Assembly (NCBI GenBank): GCA_026129685.1
Contig: JAHCHO010000011.1
Location: 1-64,000, forward strand
Reading direction: 5' to 3'
Origin: Fimbriimonadaceae bacterium
GTDB taxonomy: Bacteria > Armatimonadota > Fimbriimonadia > Fimbriimonadales > Fimbriimonadaceae
Length of the DNA: 64,000 bases
Shown here: in pieces, positions 1-64,000 of the stretch
Layout: the number at the start of each line of letters is the position of its first letter
How positions within the stretch are numbered: position 1 is the stretch's first letter
Position numbers and translations under genes: made by a program
Notes under the pieces: generated by a model
The model's database searches: none
Told to the model about the DNA's origin: nothing
What the model saw: the letters and a program-made list of their open reading frames with translations, nothing else

Positions 1-105
1 GAGGCGGCGCGGGCGGAGGACGTCTTTGTCATTTCCGGCTTTCCGCAGGATCGCACGGTTCTTCAGGAGAGTGTCCCCGCCCCGGGAGTCCAAAGCGTCG
101 ATTGA
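1..105 (+). CDS. 3' end of an unidentified CDS (cut by window edge)
   Basis: Frame 1 is open from the first base to a TGA at 103-105 and encodes 34 residues (ending PAPGVQSVD). The codons are GC-rich in third position like the neighbouring genes. The product cannot be recognised from so short a tail. It lies directly upstream of an IS110 transposase, so it may be an intact gene end or one broken by the insertion; bases left of the window would decide. Confidence 0.4.
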   Translation, partial: EAARAEDVFVISGFPQDRTVLQESVPAPGVQSVD

Positions 106-1384
106 GAATCTTCCCGCCGAACGAACGGACGGTCGATGATCGCAAAGACCCGCTCGGGTTCTCGGGCCGCCCGGCGCCGCACTCAGGAGGGATCGTACCG
201 AAAATGAACGCGCGCATCGTCGGAATCGACGTGGCCAAGGACACGCTGAGCTGTTGGAGCCAGGGCCGGGCGGTGGAGATCGCCAACCGCCGGACGGAGA
301 TCCGCCGCTTTCTCAAAGGACCGCCTCCGGACTCCGTCGTCGGCGTCGAGGTCACGAGCTCGTACCACCGGACGGCGGTGGACCTGGCCTTCGAAACGGG
401 GTTCGAGGTTTACGCGCTGAACCCGGTGGACTGCGCCCGATACCGTCAGGCTCTTCACGGTCGCGGCAAGACCGACGAGATCGACGCCCGGTTGATCGCC
501 CGCTTCGTGGAGCGCGAGCGCGACTCCCTGCGTCGCTACGCGCCCTTGCCGGAGAACGTCCGAAGGCTCAAGGACCTGCTCTCCCGAAGGGAGACCATGG
601 TCAAGGCCAGAGCGATGATGGGCCAATCGCTCGAGGGGGTTCCCGATCTGGCCAAGCCGGCCAAAGGCGCGCTCGAGGGCGTGGACCGGCTGATCCGATC
701 CCTGGGCGAGGCCATCTCGTCGCTGACGGACGAGATGGAGGGGAAGGACCTGCTCCCGAGCGTTCCGGCGGTGGGACCGCTGGGCGCGGCCCAGGCGCTG
801 AGCGTTCCGACCACGGGAGGGTTCAAGTCGGCCGACGCGTTCGTCGCCTACGCCGGGCTGGACTGCCGTCCGCAGGACTCGGGACCGCGCGTGGGCAGGC
901 GCGTCCTGAGCAAGCGAGGGAACCGGTACTCGCGCAAGCTTCTGTTCCTCTCCGCGCTCTGCGCCTGTCGAACGACCGCCTGGAAGCCCTACTACCAGAG
1001 ACAACTGGCCAAGGGTCTGGCCAAGACCCAGGCCCTCGTGGTCCTGGCCCGCAAGATCGCCCGCACCGTCTGGAGCGTGTACACCCACCGCGCGCCCTTC
1101 GATCCGGCGCGCCTCTACTCACAAAAACCAACCGCACCTTGACACGACACCATAGAATCTCCTGAGGATCGGAGAATCCCGGACCGAGGCGCCATCCAAC
1201 GGGACCCCTCGCAAGTTCAGAGTGGCAGGTTCCCTGGAGCCCCATTCCAGTTCGTAATCGGCCGCCGTCGGGACCTTTGCCCCCCCACCCCCCGCGATGT
1301 TGCCGCCTCCCCGGGCTAACATCCTTTCGTTCGTGGGGTCCGTTGAGATCGGGAGCCCCCACGAGGCAACGGGAGGTTGTCACT
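106..1384 (+). mobile_element. IS110-family insertion sequence (ends not defined)
   Basis: The element must contain the transposase at 204-1142 plus non-coding flanks. IS110 elements usually lack terminal inverted repeats and target duplications, so the borders cannot be read directly. The limits given are only the outer non-coding bounds: left of it is the stop codon of the preceding frame, right of it a new short ORF. A motif GAGAATC recurs on both sides (about 104-110 and 1171-1177). A small hairpin (TCTCC, loop of 8, GGAGA) lies at about 1157-1174 just after the transposase. Either flank could encode the bridge RNA. Confidence 0.5.
204..1142 (+). CDS. IS110-family transposase (DEDD recombinase)
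   Basis: A 312-residue transposase that moves its element through a RuvC-like DEDD catalytic domain and a C-terminal Transposase_20 domain with a serine. The acidic tetrad can be placed at D9 (VGIDVAKD), E49 (GVEVTSS), D91 and D94 (KTDEIDARLIARF). The C-terminal domain shows the helix-hairpin-helix stretch SVPAVGPLGAAQ near residue 186 and the DSG/SKRGNRYSRKLL region, where S226 is the candidate serine. The ATG at 204 was chosen over a longer open frame from 102 because it begins right at the conserved N-terminal strand and follows AGGAGGG at 185-191. The length is normal for the family. Known IS110 elements use a bridge RNA made from a non-coding end; about 100 bp upstream and 240 bp downstream are non-coding here. 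Confidence 0.93.
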   Translation: MNARIVGIDVAKDTLSCWSQGRAVEIANRRTEIRRFLKGPPPDSVVGVEVTSSYHRTAVDLAFETGFEVYALNPVDCARYRQALHGRGKTDEIDARLIARFVERERDSLRRYAPLPENVRRLKDLLSRRETMVKARAMMGQSLEGVPDLAKPAKGALEGVDRLIRSLGEAISSLTDEMEGKDLLPSVPAVGPLGAAQALSVPTTGGFKSADAFVAYAGLDCRPQDSGPRVGRRVLSKRGNRYSRKLLFLSALCACRTTAWKPYYQRQLAKGLAKTQALVVLARKIARTVWSVYTHRAPFDPARLYSQKPTAP

Positions 1385-1543
1385 TTGAAACCGAGCAACA
1401 AGGTCGTGGGAGCGATCGCCATGGCGGCTTGTTCGCCCATCGCCGTCGCCCAATCGGGGACGGACTATGATCCGGCGAACCCCGAAACACTGGCAGTTGC
1501 GGCGTTCTGCGAGACCGCCCCTTTTGCCCTCGCCTCCGCTTAG
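1385..1543 (+). CDS. Short exported-peptide ORF, unknown (possible remnant)
   Basis: A 52-codon frame starting with TTG at 1385, preceded by GGGAGG at 1371-1376 with 8-nt spacing. The N-terminus looks like a signal sequence (KPSNKVVGAIAMAACSPIAVAQ), followed by about 30 polar residues ending ETAPFALASA. Its TAG stop at 1541-1543 interlocks tail-to-tail with the TAA stop of the convergent ABC exporter (shared TTAG). No family is recognised. It may be a real small secreted peptide or the 5' end of a truncated gene. Confidence 0.35.
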   Translation: MKPSNKVVGAIAMAACSPIAVAQSGTDYDPANPETLAVAAFCETAPFALASA

Positions 1544-3339
1544 CTCCCCGCTCCTTGTTGCTCGAGCAAGAACTGCTCGTTGTACAGCTTCGCGTAAAGC
1601 CCGCCCTGCGCCAGCAAGTCCGTGTGCCGGCCTCGTTCCACGATCCGCCCGCCGTCCACCACCAGAATCTGGTCCGCCGCGTGGATCGTCGAGAGACGGT
1701 GGGCGATCGCAAAGGTGGTTCGCCCCTGCATCAAAGAGTTCAGGGAGTTCTGAATCAGCCGCTCCGAGGTCGTGTCCAGCGCCGAGGTCGCCTCGTCGAG
1801 AATCAGGATCGGCGGGTTCTTCAGAATCGCCCGCGCGATCGCCAAACGTTGCTTCTCTCCGCCCGACAGCTTGTAGCCCCGTTCACCGACCACCGTCTCG
1901 TAGCCCTCCGGCAGGCCCGCGATATGGTCGTGGATCGCCGCCGCCCGGCAAGCTTCGATCAGTTCCTCGTCCGTTGCCTCCGGCTTGGCGATCCGTAGGT
2001 TCTCCGCGATGGTCGTATGGACGAGGTACGTCTCCTGCGTCACCATCCCGACCACCCGTTTCAAGTCCTCCATCGCGATGTCTCGGATGTCCGTGCCGTC
2101 GAGCAGGACCCGCCCTGCGTCCACGTCGTACAGCCGGGGAATAAGGTACGTCAGGGTCGTCTTGCCCGCCCCCGACGGACCGACCAACGCGACGAGTTCC
2201 CCCGTCCGCGCCGAAAGAGACACCTCCTGCAGGGTCCAGTCCTCCGAGGCCTGGTCGTACTTGAAACCGACCCCTTCGAACGTCACCTCGCCCCGCACCG
2301 ACCCAACCGGCAACGCTCGCGCCCCCGGCGAATCCTGGATGTCGTGCGGCATGTCGAGGTACTCGAAAATCCGCGCGAACAGCGCCAGCGAACTCAGCAG
2401 CTCCACCTGCGTCGCCATGATGCCGGTGAGCGGGAAAAACATCCGGGTCTGCAACGCCGAGAACGCGACCAACATGCCGACGGTGATCGAAGTGTCTCCC
2501 CGGAACAACAGGAACCCCGCCAGCCAGTAGATCAGCGCCGGAATGATCTGCGTGATCACGCGGATCATCGCGAAGAACACGTACTGCAACACCGACGCCT
2601 TGATCTGCCAGTGCGCCAGCTTCTGGTTCTCCAGGTCGAACTTGTTCGCCAGCACGTCCGCCCGCCCGATCGTCTTGCCCAACAGGGCGCCGGAGACCGA
2701 CAGGTTCTCCTGCATCATCGAGTTGATCTCGGCGGTCTGCTCCTGCGTCCCCTGCCTCACGTCCCGCGCGAAGTCCCCCACCCATCGCCCGAACACCGCG
2801 AACACCGGCACGAGCGCGATCGCCAGCAGGGTGAGCCGCCAGTCCATCCAGAACATCGCCGCGATCGCCGAAACCACGATCGCCACGTTGCTGATCGCGT
2901 CCACCAGCGTGTTGCTGACCACGTTCTGGATGCCCCCCACGTCCGAGATGAGTCGGGTCTGAATGTCGCCCGTCCGCGTGCTCGTGAAGAACCGCAGCGA
3001 CATCCCTTGAAGGTGGGTGAAGAGCCGATGCCGAATCTCGCACATGATCTTCTGGCCGATCACCACGCTCTGGTACCCGTACAGAAGCGTGACCCCCGCC
3101 GCCGCCAACGTGATCACGATCGTCAGAATCGAGTAGGACGCGATGACGCCAATGTCCTTCTTCTGCAGACCCTGGTCGATGATGACCTGGAGGAAGAAGG
3201 GAGGCGCAAGCCCGAGGAGCACTCCGACCATCACCGTGGCGAGCATCGTGATCGTCGCCGCCCGATGCGGTCCGAACAGGCCGATCACGCGCCGGATCTC
3301 GGCGCGACGGTTCGGGGCGGGCGTGTCCGCAGGGGTCAT
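1540..3339 (-). CDS. ABC transporter, fused permease/ATPase (MsbA/LmrA-type exporter)
   Basis: A 599-residue half-transporter that would dimerise in the inner membrane to export a lipid, drug or peptide. Residues 1-330 form the six-helix ABC_membrane domain, with hydrophobic stretches near 30-55, 65-90, 150-185 and 255-295. The nucleotide-binding domain follows: Walker A GPSGAGKTT near residue 387, signature LSGGEKQR, Walker B ILILDEATSALD and H-loop IAHRLST. The length is typical. The ATG at 3339 precedes the conserved first helix and has only a weak ribosome-binding site. It is followed by an epimerase gene on the same strand 41 bp upstream, but no substrate can be inferred. Stop codons overlap with the short ORF on the other strand. 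Confidence 0.93.
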   Translation of the reverse strand: MTPADTPAPNRRAEIRRVIGLFGPHRAATITMLATVMVGVLLGLAPPFFLQVIIDQGLQKKDIGVIASYSILTIVITLAAAGVTLLYGYQSVVIGQKIMCEIRHRLFTHLQGMSLRFFTSTRTGDIQTRLISDVGGIQNVVSNTLVDAISNVAIVVSAIAAMFWMDWRLTLLAIALVPVFAVFGRWVGDFARDVRQGTQEQTAEINSMMQENLSVSGALLGKTIGRADVLANKFDLENQKLAHWQIKASVLQYVFFAMIRVITQIIPALIYWLAGFLLFRGDTSITVGMLVAFSALQTRMFFPLTGIMATQVELLSSLALFARIFEYLDMPHDIQDSPGARALPVGSVRGEVTFEGVGFKYDQASEDWTLQEVSLSARTGELVALVGPSGAGKTTLTYLIPRLYDVDAGRVLLDGTDIRDIAMEDLKRVVGMVTQETYLVHTTIAENLRIAKPEATDEELIEACRAAAIHDHIAGLPEGYETVVGERGYKLSGGEKQRLAIARAILKNPPILILDEATSALDTTSERLIQNSLNSLMQGRTTFAIAHRLSTIHAADQILVVDGGRIVERGRHTDLLAQGGLYAKLYNEQFLLEQQGAGS

Positions 3340-3380
3340 CGCTACCTGTTACCCGAATTGCGGCTCGCTTCGCCCAGCCG

Positions 3381-4358
3381 TCACAGTCCGAACCGCGTCG
3401 TCAACTCGTCCTCGAGCCGATCGTGCTCCGGGTTCACGCTCCGCCGAGTCGGGTCCGCGTCGTACCAGGCCATGATCTCCTCCGCTCCCCGCGCGAAAGG
3501 CACCGTCGCCGCGAAATCCGGCACCGCTCGCTTGACCTTCGTATTGTCGAACACCATGCTGTTGGCCTTGTCGCCCAGCAGGGCCGCCCCCCAACCCGGG
3601 TCCACCGCCGCGATCGCGTCGGAAGGGACGTGCACCTTCTTCGCCTCCGTCCCCGCCGCCCGCGCGACGATGTCGTAGATCTGGTTCCACGTGAGCCACT
3701 CGTCCGACGTGATGTGGAACGCCTCTCCGATCGCCCGGTTGTTGCCGAGCAAACCAACGAACGCTTTGGCGAAATCGGTGTGGTGCGTCAGCACCCAGAG
3801 CGAAGTCCCGTCCCCGTGAACCACCACCGGTTTGCCCTTACGCATCCGGTCTACCACGGTATAGCCATGGTCGAAAGGCAGAAGAGTACGGTCGTAGGTG
3901 TGCGAAGGACGGACGATGGTAAACGGAAAGCGCGTCTCGCGATGCGCGTGAACGAGCGTCTCTTCGCAGGCGATCTTGTTGCGGGAGTACTCCCACACCG
4001 GGTTCTCCAGCACCGTCGCCTCCGTCACCGGTAGCGACGAAGGCGGCGTCTGGTAGGCGCTGGCCGACGAGATGAACACGTACTGCCCGATCCGGCCTCT
4101 AAACACATCGAGGTCCTGCCGCACGTGGTCCGGCGTGAAGGCGATCCAGTTGACGACCGCGTCGAACGTCTCGTTCCCGATCGCCGCCTCGACCGACGCC
4201 CGGTCTCGCAGATCGGCCTTGAGTTGCCGCGCTCCGGTGGGCGTGCCGCGATGCGACGTCCCTCGATTGAGGAGCGTGAGATCGAACCCCTGCTCGATCG
4301 CCCGCGGCGAACACGCCGAACTGATGATCCCGGTACCGCCGATGAACAGCACTTTCAT
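3381..4358 (-). CDS. NAD-dependent epimerase/dehydratase family protein (atypical SDR)
   Basis: A 325-residue protein with an N-terminal Rossmann fold: MKVLFIGGTGIISSA carries the GGxGxxS-type dinucleotide-binding loop, LNRG the end of strand 2, and ADLRD the cofactor-contact turn. A YSRNK motif sits where the SDR Tyr-x-x-x-Lys pair belongs. Such atypical SDR proteins act on nucleotide sugars or are non-catalytic NAD(P) sensors; the substrate cannot be told. It starts at the first ATG directly before the strand. Upstream (4380-4703) is a repeat cluster, so it probably has its own promoter. It may be co-transcribed with the ABC exporter downstream. Confidence 0.85.
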   Translation of the reverse strand: MKVLFIGGTGIISSACSPRAIEQGFDLTLLNRGTSHRGTPTGARQLKADLRDRASVEAAIGNETFDAVVNWIAFTPDHVRQDLDVFRGRIGQYVFISSASAYQTPPSSLPVTEATVLENPVWEYSRNKIACEETLVHAHRETRFPFTIVRPSHTYDRTLLPFDHGYTVVDRMRKGKPVVVHGDGTSLWVLTHHTDFAKAFVGLLGNNRAIGEAFHITSDEWLTWNQIYDIVARAAGTEAKKVHVPSDAIAAVDPGWGAALLGDKANSMVFDNTKVKRAVPDFAATVPFARGAEEIMAWYDADPTRRSVNPEHDRLEDELTTRFGL

Positions 4359-4387
4359 GCCGCCGGTTTACCCTCTCGTTTCACCAG

Positions 4388-4458
4388 AGGTTGTCATTCT
4401 TGAGCCCGCATGATCGCCCCAACCCAAGCGACTCGACCCCGAGGGCGAAGAATCCCGG
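4388..4458 (+). repeat. REP-like repeat, copy A (split form)
   Basis: Begins TTGTCATTCTTGAGCCCG and ends GGGCGAAGAATCCCGG. The two conserved half-sites are separated by about 40 bp (ATGATCGCC, CCAAGCGACTCGACCCC). The half-sites match the widespread intergenic TGTCATTCTGAGCG...CGAAGAATCC type of repeat. Confidence 0.85.
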
Positions 4459-4482
4459 AAGCCCTGCCCGCGGCATCCACAA

Positions 4483-4553
4483 AGGTTGTCATTCTCGAGC
4501 CCGCCTGATCGCCCTAGACCCAAGCGACTCGACCCCAAGGGCGAAGAATCCCG
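4483..4553 (+). repeat. REP-like repeat, copy B (split form)
   Basis: Same architecture and length as copy A, with a few substitutions (TTGTCATTCTCGAGCCCG at the start, AAGGGCGAAGAATCCCG at the end). Copy spacing A to B is 95 bp. Confidence 0.85.
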
Positions 4554-4577
4554 AAACTGTGACGCGGAATCAATAGA

Positions 4578-4650
4578 GGGTTGTCATTCTTGAGCCCGCG
4601 TGATCGCCTTTCCGCCCTGAAAACTCAACCCCGAGGGCGAAGAATCCCGG
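4578..4650 (+). repeat. REP-like repeat, copy C (split form)
   Basis: Third direct copy. The outer half-sites are intact, but the middle is more diverged (TTTCCGCCCTGAAAACTCAA). It starts 95 bp after copy B, so A, B and C are regularly spaced. Confidence 0.85.
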
Positions 4651-4668
4651 CAAACCGATGCGCACCGC

Positions 4669-4702
4669 CCGGGATCCTTCACTGCGTTCAAGATGACAGC
4701 CC
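4669..4702 (-). repeat. REP-like repeat, copy D (compact, inverted)
   Basis: Read on the minus strand this is GGGCTGTCATCTTGAACG followed by CAGTGAAGGATCCCGG: the same two half-sites as A-C but contiguous and in opposite orientation. It can pair with copy C to make a stem in RNA or single-stranded DNA. Confidence 0.75.
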
Positions 4703-4787
4703 TACCTGCGCCGCCAGATCGCCTAACCCTAACCGACCGCGCGGAGCGGACCAATCCAACATTCTTCGTCCACTTTGCTCCCCCCTC

Positions 4788-4816
4788 TTGTTTTTGGCGA
4801 AAACGCTTCGTAACAT
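4788..4816 (+). promoter_or_regulatory. Candidate promoter of the DUF1573/pseudopilin operon
   Basis: TTGTTT at 4788-4793 and TAACAT at 4811-4816 are separated by 17 bp, a sigma70-type layout, about 45 bp upstream of the chosen start at 4865. The rest of 4703-4864 shows no gene. Confidence 0.45.
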
Positions 4817-4864
4817 GGGATCGGGCAGGACTTGAGCGACTGCCCGATGGAGGTGTCGCACATC

Positions 4865-5266
4865 ATGGGATGGTGGAAAGATAAGGGTCCGCCGATCATC
4901 GGAACGGCGTTGATCGTAGCGGGTGGCGTGACCGTCGTCGCCTCGTATGCGTCGGCGAGTCCGACCTTGGGGATCGTGTCGCAAGGAGCTATTGCTGCCG
5001 AAAAGCCACTGGCGGTCAGGCTCCGTGTGGACAACCCGGCGGTGGTCCCGATCGTCGTCGAGAACGCCGGGTGCGGCTGCAACATGACGCTCAGTTTTCC
5101 GCAGAGTCTTCGCGTGGCCCCGCTTTCGTCGTCCGAGTTCCTCGCGACCATTGACGTGTCGTCCGAACCCGTCGGCAAGCGTTCGGCCCTTATCAAGTTG
5201 GCGACGTTCGTGGGAGACCGGTTCGTCCCGCTCGTGGCGGAGGTGGAGTATGAGGTACGCCGCTAG
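4865..5266 (+). CDS. DUF1573-like exported protein
   Basis: A 133-residue protein with one N-terminal hydrophobic segment (residues 10-30), then a beta-rich domain containing the DUF1573 signature ENAGCGCN with C70 and C72. DUF1573 proteins are periplasmic or surface Ig-like domains of unknown function, often repeated; here there is one domain. The ATG at 4865 is preferred over ATGs at 4832 and 4850 because GGAGG lies at 4849-4853 with 11-nt spacing. The 3' end overlaps the pseudopilin gene by 17 bp, so translation is probably coupled. It is first in an operon of exported proteins, suggesting a shared envelope role. Confidence 0.7.
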   Translation: MGWWKDKGPPIIGTALIVAGGVTVVASYASASPTLGIVSQGAIAAEKPLAVRLRVDNPAVVPIVVENAGCGCNMTLSFPQSLRVAPLSSSEFLATIDVSSEPVGKRSALIKLATFVGDRFVPLVAEVEYEVRR

Positions 5267-6002
5267 TCGCCGCCAACGCGCTTTCACGCTGATCGAGCTC
5301 CTGGTCGTGATCGGCATCGTGCTCGTGGTCGCCGCCATCGTCTTTCCCGTCGTGGCCTCAGCGCGCGCTTCCGGGCGCAAGGCAACCTGCCTCTCCAGCA
5401 TGCGCCAACTCGCCCAGGCGTTCAGCCTGTACAAGGGAGACGACGACCTCTGGCACGTTCCGACCGTCATGTTGCACGCGTGGCTCGACGACCAAGGATT
5501 GAGCGGTCTGCACTGCCCGAACTACGTGAACGTGCCCCATATGCCCTACGAGCCATGGGCGAACCGGGGCTACGCAGTGAACTCGTGTCTTCTCGCCCCG
5601 GTGCGGGTTTCGAGCGAAGCGGAGGTGATCGTTCTCGCCGAGTCGGCTTGCGTCAGAGCCAAAGATGAGTTCGGCATCGAGTGGACCTACTGCCACGAGG
5701 ATTTGCCGATCCCCGATAGCCTGATGCGCGACCCGTTGTTTTCGCCTGTGCTGAACGGCACGGGAGCCGAGCCGATCGGGCAGTTCGGCGCTGAACGGCA
5801 TTTCGGCAAAGGCCACTACGCGTTTGTGGATACCCACGTCAAGACGCTCGACGCGTCCCGAATATCGCATCCCGCGCACACGAATCAGTGCGACGACTCC
5901 TTCCCGGAGTGGGTCGGCCCTCGCAACGGTCCGCGCTATGCCCCGATGTCGCTGTACCTGGGCCGACCTGTGTCGGTCTCCCGACGGTCTGTGGAGCATT
6001 AA
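5250..6002 (+). CDS. Pseudopilin-like protein with N-terminal cleavage/methylation motif
   Basis: A 250-residue protein opening MRYAASRRQRAFTLIELLVV, the type IV pilin/GspG signature with cleavage expected before the Phe and the Glu at position +5, followed by a 20-residue hydrophobic helix. The rest is a globular domain with scattered cysteines and a C-terminal part resembling the H-X9-DG type (AERHFGKGHYAFVDTHVK) common in large planctomycete/armatimonad pseudopilin families. The start at 5250 has GGAGG at 5239-5243 and overlaps the DUF1573 gene by 17 bp. It probably sits in the inner membrane or is assembled by a type II/IV pilus-like machine encoded elsewhere. Confidence 0.85.
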   Translation: MRYAASRRQRAFTLIELLVVIGIVLVVAAIVFPVVASARASGRKATCLSSMRQLAQAFSLYKGDDDLWHVPTVMLHAWLDDQGLSGLHCPNYVNVPHMPYEPWANRGYAVNSCLLAPVRVSSEAEVIVLAESACVRAKDEFGIEWTYCHEDLPIPDSLMRDPLFSPVLNGTGAEPIGQFGAERHFGKGHYAFVDTHVKTLDASRISHPAHTNQCDDSFPEWVGPRNGPRYAPMSLYLGRPVSVSRRSVEH

Positions 6003-6004
6003 AG

Positions 6005-6381
6005 ATGAAGACTAGTCCGATCTCCTTGTTCAGCCGCTATGTTGCACTCGCGCTGAGCCTCCTCGTCGCGAGCGCGGCATTCGCCCCCACCCACTACTAT
6101 CCTGGCAACACGTGCGCCACAGAGACGTGGACCACTGGAAAGGTCAATGTCTGCGGCTCGGCGGTTGCCCTCTGCCCCGGCTATTGCTACCAACGTTGGT
6201 ATCCCCACGCCAAGTGTTGGTTCAACCCGCTGGACCAATGTGCCGTGTCGGTTGGAGTCCAGGTCATCGCGAGGAGTACTGGTACCATTGCAGCATCTCG
6301 GCTAGAGGCAGTTGTCTCTGTGACAGCGGCGCTTACGCGGGGCCGTACTATGTCTACGTGACCTCGGACATCTGCGTATGA
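6005..6381 (+). pseudogene. Cys-rich secreted protein, apparent frameshift near 6237
   Basis: The ATG at 6005 starts a signal peptide (SRYVALALSLLVASAAFA) and a Cys/aromatic-rich domain (CPGYCYQRWYPHAKCWF). In that frame the Cys-rich character stops at about 6240 and the frame ends at 6361 with unremarkable sequence. Moving back one base gives CRVGWSPGHREEYWYHCS and a tail ending VTSDICV, again Cys- and Tyr-rich. Its TGA at 6379-6381 overlaps the next ATG (ATGA). One missing base near GACCAATGTGCC (about 6234-6243) would join the parts into a protein of about 125 residues. This could be a true mutation, an assembly error or recoding. The family is unknown. Confidence 0.6.
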
Positions 6382-7351
6382 AAACGCTGCTTGCGGTTGC
6401 TTGGCTACTCGCGGTCTCGATGGGGGCCGCTCTCGGTCAGGTCGCCACCGAGTACCGCATGGCGGTCGTGGTGCACGGCCATGACCTCGACGTGGAGGCG
6501 TCCGTGGAGCAGGACGCGCGCGCCATGCGGCTGAGCGGGATGCGCAAGGAACTCGTGGAGGCGAATCGCGCCAACCGCCGCGAGTTCCTCACGAAGATGC
6601 AGAAGGGCTTCGCGTTCGAGGGCACCGCCGCTTTCTACGCCGACGACCGCTTGCTTTGGTACTCGTTGCCCGCCCCCCTCGTGGCCAAGAACATCAAAGT
6701 GCTACAGGTACGGCAATGGGCGGACGAAAAGGCCCCGTCGAGGTGGGAGCCCCCGGGCTCAATGCCATGGTTCGTCCCGCGAGCCACCCCCTCGTGGCGT
6801 CGAACCTCGGCGACCGCTTGTTCCTCGCCGGACGTCTGCCGAAGGACGCCAAGCGCTCGGAATCGGGCGCGGGGGTGGAGACATGGTCTCGCCCCGACGA
6901 GGAGTTGGAGGTGATCCGCAAGGAAGGCAAGCCTGTGTCGGGTCGCCTCTTCCTGCATCCCGGTCGGGCGAGAAGCCTGATTGCGACGTACGAGGCGAGC
7001 CAGGATCGTATCGTCGTGACCCGGTACAAGAACGCTGTCACCAAGGCCCGAACGGAGACGTACACCCCGACCGGAAGAACCGTCCCGGTGGACGCCACCA
7101 TCGCCGTCGGCGACTCCGTGAGCGACTACCGGCTTGGCGGCGAGAAACAGGTGGTCTACGACTGGGCCGGCAAACTGCCGACGCTCGACGAACTGGAGGC
7201 GATGCGCACGGGTATGGGTTCCGAATCCGGTCGCATGCGCTACACCGGACTCGTGACCGGCGCCGCGCTCATCGTCGGCGGCGTCGCCCTCTTCGCGATC
7301 CGTCGCGCCCGCCGTTCGCGTTCTTCCCGTCGTCCGCTGAACGCCGCCTGA
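6378..7351 (+). pseudogene. Membrane-anchored exported protein, apparent frameshift near 6750
   Basis: The ATG at 6378 starts a signal peptide (LLAVAWLLAVSMGAALGQ) and about 100 residues in one frame up to VRQWADEKAPSRWEPP. After the CCCCC run at 6750-6754 the coding signal moves back one base (LNAMVRPASHPLVASNLGD onward) and continues to 7351. The C-terminus has a transmembrane helix (LVTGAALIVGGVALFAI) followed by an Arg-rich tail, so the bulk faces the periplasm. Restoring one C gives a protein of about 324 residues. No family is recognised. It is the last gene of the 4865-7351 operon and overlaps the Cys-rich gene by 4 bp. Confidence 0.65.
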
Positions 7352-7449
7352 CCTCGCGCGGAGGATTGCGCCTCCATTCCCCTCCTCTCGCGGGTTGCCC
7401 GCAGGGCGATCCCTTTCGGCGGGCGAGGAGGCCGAAGGCGTCGCACCGC

Positions 7450-7455
7450 TACAAT
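7450..7455 (+). promoter_or_regulatory. TACAAT -10 box, leaderless start of serine hydrolase
   Basis: TACAAT ends 6 nt before the ATG at 7462, so transcription should begin at or next to the start codon. No Shine-Dalgarno sequence is present and no clear -35 element is seen. Confidence 0.55.
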
Positions 7456-7461
7456 GTCCCC

Positions 7462-8541
7462 ATGCGACGCCTCCCCACGATCCTTTCGCTCGCGCTGGTC
7501 GCGCTGACCCAGGCCGCCCGCGCCGACCTGACCCCCGCTCAGGTCGAGCGAATCGAGGGGCTCGTCTCCGCCGCCATGTCCGGCCAGGGTATCCCGGGAG
7601 CGAGCATAGCGGTGGTTCAGGAAGGAAGGTTCGTCTGGACCCAGGGATTCGGCCTCGCCGACGTCGAAAACCGCGTCCCCGCCACCGGCAACACCGTCTA
7701 CCGTCTCGCCAGCATCTCAAAGACGATCACCGGCGTCGCCGCCATGATCCTCAAGGAACAGGGCAAACTCGACCTCGACGCGCCCGTCCGGACCTACGTC
7801 CCCGGCCTTCCCGACCACTACGCGACCTTGACCACCCGCCAGGTCCTCGGCCATATCGGCGGCGTGCGGCATTACAAACTCGGCGAGACCTCCAGCAATC
7901 GCCCGTACCGCGACGTCCTGGAGACCCTCGCCCAGTTCGCCGCCGACCCCTTGGTCGCACCCCCAGGGGAGAAGTACGAATACTCGACCTTCGGCTTCAA
8001 CGTCGCCGGGGCGGTCATCCAGGGGGCGGCGGGCGTACCGTACGAGGAGTTCGTGAAGCGCGCGATCTTCGAACAGGTGGGCATGCGCCGTATCCGACCC
8101 GACGACCCCTTCGCCATCATCCCGAACCGCGCCCAGGGCTACACCCTCGACGCCGCCGGCGAACTCCGCAACAGCGAGCAGGTGAACGTCACGAACAAGG
8201 TTCCCGGCGGCGGCTTCTGCTCGACCGCCGCCGACCTCGCGCGGTTCGCCGCCGCCCTTTTGCGCGGCGACCTTCTGAAGCCCGAGTCGCTCGAGGAGAT
8301 GTGGACGTCGCAGAAGACCAACGACGGCAACGAAACGGGTTACGGCATCGGCTGGGGTGTCCAGCGCGGGCCGGAGGTTTTCCGCGTCTCGCACGGCGGC
8401 GGGCAGTCGCGCGTCGCCACCTTCCTGGCGCTCTGGCCCGGCCGGAAGACGGCGGTTGCGATCATGACGAACCGGGAGGGAGCCGATCTGGGCGGACTCG
8501 CGAACCGGATCGCCAAAGTCGTGGAAGATCCCGCGCCCTAG
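7462..8541 (+). CDS. Serine hydrolase, beta-lactamase class C / penicillin-binding-protein-like
   Basis: A 359-residue exported protein: signal peptide (residues 1-21, ALVALTQAARA) then a beta-lactamase (PF00144) domain. The nucleophile motif S84-I-S-K87, the tyrosine motif Y174-S-T (family usually YxN) and H311-G-G, replacing KTG, are all visible. Members hydrolyse D-amino-acid peptides, esters or beta-lactams; Ser-Ile-Ser-Lys with HGG fits an esterase or D-aminopeptidase-like role better than a true AmpC. The start is the first ATG before the signal peptide; the longer open frame from 6883 overlaps the preceding gene and is not used. Its TAG stop interlocks with the mnhG stop on the other strand (CTAG). 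Confidence 0.88.
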   Translation: MRRLPTILSLALVALTQAARADLTPAQVERIEGLVSAAMSGQGIPGASIAVVQEGRFVWTQGFGLADVENRVPATGNTVYRLASISKTITGVAAMILKEQGKLDLDAPVRTYVPGLPDHYATLTTRQVLGHIGGVRHYKLGETSSNRPYRDVLETLAQFAADPLVAPPGEKYEYSTFGFNVAGAVIQGAAGVPYEEFVKRAIFEQVGMRRIRPDDPFAIIPNRAQGYTLDAAGELRNSEQVNVTNKVPGGGFCSTAADLARFAAALLRGDLLKPESLEEMWTSQKTNDGNETGYGIGWGVQRGPEVFRVSHGGGQSRVATFLALWPGRKTAVAIMTNREGADLGGLANRIAKVVEDPAP

Positions 8542-8921
8542 TCCCGATTGGCGCCCTCGTCCGGCTTCGCGACGCCCTCGAGTTCGTGGTGCGCGATGTC
8601 GTACTTGCCGGCCAGATCGTCGCGCAAGGTTCCCTGCCAGAGCGGCACTCCCGTCACGTACGCCGCCCGCGCGATCATGTGGGCCCCCGCCGGCGCGGTC
8701 AGGAACACGAACAGCACCACCAGCAACGAGCGCGTCGCCACTCCGATCTCGCCGAAATGCCAGGCCACCGCGAGCATCAGGCAACCGATCCCGAGGGTCG
8801 TCGCCTTCGTCGAGGCCTGCATCCGCATGAACAGGTCTGGGAACCGCACGAGGCCGATCGCCGAGAGAAGCGCGAACACCGATCCGATCGCCAGCAAGCC
8901 GACGGTGATCGCGTCTCTCAT
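8538..8921 (-). CDS. mnhG: Mrp Na+/H+ antiporter subunit G
   Basis: A 127-residue membrane protein with three hydrophobic helices (ITVGLLAIGSVFALLSAIG, GIGCLMLAVAWH, SLLVVLFVFLTAPAGAHMI). It carries the PhaG_MnhG signature VRFPDLFMRMQASTKATTLG and TAPAGAHMIARAAY. It is the last gene of a complete A-to-G Mrp operon. Its ATG overlaps the mnhF stop by 4 bp and has GGAGG just upstream. Subunit G is required for assembly of the hetero-oligomeric antiporter that expels Na+ in exchange for protons. The C-terminal 30 residues beyond the usual domain are polar. Confidence 0.93.
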   Translation of the reverse strand: MRDAITVGLLAIGSVFALLSAIGLVRFPDLFMRMQASTKATTLGIGCLMLAVAWHFGEIGVATRSLLVVLFVFLTAPAGAHMIARAAYVTGVPLWQGTLRDDLAGKYDIAHHELEGVAKPDEGANRD

Positions 8922-9196
8922 CGGACCTCCCGCCGCTCGATGTAGCGGGCGATCGCGACCGTCGCCAGGAAGGAGATGAGGGCGATCACGATCGCCACGT
9001 CCACGTAGACCCCGTTGCCCGCGTAGATCGACAGGACCCCGATCATGCCCGCCGCGAGCATGCCGACCAGGTCCACCGCGACCACCCGGTCGGGAAGCGA
9101 GGGACCTTTCACCAGCCGGACCATCGCCACCAGCACCGCCAAAGCCAGCACCCCGAGCGCCGCCAGCGACGCGTTGCGCACCAACTCCGAGGTCAT
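8918..9196 (-). CDS. mnhF: Mrp Na+/H+ antiporter subunit F
   Basis: A 92-residue three-helix membrane protein. It carries the MrpF signature VRLVKGPSLPDRVVAVDLVG followed by two helices (MLAAGMIGVLSIYAG, VAIVIALISFLATVAIARY). The start at 9196 overlaps the mnhE stop by 4 bp (ATGA), as the family usually does. The open frame extends further upstream inside mnhE, but those residues are a shadow. Confidence 0.92.
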   Translation of the reverse strand: MTSELVRNASLAALGVLALAVLVAMVRLVKGPSLPDRVVAVDLVGMLAAGMIGVLSIYAGNGVYVDVAIVIALISFLATVAIARYIERREVR

Positions 9197-9672
9197 CGGG
9201 TGGCCTCCAGGACTCGGGCCTCGAACCCTCTTTTGAGCGACGATACGAACCGGGAAGCGTCCCCGCCCGGAAGGTCCATCACGTGCACGTACAGCGTCCG
9301 CCGATCCGAGGACACGTCGAGGCTCATCGTCCCCGGGGTGAGGGTGACGAGCGTCGCGAGCAAAGTCACCTCGGCGTCGGTCAGGTCCTCGAGTGGCACC
9401 GCGACGATCGCCGGCCGAGATCGGATTCCCGGCGTGATCACGTCCCGGGCGACCCGCACGTTCGCGATCGCCAGTTCGGTCAGGAAGAAACCCGCGAACG
9501 AGACGATCCGGCGTACCCTCCGGACGTACCTCGGCGACCCCACCACCCCTCGCGACGCCAAGAGCGACAGCACGAAGTACCCGAGGACGAAGCCGCCCAC
9601 GAGGTTCTTGACGGCGAAGTCGCCGAAGAGCGCACACCACACCAGCATCAGGACGAAGTTCCAGATCAGCAT
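9193..9672 (-). CDS. mnhE: Mrp Na+/H+ antiporter subunit E
   Basis: A 159-residue protein with two or three N-terminal helices and a soluble C-terminal domain. The MrpE signature is present: IANVRVARDVI, ATLVTLTPGTMSLDV and LYVHVMDL. It starts one base after the mnhD stop and overlaps mnhF by 4 bp. Subunit E is a small accessory subunit of the Mrp complex. Confidence 0.92.
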   Translation of the reverse strand: MLIWNFVLMLVWCALFGDFAVKNLVGGFVLGYFVLSLLASRGVVGSPRYVRRVRRIVSFAGFFLTELAIANVRVARDVITPGIRSRPAIVAVPLEDLTDAEVTLLATLVTLTPGTMSLDVSSDRRTLYVHVMDLPGGDASRFVSSLKRGFEARVLEATR

Positions 9673-9673
9673 C

Positions 9674-11197
9674 TCAGCGTGCTCCCCCCAGTACCGCTCG
9701 AACGTACCCGTCCGTGTCGAGCAACTGCCGTGCGGCCTCCGTCGCGACCTGGAACACCGGACCCGCGCCGACGCCGAGCAGCACGAGGACGACCGTCAGT
9801 CCCGTGACCGGAATGAAGCGGAACACCAGATTGACGGGCGCGTCGTCGTCCGACTCGTGCGGACGCTCCATCGGCGCGCGCCAAAAGGCGTGGCTCCATA
9901 GCCGAGCGACCGCGCCAAGCATCAGGAGGCTTCCGAGCAGGGCCACCCCCGCGTAGACTCCGAGTCCCTCACCGAATGCCGCCCGCAAGACCGCCACCTT
10001 GGGGATGAAACTCGGCAACGGCGGCACCCCGGCAAGGGCCAGCGCCCCCAACAGGAACAGGATCGCCACCCCCGGCGCCGAAGCGTACAGGCCGCCGATG
10101 CGCGCGACGTCGAAAGACCCCGAGAGGCGGCGAACGATTCCGGACAACAGGAACACCTGGGTCTTGACGACCATCGCCTGGATCACGTAGGCGATCGTGC
10201 CCGCCAGGGCGAGCGTGGCGAGTTCCTGGCTTGCGCCTCCGCTCACCGCCAACCCGAGCACCGCGAAGCCGACGCTCGCCACGATCGTGAACGAGAGGGC
10301 CCGGCGCAGGTCCCGCTGAACGATCGCCCCGAGCGAGCCGGCGAGAATCGTCACCGTCGCCATCCCGAGCAAGACGGCGCGATGGGTGAAGGTCGGGTCG
10401 TTCGTGAACACGAGCGTGAACGTCCGGATCAGGGCGTAGACGCCCACCTTGGTCAGGAGGCCGGCGAACAGCGCGGACACGGCCGTCGGAGGGGTGTGGT
10501 ACGAGCTCGGGAGCCAGCCATAGAGGGGGAACAGCGCCGCCTTGATCCCGAAGGCGAGCAAGAAGAACATCGCGAGCATCGTGACGAACCCGGGATCGGT
10601 GGCCTCCGCGACCCGCACCGACAGCTGCGCGAGGTTGAGCGTTCCCATCGAACCGTAGAGCAGCCCGAGCCCGGCCAAAAAGATCGAGGACGATACGAGG
10701 TTGAGGGTGACGTACTTGAGCGCTCCCTCCAACTGCTTGCGCTCGCCCCCCAACGCCATCAGCACGAACGAGGCGATGAGCAGAACCTCGAACCAAACGT
10801 ACAGGTTGAAGATGTCCCCCGTCAGAAACGCGCCGCTGACCCCCATCAGGAGCGCGCAAACGAGCGGAAAGAACCCGAACGATTCGCGGTCCGCGTCGAT
10901 GCTGCTGAGCGAGTACACGGTGACGGCGAGCGTGACGATCGAGGTCGTCACCAGCATTAACCCGCTGAAAGTGTCCGCCACGAACACGATCCCGTAAGGA
11001 GCCGGCCAGTCCCCGAACCGCGCGACGAGGATGCCGAAGCGTCGAACCTCGACGAACAGCGCAAGGGTCGACGCCAGGTGTCCGAGCGCCGTCAGCACCG
11101 CGATCGTCCGCTGCACGCGAAGCCGACGCCAGAACAGCATCGCCGTCGCCGCGCACACGAGCGGCAACAGCACCGGGAGGGCGAGGAGCACGCTCAT
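9674..11197 (-). CDS. mnhD: Mrp Na+/H+ antiporter subunit D
   Basis: A 507-residue polytopic protein of the proton-translocating NuoL/M/N-like family with about 14 hydrophobic helices. Hallmarks include NLYVWFEVLLIASFVLMALG (TM5 glutamate), AFGIKAALFPLYGWLPSSYH (TM7 lysine and the following loop), PPTAVSALFAGLLTKVGVYAL and LSFTIVASVGF. The Lys and Glu seen correspond to the proton-path residues of the family. It overlaps mnhC by 4 bp. MnhA and MnhD are the two putative ion-translocating subunits of the Mrp complex. Confidence 0.94.
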   Translation of the reverse strand: MSVLLALPVLLPLVCAATAMLFWRRLRVQRTIAVLTALGHLASTLALFVEVRRFGILVARFGDWPAPYGIVFVADTFSGLMLVTTSIVTLAVTVYSLSSIDADRESFGFFPLVCALLMGVSGAFLTGDIFNLYVWFEVLLIASFVLMALGGERKQLEGALKYVTLNLVSSSIFLAGLGLLYGSMGTLNLAQLSVRVAEATDPGFVTMLAMFFLLAFGIKAALFPLYGWLPSSYHTPPTAVSALFAGLLTKVGVYALIRTFTLVFTNDPTFTHRAVLLGMATVTILAGSLGAIVQRDLRRALSFTIVASVGFAVLGLAVSGGASQELATLALAGTIAYVIQAMVVKTQVFLLSGIVRRLSGSFDVARIGGLYASAPGVAILFLLGALALAGVPPLPSFIPKVAVLRAAFGEGLGVYAGVALLGSLLMLGAVARLWSHAFWRAPMERPHESDDDAPVNLVFRFIPVTGLTVVLVLLGVGAGPVFQVATEAARQLLDTDGYVRAVLGGAR

Positions 11198-11541
11198 TCG
11201 TCTGAGACCGTCATCTCCTCCAAAGCGAGCGAGCCGACCTCGCCATAGACGCGCTTGACGAGGGCGAGCGCGAAGGCGAGCACCGCAAAGCCGATGACGA
11301 TGGCGGTCAGGATCAGCGCCTGCGTCAGCGGGTCGGCGTAGGGGGCGGGAACCGCGGACGATCCCTTTGGCACGATCGGCGGGTGGGACCGCACCACCGA
11401 ACTGGATACGAAGATGAGGAGGTTCGCCGCGTTGCCGATCATCGCCAAACCGATGAGCAACTTGACCACCGTCTTGCGCAGCATCATGTACACGCCGCCC
11501 GCGTAGAGCGCGCCGATCACGATCGCGAGCAACAGGGTCAT
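11194..11541 (-). CDS. mnhC: Mrp Na+/H+ antiporter subunit C
   Basis: A 115-residue NuoK-like protein with three helices: [38 protein letters not shown] and [20 protein letters not shown]. The conserved GNAANL and [17 protein letters not shown] motifs identify MrpC. It overlaps mnhB and mnhD by 4 bp each, so the operon is translationally coupled throughout. Confidence 0.93.
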
Positions 11542-11963
11542 GGTCGCTCCTCCTCTTCCGCCTTCGAGAACAAGATGGACAGCGTGACGCCGATCACCAC
11601 AAGGTACACCCCGAGATCGAAGAAGAACGGCGTTCCGAGTTCGATCGTCGATCCCTGGGGACCCGCGAGCTTCCACCAGACGCCAGTGAGAAAGGGCTTG
11701 CCCGCGAACACGGCGACCGTGCCGGAACCCGCCGCCATCAGCAGCCCGAAGCCCGTCAGCGTCTTCAGGTCGACGCGAACGACGCGACGGGCCGCCCGCG
11801 GGCTGTACGCCAGCGAGAAGAGGATGACGCCCGCCGCCGCGACCAAGCCACCGGTGAACCCGCCCCCCGGTTCGTTGTGCCCTCGCCAGAGCAGAAAGAG
11901 CGAGAACATGATCAGGATGGGCAACATCGCCCGCGCCACCGTGGAGAGAATGATGGAACGCAC
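11538..11963 (-). CDS. mnhB: Mrp Na+/H+ antiporter subunit B
   Basis: A 141-residue membrane protein with four helices and the MnhB signature [15 protein letters not shown] near residue 27. The GTG at 11963 is chosen over the ATG at 12008: it lies two bases after the mnhA stop (TAACCGTG), has GGGAGGG about 10 nt upstream, and gives the usual family length. The ATG start would overlap mnhA by 43 bp and add 15 residues without counterpart in the family. Confidence 0.9.
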
Positions 11964-11965
11964 GG

Positions 11966-14239
11966 TTAGGCCGACCCTCCCTTCGCCGCGCGGCGTCCGA
12001 ACGTCCACAGGGCGACCACCCCCAGGCCGGCGATCGACAGCACCGTGATCTCGCCCAGGGTGTCGAGGCCACGGTAGTCCACGAGGATCACGTTGACCAC
12101 GTTACGCCCGTGCGCTTCGGCGAGGCTGTTCTCGGCGAAATGGGCGCTGATCGGCGTGCCGAGCAATCGTTGAGACGCCACGAGCGTGATCGCCGCCATC
12201 GTCGCCCCCACGCCCGTCGCCAGCAAGGCGTCCACCGCCCGCGTGCGGGTTCCCGAACCCCGCGCAAAACGGGGCAGATGGTAGAACGTGAGGACGAACA
12301 GGATGACCGTCAGGGTTTCGACCGCGATCTGCGTCATCGCCAGGTCGGGCGCGCCGAAAAGGGCGTAAGTCAGGGCCACCCCGAACCCGACGACGCCCAG
12401 CGTCACCACCGCCGCCAGGCGCGAGACGCTCCGCACCGCCGCCAGCACCGCGAGCAACATCGCGAGCGCGAGGAGCGCCTCGTGCGGCAAGGCCGTGTCA
12501 AGCCGAATCTGCGGCGACGGGTTCCAGCGAACGGCGGCGAGCGTGACTAGGACGAGGAAGGTTGCGATCGTGGTCTGCAGGTACGCCCGGAGACGACCGT
12601 TCTGGATGGTCCGGGTGAAAGCCCGCGCCACCGAGACGGTGCCCCGCAACCCTGCGTCGTAGGCCCGGTCGAACCCGAAGGAAGGCCACGGTGCGGCCCG
12701 CGCGATCCAAGCGGGCCATGCCCGATAGACCGCCAAGCCCAGCGCCAGCGTCCCCACTGAGAACGCCAACGGCGCGCCAAACCCGTGCCACAACGCCCAC
12801 GGATGGGGATCTGTTCCCCCGCCGATCGCGGCGGCGACCGGTCCCCCGATCCGCTCGAACACGAAGGTTGGCGTCAGCCCGCCCACGATGCCCAGGACGG
12901 CGAGGACCGCCGGCCCGGTGAGCAACGGGGCGTCTGGCTTGTGCCCGTCGGCGATGGCCGGATCGGCTTTTCCGAAGAACGGCCGAAACGCGACGATCCC
13001 GGCGATCGCCACCGCGCCCGCCGCCATTACGCCGAACACGATCAGGCTCGGGACGTCGGGAGGCGACAGCAGTCCGTCGACGAGCGTCTCCTTGGCCAGG
13101 AAGGCAAGCGGCGCGACCCCCATCATCCCGAGTCCCGCCAGGGTCGACGCCGTCGCCAGAACGGGCGCGCGTTGCCAGAGTCCCCCAAGCCGAAACGCGT
13201 CCCGCGAATCCGCCGTATGGTCGATCGCTCCCGCGACCAGGAACAGCGCCCCCTTGTAAAGGGCGTGCGCCAGCACGAAGGCGGCGAACGCGGAGGCGGC
13301 TTCCGCCCCGCCGCGCGCCAGGACGAACACCATCGTCCCGAGGGCGGCGACCGTGGAGTAGGCCAACAGTCGCTTGAGGTCGGTCTGGCGAAGGGCAAGG
13401 AGCGTCCCCGTGAGCATCGTCGCGCCTCCGACCAGGGTCAGTGTCCAGGTCCAGACCTCGGTTCCGCCCAACGAGCCGCTGAGTCGGGCGAGCAGATACA
13501 CCCCCGCCTTGACCATCGTTGCCGAGTGAAGGTACGCGCTCACCGGCGTCGGCGCCGTCATCGCGTTCGGAAGCCAGAAGTGAAACGGAAACTGGGCCGA
13601 CTTGGTGAAGCAACCGATCGCCACGAGCGCGAACATCGCCAGGTACAGCGGGTCGCCCGCCAGCGGACCCCACGCCGAGATGCGTCCCTGCCCGGTCTGC
13701 TGCACGATCACGAGGAGGCCCGCCAACAACGCCAGGCCACCGCCGCCTGTGACCATGAGGGCCTGAACCGCTCCCCGTCGCGCATTGGCGCGTTCGTGTT
13801 CGAATCCGATGAGGAGGAACGAGGTAACGCTTGTCGCCTCCCAGAACAAAAACAGGAGGATCGCGTCGTCGGCCAGCACGACCCCCAGCATCGACGCCAG
13901 GAAGAGCAACAACAGCCCGTAGAGCCGTCCCGAGCCGGGCTTTGCCCCGCAATAGCCCTCCGTGTAGAGCAGAACCATGGCCCCGATTCCGGTGATCAGG
14001 ATCGCGAACAACGACGCAAGGCCGTCAAGGCGAAAACTGAACGTGATCCCGAGTTCGGGAATCCAGGGCGACGTCCAGGTCTGGCCAGAGGCAGGCGTCT
14101 TGGACCAGAACCACCCGCACCAAAACGCCGGGGGAAGGCACAGGAGCTTTCCCGCGTGACGGGGCAACAGGGCGAAAAGGAAGGGGGCAAGGAGACCGAG
14201 CGTGAACAGCGACAGAATCGCGAGCGCAGGCGTCACCAT
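11966..14239 (-). CDS. mnhA: Mrp Na+/H+ antiporter subunit A
   Basis: A 757-residue polytopic protein, the largest Mrp subunit. It is NuoL-like in the first 500 residues ([62 protein letters not shown]). The C-terminal MrpA-specific DUF4040/MBH part follows ([41 protein letters not shown]). The length is close to normal. It is the first gene of the operon. A GGAGGAG sequence sits immediately before the ATG at 14239. The 60 bp upstream to lpxC contain nested inverted repeats at 14243-14263 that could act as an attenuator or terminator. The operon encodes all seven subunits in order A-B-C-D-E-F-G. Confidence 0.95.
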
Positions 14240-14242
14240 GCT

Positions 14243-14263
14243 CCTCCGAACCGACGACGGAGG
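14243..14263 (-). terminator. Inverted repeat between lpxC and mnhA
   Basis: CCTCCG ... CGGAGG with a 9-nt loop, overlapping a second small stem (GACGG/CCGTC). It may separate the outer-membrane operon from the Mrp operon, but no T-run follows. Confidence 0.3.
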
Positions 14264-14299
14264 GCCGTCCCGGGTCGGTCCAGTCTACCTCTGGGCTCG

Positions 14300-15109
14300 C
14301 TACTGGGTGGTCGCGCGCACCCGCTCGCGAAGCCGGTGCGCCGCCTCGACGTGAAGGGTGTGGCCGCTGCCCGTCGCGACCACGCTGAGGCCCCGAATCG
14401 GGACACCGGAGAGGTAGAGGTCCCCGATCGCGTCGAGCAGTTTGTGTCGGGCGGGTTCGTTGTCGAACCGAACGTCGTTGAGGTAGCCGTGCTCGCCCAA
14501 CACGACGACCGTCGTCTCGTCCAATCCCCTTCCCAACCCGGCCGCCCGCAACGGCTCGATATCGCTCGCGAACGTCCAGGTGCGAGCGGGCGCGATCTCC
14601 GTCCGGTAGTCGCCGATCACATCGTCCGTCTCGTAGCGTTGCTCGAACGGCCAGTGGACATCGGACGAAAAGTCGTATCGCCACCTCCCGTTGCCGACCG
14701 CGATCCCGATGCGTGCCGCTTTCTTGGTCGCGAACACCCGGTCGAACAGGCTGGGAACCTCGCGCGGGGGTAGGTCCTCGAGTTCGGCGACCACGAGCTC
14801 CTCCGCGAGAGACCGTGCGCTCCCGTCCAGCGCCGGGACCTCGGGGTAAGTCAGTTCGACGTGGGCGTCCGTGACCTCGAGGCCGGCGAGCGCGCTCATG
14901 ACGTGCTCGATCGTTGAAATCGTGCCGAGCCGGGTGCAACGTTGGGTGTCCGTCACGTTCTCCGGGACCGCTTCGAACCGGTCCTTGCCGCAGAAGAACC
15001 ACACGCCGTCGTTCGCCGGCCGCATCGTCATGACGCACGGCGCCCCCGCGTGCAGCGCCGGTCCCGCGAATCGCACCTCGTGCCGCAGGGTCTGCCGCGC
15101 AATGATCAG
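14300..15109 (-). CDS. lpxC: UDP-3-O-acyl-N-acetylglucosamine deacetylase (lipid A synthesis)
   Basis: The zinc-dependent committed step of lipid A biosynthesis. About 269 residues. E68-H69 ([14 protein letters not shown]), H222 and D226 ([15 protein letters not shown]) and H250 (GSGH) match the catalytic and zinc residues of the family. The first ATG/GTG/TTG in frame is a GTG at 15076, but homology clearly continues upstream (ARQTLRHE, cf. the conserved QRTLK strand). AAGGAG at 15118-15123 lies 8 nt from a CTG at 15109, so a non-canonical CTG (or ATC/ATT at 15106/15103) start is proposed; it overlaps the lpxD stop. It is the last gene of the tamB-to-lpxC operon. The C-terminus is short compared with E. 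coli (305 residues). Confidence 0.92.
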
Positions 15110-16134
15110 GGTAACCGCTCCTTGAGCCGCTCGATCTCCCGCTCGAGTTCCTTGAGCTTGCGGTTCATCTCATGAAGCCGATGGATGTGGACGAGGCTAC
15201 GCATGGCCTCACGGACGGGATGGGCGGGCGTCCCGAAGTACTCCCCTGGCTCGGTTAAGTCCTGCATGATCCCGGTTCGGCCCGCGAGCAGGATGTCGTT
15301 TCCCAAGGTCGCGCCGTCGCGCACCGCGACCTGGCCCCCCATCAAAACCCGTTCGCCGATCGTGCAACTGCCCGCCAGGCCGGTGAGCCCCGCCAGCACG
15401 CTGTGCGCGCCGATCCGGTTGTTGTGCCCGATCTGGACAAGATTGTCGATCTTCACGCCTTCGCCCAGCCACGTGTCGCCGGCCGTCGCTCGGTCCACGC
15501 AGGAATTGGCCCCGATCTCCACGTCGTCCTCGACGCGCACCGTCCCCACTTGCGGAATCTTGAGTCGCCGGCTCCCGTCCCACACGAACCCGAATCCGTC
15601 CGCCCCGAGGACTGCCCCCGCGTGCACGATGCAACGGGCACCGAGAGTGACGTCCCGGTAGAGCACCGTGCCCGGGAACAGGGTGGCGTCCGGTCCGACG
15701 ACGCAGTTTTCGCCGACGTAGCACCATGGAAACACCCGCGCCCCCGCCTCGACGCGCGCCCCGGCCTCGATCACGGAGTAGGGTCCGACGGTGGCGGACG
15801 GGTCGACCTGGGCGCCCGGAGCGACGATCGCCGTCGGATGAACGCCGGACCCCGACGGGATGGGCCGGTCGCACGCCTGCAACAACGAGTACCACGCCAT
15901 TCGGGGGCTCTGGACCCGGATCGCGGGCACCTTGGCCGTTCGCGCCTCCCGCCATATCAAGACCGCGCCGACCCCCGATGCTTCCGCGATCGCCAGATAC
16001 TTGTCCGCCTCGGCGAAGGCGATGCCGTCCGCGTCCGGGGTCTGGGCGGTCACCGGGCGCGCGATCGGCAGGTCGGCGGGTCCCTCTAAGGTGCCGCTTA
16101 GCCGTTCGGCCAGTTCGCCCAGCGTCCAGTTCAT
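15106..16134 (-). CDS. lpxD: UDP-3-O-(3-hydroxyacyl)glucosamine N-acyltransferase
   Basis: A 342-residue enzyme that adds the second acyl chain to the lipid A precursor. It has an N-terminal LpxD domain (residues 1-95), then a left-handed beta-helix of hexapeptide repeats ([20 protein letters not shown] onward). The catalytic histidine lies in [17 protein letters not shown]. The C-terminal charged helix ([20 protein letters not shown]) is the trimerisation arm. The ATG at 16134 is used; the longer frame to 16578 is a shadow inside the lipoprotein gene. It overlaps the lipoprotein gene by 4 bp and the proposed lpxC start. No lpxA or fabZ is in the window. Confidence 0.94.
15118..15123 (-). promoter_or_regulatory. 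Shine-Dalgarno AAGGAG that sets the lpxC start
   Basis: A perfect AAGGAG inside the end of lpxD, 8 nt upstream of CTG at 15109. It is 41 nt upstream of the GTG at 15076, too far to serve it. Confidence 0.6.
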
Positions 16135-17138
16135 CGGGTGGAACGGTACCCGTTTCGCCAGGCCACAAACTCGGCGGTGACGTCCCTCCCCGGGTCCCGT
16201 GGGGCGGCCAGCGTGTACCCCCGTTGGGCGGCGAAGACGCGCGCCTCGACGAGAAGAGCCGCTCGGTTCGACCATGGTTCCGCGACATCGAGACGACCCA
16301 AGTCCGGACGGCGGATCGTGTTCATCGGAGGGCTGTGGGAAATCCGGGTTGGAAGGGCGGTCGCCGCTCCCCCCTCGCGCAGACGCCCCTCCTCTTGTAC
16401 CAATCCGGCGACGGGCGGAGGCCGCGAAAGGGGCGTTTCGCTCTCCCACGCTTGGCGCACCCGCTCCAAGTCGGCCAGCAGTTCGGTCAGATGGGCGTCG
16501 ATGTTGTCGGAGGTCTCGGCCAGAATCTGCGCGACGTCGGCCTCGTACCGCTCTCGTGCGGCAAGGCAGAACGCCCACAGGGAGCGTCCCTCCGCTCGAC
16601 GCGCCTTCTCTCGCCCATCGAGTTTGGGTTCCTCGACCATCGCCGCCTCGCCGGGGTTCGGATAGAGTCCGAGGGTCGCGAGCCGGGCCAAGCGCTGGGC
16701 CACCTCGTCCGCGTACCCCTCGAGCCTCCGGTAGATGGCGGCGGACGCCTTGCTCTCAAGGTCCTCGGCATAGGATCGATGCTCGCGCAAGACCCGCTCC
16801 CGATCCCCTTGGTAGCGCTCCTCGAAGGCCACGCGAATGACCTCCTCGCGCCGACGCAGATCGTGAACCCGAAGGGCGGCAATGTAGTCGTCGATCTCGG
16901 CGCGCCACCGCTGCAGGCGGCCTCGCGCCTCTCCGTCCAGCGCCCCAACGTCCACTCTGCCCCTTGGCGTCGAGGGGAAGCGCACAGGTCCGCCCGCATC
17001 GGGCAGGGACGCGACCTCGTGATCGTCGCCGATACGATCGAACGCGATCGACACGGATTCCCTCGGCGCGGCGCAACCGGCCAAGGCCACCACGAGCGCG
17101 AGGCTAGCTCTTGGCGTCCATCGACTTGAGCGCGCCAT
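16131..17138 (-). CDS. Coiled-coil lipoprotein of unknown function in the OM-assembly operon
   Basis: A 335-residue protein with a lipoprotein signal (ALVVALAGC, lipobox cysteine at residue 22). The middle (about 70-240) is a highly charged, probably helical, coiled-coil region ([40 protein letters not shown]). A Pro-rich linker and a C-terminal segment follow. No family is recognised. It lies between skp and lpxD, overlapping skp by 35 bp and lpxD by 4 bp, so it is made together with outer-membrane assembly factors. It may be a diverged Skp-like or tethering protein anchored to a membrane; this is inference from position and helix content. Confidence 0.75.
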
Positions 17139-17742
17139 CGGTGAGGTTGTTCGCTCCGTAGGGCGCGATGCCCGCCTCGAACACCACGCTGTACCCTTGC
17201 GCCTTGGCGACTTCGTTGATCGCTTCGCGGGCGCGGCGAATGCTGTCCACCTTCTGCTTGTCCGCCCAGGCCTGCAACTCGTTCGTGAACTCCTGGTACC
17301 AGCGTCGGGCCGTCTCCGCCATCGCTTGGCTCAAGTTCGCGTACTCCTGCATGAGCGTTCGCTCCTCGGGCGTGAGCTGCGTTTTCGTGGAGAGCTCGGT
17401 GGACTTCTTGTCCGCCGCCATGACGTCCTGCTTGATCTTCTCGAGTTGGGCCTTTTCGTCCGCCGTCGTGGCATCCTTCAGAGAGAGGTTCCTCAGCTGG
17501 GTTGCTTGGGCGGCGCTGACGACCCGATAGGTGTCCACAAACTCGAGGAGGCCCTCCCTTGCCACCCGCATTTGGTTAAATTTGTCCTGGTTTTGTTTTC
17601 CGAATTTGCTCTTTTCGACAACTTCGGTAAGGTCAACGACGCCGACCTTGTCGGTCCCTTGGGTAAAGCCGCCGCCCAGCATGACGCCCGCGAGCAATGC
17701 CGCGACCAGCCAGCCAGACCGATTGAGGATGTCCTTGTTCAT
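17104..17742 (-). CDS. skp: OmpH/Skp-family periplasmic chaperone
   Basis: A 212-residue exported protein with a signal sequence (WLVAALLAGVMLGGGFTQG). The OmpH domain follows: KVGVVDLTEVVEKSKFGKQ at the start, a long charged helical hairpin (residues 50-165), and the closing strand INEVAKAQGYSVVFEAGI. Skp trimers hold unfolded outer-membrane proteins in the periplasm. The ATG at 17742 directly precedes the signal peptide; the frame open to 18312 is inside bamA. The gene lies 20 bp after bamA, the classical bamA-skp-lpxD order. Confidence 0.9.
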   Translation of the reverse strand: MNKDILNRSGWLVAALLAGVMLGGGFTQGTDKVGVVDLTEVVEKSKFGKQNQDKFNQMRVAREGLLEFVDTYRVVSAAQATQLRNLSLKDATTADEKAQLEKIKQDVMAADKKSTELSTKTQLTPEERTLMQEYANLSQAMAETARRWYQEFTNELQAWADKQKVDSIRRAREAINEVAKAQGYSVVFEAGIAPYGANNLTDGALKSMDAKS

Positions 17743-17762
17743 GATGTGTGTTACGTTCGCCG

Positions 17763-19583
17763 TCAGAAATTCGATCCGATGAGGAAGTGGGTCCGGCTGC
17801 CGCCTTCCTTGTTGAACGAGAAGTCGAGCCGGATCGGGCCAAGCGGCGTCTTGAAACTGAAGCCGATCCCGTACCCGAGGAAGAACTGCGCCTTCTTGTA
17901 CTGCCGAAACTCGTTGAGTCCGGGATAGCCGTTCCACGCGCCCGCGTAGTCCATGTGGCCGATCACGTTGAACGACTTCTGGATCGGGTACCGGTACTCC
18001 ATCGTCATGCCGGCCGTCTCCCGACCCCAGAACCGGTCGTCGCTGTAGCCCCGCAACGAGTTGGCGCCGCCGGCGAAGTACTGCTCGTAGAACGGCACGT
18101 CCCCACCGTCGATCCGTCCGTATCGGAGCCGAAACGCGAGCACCCGTCGCGGGTCGTCGAACTTGACCCGGGGCTTCTGGTCGGTGAAATACCGGCGGTA
18201 TTCCACGTACGTCCGGAGAAAGTCGCTCCGACCCAGTTTGGAGGTGCCCGCCACGAGCCCGCCGACCGACGTGATGTTGCTGAAGCCAGGCTCGACGCTC
18301 AGCCGGAGCCAATCGCCCCGCGAGGGGTCGATGTCGACGTCGCGTCGGTTCAGGGTCGCCGCGAGGGTGAACGTGCCGAGCCCGCCGTCCTGCTGGATGA
18401 AACTTCCGCTCAGCGCGTCGTCCGCCCCGAGCGTCTTGATCGTTTCGTACTTGACGCTTGCCGACACGTTCAGGGTGTCGTTCAACGGTCGCGAGAGGCC
18501 GACCTGCGCGCCCGTCCGTCGCTCCGAGTAGTTATCGCCCGTGGGACTGGTGGTACTACCGAACCCTCCGCCAGAAAACCTGTACGATTCCCTTGAATAC
18601 ACCGAGACGTTGAGGGCCGTGTCCTTGGAGTCGATGAACGGGTTGCCGTAGTCGAATCCGACGCTCAGACCCCGCCCCGTCGTCGCCTGCAGGAACTCGA
18701 GGCCCCAGTATTGGCCCGTGCCCTTGAAGTTGGTGTCGCGGAACCGGATCAAGCCCGCGAAGTTGCTCCGTGGGTCGACCTGGACCCCGAAGTCCACGTT
18801 GCCCGTCCGCGTTTCCTTGACCCCGATCTTGAGGTCGAGCTTCCCCAACTCCGGCTCGCTCTGGGTCGGATCGATCGACTCGAACCATTGCGTCTCGAAC
18901 ATGCGCCGCAGGTCGCGTTGCCACTTCGGCAACGAGAACGTGTCCCCCGGCCGGGTCTTGATCAGGCGGCCGATCACCCGGTCCTGCGTCTTCGTGTTGC
19001 CTTCGACCGTGATCTGGTTGACCGTCAGCAGCACGATCGCGATGTTCAGCGTCCCCGGCGAATCCTCGAGCGGCCCCAGGTCCGCGACCCGGGCGAAATA
19101 CCCCTTCTTGGTGTAGAGGTCCTCGATGATCTTCGTGTCCTGCCGGGCCAGTTTCAGGTTGAAGAGGCTACCGACCTTGAGCCCGATCGCCTTGAGAATC
19201 TCCTCGTTCTTGACCGCCTTCTCGTCGTTGCCCGCGACCCGAATCTCGAGAATCTTGTCCCATTCGACGACGTCGACGACGACTTGCCACTCCGTTTCGT
19301 TGATCGGCTTGCCCCGAACGTCGACCGCCTTGAAGAACCCCATGTCCTCGATCGCCTGCTTGTCCTGGTCCAGCTGAGTCTGGAGAAACGGACGCCCGAC
19401 CTTGGTGCGCATCGCGGTGAGAATCGCGTCCTGCGAGACCTCCTTGGCCCCGTTGATCACGATCTCCTTCACGACCGTGGCGTCCTGAGCCTGCGCCATG
19501 GCGCACGTCAGCGCGAATCCGAGTTGCGCCATCGCGCGAAGGCGGAGCGCTCGCCGATGATGAAGGGACCTGCCGTAGCTCAT
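17763..19583 (-). CDS. bamA: Outer-membrane protein assembly factor BamA (Omp85)
   Basis: A 606-residue Omp85 protein that inserts beta-barrels into the outer membrane. After a signal peptide ending around AMAQAQ come three POTRA domains (about 35-107, 110-183 and 186-258; EIVINGAKEVSQ, EIRVAGNDEK, QITVEGNTKTQDRVI) rather than the five of proteobacteria. A 16-stranded barrel follows, with the SLRGYSDDRFWG lid motif (family VRGF/Y) near residue 510 and a C-terminal phenylalanine (LIGSNF). The start used has a longer n-region than usual; an internal ATG at residue 18 is an alternative. It is preceded by tamB (77 bp) and followed by skp. Confidence 0.95.
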   Translation of the reverse strand: MSYGRSLHHRRALRLRAMAQLGFALTCAMAQAQDATVVKEIVINGAKEVSQDAILTAMRTKVGRPFLQTQLDQDKQAIEDMGFFKAVDVRGKPINETEWQVVVDVVEWDKILEIRVAGNDEKAVKNEEILKAIGLKVGSLFNLKLARQDTKIIEDLYTKKGYFARVADLGPLEDSPGTLNIAIVLLTVNQITVEGNTKTQDRVIGRLIKTRPGDTFSLPKWQRDLRRMFETQWFESIDPTQSEPELGKLDLKIGVKETRTGNVDFGVQVDPRSNFAGLIRFRDTNFKGTGQYWGLEFLQATTGRGLSVGFDYGNPFIDSKDTALNVSVYSRESYRFSGGGFGSTTSPTGDNYSERRTGAQVGLSRPLNDTLNVSASVKYETIKTLGADDALSGSFIQQDGGLGTFTLAATLNRRDVDIDPSRGDWLRLSVEPGFSNITSVGGLVAGTSKLGRSDFLRTYVEYRRYFTDQKPRVKFDDPRRVLAFRLRYGRIDGGDVPFYEQYFAGGANSLRGYSDDRFWGRETAGMTMEYRYPIQKSFNVIGHMDYAGAWNGYPGLNEFRQYKKAQFFLGYGIGFSFKTPLGPIRLDFSFNKEGGSRTHFLIGSNF

Positions 19584-19660
19584 TCCGTTGTTCCGTATCC
19601 TGCCCGTTGCCGATGCGTCGGTACCCGGTCTCGCCCATTATGTCCGGTCCCCGCCCCGAC

Positions 19661-22600
19661 CTACAGCCGCGCGCTGTATTGGAGGGCGATCTTCCACGGG
19701 CGCAACTGGTCAAAGCCGAAACTGAGCGTCAGACGGTCGAACACGCGCGCCCGCAGGGGCAACCGGTACGAAAGCCTCACGTCGAACCGACGCACCCCGT
19801 CCACCGGGTCCGAGAGCTGTCTACGCGCCTGTAGGACCAGTCCGTTCCCGAAGGACTTCGCCACCGTCGCCGAGGTGCCTTGGAACGAGTTGTAGTCCAC
19901 CCCCAAATAGTCCAGCCCGATGGTCCGTGCGATTCGGTCCGTCAGAGGGTCGAGCAAGCTCGGCAGGGCGAATCGGGTGAGCGCTTCGCCCAACACCCCC
20001 CGGCTCAACCCGTCGCGGACGGTCAGGCGGGTGAAGAAGTCGCTCTGGCCCAGAATCCCGAGAATCCGCTCGCGCGTCAGACCGTCCGGATCGCTGCGAG
20101 TTCGAACGATGGTCGTCCAGTCGTCGTAGGCGAGCAGGTCCCCGTCGATCTCAAGACTAACCCGGTATCGCTCGATATCGTCGCCGTAGGGAGCGGTGAG
20201 GTAGGTCACCGCGTTCGCGTCGTGCACGACGACTTGCGCCGGACGGGTGGCCCGCGTCGCGTCATAGAGCACGTCCACCGAGCCACGGTCCTTCTCAAGA
20301 ACCAGTCTTCCTGTCGGAAGTTGGACAAATCCGGACAAGATGCCGAGATTAGCCTCGAAGCGGGGACTCGACAGGCTGCTCTTCAGGCTACCGGCCCCCT
20401 CGAGCTGAACGTCCGCCCCCGCCGCCCGCACGACCGCTGGGCCGAAGGTCTCGAACACGATGTCGAACGTGGGGTCGATGGAGGGAGGCGTCGAAGACGT
20501 GCTCTCGGCAAAGACCGCCGGCAGCTTGAAAAACGCGTTGCGAAAAGCCAACGTGCCCGAGATCGTCGGCTTTCCGACCGTACCGCCCATCGGAAGGTCG
20601 CCCCCGATGACCGAGGTGAAAGCGCCGTAGTTCGGATCGTTGAAGCTGATCGAGGCGTCCGGCAACGTGACCGAACCTTGAATCGGGAGGTCGCGCCATC
20701 GGCCCGGGTCGTCCAGCAACGCGGCCACGTCGTCGAACGGCGACCGGAGTTGCACCCGCGCTTCCCCGCTCAGGTTGCCGTCCCCGACGGCGGCCAGGTT
20801 TCCGGTCAAGGTCAGGTCCTTGCCGGGCTCCCGCTGGACCTGCAGTTTCGTCGTGGACGGCCCGAGGCGCAGGTTGCCCGGTTCGGCGCGGAGCGTATCG
20901 CTCACGAGGTTCGCCTCCCCGGCCACCGTCCACTCGCCCCTCTCGCGCGACATGTTGAGAGAGCCGGACGTCGTGGCCCCCTTCGAACCGATCCGCAAAG
21001 CCGGGAACCAGTCGCTCACGTTCTCGATGGTCTGCGCGGGCAGTTCGACACGGGCCGAAATCGGGTCCCGATCCGAGATATCGAATCGGTCCGTGAGGGT
21101 CGCGTCGACGGAGCGAAGCTCGCCGGTGATGCCACGGTAAGTAAAGCGGCCCCCTTCCACGTTCAATCGTCGTCCCACCAACTCGATCGTATCGACGTTG
21201 AGCCCGAACGCGACGTCCGGTTGCCCGTCCCCCGGGCGCAACGCCAGGTTGGACGTGCGGAGACTGGCGCGCGCGATCGGCGTGTCCGTGGTCCCGGAAG
21301 CCGCCAACGACAGGTCGGCGGTCCCTCCGAGTCGCGGGAGACCGGGGAAGACCTTGGCCAGCCAGCCCAGGTCCACGTTGTTCGCCTCGCCGTCCACCTC
21401 GATCGCGCCCTTCTCCCGCAAGGTGCCGCGCAAATCCAAACGGCCAAGGGTGGAATCCACCCCGTCGGGGAGCACGACGTCGTTCCGCCAGGTCAGCCCG
21501 TCGAGCGTCCAGAACCCGGCCGCCGTTCGGTTCGCCTTCGCGGTGAACAACCCGAGAGGCTGGTCCCGAAACGTGGCTTGGCTCAGGCTCAAGGCTTGCA
21601 GGTCGAAAGCGACGGCGTCGAGCGGACCCTTCAACGTCGCCCGTGTGGTCAACCGTCCGGTGACGCGCCCGAGCGAATCGGTGAAGGACCGCCTGGATTC
21701 CTCCGACAACGTCGGCATGAACGCCTGGACGGCCCTTTCGACCGGGAAGTCGGTGGTGTTGAGGCGCGCCTCGATCTCCTGGGTCTTGGCGTCGAAGTAG
21801 GCCAGCGTCGCATCGAAGCCCTCCTCGCCGGAACGAAGGCGCATCGCGCCGGTCCAGTAGTCGCCGAGGCCCGCAAAGGACCACGTTCCGTCGTCGAACG
21901 CTTGGCCGCCGACCGATGCGTTGCGGAACGCCCCCTGCCCCGTAACCTCGAGCGGAGCGTCTCCGTTCACGACCGCCTCGATGGTTCCGTCGAGCGAGGT
22001 GGCGGCGTCCCCCCGTCGCAGATCCCGCGGCAACCACCGCATCGGTTCGATGCCTTCCAGGACGATCTTCGCCGATCCGACCCGCGAATCCAAGGCGTAC
22101 CGACCGCTCAGGCCCAACGTCCCGCCGCCCATGACGCCCGTCCCTCCGTCCATCGTGAGGACCCCGCCCGCGTAGGCGACTGGCGCCGAGGCGCTTTCGA
22201 GCACGACGTCCTGAAACCGCACGCCCTGGGCGCGGACGGTTCCCGAGAAGACGGGTTCGGACAACGTTCCCCCGATCACCGCGGAGTCGAGCCATACGTC
22301 GCCGATCACGCGATCGTCGAAGCGGTCGATTTGAACAGGCCCCGTTACTGCGTACCCGTCCAAATCGCCTCGCTTCGTGTTCACCGTCAGGGTGGCGTCG
22401 AGGGTTCCGGCCTCGCTGATCGCACGGATCGCCGAGAGTCGGAGGTCCTCGCCGGCGAGTTCGAAGGGAGTGGCCACGAGCGCGAGCGCCCGATCGCCGA
22501 ACGCCACCTCGTAACCCTCGATCCGTCCCTCCACGACGGGACGGCCGTCACGAGTCGTCACCGTCCCCCGCGCGAATCCGAGTCCGGTCGCGCGATCCGT

Positions 22601-24256
22601 CCACAGCGCCAGGTCGAGACCCGCCGCCGAGAAAGCCAGGTTCGCTCCTTGCAGGCCCTCCTGCCAGCCCTTCGGCGTCCGGTCGGGGATTCGGAAGGAC
22701 CCGTTCCCGGACAGCGTGCCGAAGTTGCCGGAGACGTTCGCGCGTCGCAATCGGAGTCGTTTGCCGACCCACTCGCCGCTTGCCGCGAACCGCCCGCTCA
22801 GCGGCTTGCGGGCAGCCTTGTTCGTGTAAACGGCCCGGCCCGTGGTCTCGAACGCGATCTGAGATGCGGCGGGCGTGCCGCCAAGGGTCACGTCCACCGC
22901 CGCCGTGCCCGTGAGCCCCGAGACCCCGAACCGATCCGCGAGCCGATCGAGGGAGACCGCCTGCGAGGTCACCGTGCCCCCCAGGTGTCCCCCGCTGAGC
23001 GACACGCCTCCCGAGACCGGTGCCCCCAACCACTCGCCGGATTCGAGCAAGGCACGTAACTCCGAGTCTTCGACCGCGATCGTGCCGCGCGCGCTCTTGA
23101 GGGTCTCCCCTCGCCAGCGAACCGACGCACTCGCAAGCTCCCATTCCCCAACGAAGCGACCGCCGTCGGTGTATTCGAGCGAACCGACCGCCTTGCCGTC
23201 GCGGATGTCCAGGTCGGCCGGGGCGGCGCGCGCGAGCATGGGCGGGAGGTCGTGCAGGGTCCGACTCGTGACGACCGTTCGTCCCCGCGCGACGAACCGT
23301 GGGTCCCAGGCCACGAGGCCCGTCCAGCCAAGCCGAGATCCTCCGTGGACCGCGTCGACGACCCCGGTGAACGAACCTTCTGTGAACCGCCCCGTCGCCA
23401 CCGCCCGATCGGCTTGACGACCGCCTTCCCCGATTAGCCCGGTCACCGTTCCGCTTCCGTCCCCTTCGATCCTCAGTCGCCCCTCGGCCGGGGCGTCGAA
23501 TCGGAACGAGGCATCGGCGACGAGCGACTCGGCGCTCCAGTCGCCCAAGACCTTCAGGAACTCCGCTGCCTCGGGTATCCGCCCGAGCCGACCGACCCAG
23601 CCGACCGCCTCGAGATCGACCACGCTCCCCCGGCCCGACACCGCCGTAGGCGAAACGACGACTTGGCCCGATACGGTCCCTGCCTCGTCGTCCACTCGGG
23701 CGTCCTGCACCGTCGCGACCCACTGGTCGCCGACCGCCTCAAAGCGACCCCACGGTGCGGTAACCGTCGCCCCGACCGGCGCACCGGCCGCCGACCGGTC
23801 TAGGTAAGCGAGACGCAACCCGTGGATTTCGACCGACGTTGGCGACTCCGTCGTCGTGGTCTTTGCCCGGGGGAGCAGACGCTGAAGGCGCAAGGACCCG
23901 TCGGCGAGCCGCTCGAGCGTCCCCTCCGCGTCGCGCGCGACGACGCGCAAGCCCTCCCGAACCCCGAATCCCGGCAGGGCCACGTCGAGGCCGACGACGC
24001 TTCCCAGTGCCTGACCGTCCGGAGCGCGCACGGTGACGTGCGAGGCGAACAACCGGCCTCGCCTCGGATCGAACGTGAAGGAAGACGCCTCGACCCGTAC
24101 CGGACCTTCTTCCGAGCGCAACGTCACGCGGACGGGCGAGCCCGGCGCGAGCAGACGGTCGGCGAGCAGAAGGACGTACGAGGCGCACCATGCCGCCAGT
24201 CCCAAAACGGGGACCCAGAGGACGATCGTAAGCCCGAAACGCGCGATGTGCCGCAT
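19661..24256 (-). CDS. tamB: TamB-like translocation and assembly protein (AsmA/DUF490 family)
   Basis: A 1531-residue inner-membrane-anchored protein that would span the periplasm. It has one N-terminal helix (FGLTIVLWVPVLGLAAWCAS), about 1200 residues of repetitive beta-strand sequence rich in GxLxG patterns, and a C-terminal TamB domain (DUF490), including the stretch RERILGILGQSDFF. It ends in amphipathic strands. TamB proteins form a hydrophobic groove that moves phospholipids or helps barrel assembly with an Omp85 partner; here the partner is the BamA just downstream. The ATG at 24256 was chosen because the helix follows at once; the frame open to 24589 overlaps the divergent SprT gene. 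It is the first gene of the OM operon. Confidence 0.9.
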   Translation of the reverse strand: MRHIARFGLTIVLWVPVLGLAAWCASYVLLLADRLLAPGSPVRVTLRSEEGPVRVEASSFTFDPRRGRLFASHVTVRAPDGQALGSVVGLDVALPGFGVREGLRVVARDAEGTLERLADGSLRLQRLLPRAKTTTTESPTSVEIHGLRLAYLDRSAAGAPVGATVTAPWGRFEAVGDQWVATVQDARVDDEAGTVSGQVVVSPTAVSGRGSVVDLEAVGWVGRLGRIPEAAEFLKVLGDWSAESLVADASFRFDAPAEGRLRIEGDGSGTVTGLIGEGGRQADRAVATGRFTEGSFTGVVDAVHGGSRLGWTGLVAWDPRFVARGRTVVTSRTLHDLPPMLARAAPADLDIRDGKAVGSLEYTDGGRFVGEWELASASVRWRGETLKSARGTIAVEDSELRALLESGEWLGAPVSGGVSLSGGHLGGTVTSQAVSLDRLADRFGVSGLTGTAAVDVTLGGTPAASQIAFETTGRAVYTNKAARKPLSGRFAASGEWVGKRLRLRRANVSGNFGTLSGNGSFRIPDRTPKGWQEGLQGANLAFSAAGLDLALWTDRATGLGFARGTVTTRDGRPVVEGRIEGYEVAFGDRALALVATPFELAGEDLRLSAIRAISEAGTLDATLTVNTKRGDLDGYAVTGPVQIDRFDDRVIGDVWLDSAVIGGTLSEPVFSGTVRAQGVRFQDVVLESASAPVAYAGGVLTMDGGTGVMGGGTLGLSGRYALDSRVGSAKIVLEGIEPMRWLPRDLRRGDAATSLDGTIEAVVNGDAPLEVTGQGAFRNASVGGQAFDDGTWSFAGLGDYWTGAMRLRSGEEGFDATLAYFDAKTQEIEARLNTTDFPVERAVQAFMPTLSEESRRSFTDSLGRVTGRLTTRATLKGPLDAVAFDLQALSLSQATFRDQPLGLFTAKANRTAAGFWTLDGLTWRNDVVLPDGVDSTLGRLDLRGTLREKGAIEVDGEANNVDLGWLAKVFPGLPRLGGTADLSLAASGTTDTPIARASLRTSNLALRPGDGQPDVAFGLNVDTIELVGRRLNVEGGRFTYRGITGELRSVDATLTDRFDISDRDPISARVELPAQTIENVSDWFPALRIGSKGATTSGSLNMSRERGEWTVAGEANLVSDTLRAEPGNLRLGPSTTKLQVQREPGKDLTLTGNLAAVGDGNLSGEARVQLRSPFDDVAALLDDPGRWRDLPIQGSVTLPDASISFNDPNYGAFTSVIGGDLPMGGTVGKPTISGTLAFRNAFFKLPAVFAESTSSTPPSIDPTFDIVFETFGPAVVRAAGADVQLEGAGSLKSSLSSPRFEANLGILSGFVQLPTGRLVLEKDRGSVDVLYDATRATRPAQVVVHDANAVTYLTAPYGDDIERYRVSLEIDGDLLAYDDWTTIVRTRSDPDGLTRERILGILGQSDFFTRLTVRDGLSRGVLGEALTRFALPSLLDPLTDRIARTIGLDYLGVDYNSFQGTSATVAKSFGNGLVLQARRQLSDPVDGVRRFDVRLSYRLPLRARVFDRLTLSFGFDQLRPWKIALQYSARL

Positions 24257-24318
24257 GGTGCGGAGACGGGAGCCCTTTCTAGTGTGACGGGTCGGGCGCG
24301 GCGAAGGTGCGCCCGATA

Positions 24319-24324
24319 TACAAT
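24319..24324 (+). promoter_or_regulatory. TACAAT -10 box of the SprT-like gene
   Basis: TATACAAT at 24317-24324 lies 14 nt before the ATG at 24339, giving a very short leader. The 82-bp divergent region to tamB holds promoters for both directions. Confidence 0.5.
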
Positions 24325-24338
24325 GGAACCTACCCGCC

Positions 24339-24878
24339 ATGGCGACCGAACGCGGCCCGAAAACGAACGGGCAACTCGAACTCGATCCCGAGCCCGCCCT
24401 GACGCCTGAGGAACTTGAACGAGCGGCGGATGCGATCCTCGCCGATCTCTGCGCCCGCCATCCCCTCGGTCGCCCGCCGCGCCTCCTCTGGAAACCGTAC
24501 CGCGTGTCGGCGGGCAAGGCGTACCTGCGAGACGGAACCATCGGCCTGAGCCGCCTCCTCCTCACCGGCGTCGAGCGTCTGCGCGACACGCTTGTTCACG
24601 AATACGCCCATCTTCTCGCGGTGGACCGTCAGGGCTTGGCCGGGGCCGGGCACGGTCCCGCCTGGCGCAAGGCGATGAAGGATCTCGGCGCTCCTCCCGA
24701 GGTCTATCACCACTACGCCGTGCGACGAAACGTCCGTCGTCAGAAGGCGATCTACGCCTGCTCAAAGTGCGGCGCGCGCTTCGAAACCCATCGTCGGTTT
24801 CCGCGCGGACGTCGCTATGCGCACCGGGATTGCGGCGGCATCCTCCGTCTGTTGCGCGTGGAGCGCGTGACGAGCTAG
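24339..24878 (+). CDS. SprT-like zinc metallopeptidase-domain protein
   Basis: A 179-residue protein with the SprT-like fold: H87-E-Y-A-H91 zinc/catalytic motif and H105 in AGHGPAW as the third ligand. A zinc ribbon follows (CSKCGARFETHRR ... HRDCGG) near residues 141-170. Spartan/SprT relatives cleave DNA-protein crosslinks, but the bacterial proteins are poorly characterised. No signal peptide is present, so it is cytoplasmic. Its stop is directly followed by the ATG of the sialidase-like gene, so the two are co-transcribed. Confidence 0.85.
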   Translation: MATERGPKTNGQLELDPEPALTPEELERAADAILADLCARHPLGRPPRLLWKPYRVSAGKAYLRDGTIGLSRLLLTGVERLRDTLVHEYAHLLAVDRQGLAGAGHGPAWRKAMKDLGAPPEVYHHYAVRRNVRRQKAIYACSKCGARFETHRRFPRGRRYAHRDCGGILRLLRVERVTS

Positions 24879-25859
24879 ATGGTGCTCCACCCGCACCCCG
24901 TCGTCCTGCGCGAGTTCGTCTTCGACCGGGCGCCCTTCGCCCAGTGTCACGCCGCGACCGTCGAGGAGACCGCAAACGGTCTGGTCGCGGCCTGGTTCGC
25001 AGGGACCCGCGAGGGCCATCCCGACGTCGGAATATGGGTTTCCCGGCGGGGCGCGGACGGCTGGTCGTACCCGACCCAGGTGGCCAAAGACGAGCGGTAC
25101 CCGTGCTGGAACCCCGTCCTCTGCCTTGCCCGTCCGGATCGGTTGCTGCTGTTCTACAAGGTTGGCCCCAGTCCGGTCGACTGGTGGGGCATGCTCGCGA
25201 CCAGCCCCGACGGGGGCCGGACCTGGAGTCCTTCGCGCCGTCTGCCGGAGGGCATCCTCGGTCCGATCAAGAACCGCCCGCTACGACTTCCCAACGGGGA
25301 TCTCCTTTGTCCGTCCAGCACCGAGCACGGCGGCTGGCGCGTCCACTTCGAGCGCTCCCCGGACCTGGGTCGGACCTGGGCGAAAACCCCCGACCTCGGT
25401 GACGGCAAAACCGTTCAGCCCATTCAACCAAGCCTGCTCACCCTTGGGCCGGACCGGTTGCGGGCGATCGGACGAACCCAACAGGATCGGCTGTTCGTCG
25501 CCGACTCGACCGATGCCGGCCGCACCTGGGTCGACCTTCGCTTGACCGACGTCCCGAACCCCAACTCGGGGACCGACGCCCTGACCCTCAAGGACGGACG
25601 CCATCTGCTCGTCTTCAATCCCACCCGGCGCTCTCCCGGCCATTGGGGTGGTCCGCGCACCCCCCTTTGCGTCGCCCTCTCGTCCGACGGGATCGCCTGG
25701 AAGGAGGTCCTTACGCTCGAGGACGAGGCGAACGCCGAGTTCTCCTACCCCTCGGTGATCCAAGCTCGCGACGGCAAGGTTCACATCGTCTACACCTGGA
25801 AGCGCGAGCGCGTTCGGCACGTCGTCCTCGATCCGACCCGGCTCGGCGGGAAGACGTAG
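24879..25859 (+). CDS. Sialidase-like BNR/Asp-box beta-propeller protein
   Basis: A 326-residue six-bladed propeller-type protein. It carries Asp-box repeats SPDGGRTW, SPDLGRTW and STDAGRTW, and the N-terminal AQCHAATVEE and AWFAGTREGHPDVGIW found in the BNR_2 exo-alpha-sialidase family. No signal peptide is visible, so it is probably cytoplasmic, unlike classical secreted sialidases. Many such homologues have no known substrate. It starts immediately after the SprT-like gene stop (TAGATG) and is followed directly by a GNAT gene. Confidence 0.82.
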   Translation: MVLHPHPVVLREFVFDRAPFAQCHAATVEETANGLVAAWFAGTREGHPDVGIWVSRRGADGWSYPTQVAKDERYPCWNPVLCLARPDRLLLFYKVGPSPVDWWGMLATSPDGGRTWSPSRRLPEGILGPIKNRPLRLPNGDLLCPSSTEHGGWRVHFERSPDLGRTWAKTPDLGDGKTVQPIQPSLLTLGPDRLRAIGRTQQDRLFVADSTDAGRTWVDLRLTDVPNPNSGTDALTLKDGRHLLVFNPTRRSPGHWGGPRTPLCVALSSDGIAWKEVLTLEDEANAEFSYPSVIQARDGKVHIVYTWKRERVRHVVLDPTRLGGKT

Positions 25860-26918
25860 GTGCTCGCCGTTCGGGTCGTCGAAACTGCCGACTGGATCGA
25901 CCGACTCGTGCCCCAATGGTCGCGGTTGCACGTCGAAGCGGGCGGTACCTCGTTTCAAAGCCCCGACTGGCTCGCCGCCTGGTGGGACGTGTTCGGCGGA
26001 GGCCGGCGACCTCGCGTCCTTACCGCCTACGAAGGGGACGATCTGGTCGGCCTCTTCCCGCTCTGCGTCGGCGGATCCGTCTTCCGACGACTCGCGCCGA
26101 TGGGGGCGGGACCGAGCGACACCCTCGCCCCGCTGATCCATCCGGAACGCCAAACGCCGGTCGCCGAAGCCTTCGCCAAGGAGATCGTCGGCCTCTCGGG
26201 CGTGGATGAGGTCGTCCTTCCCGAGTTACCGGAATCGTCGCCGCTGGCTTCGCGCCTGACCGGCGGTTCCCCCCGGTCGGTGTGCCTGAAACTGGACCTT
26301 CCATCGACCTTCGACGGCTATGTGAAGACCCTCTCGAAGAGCCTTCGTTACGACGTTCGGCGGCTGGACAAGCGGGCCGACCGCTTCCGGATCGAGTTCG
26401 CCGGAGCGAGCGACGCCCACGAGGCCCTTGAGTCGTTCCTCAATCTGCACGGTCGACGCTGGCGGAAACGAGGTCTTCCCGGCGCGTTCTTCGGCCGCAC
26501 GGTTCGATTCCAACGCGCCTTTGCTCCCGCCGCGATCGCGAGCGGTCGGCTCTGGCTCGCACGCGTCTGGATCGATGGTTCGTTGGCCGGTGCCTTGTAC
26601 GCCCTGCGATCCGGCACCAACGTCGGCTTCTACCAGTCCGGCTTCGAGCCGCGTCTGTCCGCCCTGTCACCCGGGACCTTGCTCGTCGCCGCCACGATCC
26701 GGCGCGCCATCGAGGAAGGTTGCACGGTCTTCGACTTTCTGCGGGGCGACGAACCGTACAAGCGGAGATGGTCGCCGCAACGCGCTGAGGCCAACCTGCG
26801 GTTCGCCTGCCCCGGTCCCGGGCTTCGCGGCCGTCTGTCCCATGCCCTCGGGGAGCGTGGGCATGCCGTCGAGGAGGCGGTCAAACGCCGGTTCGAAGGG
26901 CGCGGGCTCTTGCGCTGA
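25860..26918 (+). CDS. GNAT-superfamily protein, BioF2/CelD-like (Acetyltransf_6)
   Basis: A 352-residue protein with the BioF2-like acetyltransferase domain in the C-terminal half: LSKSLRYDVRRLDKRA and FLNLHGRRWRKRG, then GSLAGALYALRSGTNVGFYQSGF and the closing FDFLRGDEPYKRRW. The final motif is typical of the CelD/FemAB-like family, which transfers acyl or aminoacyl groups in envelope polysaccharide or lipid modification. The GTG at 25860 directly abuts the previous stop (TAGGTG), so it is coupled to the sialidase-like gene. The substrate is unknown. Confidence 0.82.
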   Translation: MLAVRVVETADWIDRLVPQWSRLHVEAGGTSFQSPDWLAAWWDVFGGGRRPRVLTAYEGDDLVGLFPLCVGGSVFRRLAPMGAGPSDTLAPLIHPERQTPVAEAFAKEIVGLSGVDEVVLPELPESSPLASRLTGGSPRSVCLKLDLPSTFDGYVKTLSKSLRYDVRRLDKRADRFRIEFAGASDAHEALESFLNLHGRRWRKRGLPGAFFGRTVRFQRAFAPAAIASGRLWLARVWIDGSLAGALYALRSGTNVGFYQSGFEPRLSALSPGTLLVAATIRRAIEEGCTVFDFLRGDEPYKRRWSPQRAEANLRFACPGPGLRGRLSHALGERGHAVEEAVKRRFEGRGLLR

Positions 26919-26926
26919 GGCTGTGG

Positions 26927-26932
26927 TATGAT
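26927..26932 (+). promoter_or_regulatory. -10 box (TATGAT) of tRNA-Ala
   Basis: TATGAT lies 12 nt before the tRNA 5' end, within the 26 bp between the GNAT stop and the tRNA. No good -35 box is visible. Confidence 0.5.
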
Positions 26933-26944
26933 GCGCTTGAGCGT

Positions 26945-27020
<76 letters not shown>

Positions 27021-27049
27021 CTCTTTTCGCCTCCTTGCCCGAGGCTCGC

Positions 27050-27883
27050 ATGGTCGAACTCCCCGAAGCGTCGTGCGTCGCGGCCCAGTTGCGGTCGGTC
27101 TCCCTCGGTCATGAGATACGCGACGTCGTCGCCGGCCATACCCCACACCGATGGGCGTGGTTCTCCGGAGATCCCGGCGATTACCCGCAGCGGCTCGTCG
27201 GAAGGTCGGTTCAAGAGGTCGTCGGTTGGGGCGGTTTCGTCGTGGTCCTCCTGTCCGGCGGCACGCGCCTGCTCTTTGGCGAAGGAACCCGGCTACGGTG
27301 GTTGCCGCCGGGCCGACCGGCGCCCGACAAGCACCAGTTGTGGGCTCGCCTCGGGGACGGAAGCCAACTCGTCGCCTCCATCCAGATGTACGGCTTCCTG
27401 CAGGTCGAAGACCAAGGCGAAGTCTCCAGCGCCTATGCCCTGGCCGCACGGGACAAGCCCTCCCCGCTGACCGGGGCCTTCGATCCCGGCTACTTCGCTT
27501 CGCTTTTCCCCGGACCGGGTGGCCCCGAGCTATCGGTCAAGGCGCTTCTCGCGACCGAGCAACGCATCCCGGGGTTCGGCAACGGAGTCCTCCAGGACGT
27601 GCTGTTCGAGGCGAGACTCCATCCGCGCCGCCTCGCGTCCTCCCTGAGCGAGGACGAACGGGGCAGGCTCTATCGGTCCGTGCGCACGACCCTCGCCGAG
27701 ATGGCGGCGGCGGGCGGGCGCCACACCGAGATCGACCTGTTCGGCCAACGCGGCGGCTACCCGACCCGGGCGAGCGCTCGCACCGTCGGCACCCCGTGCC
27801 CTCGATGCGGCCAGCCGATCGTCAAAGAGGCCTACCTGGGAGGGAGCGTCTACACCTGTCCCGTCTGCCAGCCCCGCAGTTGA
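27050..27883 (+). CDS. Fpg/Nei-family DNA-glycosylase-like protein lacking the catalytic proline
   Basis: A 277-residue protein with the full Fpg/Nei layout: N-terminal beta-sandwich, H2TH region (VKALLATEQRIPGFGNGVLQDVLFE) and a C-terminal zinc finger (CPRCGQPIVKEAYLGGSVYTCPVCQ). Active enzymes start MPELPE with proline as Schiff-base nucleophile. Here the start is MVELPE (V2, E3). The beta-hairpin lysine region reads GWGGFVVV, and the zinc-finger arginine that flips the lesion is replaced (GGSVYT). It is therefore probably a non-canonical or non-catalytic DNA-binding relative. The ATG at 27050 was chosen because it begins at that motif. It lies 29 bp after the tRNA. Confidence 0.8.
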   Translation: MVELPEASCVAAQLRSVSLGHEIRDVVAGHTPHRWAWFSGDPGDYPQRLVGRSVQEVVGWGGFVVVLLSGGTRLLFGEGTRLRWLPPGRPAPDKHQLWARLGDGSQLVASIQMYGFLQVEDQGEVSSAYALAARDKPSPLTGAFDPGYFASLFPGPGGPELSVKALLATEQRIPGFGNGVLQDVLFEARLHPRRLASSLSEDERGRLYRSVRTTLAEMAAAGGRHTEIDLFGQRGGYPTRASARTVGTPCPRCGQPIVKEAYLGGSVYTCPVCQPRS

Positions 27884-27887
27884 GCGA

Positions 27888-28295
27888 TCAGGCCTTGATC
27901 TTCTTCAGCAACTTGAACTTGCCGGGCGCCGACTCCTCTTCCAGAGTCCGGTGGTAGACCTGGTATTCGGCGCCCTTCTTGACCACGTAGAACTCGTCGC
28001 CCTGCCCCGCCCACCAGCTCTTGCAGGCGGCCAGCGCCCCCTTCACCTTGGGGTTCAGTTCCGAAGCCGGTAGCGCGGACGCGTTCCCGACCACCTTCTT
28101 GAGGACCGTGGTCTTGGCGCCGACCTTCAGCGAAACCGTCGTGTTCGGCATGCCGTCCACCTCGACCGCCTTGAATACGAACGACGGGGATGAAGTCTGG
28201 GTGAGGGTCGCCACTCGGAGGGCGGAGACCTGGGGCTGAGCGGTGGCGACGCCGACGCCGGCGATCGCGACGAGGCAGACGAGCAGAGCTTTCAT
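27888..28295 (-). CDS. Small exported protein, unknown
   Basis: A 135-residue protein with a signal peptide (LLVCLVAIAGVGVATA, cleavage near AQPQ) and a compact beta-rich domain (FKAVEVDGMPNTTVSLKVGA) ending in a Lys-rich helix (GKFKLLKKIKA). It has a single Cys in the mature part, so no disulfide. No family is recognised. It is convergent with the Fpg-like gene (4 bp between stops) and downstream of the DUF3303 gene. Confidence 0.7.
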   Translation of the reverse strand: MKALLVCLVAIAGVGVATAQPQVSALRVATLTQTSSPSFVFKAVEVDGMPNTTVSLKVGAKTTVLKKVVGNASALPASELNPKVKGALAACKSWWAGQGDEFYVVKKGAEYQVYHRTLEEESAPGKFKLLKKIKA

Positions 28296-28379
28296 TCAAG
28301 CGGCAATCTACCCGCGATTTCACCTGGGGACGACGCGCTGGGGTGATCCATCCCTAGCCGTCGCGACGCGGGACAAAGG

Positions 28380-28658
28380 TCAACCGGCGGCCGGCGGCTC
28401 GAACAGGGCGCGAACTTCGGCCGATGGACTGACGGGCACGACCTCGAACTCCATCAGGTCGCGCCATTCCCGGATCCAGGCCATGAACTGAGTCGCGTCG
28501 TCGCACTCCATCAACTGGAAGCAACGGTCGAAGTTCGCCTCGATCCAACTGCCGACGTACCGCAACCCATCCGGCATCGACCGCCCGGATTCGGCCAGAC
28601 GACGATAGATCGGCTCCGGATCGCGGTTCTTGAACTTCTCGACGACCATGAACAGCAT
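28380..28658 (-). CDS. DUF3303-family protein
   Basis: A 92-residue cytoplasmic protein with the ferredoxin-like dimeric alpha/beta-barrel pattern of DUF3303: MLFMVVEKFKNRDPEPIYRR, GLRYVGSWIEANFDRCFQLM and MEFEVVPV. The function of the family is unknown. GGAG lies 7 nt before the ATG. It stands 40 bp after the PfkB kinase on the same strand and may be co-transcribed. Confidence 0.8.
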   Translation of the reverse strand: MLFMVVEKFKNRDPEPIYRRLAESGRSMPDGLRYVGSWIEANFDRCFQLMECDDATQFMAWIREWRDLMEFEVVPVSPSAEVRALFEPPAAG

Positions 28659-28698
28659 TGGCGGGCTCCACCCCTATCGAGGGTGCGATAGGGTCAGT

Positions 28699-29634
28699 CT
28701 ACATGCCGCGACCGTCCAATGCGTCGTCGTCGATCGGCACCGTGGACGTGGGACGAAGCGCCGACTCGAGTTTCGCGAGCGAAACCTCCGGGGAGGCCAA
28801 CCCGCGGCAAGCGACGCACGCGCCCGCCACCCAGGCGCCCGCCCGCAACGAGGTGGGAAGGTCCCAGCCCAGGACGTGCCCGGTGAGGACCCCGGCAAAG
28901 AACGAGTCGCCCGCCCCGTTTGAATCCACGCGCTCGAACTCCGGGAAGATCGGAACCTCGTGCCAATAGCCCGAGGGGGTCAGGGCGGTCGCGCCGAGCC
29001 GCCCGTGGGTGCAGACCACGAGGCGCTTGCCCTCCGCGACGAGGGACCGCATCCGATCTCGCGGGTTCGGGAGGCGATCCGAACTGAGGAACACCACGTC
29101 GGCCGCTTCGACGAACGCGGCGTGGTAGGCGTCCTCCCCGTCCCAGTCGTGGACGTCCACCCAGAGGTCGCGAACCGCCTCCCTCAGCCGGGGCAGGAGC
29201 GCGCGGCCGTACGGAACGATGCTCGGAACCACGACCTCGTGCCGACCGGCTTCGGCGAGCAAGGCCTCCGCGTCCAGAACGGGATTCGCCGACGCGGTGT
29301 GAACGTAGATCGAGAGCCGTTCGCCGTCCACGTTCATGAGGTTGACGTGGCGCTCGGTGCCGCCGCGGTCGGTCTCGGCGAGCACGCGAACCCCGCCTTC
29401 GTCGAGGTGCCTTCGGATCGTTTCCCCGGCCGCTTCGTCGCCCAACAGGCAATGGAGGGTCACGGTCCAACCGAGCCGCGCAAGGTTCAGCGCTTTGCCC
29501 GCCCCCGTCCCGCCGATCGCCGTCCAGGCGCCCCGGGAGAAGACCGTGCCGGGCTTCCCGTCCGGAAGGCGGTCGAGGAGTACGATCTCGTCAAGGCTGA
29601 CCCCTCCGATCACCAATGCCGAGCGCCCGGTCAC
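28699..29634 (-). CDS. PfkB-family carbohydrate kinase
   Basis: A 311-residue ribokinase-like sugar or nucleoside kinase. N-terminal signature: VIGGVSLDEIVLLDRLP and AIGGTGAGKALNLARLG. The C-terminal PfkB signature DSNGAGDSFFAGVLTGH carries the GAGD anion hole with the catalytic Asp near residue 255. It starts with GTG at 29634. The substrate cannot be assigned. Upstream is a decayed region, so no operon partner suggests a pathway. Confidence 0.88.
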   Translation of the reverse strand: MTGRSALVIGGVSLDEIVLLDRLPDGKPGTVFSRGAWTAIGGTGAGKALNLARLGWTVTLHCLLGDEAAGETIRRHLDEGGVRVLAETDRGGTERHVNLMNVDGERLSIYVHTASANPVLDAEALLAEAGRHEVVVPSIVPYGRALLPRLREAVRDLWVDVHDWDGEDAYHAAFVEAADVVFLSSDRLPNPRDRMRSLVAEGKRLVVCTHGRLGATALTPSGYWHEVPIFPEFERVDSNGAGDSFFAGVLTGHVLGWDLPTSLRAGAWVAGACVACRGLASPEVSLAKLESALRPTSTVPIDDDALDGRGM

Positions 29635-29705
29635 GTTGTCGGAAGGCTACCCCTCATTGACGGCCCCCGATACGACGAGACCGAGCGCCGGTGCAAGGAC
29701 CGGAG

Positions 29706-29840
29706 GTGAATCCGCATTGCGACGAGGAGGCGGTGAACGTGGCGAACGTGCTGGGGGTGCGGGCGATCTGCCTGTTCAACGACCACCGGGAGCGGATGAT
29801 CCGTTCGCGCCTGCGGTCTTCGGAAGGCGACGCGTCCTAA
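29706..29840 (+). CDS. Short ORF of unknown status
   Basis: A 44-codon frame from a GTG at 29706 (GGAGG at 29702-29706 overlaps the start) to TAA at 29840, with almost all third positions G or C as in real genes here. It contains AVNVANVLGVRAICLFNDHR, which looks like a folded strand-helix unit. It overlaps the 3' end of the decayed minus-strand frame, so one of the two is likely a shadow. No family is recognised. Confidence 0.25.
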   Translation: MNPHCDEEAVNVANVLGVRAICLFNDHRERMIRSRLRSSEGDAS

Positions 29841-30128
29841 CCTCGAAACCGCCGAGGACCTTGCCGTCGCCCGCGTCGAGGAACAGGTATTGGCGGTCGG
29901 AAAGTTTGTAGACGCGGGCGAGGACGAGTTCCTTGGGGTCTTTGCGTCGCTTGCCGCCGAAGAGGTCGTCGGGGACGACGTACATCGTTTTTGTGGAACC
30001 GGACCTCCTGCTTGGGGTCGGTCCGCTTCTGGACGGCGATCCGAAGGCCGTCGGCGACGGAGAGGAGCTTGCCCGGCGGGGGGAGGGATCGGTACCCGAT
30101 CGCGAAACCAACCAGAGGGTTTGCTCAC
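29776..30128 (-). pseudogene. Decayed gene with two frameshifts, unknown
   Basis: Three adjacent minus-strand frames read as one protein. GTG at 30128 gives SKP, then LVGFAIGYRSLPPPGKLLSV to VRFHKN in a second frame, then after an A5 run (29988-29992) TMYVVPDDLFGGKRRKDPK to RTRRLP in a third. Each shift is an extra base. The joined protein of about 110 residues has no recognised family. It is either a dead gene or an intact gene with two assembly insertions. The 650-bp stretch 29640-30290 otherwise holds only the short ORF at 29706 and one REP-like copy. Confidence 0.45.
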
Positions 30129-30253
30129 GTCCCCAGTCTAGCTCGTGGGGGGGGGCGTTGTCAGAGGCGTCGCAGACCGGGAAATCGTGTGCGGCGCAGG
30201 ATTTAGGGCAAGGCCGATCCATCGCCTCTCTCCCTATGACCGAATTGGGCATC

Positions 30254-30280
30254 GGGATTCTCACTGGCCCAGAATGACAA
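30254..30280 (-). repeat. REP-like repeat, copy E (compact)
   Basis: The minus strand reads TTGTCATTCTGGGCCAGTGA followed by GAATCCC: the same half-sites as the 4388-4702 cluster without the 40-bp spacer. It lies just downstream of the acetyl-CoA synthetase stop. Confidence 0.65.
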
Positions 30281-30289
30281 GGACGGGGC

Positions 30290-32332
<2,043 letters not shown>

Positions 32333-32351
32333 GAAGCGATGCGGGAAGTGC

Positions 32352-32360
32352 TACATTCTA
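32352..32360. promoter_or_regulatory. Overlapping divergent -10 boxes
   Basis: The plus strand reads TACATT (32352-32357) and the minus strand TAGAAT (32360-32355). They share three bases and fire in opposite directions toward the 32392 gene and acsA. Confidence 0.4.
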
Positions 32361-32391
32361 GACCGGTCGCCCGAGGCGGCCCGTCAAGCCG

Positions 32392-32928
32392 ATGACCCTC
32401 CGTGTGCCGTTCGAGGAGTTCGCCGCCGCCGTCGCCCGGTTGCTCAGCACGTCCGAGGCCTACGTGACCCCGACGGGGGAGGGAACCCTCGTCACCGCCG
32501 CCGATCCCAGCCGCAACATCCTCCTGCGCGTGAGCGCAGAAACCGATCCGGAGTCGGTACGGGCGCGGCTCGAAGAGCAGGGCATCCTGGTGTTCGCGGG
32601 CGCCTGGGAAGAGGAGTCCCCGCTCTGTGTTCCAGAATCGCCGTGCGAGCCGGTCGCCGAGGCCGCCGAGGAGAGCGCGCCTCCTCCGTCGTTCGTCGCC
32701 GTCGTGGCCTACAAGAGCGACGAGGAGTCGCCGGGCGCATGGGTGGACGCCTACCCGTATCGGCCGACCGAGACCCAGGTGCTGAACGCGATGCACCAGG
32801 AACTCACCGAGAACGGCGAAATCGCCGAGGTCAGCTTTGAAGAGTTCGTCCGGCTCTCGAAAGCGAACGTGGTCGTGATCGAGCCGGAGGCCGTCCAGGC
32901 GTTCGTGCGCCGACACACGACCGTCTAG
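32392..32928 (+). CDS. Hypothetical cytoplasmic protein
   Basis: A 178-residue acidic protein without signal peptide or membrane helix. Residues 1-75 form one alpha/beta unit (RVPFEEFAAAVARLLSTSEA), joined by an acidic Pro/Glu-rich linker (CEPVAEAAEESAPPP) to a second unit (VVAYKSDEESPGAWVDAYPY to EVSFEEFVRLSKANVVVIEP). Both units contain an FEEF(A/V) stretch, possibly a duplicated fold. No family is recognised. Its TAG stop interlocks with the stop of the convergent gene (CTAG). Confidence 0.7.
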   Translation: MTLRVPFEEFAAAVARLLSTSEAYVTPTGEGTLVTAADPSRNILLRVSAETDPESVRARLEEQGILVFAGAWEEESPLCVPESPCEPVAEAAEESAPPPSFVAVVAYKSDEESPGAWVDAYPYRPTETQVLNAMHQELTENGEIAEVSFEEFVRLSKANVVVIEPEAVQAFVRRHTTV

Positions 32929-34307
32929 AACGGCTCGAACACGAGGATCGGTCGCTCAAGGTCCCGGTGGCTCACGAAGACGCGGCCGTCCGGCGCGAAC
33001 GCCAGGTCGTTGGCCTCGGTGTTGATCTGCCCCAGGTGGACGCCGTCCGCCTCCTCCGTGGCAAGCGGCTTGTTCGAGCCGCGCCCGAAGACGCGGACGA
33101 ACCGACCCTCGCGGCTAAACACGCACACCCGCGGGTAATGGTCGGCGTCCGGCCGGTCGGCGACGTAGACGTTCCCCTGGGCGTCGCACCGGAGGGTGTG
33201 GACGCCGGCGATCTTGCCCAGTTTCATGCTCGGGCCGATGATCGCGCGCGCGCCGTTCTTCCCGTCCGGAGCGACGCGGAACACGTTGGCGTTCGAACCG
33301 ACCCAGATGTCGCCGTTCGGGGCGACGTCGAAGCAGGTCATCTCAAGATCGTACGCGCCGACCTTCTCGAAGGAGAAGGCGGGCTTGTCGCCTGCCATCT
33401 TGGCGATCGTCGCGCCAAAATTGACGTAGAGGCTTCCGTCGCGGCCGAAACGGGTGCGAGACGCCCATCCGCCCATTCCTGCCACCTCGTCGTTCTGCAT
33501 CAGGCCTGCCAGGTCGCCGCCCGTCGAGGAAAAGCGGAAGAAGCGATCGGCGTTCCAGGCGTGGGAGACGACCTCGCCGGTCTTAGGACTGACCGCGAGC
33601 CAGCGTCCGGTGGCGGGGATCGTCGCGAAGGCGGTGACCCCGCTTCCATCCGCGGAGAGGCGGTAGATCGTCTCCACGGATCCCGAGACGACGTAAAGCC
33701 GTCCGGAAGCGTCGAAGTCGAGGCCCATCGGCTGACTGTCCGACTTCGGATTCAGGGTCCGAACGAGGTAAAGCCCGCTGACGACCCCGTGCACCGTGAG
33801 CCCGGTCGTTTCGGGGTTGATCTTGAGGCCGCTCGCCTCGAAGCCGTTGGCCGCGCTCGAAGCCCCTTTCTGCAGGTCCGCGAAGAGGATGGGGCCGTTC
33901 GTCGTGATCGCCTGCACGCGCGACCGGATGACCTCTTTGCCTTGGTCGTCCTTCGCCTTGTAGCTCTCGCTCGCGCCCGTGATGTCGAGCCGTAAGCCCT
34001 CGAGCACACTGCCGGAACCGTTGACGACCGTCGCCGATCCCGAGAGTTTGCCACCGGCGAAGGCCACCCCCGCCAGGTCCAAGCTCCCCGCGCCGGACCA
34101 GGCCGGTCGCCTGAGTTCGAACTTCTGGGCCGGGGTCACCGACCCGTCGGGGGCGATTGCGATCGAGAAAGGGATGCCGGAGGTCACCGGAGCCGGCTGT
34201 ACACCATCGGCACAGAGGCTGGAGAAGGGACCCGAGTACGCAAAGGGATCGTCCGTCGGTTGCGCGGTCACGGACAGCAACAGACAGGCAAGGAATACGG
34301 CCGTCAT
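32925..34307 (-). CDS. Exported NHL/SMP-30-like beta-propeller protein
   Basis: A 460-residue secreted protein with signal peptide (AVFLACLLLSVTAQPTDD), an N-terminal beta-sandwich (residues 20-180) and a C-terminal six-bladed propeller-like region. Repeats resemble NHL blades: GLDFDASGRLYVVSGS, AVSPKTGEVVSHAW, FDVAPNGDIWVGSNANV, LRCDAQGNVYVADRPD and LAFAPDGRVFVSHRD. Such proteins bind or hydrolyse small molecules or act as scaffolds; the function is unknown. ATTCTA at 34317-34322 (TAGAAT on this strand) lies 9 nt upstream of the ATG, so the mRNA is probably leaderless. Confidence 0.78.
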   Translation of the reverse strand: MTAVFLACLLLSVTAQPTDDPFAYSGPFSSLCADGVQPAPVTSGIPFSIAIAPDGSVTPAQKFELRRPAWSGAGSLDLAGVAFAGGKLSGSATVVNGSGSVLEGLRLDITGASESYKAKDDQGKEVIRSRVQAITTNGPILFADLQKGASSAANGFEASGLKINPETTGLTVHGVVSGLYLVRTLNPKSDSQPMGLDFDASGRLYVVSGSVETIYRLSADGSGVTAFATIPATGRWLAVSPKTGEVVSHAWNADRFFRFSSTGGDLAGLMQNDEVAGMGGWASRTRFGRDGSLYVNFGATIAKMAGDKPAFSFEKVGAYDLEMTCFDVAPNGDIWVGSNANVFRVAPDGKNGARAIIGPSMKLGKIAGVHTLRCDAQGNVYVADRPDADHYPRVCVFSREGRFVRVFGRGSNKPLATEEADGVHLGQINTEANDLAFAPDGRVFVSHRDLERPILVFEPF

Positions 34308-34316
34308 CGTGGGCCC

Positions 34317-34322
34317 ATTCTA
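34317..34322 (-). promoter_or_regulatory. TAGAAT -10 box, leaderless start
   Basis: It lies 9 nt upstream of the ATG of the propeller-like gene, with no Shine-Dalgarno between. Confidence 0.5.
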
Positions 34323-34446
34323 ACACTCGCGAACCGGGCGCGCACGAGCATTTTCATCGCGGATCCTCATGGCCAAAACCGGCGATACGACGAGCGTTCG
34401 AGGTCGGAGCCCGGACCGATGATCGGGAAGAGGAACCGAGTCCGTC

Positions 34447-35316
34447 ATGTTCGCCAAGTGGATACCCCGCCGCTCCGACCCGCGCCGAGACTGGGACACC
34501 GGCCGCACCGCCTTCGCCGAAGGCGACTTTCGTCGAGCTGCCGTGCTCTTGGAAAGCTACGTTCGGCGCTGTCCGACCGCCGCCGAGGTCGCGGCGGCTC
34601 GGGAGATGGTGGTGCGCAGCCGCTTGGCCGCCGGAGATCGTGAGTTCCAATGCGGACGCATCGGCGAGGCGATCCGGCACTTCCGGCGGGCCGCCCTCAT
34701 TCTTCCCGGCTACCCGGACGTCCTCTATCGGATGGCCTGGGCGTACTACAAGGCGGGCGATCGGCCCGATGCGAGCCGATGCCTCGCCCAGGCGCTTCGC
34801 GCCAATCACGGGTTCATGCTGGGCCGCGCCCTCTCGGCGATCCTTGACTACGGGGACGGACGGCACAAGGAGGCGCTCGACGCCATGGCCAGCTACGCGA
34901 AGGTCGAACCCCGCCTCAAGGTGGAGCGGCTTCGTGCCGCCCGCAACGCCGATCGTGCCGGACGGTTCGACGAGGCGCTCTCGAACCTCGAGGCCATGTT
35001 GCCGTGCGGCCAGAACGAGGCCCACTTCGCGATGGACGTCGGCGACGAACTGGCCCGGCGCGGGCGTCCCGAACTCGCGCTACGGGAATACCGCCAAGCC
35101 GTCCGATCCGAGCCGGGATACGCCGACGCGCGGTTCCGCCTGGCCAAAGCCCTCTTCGAATTGGGCGAGGTCGAAGACGCGGAGAACCAGTTGCACCACG
35201 CCCTCGAACTCAACCCGCTCTACGGAGAGGCTCGCCAACTTCTGGAAACGATTCGGCGGAGCGCCGTCACAACGCCGACCGAGGCGGTCATCGGCCACCC
35301 GATTGTCGAATCCTGA
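34447..35316 (+). CDS. Tetratricopeptide-repeat protein
   Basis: A 289-residue protein built of tandem TPR helices. Repeat-like stretches include DREFQCGRIGEAIRHFRRAA, YPDVLYRMAWAYYKAGDRPD and ADARFRLAKALFELGEVEDA. There is no signal peptide, so it is cytoplasmic. TPR proteins scaffold protein complexes. It begins at the first ATG after a purine-rich AAGAGGAA. The 139 bp upstream (34308-34446) hold only divergent promoter sequence. It converges with the second TPR gene at 35356. Confidence 0.8.
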   Translation: MFAKWIPRRSDPRRDWDTGRTAFAEGDFRRAAVLLESYVRRCPTAAEVAAAREMVVRSRLAAGDREFQCGRIGEAIRHFRRAALILPGYPDVLYRMAWAYYKAGDRPDASRCLAQALRANHGFMLGRALSAILDYGDGRHKEALDAMASYAKVEPRLKVERLRAARNADRAGRFDEALSNLEAMLPCGQNEAHFAMDVGDELARRGRPELALREYRQAVRSEPGYADARFRLAKALFELGEVEDAENQLHHALELNPLYGEARQLLETIRRSAVTTPTEAVIGHPIVES

Positions 35317-35355
35317 ATAAGCGCCGCCCCTGGGCCAGATCGGATCGAGGCTGGC

Positions 35356-35922
35356 TCACGCCCCGGCGCCGTCCGCCAGTCGCTTGACCTTGTCCCGGTT
35401 GCGCTTGCCGGCGTCGTCGGCAGGGTACAGCTTCACGTAACGATCCCACACGCGCAACGAGTCTTTGTAGCGTCCTAGCTTGCTGTAGCTGTGAGCCAGG
35501 ACGCGAAACACGTTCGGGTGGGCCTTGTCCGAAAGCATCGGCTCGAGAATCTGGGCCGCCTTGGCGTACTCGCGCTGGTTGAAGGCCGATTGCGCCTGGG
35601 GCAACCCACGATCTGGGTCGTTCGGGTTTTCCTTCTGGTAGCGGGCGTAGACGGCTTTCGCCTCGTCCCACTCGTGAACGTTTTCGAGCATCCATGCGAG
35701 ATCGGAGGCGCTCTCGTAGTCGTGGGGATCGAACTCGTAGACGAACTTGAGCTGTTGCAGGCAACGCGGGAAGTCGCCCGCCTTGAACCACTTGTCGTTC
35801 TGGGTCGTCATTCGGCTGTAGACGGCGTCCCAGATCAGGGCCTCGCGCGCCTTGTCCTGAGCGGGGGTGGGGGCCGACTGCGCGACCCCGAGTATCAACC
35901 AAGCGACTGCCAGCATCATCAT
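35356..35922 (-). CDS. Exported TPR protein
   Basis: A 188-residue protein with a short signal peptide ([18 protein letters not shown]) and three or four TPR-like units ([60 protein letters not shown]). It is periplasmic by prediction, with a BamD/YbgF-like flavour but no specific match. It overlaps the gatB stop by 4 bp (ATGA), so it is translated from the gatB mRNA. Confidence 0.78.
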
Positions 35923-37364
35923 TCGTCCAGCGCTTTCGCGACGAGGTCGCGAACAAGTTGCGGATTGGCCCGACCCTTGGACTCGGCCATCACCCGCCCA
36001 ATGAGGAACCCGGCTACGGACGTCTGGCCGCTCTTGTACTTAGCGACCACGTCCGGATTCGCCCCGACCACACGCGCGACGATTTCGCCGATCGCACCCG
36101 CGTCGGAAATCTGCGTCGCACCCTTGGATTGAACGATCGTTCGGGGGTCATGGCCGGTCCGAAACATTTCGGCGAACACGTCTTTGGCGATCTTGCCGCT
36201 GATGGTGCCGTCTTCGATGAGCTTAGTCAGTTCAACGAGCTGTTTCGGTTGGACGTTGCCGCTCCCGACCGTGTTTCCGGATTCGTTGAGATAACGGGCG
36301 TAGTCGCCGTTCATCCAGTTGCATACCGTCTTCGCGTCGCCGCCGAGTTCCACCGCCGACTCGAAATACGCCGCCCAATCCCGGTCCGCCACCAAAAGTC
36401 CCGCGTCGTACGCGCTGAGGCCCATGACCTCCTGGTACCGGCGGCTCTTGGCGAGGGGCAACTCCGGCAGCGTGGCGCGGAGGGACTCCAGGTACGCCTC
36501 GTCGAACACCATCGGCACCAAGTCAGGATCGGGGAAGTAGCGGTAGTCGTTCTCCGCTTCCTTCACCCGCATGGGGAAGCTCGCTTCGCGGTTCTCGTCC
36601 CAGCCCCGGGTCTCCTGAACGACCCTCTGGCCGTGGTCGAGCACGGCGGTCTGACGGCGAACTTCGAACTGCACTCCCAGCTGAACGCTTCGGAACGAGT
36701 TCAGGTTCTTGAGTTCGGTCTTGGTGCCGTAGGTCTCCGAACCCTCCGGCCGGATGGAGATGTTCGGTTCGCACCGCATCGAGCCCTCTTCCATCTTGCC
36801 GTCGCACACCTCCAGGTACACGAGGATCTGGCGCAACTGGGCAAGGTACTCCTTCGCCTCGTCCGGAGTGGTGATGTCGGGCGGGAAGTCGGTCACGATC
36901 TCCATGAGAGGAACTCCCGCTCGGTTGAAATCCACCCCGGAGCCGCCCGCCGGAAGGTGCATGAGTTTGCCGGTGTCCTCTTCCAGATGGACGCGCCGGA
37001 TGCCGACCCGCTTGTACCCGCCTCCCGAGGCCGGAATCTCGAGCTTTCCCGCGTAGCCCAAGGGGTTCGTCTCGCCGTATTGGCTGACCTGGTAGCCCTT
37101 GGGAAGGTCGGGATAGAAGTAGTTCTTGCGGTGGAACACCGACCGCATCGCGATGGTGCAGTCCAGGGCGAGCGCCGTCCGCAACACCATCTCGATCGCC
37201 CGCCGATTCGGCACCGGCAACGTACCCGGCATCCCGAGACAGACCGGGCAGACCCGCGTGTTCGGCTCCCCGCCGAACGCCACCGGGCATCGGCAGAACA
37301 TCTTCGAACGGGTCATGAGCTCGGCGTGGACTTCCATGCCGACGCTGGCGACGTACTCGGGCAT
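35919..37364 (-). CDS. gatB: Aspartyl/glutamyl-tRNA amidotransferase subunit B
   Basis: A 481-residue subunit of the GatCAB complex that converts Glu-tRNA(Gln)/Asp-tRNA(Asn) to the amide form. GatB_N carries the zinc cysteines ([26 protein letters not shown]), the [17 protein letters not shown] loop and [11 protein letters not shown]. The C-terminal GatB/Yqey tail domain ([21 protein letters not shown]) is complete. gatA and gatC are not in the window. AGTGTA at 37372-37377 (TACACT on this strand) lies 7 nt before the ATG, so the mRNA is probably leaderless. Confidence 0.97.
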
Positions 37365-37371
37365 CGGGGGC

Positions 37372-37377
37372 AGTGTA
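37372..37377 (-). promoter_or_regulatory. TACACT -10 box, leaderless gatB start
   Basis: It lies 7 nt upstream of the gatB ATG at 37364, with no Shine-Dalgarno between, in the 33-bp gap to gyrB. Confidence 0.5.
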
Positions 37378-37397
37378 CCGTTCGCGCCGAATCGGCC

Positions 37398-39431
37398 TCA
37401 GTAGTGCCAGTCCACGTTGCCGGCGTCGCGGGCGTGCTTCTCGATGAACTCGCGCCGAGGCTGGACCTTCTCCCCCATCAGGCGGCTGAACATCTGCTCG
37501 ACCTCGCTGTCGAAGTCGGGATCGAGCCGGACTTGTACGAGGCGTCGCTTGGCGGGCGACATTGTGGTCTCTTCGAGTTCCTCGGCGTTCATCTCGCCCA
37601 GACCCTTGAAGCGCTGGACCGTGTGCTTCTTCTTGCGCACGTTGCGGAGAATCTCGTCGCGCTCGTCGGCGTCCTGTGCGTAGAACCGCTCGTTGTTGCC
37701 GACCTTGATGACGTACAGCGGCGGCTGGGCGAGGTAGACATAGCCGGACTCGATCACCGGCCGCATGTACCGGTAGAAAAAGGTGAGGAGCAGGGTGCGG
37801 ATGTGCTCGCCGTCGACGTCCGCGTCCGTCATGATCACGATCTTGTGGTAGCGCAGCTTCGTGATGTCGAAGTGCTCCTTCGCGTTCCCGTTCTTCCCGT
37901 TCGGCTCCTCGTCGTCCTCGGTCTTCTTGCGTCCAAGGTCGAGATCGATGCCCACCCCGAGGGCCGCAATGAGGGCCTTGATCTCTTCGTTGTCGAGGGC
38001 CTTGTCGATGCGCGCGCGCTCAACGTTGAGAATCTTGCCCCGGAGCGGAAGGATGGCCTGGGTGAGCCGGTCCCGCGCGCTCTTCGCCGAACCGCCCGCC
38101 GAGTCCCCCTCGACGAGGAACAACTCGCACTTGAGCGGATCCTTGCTGACGCAGTCGGACAGCTTGCCGGGAAGGCCGAAGCTGTCCATCGCCGAGGACC
38201 GCTTGACCGCTTCCGCCGCCTTCTTGGCCGCTTCGCGGGCGCGTTGGGCGATCATGGACTTCTCCACGATCCGCCGCGCGACCTGGGGGTTCTCGTCGAA
38301 GAACGTCGCCAGGCCGTCGCCGACCATCGAGTTCGTGATGCCCTGAACCTCGGGGGTCACGAGCTTGACCTTGTCCTGCGAGTTATAGCTCGGGTTCTCG
38401 AGCCGGAGCGAGATGACGGCGGTCAGGCCGTCCATGACGTCGTCGGAGGTGAAGTTGGCGTCCTTCTCCTTCAGAAGGTTGGTCTTGCGCGCGTAGGAAT
38501 TGATGACGCGCGTCAGCGCGGTGCTGAACCCGCTGACGTGGGTGCCGCCGTCCGGCTGGTGGATCATGTTCGAGAACGCCAGGAGCGTCGTCGAATACGC
38601 GTCGTGGTATTGGATCGCGACCTCGACGTCGTAGGTGTCCTTGAGGCGGCGGAAGTAAACGACCTTGTGCAAAGTCTCTTTGCCGTCGTTCAGGTCCTCG
38701 ACCAGCTGCGGAATGCCCCGCTGGTAGAAGTACACCTCGTTCTCTTCGGGCTTCTGCTCGTTGACGAACTCGAACCGAACGGTGGGGTTCAGGTAGGCCA
38801 GCTCGCGCAGACGGTACTTCAGAATATGGGTGTCGTACTCCGCGACCGTCAGAACGGTGGCGTCGGCCAGCCACCGGGTGAACGTTCCCGTTCCCTCCGC
38901 CGCGCCCACGACTTCCACCGGGGTGACCGGGATGCCCTTCTCGTACCGCTGGCGATAGGTTTTGCCGTTCCGACGAACCTCGACGACGCACCAGGCGCTC
39001 AACGCGTTCGTACAGGATACGCCCACCCCGTGCAGTCCGCCCGAGGTCTTGTAGCTCCCGCCCCCGAATTTGCCGCCCGCGTGCAGAACGGTCATGACGA
39101 CCTCGAGCGCGCTCTTGCCCTCCTTCTCGTGGATATCCACCGGGATTCCGCGCCCATTGTCGCGCACCGACACGGAGTTGTCGTCGTGAAGGATGACCGT
39201 GATCTCGGTGCAGTACCCGGCGAGCGCCTCGTCCACCGAGTTGTCCACCACCTCGCGCCACATGTGGTGGAGGCCCTTCTTGCCGTTGTCGCCCACGTAC
39301 ATTCCGGGCCGAACGCGCACCGCTTCCAGCCCTTCGAGGACCTGAATGTCGTCCGCGGTGTAGCTGGCTTTGGCGGGACCGGAGGCTTCCGGCTCGAGAG
39401 GGAGATCCTGTTCCGACATGGTTTCCGTCAT
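37398..39431 (-). CDS. gyrB: DNA gyrase subunit B
   Basis: The ATPase subunit of gyrase, about 677 residues from the ATG at 39431 (a further ATG at 39419 is possible; the frame stays open to a GTG at 39500). GHKL ATPase motifs: VDNSVDEALAG, DNGRGIPVDIHEK, GGLHGVGVS. The TOPRIM domain has VEGDSAGGSAKSARDR and IVIMTDADVDGEHIRTLLLT, and the C-terminus ends MGEKVQPRREFIEKHARDAG, typical of GyrB rather than ParE. A charged insertion of about 25 residues (RKKTEDDEEPNGKNG) interrupts the TOPRIM domain before FDITKLRYHKI. ATTGTA at 39503-39508 (TACAAT) is a candidate -10 box. Confidence 0.96.
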   Translation of the reverse strand: MTETMSEQDLPLEPEASGPAKASYTADDIQVLEGLEAVRVRPGMYVGDNGKKGLHHMWREVVDNSVDEALAGYCTEITVILHDDNSVSVRDNGRGIPVDIHEKEGKSALEVVMTVLHAGGKFGGGSYKTSGGLHGVGVSCTNALSAWCVVEVRRNGKTYRQRYEKGIPVTPVEVVGAAEGTGTFTRWLADATVLTVAEYDTHILKYRLRELAYLNPTVRFEFVNEQKPEENEVYFYQRGIPQLVEDLNDGKETLHKVVYFRRLKDTYDVEVAIQYHDAYSTTLLAFSNMIHQPDGGTHVSGFSTALTRVINSYARKTNLLKEKDANFTSDDVMDGLTAVISLRLENPSYNSQDKVKLVTPEVQGITNSMVGDGLATFFDENPQVARRIVEKSMIAQRAREAAKKAAEAVKRSSAMDSFGLPGKLSDCVSKDPLKCELFLVEGDSAGGSAKSARDRLTQAILPLRGKILNVERARIDKALDNEEIKALIAALGVGIDLDLGRKKTEDDEEPNGKNGNAKEHFDITKLRYHKIVIMTDADVDGEHIRTLLLTFFYRYMRPVIESGYVYLAQPPLYVIKVGNNERFYAQDADERDEILRNVRKKKHTVQRFKGLGEMNAEELEETTMSPAKRRLVQVRLDPDFDSEVEQMFSRLMGEKVQPRREFIEKHARDAGNVDWHY

Positions 39432-39502
39432 CGAGAGACGACGTGCGAACAAGGGCCCGCAGGGCGTTCTCGGGAGCGAAACGTGTACCGTTTCGTCCAC
39501 TC

Positions 39503-39508
39503 ATTGTA
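39503..39508 (-). promoter_or_regulatory. Candidate -10 box (TACAAT) upstream of gyrB
   Basis: It lies 72 nt upstream of the chosen ATG and 2 nt before an in-frame GTG at 39500, too close for that GTG to be the leaderless start. A normal leader is implied. Confidence 0.4.
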
Positions 39509-39543
39509 CCTGACGGGCGGTTTCGAGGCTTTGGCGCACGAGG

Positions 39544-40209
39544 TCAGCGGGGGTGCGCCAGGATCGCGAACTGGAGGTAGCGGCAGTCGTCGAACCGGAA
39601 ACGGGTCAGTCGATTGAGCAGGTTGAACCAGTGCGGGCCGCGGGTCACGCCGACGACGTTGATCCCCTCTTGCCGCACGACCCGGTAGCCCGATTCGTCG
39701 AACAGCCGGGCCATGCTCTTGGGGGTGAAGAACCGCATGTGGGTCCGGTCGAAGATGCCCTGGTCGGCGTACGGAAAGTCGGCGTCGAGCACGATCCGGA
39801 GCAGGTCGTCCCAATGGCGAACGTTCGGCAACGACACGAGGACGTGCCCGCCCGGCGACAACAAGGGCGTCACCCGCCGGAGCACGTCCCACGGGTCCAC
39901 AAAGTGCTCGAGCACGTCGTTGAAGGTGACGAGATCGAAGTAGCCGGCGGGGAGGGTCGGGAAATGGTGGAACACGTCGCCCGCCAGCGCTCGGTCGATC
40001 AGGCCCTCCGCGAGGCGGGCGGGCTCGTCCGCCATCTCGACCCCCCAGCTCTCTTGGACCCGCCCGTTCTGCTTGAGGAACCACCCCCATGACCCCGTTC
40101 CGCACCCGATGTCGAGATGGGTCCGCACGCCGTCGGGCACGAAGGGGAGCATCTCGGGCCGGGTGTTCGTGTAGTAGCTCGACACGTGGTCGGGGAGGGG
40201 CGGCCTCAT
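39544..40209 (-). CDS. Class I SAM-dependent methyltransferase
   Basis: A 221-residue methyltransferase: motif I LDIGCGTGSWG, motif II acidic region (WGVEMADEP), motif IV DLVTFNDVLEHFVDPWDVLR and post-motif VLVSLPNVRHWDDLL. This Methyltransf_23-type layout is frequent in glycan or lipid methyltransferases. The ATG at 40209 is chosen because it overlaps the stop of the DUF1611 gene (ATGA); the frame open to 40248 is inside that gene. The substrate is unknown. Confidence 0.85.
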   Translation of the reverse strand: MRPPLPDHVSSYYTNTRPEMLPFVPDGVRTHLDIGCGTGSWGWFLKQNGRVQESWGVEMADEPARLAEGLIDRALAGDVFHHFPTLPAGYFDLVTFNDVLEHFVDPWDVLRRVTPLLSPGGHVLVSLPNVRHWDDLLRIVLDADFPYADQGIFDRTHMRFFTPKSMARLFDESGYRVVRQEGINVVGVTRGPHWFNLLNRLTRFRFDDCRYLQFAILAHPR

Positions 40210-41258
40210 GGGCGATCCCCGTCCGGCAACTTGAGCCAGCCGAGGCATTCCGTCGCCCCGAATCGCACGGGATCCGTGCAGGGCAACCCGGTTTCATCCT
40301 CCAGCCTCCGTAAGCCGTCCCGGGCGGCTCCCTCGTCCGGCTCGTGCGACGTGTTGACGCACATGCCCACCGTCCGGGGGCGCGGGTAGGTGCCGACCAC
40401 CTCCGCCAAGTCCTCGTAGAGCTTCACGTAGGCCGGGATCGGCGGAACGGCGATGCTCGGATGGCGGCGGAGAACCTTCATCCCGAGCCGGTGGCACAGC
40501 ACGAGGTGGGTCGGGCAGGCCCCCCGGAGGAGGGGCAGCGTCGAGGTCGAACCCGGGTGGAGGAGCGCTCCTTGGCCTTCGACGATCACCAGGCGACCCG
40601 TTTCGGACGCCCGCAACACCTCGCGCTCGATCGCCGCGCAGGCGTAGTCCACCCGGATCGCGTCGAGTGGGACCCCCGAGCCCATGATCGCGATGCCGAT
40701 TTGGCCCGTCGCGACGAACTCGGCCGCCACGCCCGCCCCGCGGGCGGCGCGCCAAATCTCCAGTCCCGCCGTCATCTTGCCGACCGCCATGTCGGTCCCG
40801 ATCATGAGGACGCGGGTGTTGTCGAGAGACGCCGCCTTGGCCGAACCGACCCCGAGGCCCTCCGGCTCGGTTCGGATGTCCCAGACGAACTGCCCGGCGC
40901 GCAGGTTCCGAAACCGGGGCGCCAGCAACTCGTGCAAGCCGTTGACGACCGACATTCCGTGGGACAGGGCTTCTTGGATTGCGGGCAGCCAGGACTCGGG
41001 AATCCGCCCGCCGGGAGGCGCGATCCCGAGGACGAGGACGTCGGCCCCGCGCGTCCACGCGACCCGGATCGAGCCCACCACCGGACAGGAGCGCGGCACG
41101 TCCGCCACGTCGCTCACTTGCTTACCGGCGTGGCTCGAGTCCACGACGCACACGATCTCCTGGGGCGAATAGCGCAAGATTCCAAACCCCATCTTGCCGT
41201 AATCGCCGTCCAGGTTGCCCTCCATGTAGAGGGCGAGCCGGTGATTCGCCCTAAGCAT
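40206..41258 (-). CDS. DUF1611-family protein (DgcN-like D-glutamate N-acetyltransferase candidate)
   Basis: A 350-residue protein with an N-terminal Rossmann-like domain (residues 1-130) and a C-terminal P-loop domain (IGTDMAVGKMTAGLEIWRAA near 150, FVATGQIGIAIMGSGVPLDA and IVEGQGALLHPG). This is the DUF1611 layout. A member called DgcN was shown to acetylate D-glutamate in a D-Glu catabolic pathway together with a racemase of the enolase superfamily. Here the next gene upstream is an enolase-superfamily epimerase overlapping by 8 bp, which supports the same pairing; the alternative is dipeptide metabolism. Assignment is by family and context only. Confidence 0.8.
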   Translation of the reverse strand: MLRANHRLALYMEGNLDGDYGKMGFGILRYSPQEIVCVVDSSHAGKQVSDVADVPRSCPVVGSIRVAWTRGADVLVLGIAPPGGRIPESWLPAIQEALSHGMSVVNGLHELLAPRFRNLRAGQFVWDIRTEPEGLGVGSAKAASLDNTRVLMIGTDMAVGKMTAGLEIWRAARGAGVAAEFVATGQIGIAIMGSGVPLDAIRVDYACAAIEREVLRASETGRLVIVEGQGALLHPGSTSTLPLLRGACPTHLVLCHRLGMKVLRRHPSIAVPPIPAYVKLYEDLAEVVGTYPRPRTVGMCVNTSHEPDEGAARDGLRRLEDETGLPCTDPVRFGATECLGWLKLPDGDRP

Positions 41259-42294
41259 CGGCGAGCCTCGCCCCGTGGCCCGGAACGTCGCGCGGGGCGA
41301 CGACCCCTTCCTTGAGATCGAGCCCGGTCGCCGGGTCGGGGTTCAGGTTGAGATGAGAGTCGAGGTCGATGTGATCGAAGAGCGCGCCGATCGCCGCCCC
41401 CGCCGCGATCGCGATCGACCCTTCGCTCATGCAACCGATCATCGTCCCCAGCCCATGGGCGCGGGCGACCGCCACGATGCGGAGCGCCTCCGTGATGCCC
41501 CCGCACTTCATCAGCTTGAGGTTCACGCCGTCCACCCGGTCGGCGAGTTTCGGCACGTCGGCGGCAAAACGGCACGATTCGTCCACGTAGATCGGCACAG
41601 ACCTGGACGCGAATAGTTCGGGCAGTCCGTCCTCTTCGCCTTCGACGAGGGGCTGCTCCACGTAGTCCACCCCCTGCTCTCCGAGCCAATCGATCATCGT
41701 CTTGGCGTCCCCCACCGACCATCCTCCGTTGGCGTCCACCCGCAGGCCGACCCCAAAGGGCTTCGCCGCCTCGCGCGCCGCCTCGAAGTTGGCTCGGTCC
41801 GCTTCGAGGCCTTCTGGGGAACCGAGCTTGATCTTGAGGTGCTTCCCTCCCGTCCTTGCGAGCAGCTCGGGCACGCGCTCCCGGATCACCTCGGGAGGGT
41901 TGATGCCGATCGTCACCGAGGTGGCAACGGTCGGCCGGGCGAGTCCGAGGAGCCGGTAGAGAGGCATTCCCGCCTGCTTCGCGAGGAGGTCCCAGAGCGC
42001 GACGTCGAGGGCCGCCATCGTCGCCGGATCCATTGCTCGGCGGCGCATCGCGGCGTACGTTTCCGCGATGCTGTGACGCGCGAGGTCGTGCTCGGCGAGG
42101 AACTCGCGCAACCATGCTTCGCCGTTGCCGGCGGTTTGCTCGGGGCGGGCCGTGGCGGGGGCCATTTCGCCGATCCCCTCGTGGGCGCCGTCGCTCACCG
42201 ATACGTACAGGTTTTCGGCACCGGCGCTGACCCCTCGGCTGATCGCCAAGGGGTGCAACTTGTGGTGGAAGATGGTGCGAAAGGCGACGGTCAC
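41251..42294 (-). CDS. Dipeptide epimerase / N-acetyl-D-glutamate racemase-like enolase-superfamily enzyme
   Basis: A 347-residue enzyme of the muconate-lactonizing subgroup. It has a capping domain (1-130), then a TIM barrel with the KxK catalytic lysine pair (GKHLKIKLGSPEG), metal ligands in VDANGGWSVGD, EQPLVEGEEDGL and YVDESCRFA, and the opposite-face lysine in NLKLMKCGGI. This matches L-Ala-D/L-Glu epimerases and DgcA. It would recycle peptidoglycan dipeptides or racemise N-acetyl-D-Glu. GTG start at 42294; GTTCTA at 42302-42307 (TAGAAC on this strand) lies 7 nt upstream, so the mRNA may be leaderless. Confidence 0.87.
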   Translation of the reverse strand: MTVAFRTIFHHKLHPLAISRGVSAGAENLYVSVSDGAHEGIGEMAPATARPEQTAGNGEAWLREFLAEHDLARHSIAETYAAMRRRAMDPATMAALDVALWDLLAKQAGMPLYRLLGLARPTVATSVTIGINPPEVIRERVPELLARTGGKHLKIKLGSPEGLEADRANFEAAREAAKPFGVGLRVDANGGWSVGDAKTMIDWLGEQGVDYVEQPLVEGEEDGLPELFASRSVPIYVDESCRFAADVPKLADRVDGVNLKLMKCGGITEALRIVAVARAHGLGTMIGCMSEGSIAIAAGAAIGALFDHIDLDSHLNLNPDPATGLDLKEGVVAPRDVPGHGARLADA

Positions 42295-42301
42295 GCGCCC
42301 G

Positions 42302-42307
42302 GTTCTA
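42302..42307 (-). promoter_or_regulatory. TAGAAC -10 box, possible leaderless epimerase start
   Basis: It lies 7 nt upstream of the GTG at 42294. Confidence 0.4.
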
Positions 42308-42309
42308 CC

Positions 42310-43185
42310 CTAGTTTCCGATCGTCGGCGGCTTCGAAAGGTTGAGCCAGGATCGCCAGAGGATCGAACCGTCCTCGGCATTGACGACGACGTAGGCGTTT
42401 ATCTCGTCGTCGAACGGCACCTTCCATGACAAGAGGGAGGGCAAGTCCCGCCACTCGGCCATCGGCTTGCGCTGGTGCTCTTGGGAGGGGCAGTAACCCA
42501 GTTCGGGCGTCTTAGGCAAGGGCGTTTCGGGGGCGTACGGGATGTGGCTTCGGTTCCCCGCGTACTCCGCCACCGCGATCTCCTTGGCCCGCGCCGCCTC
42601 GATCCGTTGAACCCCCGGGACGGCCCTACATCGGCGGTGGATGAAGAACCTCAGAAGATCGCCCGTGACCGGATCCGACTCGAGTTCGGCTCGGTTATCG
42701 AACCCGTGGAACGGAAGCTCGCCCGTGCGCTCGGACACGACGATACGGGCCACCCCGCACCGGTCCTGCATGTCGCCTTCGTCCTTCGACTCGTCGTATC
42801 GCAACGAAAGAGCGTCCGTCTTCCATGCCCTCGGCACCCCGAGTCGCGCGAGCATTGCCCGGAGCTTCGGTTCTAGCTCGGCGGCGGTACGAATGAAGGA
42901 AGGCTCTCGCACCTCGAGATTCCGGATGCGGCTGGTGATGTGCCCCCCATTGGAGACGGATAGAATCTCTCCGGTCTCTAGAAAGATACGGAAGAGGTAG
43001 TCGCCGACCGAGACGATCAGCAAGGACGACGTGCCGAGCTTCTTAACGTCTGCCCGTGACGGCGGCTTCGACAGATGGGCTTCGTCGAGGAATCGCTTGG
43101 CAGCCTCCCCCGCCCGATCCAAACGAGGGTCCTCCTGAAAGTCCGCCCCAAGAATCGTAAGTGACAGTAGCAAGGTGTACAACAT
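42310..43185 (-). CDS. Exported protein with PepSY-like repeats, unknown
   Basis: A 291-residue protein with a signal peptide (MLYTLLLSLTILGADF). Two segments have the beta-beta pattern of PepSY-type domains: VGDYLFRIFLETGEILSVSN near residue 60 and NAYVVVNAEDGSILWRSWLN at the C-terminus. Two or three cysteines in the mature part could form a disulfide. The function is unknown. It follows the caspase-like gene 43198-44211 by 12 bp on the same strand, so the two form a pair. A fragment homologous to its last 25 codons lies at 49078-49165. Confidence 0.65.
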   Translation of the reverse strand: MLYTLLLSLTILGADFQEDPRLDRAGEAAKRFLDEAHLSKPPSRADVKKLGTSSLLIVSVGDYLFRIFLETGEILSVSNGGHITSRIRNLEVREPSFIRTAAELEPKLRAMLARLGVPRAWKTDALSLRYDESKDEGDMQDRCGVARIVVSERTGELPFHGFDNRAELESDPVTGDLLRFFIHRRCRAVPGVQRIEAARAKEIAVAEYAGNRSHIPYAPETPLPKTPELGYCPSQEHQRKPMAEWRDLPSLLSWKVPFDDEINAYVVVNAEDGSILWRSWLNLSKPPTIGN

Positions 43186-43197
43186 CAGCTCTCACTC

Positions 43198-44211
43198 CTA
43201 ACCTTCTTCGATCACGCGTTTCCAGTCCTTGGTAGCCTGTGGTGTACCCGTGTAGACACCCTTCAGCTTGGCGTAAGGATCGCCCCGAACGCTGACTACG
43301 GACTCGAAGGTCTTTCGATCCGACTGTACAAATGCCGACTGAAACGCCGCTTCGGCGGCAGTCTCTAACGGCACGCCGTTCACCATCTCATCCAAGAGAT
43401 TGATGATAAACAGACTCGCCTCCTGCGAAGTGACCGTCTGTTTGAAGCCGATGGCGGCGCGGCCGACGACGGGTGCGCCGACGAGATAGGCGTCGCCGAA
43501 GGCGGGATTGGCGAACGACGAACAGGTGGCGATCAGCGCGAATTGGGTGGGCGGGCGGCTGTCCGGTTGCCCAAAGCTGGTCGCACTCGTGACGGGGCTG
43601 GCGCCGACGGTGCCTCCGCCGGGAGGGTTCAGCACTCCTTCATGACCGTGGCAATAGGTCACGATATGGGTCGCCAAACGAATCGAGCCGGTGGCGTCGT
43701 CGGCGTAGTTCGCGGCGGTCCAGGTGTTGTCGTAGCGCTCTACGAGCTCGTGCGCGGTGTAGCCGAGTCCCCCTTGTGCCGACGCTCGTATCGCGTCGCA
43801 GTCAGGAAGATTCTGTTGAAGGTGAAGAGCGCGCTCGCTGTAGACGGTCCGAGCCGCGCTGATCGCGTCGAAGGCGACGAGCGAACCGTCGGCCAACTTG
43901 GTCTCGCCCGACACCTGGTACGCGACCTGGTCGCCGTTCCGAAAGTGCGCGGTGGCGTCCCAAGTGACGTGCAAGGTGTGCTTCGTGGGCTCCTGGCCGG
44001 CGGGGAAGGTCTTGGCGTGCGCGGTCTGCCCGCCGATCGTCAGGGTGTAGCTCGCGATCCGGTGGCCGGGATCGGCGGCGATGCATAGGTCGAGGCCGTT
44101 TCGCGTTCCGGTGAAGAAGGCGGGCAGTTGGCCGCCTTGAGAGGTCTGCGGGTACCCGACCCTCGTCGCCACGACGAGCACGATCAAGAATCCCAACTTG
44201 AAAAGTCGCAA
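43198..44211 (-). CDS. Exported protein with caspase/CHAT-like H-C dyad, unknown
   Basis: A 337-residue exported protein. Residues 28-120 resemble an Ig-like domain (ASYTLTIGGQTAHAKTFPAG). Residues 140-300 look like a clan CD peptidase: IRLATHIVTYCHGHEGVLNP (candidate H188 or H190), then FALIATCSSFANPAFGDA (candidate C230). The tail GAPVVGRAAIGFKQTVTSQE and LLDEMVNGVPLETAAEAAF follows the pattern of CHAT domains. The start is TTG at 44211: AGGAG at 44220-44224 is 8 nt away and a signal peptide follows (FLIVLVVATRVGYPQ). The open frame from a TTG at 44256 is rejected because that TTGACA looks like a -35 box. Confidence 0.6.
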   Translation of the reverse strand: MRLFKLGFLIVLVVATRVGYPQTSQGGQLPAFFTGTRNGLDLCIAADPGHRIASYTLTIGGQTAHAKTFPAGQEPTKHTLHVTWDATAHFRNGDQVAYQVSGETKLADGSLVAFDAISAARTVYSERALHLQQNLPDCDAIRASAQGGLGYTAHELVERYDNTWTAANYADDATGSIRLATHIVTYCHGHEGVLNPPGGGTVGASPVTSATSFGQPDSRPPTQFALIATCSSFANPAFGDAYLVGAPVVGRAAIGFKQTVTSQEASLFIINLLDEMVNGVPLETAAEAAFQSAFVQSDRKTFESVVSVRGDPYAKLKGVYTGTPQATKDWKRVIEEG

Positions 44212-44230
44212 CGCGGTTTCTCCTGGACCT

Positions 44231-44256
44231 AGGATACGCGTCCCCCCCTCTGTCAA
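44231..44256 (-). promoter_or_regulatory. Candidate promoter of the caspase-like gene
   Basis: On the minus strand TTGACA (44256-44251) and TATCCT (44236-44231) are separated by 14 bp, shorter than optimal, with the AGGAG ribosome site just downstream at 44224-44220. Confidence 0.3.
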
Positions 44257-44301
44257 GGGGTGAAGAAAGGCTCCATAGGGCCAGGACCAAAGTCTGGTCG
44301 C

Positions 44302-47523
<3,222 letters not shown>

Positions 47524-47524
47524 C

Positions 47525-48982
47525 TCAGCGGCCCTCGACCTTCGCGCCGTCCTGCACCGACGCCGTCCGGTCCGCCACGACCCTCTCGCCCGGCTCGAGG
47601 CCGCTCAGCACAACCGTTCGGCCTCCGAACGTTTTGCCGACGGTAATCGCCCGTAACCGGGCGATTCCCTCCTGGTTCACGACGAACACATACCGGAGCC
47701 CGTCCCGCTCCCAATTCGCCCCCGACGGCACGGTGCGTTCGCGCTTGCGGCCCGTCTCGAACCAGGCGCGCCCGAACATCCCGGCTTTCACGATGTCTCG
47801 GGACGGTAGCTCGAGGCGGACCAGAAAGGTATGGCTCGCGCGGTCGCCTTGCGGCAAGATCTCGACGACCTTGCCCTCCAGGTCCTCTCCCGACGCGTCG
47901 ACGCGCACCGTCGTCGTCGCCCCAAGGCGCACCGCCCGCAGCGCCGACTCCGGCACGGTCGCCTCGAGCCGAAGGGGTCCGCCGAGGATCGTGAGGAGGG
48001 GTGCGCCCGGGGTGGCGGTCGCCCCCGGGTCCACCATCCGCGCGGCCACGATGCCGTCGAACGGAGCCGTGATCGTGGCGTAGGAGCGGTTGACGCTCGC
48101 GAGGTTCCGGGCGGCTTGGCCCTGGACGACCTGCGCGGCGGCGGCGCGAATCTCGTCCTTCCGTAAACGAACCTGCAACGCGGCGGCGCGAGCCTGCGCG
48201 ACGCCCGCTTCCGCCTGCCGAACCGCTCCCTCCGCCTGCCGGACCGCCTCTTCGGCGGCGCGGACCGTCTCGGTCCGGGTGCCTTCCCGGGCGATTGCCT
48301 CCGCCTGGACCGCCGAATCGTACTGGGCTTTCGCCACCGCGTACGCGGCTTCGGCGGATTCTAGCTGGCGGCGTGAGATTGCGTCGGCAGCGTAGAGCGT
48401 GCGCGTCCGTTGCCGCTCGCTTTCGGCGAACCGGAGTCCGGCCTCGGCGCGCGCGACTTCCAGCTTCGCTTGGGTTCGTTCCTGGTCCCTCGGGCCCGCT
48501 TGGGCAAGGGCCAGGTTCGCTTTGGCAGAACCGAGGGCGGCGCGCGCCTGATCGAGGGCGGCTTGCGCGGTGCGGACCCGCGCGGCGCTCATTTGAGCTT
48601 CCATCGCGGCGGCGGTCTCCGCGTTCGCGACCCCCACCCGTGCCGCTTGCAGGTTCGCGTCCGACATCGCGATGGCGGCGCTCAGGTCACGGGCGTCGAG
48701 CGTCACCAGCGTTTGCCCCGCCCGAACCCGGTCCCCCTCCCTCACCGCGACGGAAAGCACCTGGCCCATGATCTTGGCGCTCAGGGTGGCGTCGAACTTG
48801 GCGCGCACGGTTCCGGTCGCCTCGAGGGTCTCCGGCACCTCGATCTCGACCACTTCGGCGACCGGGGCGGATACCGAAACGGGGACGGCGGCGTGGGGTT
48901 CGGGTTTGGGGCCGGAGCCGCACCCGGCCAGAGCCAGGGCGAGCGCACCGAGCGACGCGGACAGGAGGGCGCGTTGGGTCAT
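47525..48982 (-). CDS. RND efflux periplasmic adaptor (membrane fusion lipoprotein)
   Basis: A 485-residue lipoprotein ([11 protein letters not shown], lipobox Cys near residue 21). The HlyD/MFP layout follows: barrel-sandwich strand [20 protein letters not shown] with its lipoyl half motif, a very long alpha-hairpin rich in Ala/Gln/Arg (about residues 85-275), the second lipoyl half ([20 protein letters not shown]), a beta-barrel domain and a C-terminal membrane-proximal domain. It links the pump to an outer-membrane channel. The ATG at 48982 is selected for the lipoprotein signal; the frame open to 49102 lacks one. The hairpin is longer than in AcrA, which suggests a wide periplasm or direct channel contact. 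Confidence 0.92.
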
Positions 48983-49077
48983 GGTTCTACCCACGAGGAT
49001 GCACCTTCCTCCGTCAAGGATTCGGGACGATGCCCCAGGTGGGTCCTTCGCCGCGCGGGCCCGAACCCTAACCGCCG

Positions 49078-49165
49078 ATCGTCGGGGGCTAGGTTGAGCC
49101 AAGATCGCCAGAGGACCGAACCGTCCTCCGCGCTAACGACGACGTGTGGGTCCACCGCACAAATC
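49078..49165 (-). pseudogene. 3' remnant homologous to the 42310-43185 gene
   Basis: The minus strand reads PHVVVSAEDGSVLWRSWLNL, nearly identical to the C-terminus of the exported protein at 42310-43185 (AYVVVNAEDGSILWRSWLNL). DNA similarity also covers the CCGATCGTCGG just after it. No start codon or upstream domain remains. It fills most of the 194-bp gap between the RND adaptor and the dioxygenase gene. Confidence 0.75.
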
Positions 49166-49176
49166 GTACGTTCGGA

Positions 49177-49995
49177 TCAGTCCTGGCTTGGCGGCCAGAT
49201 CAGGGGGTTCACGTCGTCGTCGTCCAGCACCTGCCCCACCGTCAGGCTCTCGAAGTACGCGCTCGGCAGGACGTTCCGCGCGCCGTTGAACACGCTCCCG
49301 TCCGGCATGTACGCGCACGTCATCGCGCGACGCGGCCGGTTCGTCATGTTCGCCCCCGCCCCATGGGCGACGAGGCCGTTGTGGAACACCGCCGACCCCG
49401 CCGAACACGGGCAGGCGACGGGCTCGATAGCGCGCCATTCGGGATACACCTTGAAGAGATCCGCCTGGTTCGGACCGATCCCGGCGTTCTCGTAACGAGC
49501 CGTCCGGTGGGTTCCCGGCAGGTACCAGAGGCATCCGTTGCCGAGGGTCGCGTCGTCCAACGCCACCCAGAGGGAGAGGGCGTCCCGAGAGGAAAACGAC
49601 CAGTACGGATTGTCCAGGTGCCACCCGGTGGGGTTGCCGAACGGCGGCTTGTAGAGGGCCTGGTCGTGCCAGATGCGGATGCCGGAGACCCCCGCCAGCC
49701 GCGCCGCCGTCTCGCCGAGACGGGGGTCGAGCATCAACTCCCGCATCCCCTCGTGCGTCTCCAGCAACTTAAGACACTGGGTGAAGACCTGCGCGTAGAA
49801 GCTGTCGGGGTCGCCCTGGTTCGTCAACCAGACGCCCTTGTCGAGGGTGACCTCTTGGTTCAGCCGTTGGGCGACCGCCTCGTCGGTGACCGAACTCCAG
49901 GTGGCCAGCTCGTCCTCGTCGAGGAACCCCTCGATCACGAGAAACCCGTTCTCGCGGTATTCGGCGATCTGGGCGTCGGTCAGCGCGTTCTTCAT
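49177..49995 (-). CDS. Phytanoyl-CoA dioxygenase (PhyH) family protein
   Basis: A 272-residue non-heme Fe(II)/2-oxoglutarate oxygenase. Iron ligands H126-x-D128 (PTGWHLDNPYW) and a distal H211 (NGLVAHGAGANMTNRPRRAM) are present, with an arginine for 2-oxoglutarate nearby. WHDQALYKPP and GCLWYLPGTHR are family hallmarks. Members hydroxylate lipids, ectoine or small molecules; the substrate is not inferable. It is preceded by a solute-binding lipoprotein gene on the same strand (28 bp gap), but a functional link is speculative. Confidence 0.88.
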   Translation of the reverse strand: MKNALTDAQIAEYRENGFLVIEGFLDEDELATWSSVTDEAVAQRLNQEVTLDKGVWLTNQGDPDSFYAQVFTQCLKLLETHEGMRELMLDPRLGETAARLAGVSGIRIWHDQALYKPPFGNPTGWHLDNPYWSFSSRDALSLWVALDDATLGNGCLWYLPGTHRTARYENAGIGPNQADLFKVYPEWRAIEPVACPCSAGSAVFHNGLVAHGAGANMTNRPRRAMTCAYMPDGSVFNGARNVLPSAYFESLTVGQVLDDDDVNPLIWPPSQD

Positions 49996-50023
49996 GGAAA
50001 TCCTACGATACCGGCGAACGGAC

Positions 50024-51628
50024 CTAACGCGGCGCCAGGGAAACCGAGTCCATCGGCATCGCGCCGAACAGGTTGAACCGGAGGCCCTTCACGCGGGGCT
50101 GGATCAGGATGCCGTCCTTCACGAAGTACAGCGGAATCCAAGGCGCGTCCTGGAGGAGGATGTCCTCCGCCCGGGCGTAGAGCTTCAGCCGTTCGGCTTC
50201 GGAGCCGACGAACGTGTCGCCCGCCGCGCAAAGGCGGTCCACTTCCGGGTTCGAATAGTTGAGCGAGTTGTGGGGGCTGTACCCGGTGAACAACAGACTC
50301 AGGAAGTTCTCGGGGTCGAGGTAGTCGGCGTACCAGGACATCAAATAGAAGCCGAGTTCCTTCTTGTTCCGCTTTTCGAGCATCGTCTTCCACTCCATCG
50401 TCTGCAGCTTGGCGGGCACGCCGAGGTTTTCTCTCAGTTGGGTAATGACCGCCTCGCCAACGATGCGGGCGTCCGCCGTTTGCTCGCGCACCGTCAAGAT
50501 GAGTTCGGGCATGGCGCCCGGATCGGGGTATCCGGCGGAGGCGAGAAGCCGCTTCGCGCCCGCCGGATCGAACGCGATACGGGCCGGGTTCTCCCGGTGG
50601 CCGAGCACCCCTGGCGGAAGGATGCCCTTCGCCGCGTCCACCATCCCCGCCTGCACGTCGCGGGCGATCTGGACGTTGTCGACCGCCATCGCGAACGCGC
50701 GGCGCACGTCCCGCCGCTGGAAGGGGGCGTAGCCTCCGGGGTTCATCCCGATGTAGACGACGGCCGGCCGCGGCACGAACGTCAGTTGGTCTTTGAACTT
50801 CGGGTCGCGCTGGAATGCCGGAATCTCCTGCCTTTCGGGGCCGACCCAATCGAGTTCGCCCGCCTTGTACTTGTTCACGCGGGTCGCCCCGTCTTTAATG
50901 ATCGGCCGCTCGATGCCTTCGATCTTGGGGGCGCCGCCCCAGTAGCCGGAGTTGGCGACGAGGGTCAGGAGCTGGTCGGGCGTGTACCGACCCGCCTTGA
51001 ACGGCCCGGTGCCGACCATCTTCTCGATCGCGTTCACTTCGCCCCCTTCTCCCACGACCTCCTTGGGCACGACCTGGGCGGGCGGATAGCTGATCTTGCC
51101 GAGGAAGTACGGGCGAGGCTTATCGATCCGGATCGTGAGCGTGTGGTCGTCCGTCGCCTCGATCCCCGCCACCGTCGCCGATCGGCCGGCGATCGCGTCC
51201 GCCGCTCCGACGATGTCGTTCAGGTACGTCGCCGCCGTCGGCGACTTGAAGGCGGGCCGGAGGTTGCGCTCCATCGTCCACTTGAAGTCCGCCGCGACCA
51301 CGGGCCGGCCGTTGTGGAACGTCGCGTCCTTGCGCAGGTGGAACACGTAGGTCTTGCCCCCGTCCACGATCTCCCAGGATTCGGCGAGTTGGGGCCGGAT
51401 GCGATTGTCCTCGCCCCAGGTGACCAGTCCCTCGAACACCTGGCGCAGGAGGTCGTGAGTGTCCACGTCCTGCACCTTGCCGGGGTCGAGGGTGACGGGG
51501 GTGGTCGCGAGCGCGTAGCGCAATACGTTTTCCTTGCCCGCCTGCGTCCGCTTGCTGAATCCGCCTTGGCCGCAGCCGACCAGGGTCACGAAGCAGAGGA
51601 GGAGAATCCACGAGCGGGCCGAACGCAT
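50024..51628 (-). CDS. Peptide/nickel-type ABC transporter substrate-binding lipoprotein (SBP_bac_5)
   Basis: A 534-residue lipoprotein (ILLLCFVTLVGCGQGG, lipobox Cys) of the DppA/OppA family. It carries NVLRYALATTPVTLDPGKVQ, VFEGLVTWGEDNRIRPQLAE, YVFHLRKDATFHNGRPV and the C-terminal LYARAEDILLQDAPWIPLYF. It would deliver oligopeptides or similar ligands to an inner-membrane permease not found nearby. The ATG at 51628 is chosen over a TTG at 51646: TAAGAT at 51636-51641 on this strand is 7 nt upstream, marking a leaderless start, and the TTG would lie upstream of that -10 box. Confidence 0.92.
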   Translation of the reverse strand: MRSARSWILLLCFVTLVGCGQGGFSKRTQAGKENVLRYALATTPVTLDPGKVQDVDTHDLLRQVFEGLVTWGEDNRIRPQLAESWEIVDGGKTYVFHLRKDATFHNGRPVVAADFKWTMERNLRPAFKSPTAATYLNDIVGAADAIAGRSATVAGIEATDDHTLTIRIDKPRPYFLGKISYPPAQVVPKEVVGEGGEVNAIEKMVGTGPFKAGRYTPDQLLTLVANSGYWGGAPKIEGIERPIIKDGATRVNKYKAGELDWVGPERQEIPAFQRDPKFKDQLTFVPRPAVVYIGMNPGGYAPFQRRDVRRAFAMAVDNVQIARDVQAGMVDAAKGILPPGVLGHRENPARIAFDPAGAKRLLASAGYPDPGAMPELILTVREQTADARIVGEAVITQLRENLGVPAKLQTMEWKTMLEKRNKKELGFYLMSWYADYLDPENFLSLLFTGYSPHNSLNYSNPEVDRLCAAGDTFVGSEAERLKLYARAEDILLQDAPWIPLYFVKDGILIQPRVKGLRFNLFGAMPMDSVSLAPR

Positions 51629-51635
51629 CGCGTCT

Positions 51636-51641
51636 ATCTTA
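51636..51641 (-). promoter_or_regulatory. TAAGAT -10 box, leaderless start of binding protein
   Basis: It lies 7 nt upstream of the ATG at 51628. It also decides the start, since the alternative TTG at 51646 would fall upstream of the transcript. Confidence 0.5.
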
Positions 51642-51677
51642 GCCAACCCGCGCCGCCCAGGGTTACGGGGGCGAGGG

Positions 51678-52715
<1,038 letters not shown>

Positions 52716-52773
52716 GCCGCGAGGTTACCAGGCAGAGCCGGACGCGACCGCCAGCACGAACCCAGGAGGTGGC

Positions 52774-53481
52774 CTACGCCGCCAGTTCGCTCGCGAGTTT
52801 GTAGCCGAATCCGCGCATCGTCTGAAGGTAGGTCGGGTTGTTCGGGTCCACCTCGATCTTCTTCCGGATTCGGTAAATGTAAACATCCAGGCTGTTGCTG
52901 TTGAAGTCCATGTCGTAGCCCCACACCGACTTGAACAGCGTGGCGCGGCTGACCGCCCGGTCCGGATTGCGGGCCAGGAACGACAGCAGTTCGAACTCGC
53001 GGTTGGTGAGTTCGACCGACTTGCCGTCCACCAGGGCGTCGCGACGCTCGAAGTCGATGACCAGACGGCCGAACCGTCCGTTGGGCGTGGACTGGACCCG
53101 GTACGACTTCGCCCGCCGGAGGTGCGCCCGCACCCGGGCGACGAGTTCGCTGGGCTCGAACGGCTTCGTCATGTAGTCGTCCGCGCCGACCTCGAATCCG
53201 GTGACCTTGTCTACCAGTTCGCTCCGGGCCGTTAGCATAAGGACCGGGAAGTTCCACCGTCGGCGTACCCGCCGGCAGGTTGCGATCCCGTCGTCGCCGG
53301 GCAGACCGAGATCCAAGATCAGAAGGTCGAACTCCTTGCGCTCCATCAGGTTGAGGCCGTCCTCGCCGGAACTGGCGGTCTCCACCTCGAATCCTTCGCG
53401 CTCGAGCAGTTTGCGCAGGTTTTCCTGCAAGAACCGGTCGTCGTCCACGATCAAGAGTCGGTCGTTCGTCGTTCCTTTCAT
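52774..53481 (-). CDS. OmpR/PhoB-family response regulator
   Basis: A 235-residue regulator. The receiver domain (residues 8-120) has DDD at the acidic pocket, phospho-acceptor Asp in LLILDLGLPGDDG, Thr in LMLTARS and Lys in YMTKPFEPSEL. The C-terminal winged-helix Trans_reg_C (residues 135-232) carries LTNREFELLSFLARNPDRAV and VYIYRIRKKIEVDPNN, with RGFGYKL. The ATG at 53481 is one base after the kinase stop. It is the cognate partner of the kinase upstream; targets are unknown. Confidence 0.95.
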   Translation of the reverse strand: MKGTTNDRLLIVDDDRFLQENLRKLLEREGFEVETASSGEDGLNLMERKEFDLLILDLGLPGDDGIATCRRVRRRWNFPVLMLTARSELVDKVTGFEVGADDYMTKPFEPSELVARVRAHLRRAKSYRVQSTPNGRFGRLVIDFERRDALVDGKSVELTNREFELLSFLARNPDRAVSRATLFKSVWGYDMDFNSNSLDVYIYRIRKKIEVDPNNPTYLQTMRGFGYKLASELAA

Positions 53482-53482
53482 C

Positions 53483-55720
53483 TCAGTCCAGTGGGGTTGG
53501 GGCGCCCGTCTTCGGGATTTCGACCAGGGCGGTCGTTCCCGAGCCGACGCGGCTTCGGAGGTCGATCGTCCAGCCGTGTTCGTCGGCCACGCGCCGACAG
53601 GTGTAGAGGCCAAGGCCAAACCCGTGCTTGCGGGTGGAAACAAAGGGCTCGAACAGCCCGTCGAGCCGTTCCTGCGGAATGCCGGGCCCGGTGTCGACGA
53701 TTTCGAAGCACAGGGCGTCCGCTCGTTCCCGCGAACGGATCGTCAGCGTGCCGCCTTTCGATTCCATCGCCTGCAACCCATTTAGAATGAGGTTCATGAA
53801 CAAATGTTCGCAGCGGTCGGGATCGGCGACCACGAATGGGCGCTTCGCCCGGGTGTCGCGCACGACCGTGATGCCGTGCATGCGGGCCTGGGGGCCCGTC
53901 AGCTGGGCAACCCGATCGATCACCTCGTGGAGGTCCACCCACAACTGGGCCGTCGAGCCGGGCTTGGCGAAACTGAGAAGGTGGTGCGACATCACCGAGA
54001 ACCGGTCGAGGTGCTCGCGAATGGGGGCGAGGGCTGCCGCCGGATCGCTTCGTCCCAGGTCGATCTCGAGCCGCAGGGCCGCGACAATGTTGCGAATCTC
54101 GTGGGCAATGCTGGCGGACAAGGTGCCCACCGCGCCGAGTTTCTCGGTTTGGACCAGGCGACGATATGCCTGATCGAGATCGCGCTGGGTGCGGTCGAGT
54201 CTCGTCTGGAGTCGATAGGAGCCGAGGAGCACCGAAACCTGCTCGATCAGGGCCTCGAGGTGCGTCGCGACATGGCGCTGGTCCGTCGTCGGCGCGTCTT
54301 TCGCCGCGAACACGAGCAGACCCACCGGACGGCCGTCGTCCCAGTAAACGACGCTGGTTCCTCTCGTCCGCCCGAGAACCCTCTCGAACGGCACCTTCTT
54401 CTCGTGACGAATCACGGTGTAGCCCGAGGACGCCGGAGACGCCGAGTCGAGGGCGCCGATCTCGCGACGAACCGTCGCGTCCGAGAGCAGCCGAACCAGG
54501 TCGGTTCCGGCGGGCGCGGCGCGTCCCGTCCAATGGTCGTCCGACCCCAGGCACGCCAACGCGACGGCCTCGAATCCGAGCAGTCCCCGCATCGCCGCCA
54601 CTTGTCCCTCGAGGAGCGCCTCGATCGGAAGGTCGGAGGAGGCGCTTCGGTACGCTTCGTTCATCGCCCCCAAGACGGAGTCCGTGACCGCAAGCTCGTG
54701 CTCCTGCTGGAGCAAGCGCCGTTGCTGGTCCGCCTCGCGCGTCGCCATCGCCCGGTTCCGGTTCAGTTCGGCGGAAGCGCGCATCGCCAGAGTGCCGACG
54801 AACTCGACGTCCAAGTCGTCGAGCGGCTCCGCCGAGCGGTCGTCGAGGACGCAAAGGGTGCCGATCGGCTCGTGGTTCTCGTCGTAAACGACGACCCCGA
54901 GGTACCGCGTCAAACCGAGTCGGGCGGGCAGGACGCGCGAGAGGCGGGCGTCCTGCCGCGCGTCCTGCACGACCAAAGGCTGGCGCGACTCGATCGGCAC
55001 CTGGCAGTAGGAGTCGGGCATCGTGTTGTGATCCACGTCCGCGAACTCGGGCGGGAATCCGGCCTTGTTCACGAAGTCCAAGCGATCTCCGTCCCGGAGC
55101 GACAGGATCGCGATCGACCCGTAGTGCGCCGAAAGCGTTTCGACGATTCGCTGGCAGACCGCGCCCGGGTCCGGATCGTGGAACGTCCCGACCTCGAACA
55201 CCTTCTCGCCGATCCTTTGGCGCTTTCGTTCGGCCGTTATGTCCTGAAACGTCCAAATTCGTCCCACGATCTCCCCCCGATCGTCCCGAATGGGACTCGT
55301 GCGCCGGCGCAACACCGTCACCGGGGGTTCCTGAACGACCATCTCATCCTCGTAGGTGAGTTCGGGGTGTTCGTAGATGCGGCGAATCTTGGCCCGCCAC
55401 GCGTCCGACCCACCGATCAGGGCGTAGACGTGCGCGCGCAATTCCTCCAACGACATCTCGACAACCCTTCGATGGTCGAGGCGGAAGAACTCGCCGTACC
55501 TGGCGTTGCAGGCCAAGAAGCGTGGCTCGAGGTCCGTCACGTAGACCCCCTCGTCGCTCGACAAGAGCATCGCCCGCAGGACCGCCGCCGCGAGCGGGCT
55601 GGGCAGGGGGAGCGCGGCGATCTGGGCGTCGTTCAAGAGTCGGGTCGCGATGAACGAGGGCATTTGGGGAGCCACCCCGGCTTCCTCGTGCGCGTTGGCT
55701 TGTCCCGACTTGACCACCAT
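53483..55720 (-). CDS. PAS-GAF-GAF sensor histidine kinase
   Basis: A 745-residue cytoplasmic kinase without membrane helices. A PAS domain with PAC tail (about 50-165, IRDDRGEIVGRIWTFQDITA), a first GAF (175-325, SIAILSLRDGDRLDFVNKAG; YLGVVVYDENHEPIGTLCVL) and a second GAF-like domain (360-505) are followed by HisKA with the H-box SIAHEIRNIVAALR and HATPase_c (N-box LFMNLILNGLQAM, G1 DTGPGIP, G2 GFGLGLYTCRR). It is the first gene of a two-gene operon with the response regulator. The first GAF looks like those of blue-light or redox sensing kinases, but no cofactor-binding residue can be singled out. Confidence 0.93.
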   Translation of the reverse strand: MVVKSGQANAHEEAGVAPQMPSFIATRLLNDAQIAALPLPSPLAAAVLRAMLLSSDEGVYVTDLEPRFLACNARYGEFFRLDHRRVVEMSLEELRAHVYALIGGSDAWRAKIRRIYEHPELTYEDEMVVQEPPVTVLRRRTSPIRDDRGEIVGRIWTFQDITAERKRQRIGEKVFEVGTFHDPDPGAVCQRIVETLSAHYGSIAILSLRDGDRLDFVNKAGFPPEFADVDHNTMPDSYCQVPIESRQPLVVQDARQDARLSRVLPARLGLTRYLGVVVYDENHEPIGTLCVLDDRSAEPLDDLDVEFVGTLAMRASAELNRNRAMATREADQQRRLLQQEHELAVTDSVLGAMNEAYRSASSDLPIEALLEGQVAAMRGLLGFEAVALACLGSDDHWTGRAAPAGTDLVRLLSDATVRREIGALDSASPASSGYTVIRHEKKVPFERVLGRTRGTSVVYWDDGRPVGLLVFAAKDAPTTDQRHVATHLEALIEQVSVLLGSYRLQTRLDRTQRDLDQAYRRLVQTEKLGAVGTLSASIAHEIRNIVAALRLEIDLGRSDPAAALAPIREHLDRFSVMSHHLLSFAKPGSTAQLWVDLHEVIDRVAQLTGPQARMHGITVVRDTRAKRPFVVADPDRCEHLFMNLILNGLQAMESKGGTLTIRSRERADALCFEIVDTGPGIPQERLDGLFEPFVSTRKHGFGLGLYTCRRVADEHGWTIDLRSRVGSGTTALVEIPKTGAPTPLD

Positions 55721-55838
55721 GGTTCACAACGTTCGTGGCCGGCCAAGGTTCCTGCCCGACCTGCTTCATTCTGGCCCGACCAACGCCATTGCGGGGCGGG
55801 CAAAGGGACCTCTTCGCCGTGCGCCGAAATTGCGTGAC

Positions 55839-56945
55839 ATGGTCACCGTCGCGTCCCAACCCTCCTACGTCCTCCGTTCGGACTTGGTTGAAGGGTTCGT
55901 GTCCGAACTTGGCGGTCATCTTGGACCGGTGCGATTCCGGCTGGGAAACCGCCCCGTCGAACCGTACTCGGTGGCCCCCTGGCACGGCGAGTCGCTCCCC
56001 GAGAATCCGGCCATGTTGCGGGTCTTGCGCGGCGACTTCTTCTGCCTCCCCTTCGGCGGCAACGAGTCCCCCTTCCGGGGCGAGAGCCATCCGCCGCACG
56101 GCGAAACCGCGAACAAGACCTGGAAGCCGGTTTCGGTGCGGGACGATCGTCTCGTCCTTTCGATCGACACGACCGTCCGTCCAGGACGGGTCGTCAAGAC
56201 GCTGGAACTTCGTCCGGGCGAGACCGTCGTCTACCAAACGCACCGTTTGGAGGAAATGGCCGGCCCGATGTGTCTCGGTCACCATGCGATGCTCAAGCCG
56301 GGGTCGGTGGGCATCCTCGGGTGCGGACCCTATCGCTACGGCCAGGTCTATCCGGGCCGATTCGAGGAGCCGCGCCTCGGCGGTTACTCGTGCCTTCTCC
56401 CTGGAGCGCTCTTCGATCGCTTGTCCGCCGTTCCCAGCCTCTTCGGAACCGCCGACCTCGCGCGCTACCCGGCGCGCGAGGGCTTCGAAGACCTGGCGAT
56501 GCTCGTCGGCGACCCCGCCGCGTCCTTGGGCTGGTCCACCCTCGCGTTGCCGGAAGAGGGCTACCTCTGGTTCGCCCTGCGCGATCCGGCCACCCTGACG
56601 AACACGGTTCTCTGGCACTCGAACGGGGGCCGTCACTACGCCCCATGGAATGGGCGCCATCGAGGCGTTCTCGGCATCGAGGATGTGACCGCCTACTTCC
56701 ACGAAGGCCTCGCGCCGAGTGCCACCCCGAACCCGGTCTCGGACCAAGGCGGCCGGACGTGCCTCCACCTCCGAAGCGACAAACCGACGACCGTCCGCTG
56801 CGTCCAGGGCGTCGTCGCCATCCCCGCCGACTTCGCGGGCGTGCGCACCGTCGTGCTCGAGGAGACGGCGGCCGTATTCGAGGACGCGCACGGCCGCCTC
56901 GTGCGCGCGAACCTGGACGGCACGTTCCTGAGTCGGCCGGATTAG
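55839..56945 (+). CDS. Galactose-mutarotase-like carbohydrate-binding protein, unknown
   Basis: A 368-residue cytoplasmic beta-rich protein. Stretches such as VLRGDFFCLPFGGNESPFRG, ESHPPHGETANKTWKP and WHSNGGRHYAPWNGRHRGVL resemble the aldose-1-epimerase/DUF4432-type beta-sandwich, with histidines in HPPHGE where mutarotases have a catalytic His. The match is suggestive, not firm. The ATG at 55839 begins the domain; the frame open from 55650 runs into the divergent kinase promoter. A dehydrogenase-like gene follows 53 bp downstream on the same strand. Confidence 0.6.
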   Translation: MVTVASQPSYVLRSDLVEGFVSELGGHLGPVRFRLGNRPVEPYSVAPWHGESLPENPAMLRVLRGDFFCLPFGGNESPFRGESHPPHGETANKTWKPVSVRDDRLVLSIDTTVRPGRVVKTLELRPGETVVYQTHRLEEMAGPMCLGHHAMLKPGSVGILGCGPYRYGQVYPGRFEEPRLGGYSCLLPGALFDRLSAVPSLFGTADLARYPAREGFEDLAMLVGDPAASLGWSTLALPEEGYLWFALRDPATLTNTVLWHSNGGRHYAPWNGRHRGVLGIEDVTAYFHEGLAPSATPNPVSDQGGRTCLHLRSDKPTTVRCVQGVVAIPADFAGVRTVVLEETAAVFEDAHGRLVRANLDGTFLSRPD

Positions 56946-56998
56946 GTAAAACGCAGGTTCGCCCTCCCCGCCGCTTTGGTGGCGCGACCGAGCGCAAC

Positions 56999-57979
56999 AT
57001 GTTGGTCCTTGGCCGTTACGATGTCGCGACGATCCTCGATATGCCGCTGGCGATCGAGGGGATGCGCGCCGCGTTCGGAACCCTCGCCGCCAAGCGGGTC
57101 ACCATCCCCCAGCGCGTCGCGACGATGATCCACGGGCGTCACGCGACCCACCTCTCGATGCCCTGCTTCCTGGCCGGCGAGCCGGATCGCCTCACCGTCA
57201 AGGTCGTTACCGTCTTCCCCGAGAACGAACTCTTCGGCCAGCCCACCACCCAGGGATTGCTGGTCGTCCACTCCGCCGAAACCGGGCGCCCGATCGCCAT
57301 AATGGACGCCGAGCACCTTACCGCCATGCGGACCGGCGCGGCCTCGGCCCTCGCCACCGACCACCTCGCGCGGACCAACGCGTCCGTGCTCCTCGTATTC
57401 GGCGCCGGAGGGCAGGCGCGCGCCCAGATGGAAGGCATGGTGGCCGTCCGCAACATCGAACGGGCCTTCGTCGTGAGTCGGTCCGAGATTCGGGGAATCG
57501 CGTTCGCCGAACGGGCCACCGAGGACTTGGGATTCCCCGTGACCTACACCCCGGACGTCGAGGCCGTCGTGCCCTTGGCCGACATCATCTGTACGGCCAC
57601 CAACGCGATCGAACCGCTCTTCGACGGATCGCTCATCAGTCCGGGCACGCACATCAACGCGATCGGCGCCTTCCGCGCCGATATGCGGGAACTCGACTCC
57701 CTCACCATCTGTTCCAGCCGCGTCTATGTCGATCACACCGAGTCGGCGATTCGCGGGGCCGGCGACCTGATCATCCCGGTGCAACAGGGCGAGTTCGAGT
57801 GGAGCCTTCTGGCCGGCGAGCTGGGCGATCTCGTCATCGGCAAGAAGGCGGGCCGGGTGAGCGACAAAGAGGTGACCGTCTTCAAGGCCGTCGGCGTCGC
57901 CGTCCAAGACACCGTCGTCGGCGGGATCGTCTACGACAAGGCGATCGAACTCGGTCTCGGGCTCGAAGTCGAGCTCTAG
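56999..57979 (+). CDS. Ornithine cyclodeaminase / mu-crystallin family protein
   Basis: A 326-residue NAD(P)-dependent enzyme of the OCD/alanine-dehydrogenase family. The N-terminal substrate domain has KVVTVFPENE with the conserved lysine, and IMDAEHLTAMRTGAASALAT. The Rossmann domain has the dinucleotide loop VFGAGGQARAQMEG, then TATNAIEPLFDG, HINAIGAFRADMREL and the DxxE-like VYVDHTESAI. Members deaminate ornithine, make or reduce ketimines, or synthesise amino-acid metallophores; the substrate is unknown. The ATG at 56999 starts exactly at the family N-terminus. A terminator hairpin follows at 58055. Confidence 0.9.
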   Translation: MLVLGRYDVATILDMPLAIEGMRAAFGTLAAKRVTIPQRVATMIHGRHATHLSMPCFLAGEPDRLTVKVVTVFPENELFGQPTTQGLLVVHSAETGRPIAIMDAEHLTAMRTGAASALATDHLARTNASVLLVFGAGGQARAQMEGMVAVRNIERAFVVSRSEIRGIAFAERATEDLGFPVTYTPDVEAVVPLADIICTATNAIEPLFDGSLISPGTHINAIGAFRADMRELDSLTICSSRVYVDHTESAIRGAGDLIIPVQQGEFEWSLLAGELGDLVIGKKAGRVSDKEVTVFKAVGVAVQDTVVGGIVYDKAIELGLGLEVEL

Positions 57980-58054
57980 GACGCCTTCGAAGACCATTCG
58001 CCGGCCACCGCGCGACCCAAGCCGACGCGCCTTTCGCCTTCCGACAACGAACGA

Positions 58055-58081
58055 CGGGCCGACCCCAATGGGGACGGCCCG
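58055..58081. terminator. Strong bidirectional hairpin between convergent genes
   Basis: CGGGCCGACCCC, loop AAT, GGGGACGGCCCG: a 12-bp stem with one mismatch, placed between the stops of the OCD gene (57979) and the LuxR gene (58107). No long T-run follows on either side, so it may work by stem strength alone. Confidence 0.6.
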
Positions 58082-58106
58082 CCAAGTTTGGTCGGAATCC
58101 GATACG

Positions 58107-58367
58107 CTACGCGGCTCGCTGCTGTTCGGCCCAAGGGGACTTCAGCAGACCCATCCGCGTCGCGGCCTGGAATGCCTGTACCCGGTTGCTGACCTGCAAC
58201 TTGGCATAAATGTTGGCCAAGTGAAAGTCCACCGTTCGTTTCGAGACGAAAAGCTTGTCCGCCGCCTCCTGGCTGCTATAGCCTTCGGCAATCAGACTGA
58301 GCACTTCGACCTCTCGTCGGGTCAAGCGGACCGCGCGCTTCGGGATGTCGGATCCATTCACCATCAT
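58107..58367 (-). CDS. Stand-alone LuxR/GerE-type DNA-binding regulator
   Basis: An 86-residue protein that is essentially one LuxR_C helix-turn-helix: LTRREVEVLSLIAEGYSSQE, AADKLFVSKRTVDFHLANIY and AKLQVSNRVQA. It has no receiver or ligand-binding domain, so any signal must come through a partner or expression level. GAGGTGG lies about 5 nt before the ATG at 58367 (a second ATG at 58364 is adjacent). It is divergent from a histidine kinase across a 153-bp region that contains an inverted repeat, suggesting auto- or cross-regulation. Confidence 0.9.
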   Translation of the reverse strand: MMVNGSDIPKRAVRLTRREVEVLSLIAEGYSSQEAADKLFVSKRTVDFHLANIYAKLQVSNRVQAFQAATRMGLLKSPWAEQQRAA

Positions 58368-58449
58368 GAACCACCTCTAGTTTCGATTCCAGTCCACCCA
58401 CAGGATTCGTTCCACACCGACCGGCAAATCTGAGATGGAATTGTTGACA

Positions 58450-58465
58450 CCGCGTTTTCACGCGG
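58450..58465. promoter_or_regulatory. Inverted repeat CCGCG-N6-CGCGG, candidate operator
   Basis: A perfect 5-bp dyad with a 6-nt AT-rich centre, near the middle of the 58368-58520 divergent intergenic region and just after TTGACA (58444-58449). CATAAT at 58492-58497 may be the -10 box for the kinase gene. The rest of the gap is featureless. Confidence 0.35.
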
Positions 58466-58520
58466 CCCGAAGTCCCGCATCCGGCTCCCTCCATAATCAC
58501 GATGCGGTGGGACCCGGGCA

Positions 58521-60512
58521 ATGAGTCGTGGCAAGTCCAAGAGCGATCCAACGGAGGCCGAGCACCTCCGCCGCGCGGCGATGCTGGAGACCGCGCTGGA
58601 AGCGGCGGGCCTGGCCGCATGGGAGCTCGATCTGGGGTCCAACCTCGTTCTCCTCGACGAGCGGGCCGCCGGCGTCATCGGCGTCGGCGAGTCCCTTCAC
58701 GGTCGCCTGGACCTCATGGCGATGGTCCACCCCGACGACCGTGCTTGCGTTCGCCGGTCCCTCGAAACCCATCTGGCGGGCGAGTGCGTTGCCTTCCATG
58801 CCTCCTTCCGTTTCGTGCCGCGCGCGGGCGAAGTCCGATGGCTGGTCGCGCGCGGCCGACTTGTGGAGGCCGGCGCATCGAGGCGCGTCGTCGGCACCGT
58901 TCACGACGCGACCGAAGAGCACGGGCGCCAAATCCTGGTCCGACGCCTGTTGGAGACCGCTTCCGTCACCGGCCCCGCGTTCTTCGACGCCCTCGTTCGG
59001 AGTCTCGCCGAGGTCACCGGCGCCCGTCACGCGGCGGTCGCCGAACTTGTCGAGCCGGATCGCGTGCGAACGGTGTCGCACTGGGTGAACGGTGCGCTCG
59101 CCCCGAACTTCGAGTACGATCTCGCCGGGACGCCCTGCGAGAACGTGCTGGAGGCGAACGCGTGTCAGTTCGTCGATGGCGTCGCCGAGCGGTTCCCGAA
59201 CGATGCCGCCCTGCGGAAACTCGGCATCGCGTCCTACCTCGGCGTCCCGCTCCGCTCCGCCTCGGGCGTCGCGATCGGCTTGCTCCACGCGATGAGCGAG
59301 GACCCGATGCCCGACCCCGCCCTGCTCGATCGGGTGCGACTCTTCGCCTCCCGCGCCGCCGCCGAACTCGAACGCCTCCAGGCCGAGCGAGCCCTGCGGA
59401 GCGCGGAGGTTCGGTTCCGGTCGGTGATCGAGGGTCTGAACGAGGGCGTGCTCCTCACGGATCGCGACGGAGTCGCCCTCTACGTCAATCGGCAGTTCGG
59501 GTCCACGACCGGCTTCATGTTCGAGGACTTGGCCGGCCGGCCCGCTTACGAGGTCCTCTTCGGACCCGACGAGTGGCCCACCGCCCGCCAGCGTCTCCGC
59601 CGACGACTCGACGGAGAGGAAGACGCGTTCGTGGTGGACTTGGTCCGCCGGGACGGCGTCCATCGGTGGGTCGCGATCAAGGAGTCGCCGTTCCGTGACG
59701 AAGCCGGCCAAGTGGTCGGCATCCTGGCCGCGCTGGAGGACATCACCGAGCAGGTGCGCGCGGAGACGAAGGTCCGTGAGGCCCACGAAGAACTGGAGCG
59801 CCGGGTCCGAGACCGGACCGCCGAACTCCAGACCATGAACCGGGAACTGGAGTCGTTCAGTTACTCGGTGTCCCATGACCTTCGCGCGCCCCTCCGCAGC
59901 ATCAACGGATTCGGCAAGATCCTCCAGGAGGAGTTCGCCGAGAACCTGGGCGAGGAAGGCCGGGACTATCTCCGGCGGATCGTGGACGCCACCCGCCGCA
60001 TGGGCCAACTGATCGACGACCTCCTCGACCTCTCCCGGACCTCGCTTCACGAGTTGCAGCGACGGGACATTCGGCTCTCCGCGATCGCCGAGCGCGTCGC
60101 CGAACGGCTCTCCTCGAGCGATCAAGGGCGTCGAGTGGTCTGGCGAATCGAGCCCGACCTCGTCGCCAATGCCGACCCGACCCTGATCACGGTCCTGTTC
60201 GACAATCTCCTCGAAAACGCCTGGAAGTTCACCCAGTACCTTGACGACGCGACCATCGAGTTCGGACGCGAGGAAGGAGCCTCTGGTCGGGTCTACTACG
60301 TCCGCGACAACGGCGCCGGTTTCGACATGGCCTTTCGCGATCGGCTGTTTCAGCCGTTCCAGCGCCTCCACGATTCGCGCCTGTTCGAGGGAACCGGGGT
60401 GGGTCTCGCCACCGTCCAGCGGGTCGTGAACCGGCACGGGGGGAAGGTCTGGGCGGAGAGTGCCCCCGACGAGGGCGCGACCTTCTACTTCACCCTCGGA
60501 CGGCCTTCCTGA
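58521..60512 (+). CDS. PAS-GAF-PAS sensor histidine kinase
   Basis: A 663-residue soluble kinase. It has an N-terminal PAS (about 15-130, VHPDDRACVRRSLETHLAGE), a GAF (145-290, GTPCENVLEANACQFVDGVA; SYLGVPLRSASGVAIGLLHA), a second PAS (300-415, SPFRDEAGQVVGILAALEDI), a coiled-coil linker, and HisKA with SYSVSHDLRAPLRSINGFGK. The HATPase ends GTGVGLATVQRVVNRHGGKV, of the phytochrome-like kinase type. No chromophore cysteine is evident. No response regulator adjoins it; the divergent LuxR-type gene lacks a receiver. Two further ATGs at 58502 and 58528 are out of frame. Confidence 0.93.
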   Translation: MSRGKSKSDPTEAEHLRRAAMLETALEAAGLAAWELDLGSNLVLLDERAAGVIGVGESLHGRLDLMAMVHPDDRACVRRSLETHLAGECVAFHASFRFVPRAGEVRWLVARGRLVEAGASRRVVGTVHDATEEHGRQILVRRLLETASVTGPAFFDALVRSLAEVTGARHAAVAELVEPDRVRTVSHWVNGALAPNFEYDLAGTPCENVLEANACQFVDGVAERFPNDAALRKLGIASYLGVPLRSASGVAIGLLHAMSEDPMPDPALLDRVRLFASRAAAELERLQAERALRSAEVRFRSVIEGLNEGVLLTDRDGVALYVNRQFGSTTGFMFEDLAGRPAYEVLFGPDEWPTARQRLRRRLDGEEDAFVVDLVRRDGVHRWVAIKESPFRDEAGQVVGILAALEDITEQVRAETKVREAHEELERRVRDRTAELQTMNRELESFSYSVSHDLRAPLRSINGFGKILQEEFAENLGEEGRDYLRRIVDATRRMGQLIDDLLDLSRTSLHELQRRDIRLSAIAERVAERLSSSDQGRRVVWRIEPDLVANADPTLITVLFDNLLENAWKFTQYLDDATIEFGREEGASGRVYYVRDNGAGFDMAFRDRLFQPFQRLHDSRLFEGTGVGLATVQRVVNRHGGKVWAESAPDEGATFYFTLGRPS

Positions 60513-60523
60513 GCCGACCCGCG

Positions 60524-60943
60524 TTAGCTCGCGTGCTCGAGCACCCGTTCCGCCAGGATGAGCGCGACGAAATCGTCCACCGGCTCGGGCGGCGCGAGCA
60601 TCGTGCTCGGGAACAACCGGCGCCATCCACGGCGCCGATGGAACTCCCAATAGCGCTCGCGCGCCTGCATCGTCGTGTCGCGTTCGTCCACGACCAGCAC
60701 GCCGAGTCCCGGGTGCGTCTCCTTGATCGCCGCCACCAACTCGCGCGAGCGGGTGCCCGATCCGACGATGACGAATCCGAAGGGGCGCGTTGCCTGGGCT
60801 TCCCCGACTTTGACGACCGTTTCGGCTTGCGGCACCACCGCCCGCCACAGCACCTCGAGCTTGCCATCCCTGTCCCGATGCACGAGCGCCATGCCGCACT
60901 TGGACGAGCCGGGATCGATCGCCAGGACGGTCTTGTCGTTCAT
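60524..60943 (-). CDS. YqgF/RuvX-like RNase H-fold nuclease (cyanobacterial type)
   Basis: A 139-residue RNase H-fold protein. First-strand Asp in VLAIDPGSSKCGMALVHRD, FGFVIVGSGTRSRELVAAI, then VVDERDTTMQARERYWEFHR, and the C-terminal PPEPVDDFVALILAERVLEH with the last Asp. This matches the YqgF-like variant known from cyanobacteria; YqgF acts on 16S rRNA precursor or Holliday junctions. It overlaps the DUF3084 gene by 4 bp. ATTCTA at 60954-60959 (TAGAAT on this strand) lies 10 nt before the ATG, so an internal leaderless transcript is possible. Confidence 0.85.
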   Translation of the reverse strand: MNDKTVLAIDPGSSKCGMALVHRDRDGKLEVLWRAVVPQAETVVKVGEAQATRPFGFVIVGSGTRSRELVAAIKETHPGLGVLVVDERDTTMQARERYWEFHRRRGWRRLFPSTMLAPPEPVDDFVALILAERVLEHAS

Positions 60944-62484
60944 CGGAGTCGGAATTCTAGCCGAAGTGCGTCCGCCGCGCGCGTCTCTTTCGCCGCGAGC
61001 ACCTGGACGCGCACGTTGCGTCCCTCCGCCTTGACCTGCCGGACCAAGGACAGAAGTTCCTGGGTGGAAACCGCCCCGTAGGGTTGGTCGCTGCCCTGAC
61101 GCGGGATCATCTTCGCCGCCTGGGCCCGCTCCCGTACCTTCGCCAGCAACCCTTCCGCGATCTCCTGGATCACGTCGCCCTCGGGACGAGCCCCGTCGAT
61201 CCGCACCTCGGTGAGCGCCTCGCCCTGGCGGAACACGACCGGATTGCGAAACACCCGGACGACGAGCGGGACGAACTCCCCTTGAAAGGCGTTCCAGGCG
61301 GCGTAGGCGACGAGCGCGAGTTCCTCGCCCTTTCCCGCCACGCCCTCCGTCAGGTTCGTCATCTGGTCGTCCACCGTGACGGTCCGGTCGTCGACCTGGA
61401 GCGGCATCAGCCCGGCCACCGGGCCGCCCGCCGTCTCGCCGCGCGCGCCCCGCCCGCGCGCCGTGGTTTCCGCGATCGCGAACACGCTCTGCAGGGCGGC
61501 TCGGGCCTCGGCGGCCGACTGCGACGCCGCCACCGGGTAGCGCGCGAGTTCCTCGTCGATGTGGAACGCAAGCGGGCGCGTGCGAACGATCTGCAGGTTG
61601 GCGTCCACCCGCCCGATTAGCCGCTGCAACTGCTCCTGCTTGAGCGTCAACTGCTCGGACACCCGGTCCAACTGAAGACGATTCTGCTCCAGCTCCGATT
61701 GCGACTCCCGCTTGAGACGCTCGAAATCCTCCGCCAGGGTCGAGAGGGACCGCTCGAGCCCGCTCTTCTGGTCCAGCGCGATCCGGTTGTCGCGCTCGAG
61801 TCGGTCGAGTTCGCCTCGCAACGAGGCGATCTGCCCGTCCAGTTCCGAAACGCTCCTTTCGAGACTGGAGTTTTCGCGTTGGAGCTGGATGTTGCGCTTG
61901 AACTCGGCGTTGATGTCGTCGTTCAAGGTCCGGAAACTGACTTGCAGCCGGGCGAGGTCGCCCTGCCGCAACTCGACCAGCTTCTGCGTGTCGAACGCCT
62001 TCTTCGAGGCCGTCCGCAACTTGGCGTCCAGTTGCCTCATGTTGGATTCCCGCCTCCGGACCTGCCCCTCGAGCTCTTGGGCGCGGTCCTCCGCCTTCCC
62101 GACCTCCAGCTTCGACCGCTCGAGTTCTCCCGTCAGCTTCGTCAGTTCGGTGCGCCCGCTCAGGATGTCGCCCGCCAAACGCTGGCGATCGGCGTTCAGT
62201 TGGCCGACCTCGGACCTCAGTTCGTCGCGCTCGGCGATCGCGCCCGGACCCTCCAGGAACCAGCGCCGAACCGAGGCGCTCATGATCATGACGAGGGCGA
62301 TCGTGAAGAGCGGGATCAGAACCCCCGCCCCCACGATCAGCACTTCCGCCGTATGGCGCGGCCGAAGCCCGAAGAGCGACTTGCGCTTCTTGCCGATCGT
62401 GCGCCCGAGTCGGTCGGCGAAGTACGCGATGAGACCGCCGCCAAGGGCGGCGAGCACACCGAATCCAATGCCGAAGGGATCCAC
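60940..62484 (-). CDS. DUF3084-family membrane coiled-coil protein
   Basis: A 514-residue inner-membrane protein. Two N-terminal helices (IGFGVLAALGGGLIAYFADR and EVLIVGAGVLIPLFTIALVM) flank the signature GRTIGKKRKSLFGLRPRHTA of DUF3084. A long coiled coil (about 80-300, rich in Glu/Arg/Leu heptads) and a C-terminal globular domain (310-510) follow, probably in the periplasm. The family is known mainly from cyanobacteria and related phyla; its function is unknown. It lies 12 bp after the LptF/G gene and overlaps yqgF by 4 bp, so it is co-expressed with LPS transport. Confidence 0.85.
   Translation of the reverse strand: MDPFGIGFGVLAALGGGLIAYFADRLGRTIGKKRKSLFGLRPRHTAEVLIVGAGVLIPLFTIALVMIMSASVRRWFLEGPGAIAERDELRSEVGQLNADRQRLAGDILSGRTELTKLTGELERSKLEVGKAEDRAQELEGQVRRRESNMRQLDAKLRTASKKAFDTQKLVELRQGDLARLQVSFRTLNDDINAEFKRNIQLQRENSSLERSVSELDGQIASLRGELDRLERDNRIALDQKSGLERSLSTLAEDFERLKRESQSELEQNRLQLDRVSEQLTLKQEQLQRLIGRVDANLQIVRTRPLAFHIDEELARYPVAASQSAAEARAALQSVFAIAETTARGRGARGETAGGPVAGLMPLQVDDRTVTVDDQMTNLTEGVAGKGEELALVAYAAWNAFQGEFVPLVVRVFRNPVVFRQGEALTEVRIDGARPEGDVIQEIAEGLLAKVRERAQAAKMIPRQGSDQPYGAVSTQELLSLVRQVKAEGRNVRVQVLAAKETRAADALRLEFRLR
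60954..60959 (-). promoter_or_regulatory. TAGAAT -10-like box before the yqgF-like gene
   Basis: It lies 10 nt upstream of the ATG at 60943, inside the last codons of the DUF3084 gene. It may give a separate leaderless mRNA. Confidence 0.35.
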
Positions 62485-62496
62485 GCTTCAGTTCCT

Positions 62497-63606
62497 CTAG
62501 TGGTTCTTGCGCCAGATGGCGAAAGACCCGTACAGCACGCCGATGACGAGGGGGGCGAAGCTGGCCGCGTAAGCGGGGATTCGCCCGCCCTGCGCGCTGA
62601 TCGCCATCAGGTTCGCCAACAACATGTATCCGAAGATGATGATGACGGAAAGCCAGAAACCGGTCGCCGCCCCGGTTCGGTGGTTCCGAATACCCAGCGG
62701 AGCGCCCACCAGGCCGTAGACCAACGCCGCCAGCGGGAGCGCGATCTTGTTCCAGTATCCGTATTGTAGGTTCGCGATCTGCGACGGACTCGCCAGGTTG
62801 TTGCGTTCCAACTGGGCGATGCGCTCCGCCATTTGCGCCATGCTGAAGGTGTCGAGGTCGCTGACCTTTGCCGCCAGGATGTCGTCGCCCGTGAAGTCGG
62901 CCTTCGGCACTTGGGCGGGCCACGACTCGCCTTCCAGCTTGATCGCCAGGTTCCCGTCGCTCGAGAGCAACGATCCTCCGCCCCGGATGCGCCACTCCTT
63001 GTCGTTCACGAACGTCATGTCCTTGGCCTCGAGCACCGTCGTCCACTTGCCGTTCTTGTCGAAGGCGAGGACGAACGCCTTCTTCAGCGTCCGGCTCCCA
63101 ATGTCGTAGTCGCTCGCGATGACCATCGCTTCGAGCCGACCGTCCTTGTACTGCGGCATGAGCACGGGTCGCCCGCCGCGCGAGTCGATCCGCTTCGCGA
63201 TCTCGTCCTTGATGCGCGTCGCCTGCTTCGCCGCGAAGGGAACGAGGGTTTCGTTGAACCCAAAAGCCAGCAAACTCACCGCCAGTCCGAACAACGCCAC
63301 CGGCCGAACGATCCGTCCGACGCTCGCGCCCCCCGCCCGCACCGCCACGATCTCGCTGTCGCTGCTGAGCCGCCCGAAGGCGAGCAGCGTGCCGAGCAAC
63401 ATCGCCATGGCGAACGTCTTCGCCATCACCCCCGGCAACAGCATTGCCGTCAGTTCGAGGACGGTGCCGAACGACACCCCCTTCACGACGTAGTCCGTGA
63501 TCTGGAACAGGTACGTCCCCGCCATGATCAGCACGGTGAAGATCGCCACCCCGAACCCCCATGGTCCGATCAGTTCTTTCAGGACCAGGAGGTCGATCCG
63601 CTTCAA
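62497..63606 (-). CDS. LptF/LptG-family (YjgP/YjgQ) LPS export permease
   Basis: A 369-residue permease with three N-terminal helices, a central periplasmic beta-jellyroll (about 110-270) and three C-terminal helices ([60 protein letters not shown]). LptF and LptG with two LptB subunits extract LPS from the inner membrane. Only one permease gene is seen in the window; the other may be elsewhere, or the protein may act as a homodimer. It overlaps lptB by 4 bp. The signature [19 protein letters not shown] opens the protein. Confidence 0.9.
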
Positions 63607-64000
63607 CCGGCCGCCTCGTCGGGATGCAGCGCCCCTTCCTCGAGGACGACGTCCTCCGCCATCGAGGCGAACTGGCTGCCCAGATAGTGCTTCCGAACGA
63701 GCGGGTCGTTCGAAACCTCGTCCTGCGAACCCTCCTTGATGATCCGGCCGTCCACGAGGATGTAGTTGCGGTCGGTGATCTTCAGCGTCGCCGCGACGTT
63801 GTGGTCGGTGATCAGGATGCCGATGTTCCGGCCCTTCAGGCGGAACAAGATCTCCTGGATCTCCTCGATCGTCACCGGGTCGATGCCCGTGAACGGCTCG
63901 TCGAGGAGGATGAACTTGGGTTCCGCCGCCAGGGCCCGCGCGATCTCCACCCGACGCCTTTCGCCGCCGGAAAGCACGTTGCCCAGGCTCCTCAAGACCC
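63603..64000 (-). CDS. lptB: LPS export ABC transporter ATPase LptB (5' end outside window)
   Basis: The C-terminal 131 residues of an ABC ATPase. Signature [19 protein letters not shown], Walker [15 protein letters not shown]-loop [19 protein letters not shown] and the LptB-type tail [10 protein letters not shown], then a short acidic extension. The frame stays open to the window edge, so the start and Walker A are missing. It is coupled to the LptF/G permease by a 4-bp overlap, which supports the LptB assignment over branched-chain amino-acid transporters with similar tails. Confidence 0.93.

Follow-up and report, generated by a model that had tools for sequence, protein, structure and literature searches.

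Secreted peptidases with prodomains or cognate inhibitors

Clan CD peptidases have the caspase/haemoglobinase fold, in which the catalytic His follows strand 3 and the catalytic Cys follows strand 4. The bacterial members known are mostly intracellular, such as CHAT peptidases and metacaspases, and few are secreted, such as gingipains and clostripain. PorU, a member of family C25, is a processing transpeptidase. The gingipain RgpB carries a covalently attached N-terminal prodomain that inhibits it (PMC4357240). SpeB–Spi, staphopain–staphostatin and the C10 pair Btp–Bti of Bacteroides are pairs of a secreted cysteine protease and its inhibitor, in which the protease gene is directly coupled to the inhibitor gene; in Btp–Bti, both proteins are predicted to be exported (PMC3462683). 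SleB and YpeB of spore formers are encoded by a conserved operon, and the PepSY protein may hold the enzyme inactive until proteolysed (PMC13393411).

The locus described here lies in a stretch of 64,000 nucleotides from a Fimbriimonadaceae bacterium (GCA_026129685.1, contig JAHCHO010000011.1), which is referred to as the window. It consists of gene 1, which encodes a predicted exported peptidase, and gene 2, which encodes a PepSY-like protein and lies directly downstream. The coupling is like that of SpeB, the staphopains and Btp with their inhibitors. Those enzymes are papain-fold peptidases of families C10 and C47, whereas the gene 1 family is caspase-like by profile. Their inhibitors are 116–138 aa long in Bacteroides, similar in staphylococci, and not PepSY proteins, whereas the gene 2 product is PepSY-like and has 291 aa. 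SleB–YpeB likewise combines an exported hydrolase with a PepSY protein in one operon, but SleB is a lytic transglycosylase and not a peptidase, unlike the predicted product of gene 1. In contrast to the prodomain of RgpB, the prodomain-like protein of gene 1 is encoded by a separate gene.

Layout of the gene pair

The features of the two genes are as follows.

43198..44211, minus strand: gene 1, predicted exported clan CD-like His-Cys peptidase, 337 aa, TTG start with AGGAG upstream
44146..44211, minus strand: predicted signal peptide of gene 1, about residues 1–22 (sequence and simple hydrophobic-segment score)
43840..44130, minus strand: putative N-terminal all-beta Ig-like domain of gene 1, about residues 28–124 (alignment, low-confidence model and weak Foldseek matches)
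43648..43650, minus strand: predicted catalytic His188 in an HG motif (conservation and alignment with the HG of CHAT and C25)
43522..43524, minus strand: predicted catalytic Cys230 (conservation and alignment with the Cys of CHAT and C25)
43279..43281, minus strand: invariant Asp311 in a GD motif (conservation; aligned with the GDP that ends the C25 domain)
43195..43199, minus strand: AGGAG, the ribosome-binding site of gene 2, which overlaps the gene 1 stop codon (sequence)
42310..43185, minus strand: gene 2, predicted exported PepSY-like partner, 291 aa, signal peptide MLYTLLLSLTILG-A

A sequence-only reading of this DNA had described the open reading frame of gene 1, its His and Cys motifs and the strand and helix that follow them, and all of these read as it described. 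The TTG start is at 44211. H188 and H190 lie within TYCHGHEG, where H188 and G189 form the HG motif, and C230 lies within FALIATCSSFA, 42 residues past H188. Downstream of C230, the GAPVVGRAAIGF strand is followed by the LLDEMVNGVPLETAAEAAF helix. The proposed signal peptide agrees with the N-terminus MRLFKLGFLIVLVVATRVGYPQ, which scores signal-like by a simple hydrophobicity score. The N-terminal part, proposed to be Ig-like, appears all-beta in a structure prediction of low confidence. Across the family, this domain contains a conserved FDSTHFxxG...VxN pattern, and a Pfam scan of 35 members found a Big_7 match in one of them (E 0.059). Gene 2 begins 12 nt past the gene 1 stop codon. A search around the gene pair returned no sigma-70-like promoter, a result that carries little weight in this phylum.

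Family spread and invariant residues

A single-sequence search with gene 1 found one paralogue in its own genome and relatives in two others, and a scan of genome contigs found one locus, in the genus of the window. The first gene 1 profiles extended the family to 22 genomes. A larger alignment (A4; 35 members, 590 columns) found relatives in 54 of 291 Armatimonadota genomes, including 43 of the 194 good-quality genomes and 40 of the 156 genera; the spread over one phylum reflects this search set. The genome of the window (G000) and two others (G027 and G034) each contain at least seven family matches, some of which are fragments, and these copy numbers are lower bounds because scoring was limited to seven candidates per genome. 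No relatives of gene 1 were found in the viral contigs or in the plasmid and phage collections searched.

Members of A4 share on average about 20% identity with the window protein, and only four columns are invariant, namely H, C, D and Y. Among 68 aligned members, the position of His188 is H in all 52 that are readable there, that of Cys230 is C in 59 of 59, that of Asp311 is D in 59 of 59, and that of Trp330 is W in 52 of 52. All 52 members readable at both catalytic positions contain the dyad in the His-then-Cys order of clan CD, and no homologue without the His or the Cys was found among them. Of these 52, 48 are below 60% mutual identity, and the His-Cys pattern is not due to chance. Of the motif residues named in the sequence-only reading, H188 and C230 are invariant, but H190 is not, being H in 3 of 53 members.

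Relation to CHAT, C25 and C14

No Pfam, NCBIfam or PADLOC model convincingly recognises the gene 1 family. The Pfam cut-offs for CHAT, C14 and C25 were reached by neither the gene 1 protein nor any of the 35 members scanned, and no scanned member reached any known peptidase model. The matches in these members were weak and scattered, including one to CHAT (E 0.092). When the A4 profile was compared with PDB sequences, the one sensible match was the CHAT protein 8tl0 (E 0.022), with HG aligned over HG and C over C.

Profile–profile comparison was performed with alignments of CHAT (A8), C14 (A9) and C25 (A10) proteins from the same phylum. The gene 1 family matched CHAT with a probability of 95.7 (E 1e-8) and, in hhalign, C25 with a probability of 90.8 (E 1.2e-6), and in both cases the His and Cys residues were aligned. 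As yardsticks, CHAT matched C14 at 96.3% and C25 at 84.4%, and the partner family, used as a negative control in the same comparison, reached 0.25%. In a gap-filtered rerun, the CHAT score was 69.4; 60 column shuffles gave no more than 17.5, and the reversed profile gave 14.2. The C25 score was 44.6, with shuffles reaching no more than 18.0 and the reversed profile 18.6. Membership in C14 was rejected, as the profile probability was only 1.4 to 2.0, and metacaspases and caspases (PF00656) are alike in dyad order without a profile match. The suggested clan CD resemblance is therefore borne out for CHAT and the gingipain family but not for metacaspases. Outside the window, its genome also contains five matches of C14 type and one 895-codon CHAT protein.

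The likeness to CHAT (PF12770) covers the order of His and Cys, the strand after the Cys and the GxxxxxA helix. The CHAT proteins in A8 are invariant at H157 (the first His of HxxxHG), H161 and D244, whereas the gene 1 family keeps the second His only. The gene 1 family is also predicted to be exported and to carry an Ig-like domain, and it lacks the long N-terminal region seen in the CHAT ORFs of this phylum (about 650–1350 codons). With C25 (PF01364), a secreted family with an attached Ig domain, the likeness extends over HG, Cys and the end of the domain, where the invariant GD of the gene 1 family falls on the GDP that terminates the C25 domain (G357-D358-P359, invariant in A10). The Pro is present in the gene 1 protein but is not general across the family. 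The Ig-like domain is N-terminal in the gene 1 family and C-terminal in RgpB.

Sequence models fully separate the four families. Members of the gene 1 family score a median of 263 bits against their own model, at most 12.4 bits against the CHAT model and at most 4.7 bits against the C25 model, and no other family's score exceeds 12.4 bits. With relatives of more than 35% identity removed, the remaining family still gives the window protein a score of 152.8 bits. Because the models split the four families and the profiles link this one to both CHAT and C25, it is classified, on sequence comparison, as a separate family with these two as its nearest relatives. The proposal of a new grouping within clan CD agrees with these scores.

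An AlphaFold2 model of gene 1, built from a two-sequence alignment with L077, had a pLDDT of 41.8 and left the His-to-Cys region unresolved; Foldseek returned only weak matches to Ig-like sandwiches. Since this two-sequence prediction is too low in confidence, the fold is taken from the profile comparisons, which suggest that members of the gene 1 family are probably caspase-fold cysteine peptidases.

The PepSY-like partner

The gene 2 protein matches Pfam PepSY (PF03413) with 15.3 bits (E 0.026), below the curated cut-off of 24 bits. At E values up to 1, 18 of 30 members of the partner family match PepSY, with a best value of 8e-7. The partner profile finds M4 propeptides in the PDB, namely the PepSY propeptide 9vy3 (6.9e-6), the thermolysin precursor 5a3y (2.7e-5) and the Mcp02 propeptide 3nqy (1e-3). 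Together, these matches indicate that gene 2 is related to PepSY without being a filed member of that family. The likeness to M4 pro-regions (PepSY/FTP; thermolysin, vibriolysin MCP-02) extends across up to about 150 residues. In contrast to those pro-regions, gene 2 is a stand-alone gene without an M4 catalytic domain, and its partner is a putative cysteine peptidase. PepSY domains are also found in proteins that inhibit no peptidase. The structural model of gene 2 (pLDDT 58.2) suggests, with low confidence, about three helix-plus-sheet repeats. Foldseek gave no match to this model below E 0.001; chains of the vibriolysin MCP-02 pro-region were in the top ten.

Several variants of the partner were observed. 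Some partners or neighbours (L050, L059, L063, L040 and L177) are 400–440 aa long, with a C-terminal extension of more than 100 residues and no convincing Pfam match. Four partner-like PepSY genes (L194, L195, L202 and L203) have no recognisable peptidase upstream and belong to genomes in which no peptidase member was found. The window itself contains a short ORF region (29779–30318, minus strand) that has a PepSY-like end, LVLARVYKLSDRQYLFLDAGDGKVLGGFE, in one frame and matches the partner profile at 9.4e-7. It is possibly a remnant of another partner gene, with no adjoining peptidase.

Pairing and predicted export of the two proteins

Adjacency was determined for the 60 peptidase ORFs that have 500 nt or more of sequence beyond their downstream end. 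A partner homologue lies directly downstream on the same strand in 52 of these at E < 1e-3, and the iterated partner profile adds a 53rd pair (L069). Of the remaining seven, L073 has the partner in the same reading frame as the peptidase. The other six are followed by a same-strand ORF of 267–431 codons that the partner profile missed or matched weakly, and several of these ORFs end, by eye, in a PepSY-like VDAxxG. As a control, 2 of 143 other window ORFs of at least 200 aa pass the same test. Fusion of peptidase and partner (L073 / L077 1–1365) was considered and rejected; a frameshift is likelier, because the expected C-terminal motif of the peptidase, GAYRGSF...DWVY, is in another frame.

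Mirror-tree comparison of the identity matrices of 33 pairs gave a Pearson correlation of 0.71 and a Spearman correlation of 0.36. The observed rank correlation was reached by 0 of 2000 permutations and by 7 of 2000 swaps of partners within genomes. Since so few within-genome swaps reach this value, the pairs co-diversify even among paralogues. The proposed pairing of gene 1 with the gene at 42310–43185 is thus confirmed; the two are adjacent and co-inherited, as a protease and its cognate inhibitor are, and gene 2 is a true, conserved partner of gene 1.

Two loci show rearranged pairs. At L041 (1707–9097, G027), four peptidase–partner pairs lie in tandem, and one of the peptidases is a C-terminal fragment whose partner is kept. 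At L047 (G034), an in-frame TGA interrupts the peptidase gene, and three partner genes follow it in tandem; the N-termini of two of these are nearly identical.

Among the peptidase ORFs, counting fragments, 36 of 57 have signal-like N-termini; among the partner ORFs, 60 of 67 do. The simple hydrophobicity score used here leans towards finding signals, because the best start codon was picked for each ORF. That most family members have such N-termini is consistent with the export predicted for gene 1.

Proposed function and alternative explanations

The favoured explanation, which is judged somewhat more probable than its alternatives combined, is a two-gene unit of an exported clan CD peptidase and a PepSY-type inhibitor or foldase acting in trans. 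Gene 1 would be an exported cysteine peptidase with a caspase/CHAT/gingipain-type dyad (H188 and C230) behind an Ig-like domain. Gene 2 would act in trans, as the pro-region of an M4 metallopeptidase does in cis. Its product would bind its own peptidase and keep it inactive, possibly aiding its folding, until both are outside the cytoplasm, and would then be degraded or released. The caspase fold, peptidase activity, binding, inhibition or foldase action, final location and export route are what we infer for this unit. An exported neighbour that resembles the inhibitory pro-part of another protease class suggests that a secreted enzyme is produced together with a safety catch of its own.

The same gene pair could be a unit of antagonism, in which the exported peptidase attacks adjacent cells or proteins on their surface, with the PepSY protein acting as an immunity protein in the periplasm. 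This is rather unlikely. Several observations point in this direction, namely diverging tandem pairs (four in a row in L041), the additional partner genes that follow the interrupted peptidase of L047, partners retained beside broken peptidase copies, and orphan partner-like genes; co-diversifying pairs fit specific immunity. However, an inhibitor retained for self-protection gives the same genomic pattern, so that sequence cannot separate the two. The peptidase, moreover, has its own signal-like N-terminus without a recognised secretion or toxin-delivery domain, the family is absent from the plasmid, phage and viral collections searched, and the one PADLOC match is weak and occurs in one member only. 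A role in anti-phage defence is likewise unsupported, as no window protein matches PADLOC.

It is improbable that the enzyme processes surface proteins for maturation or sorting, as a peptidase or transpeptidase resembling PorU or legumain, with the PepSY protein as an adaptor or substrate-presenting subunit. In favour of such a role, C25 ranks second among the profile matches and has the GD motif in common with the gene 1 family, and both proteins are predicted to be exported. Neighbours, viewed unsystematically, showed neither a conserved third gene nor a sorting signal, and at least seven matches in each of G000, G027 and G034 poorly fit a single housekeeping sorting enzyme. The failure of all 35 scanned members to reach a known peptidase model would suit a non-peptidase use of the fold, in which the His-Cys site serves other chemistry or is purely structural. 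The exact clan CD dyad is nevertheless strictly invariant at about 20% mean identity, and both of its residues align with two peptidase families, which makes such a use very improbable. An inhibitor or foldase acting in trans on an exported peptidase is thus the preferred reading.

Significance of the proposed peptidase–partner unit

The gene 1 family has no name in Pfam, NCBIfam or PADLOC. It represents a new family of a known superfamily, has an unusual type of partner and, as judged by profile comparison, lies between CHAT and C25 in sequence. A PepSY-type partner of a caspase-fold enzyme was not reported in the literature searched, which mostly excluded subscription papers. It is conceivable, at less than even probability, that an M4-type PepSY propeptide has become the free-standing, cognate inhibitor or foldase of an unrelated caspase-fold peptidase, and that duplication and divergence of the pair inside a single phylum have yielded a secreted weapon or processing system with built-in self-protection. 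If the partner does inhibit the peptidase, this would be a new use of the PepSY propeptide, and the family would provide naturally matched enzyme–inhibitor pairs in which specificity can be tested.
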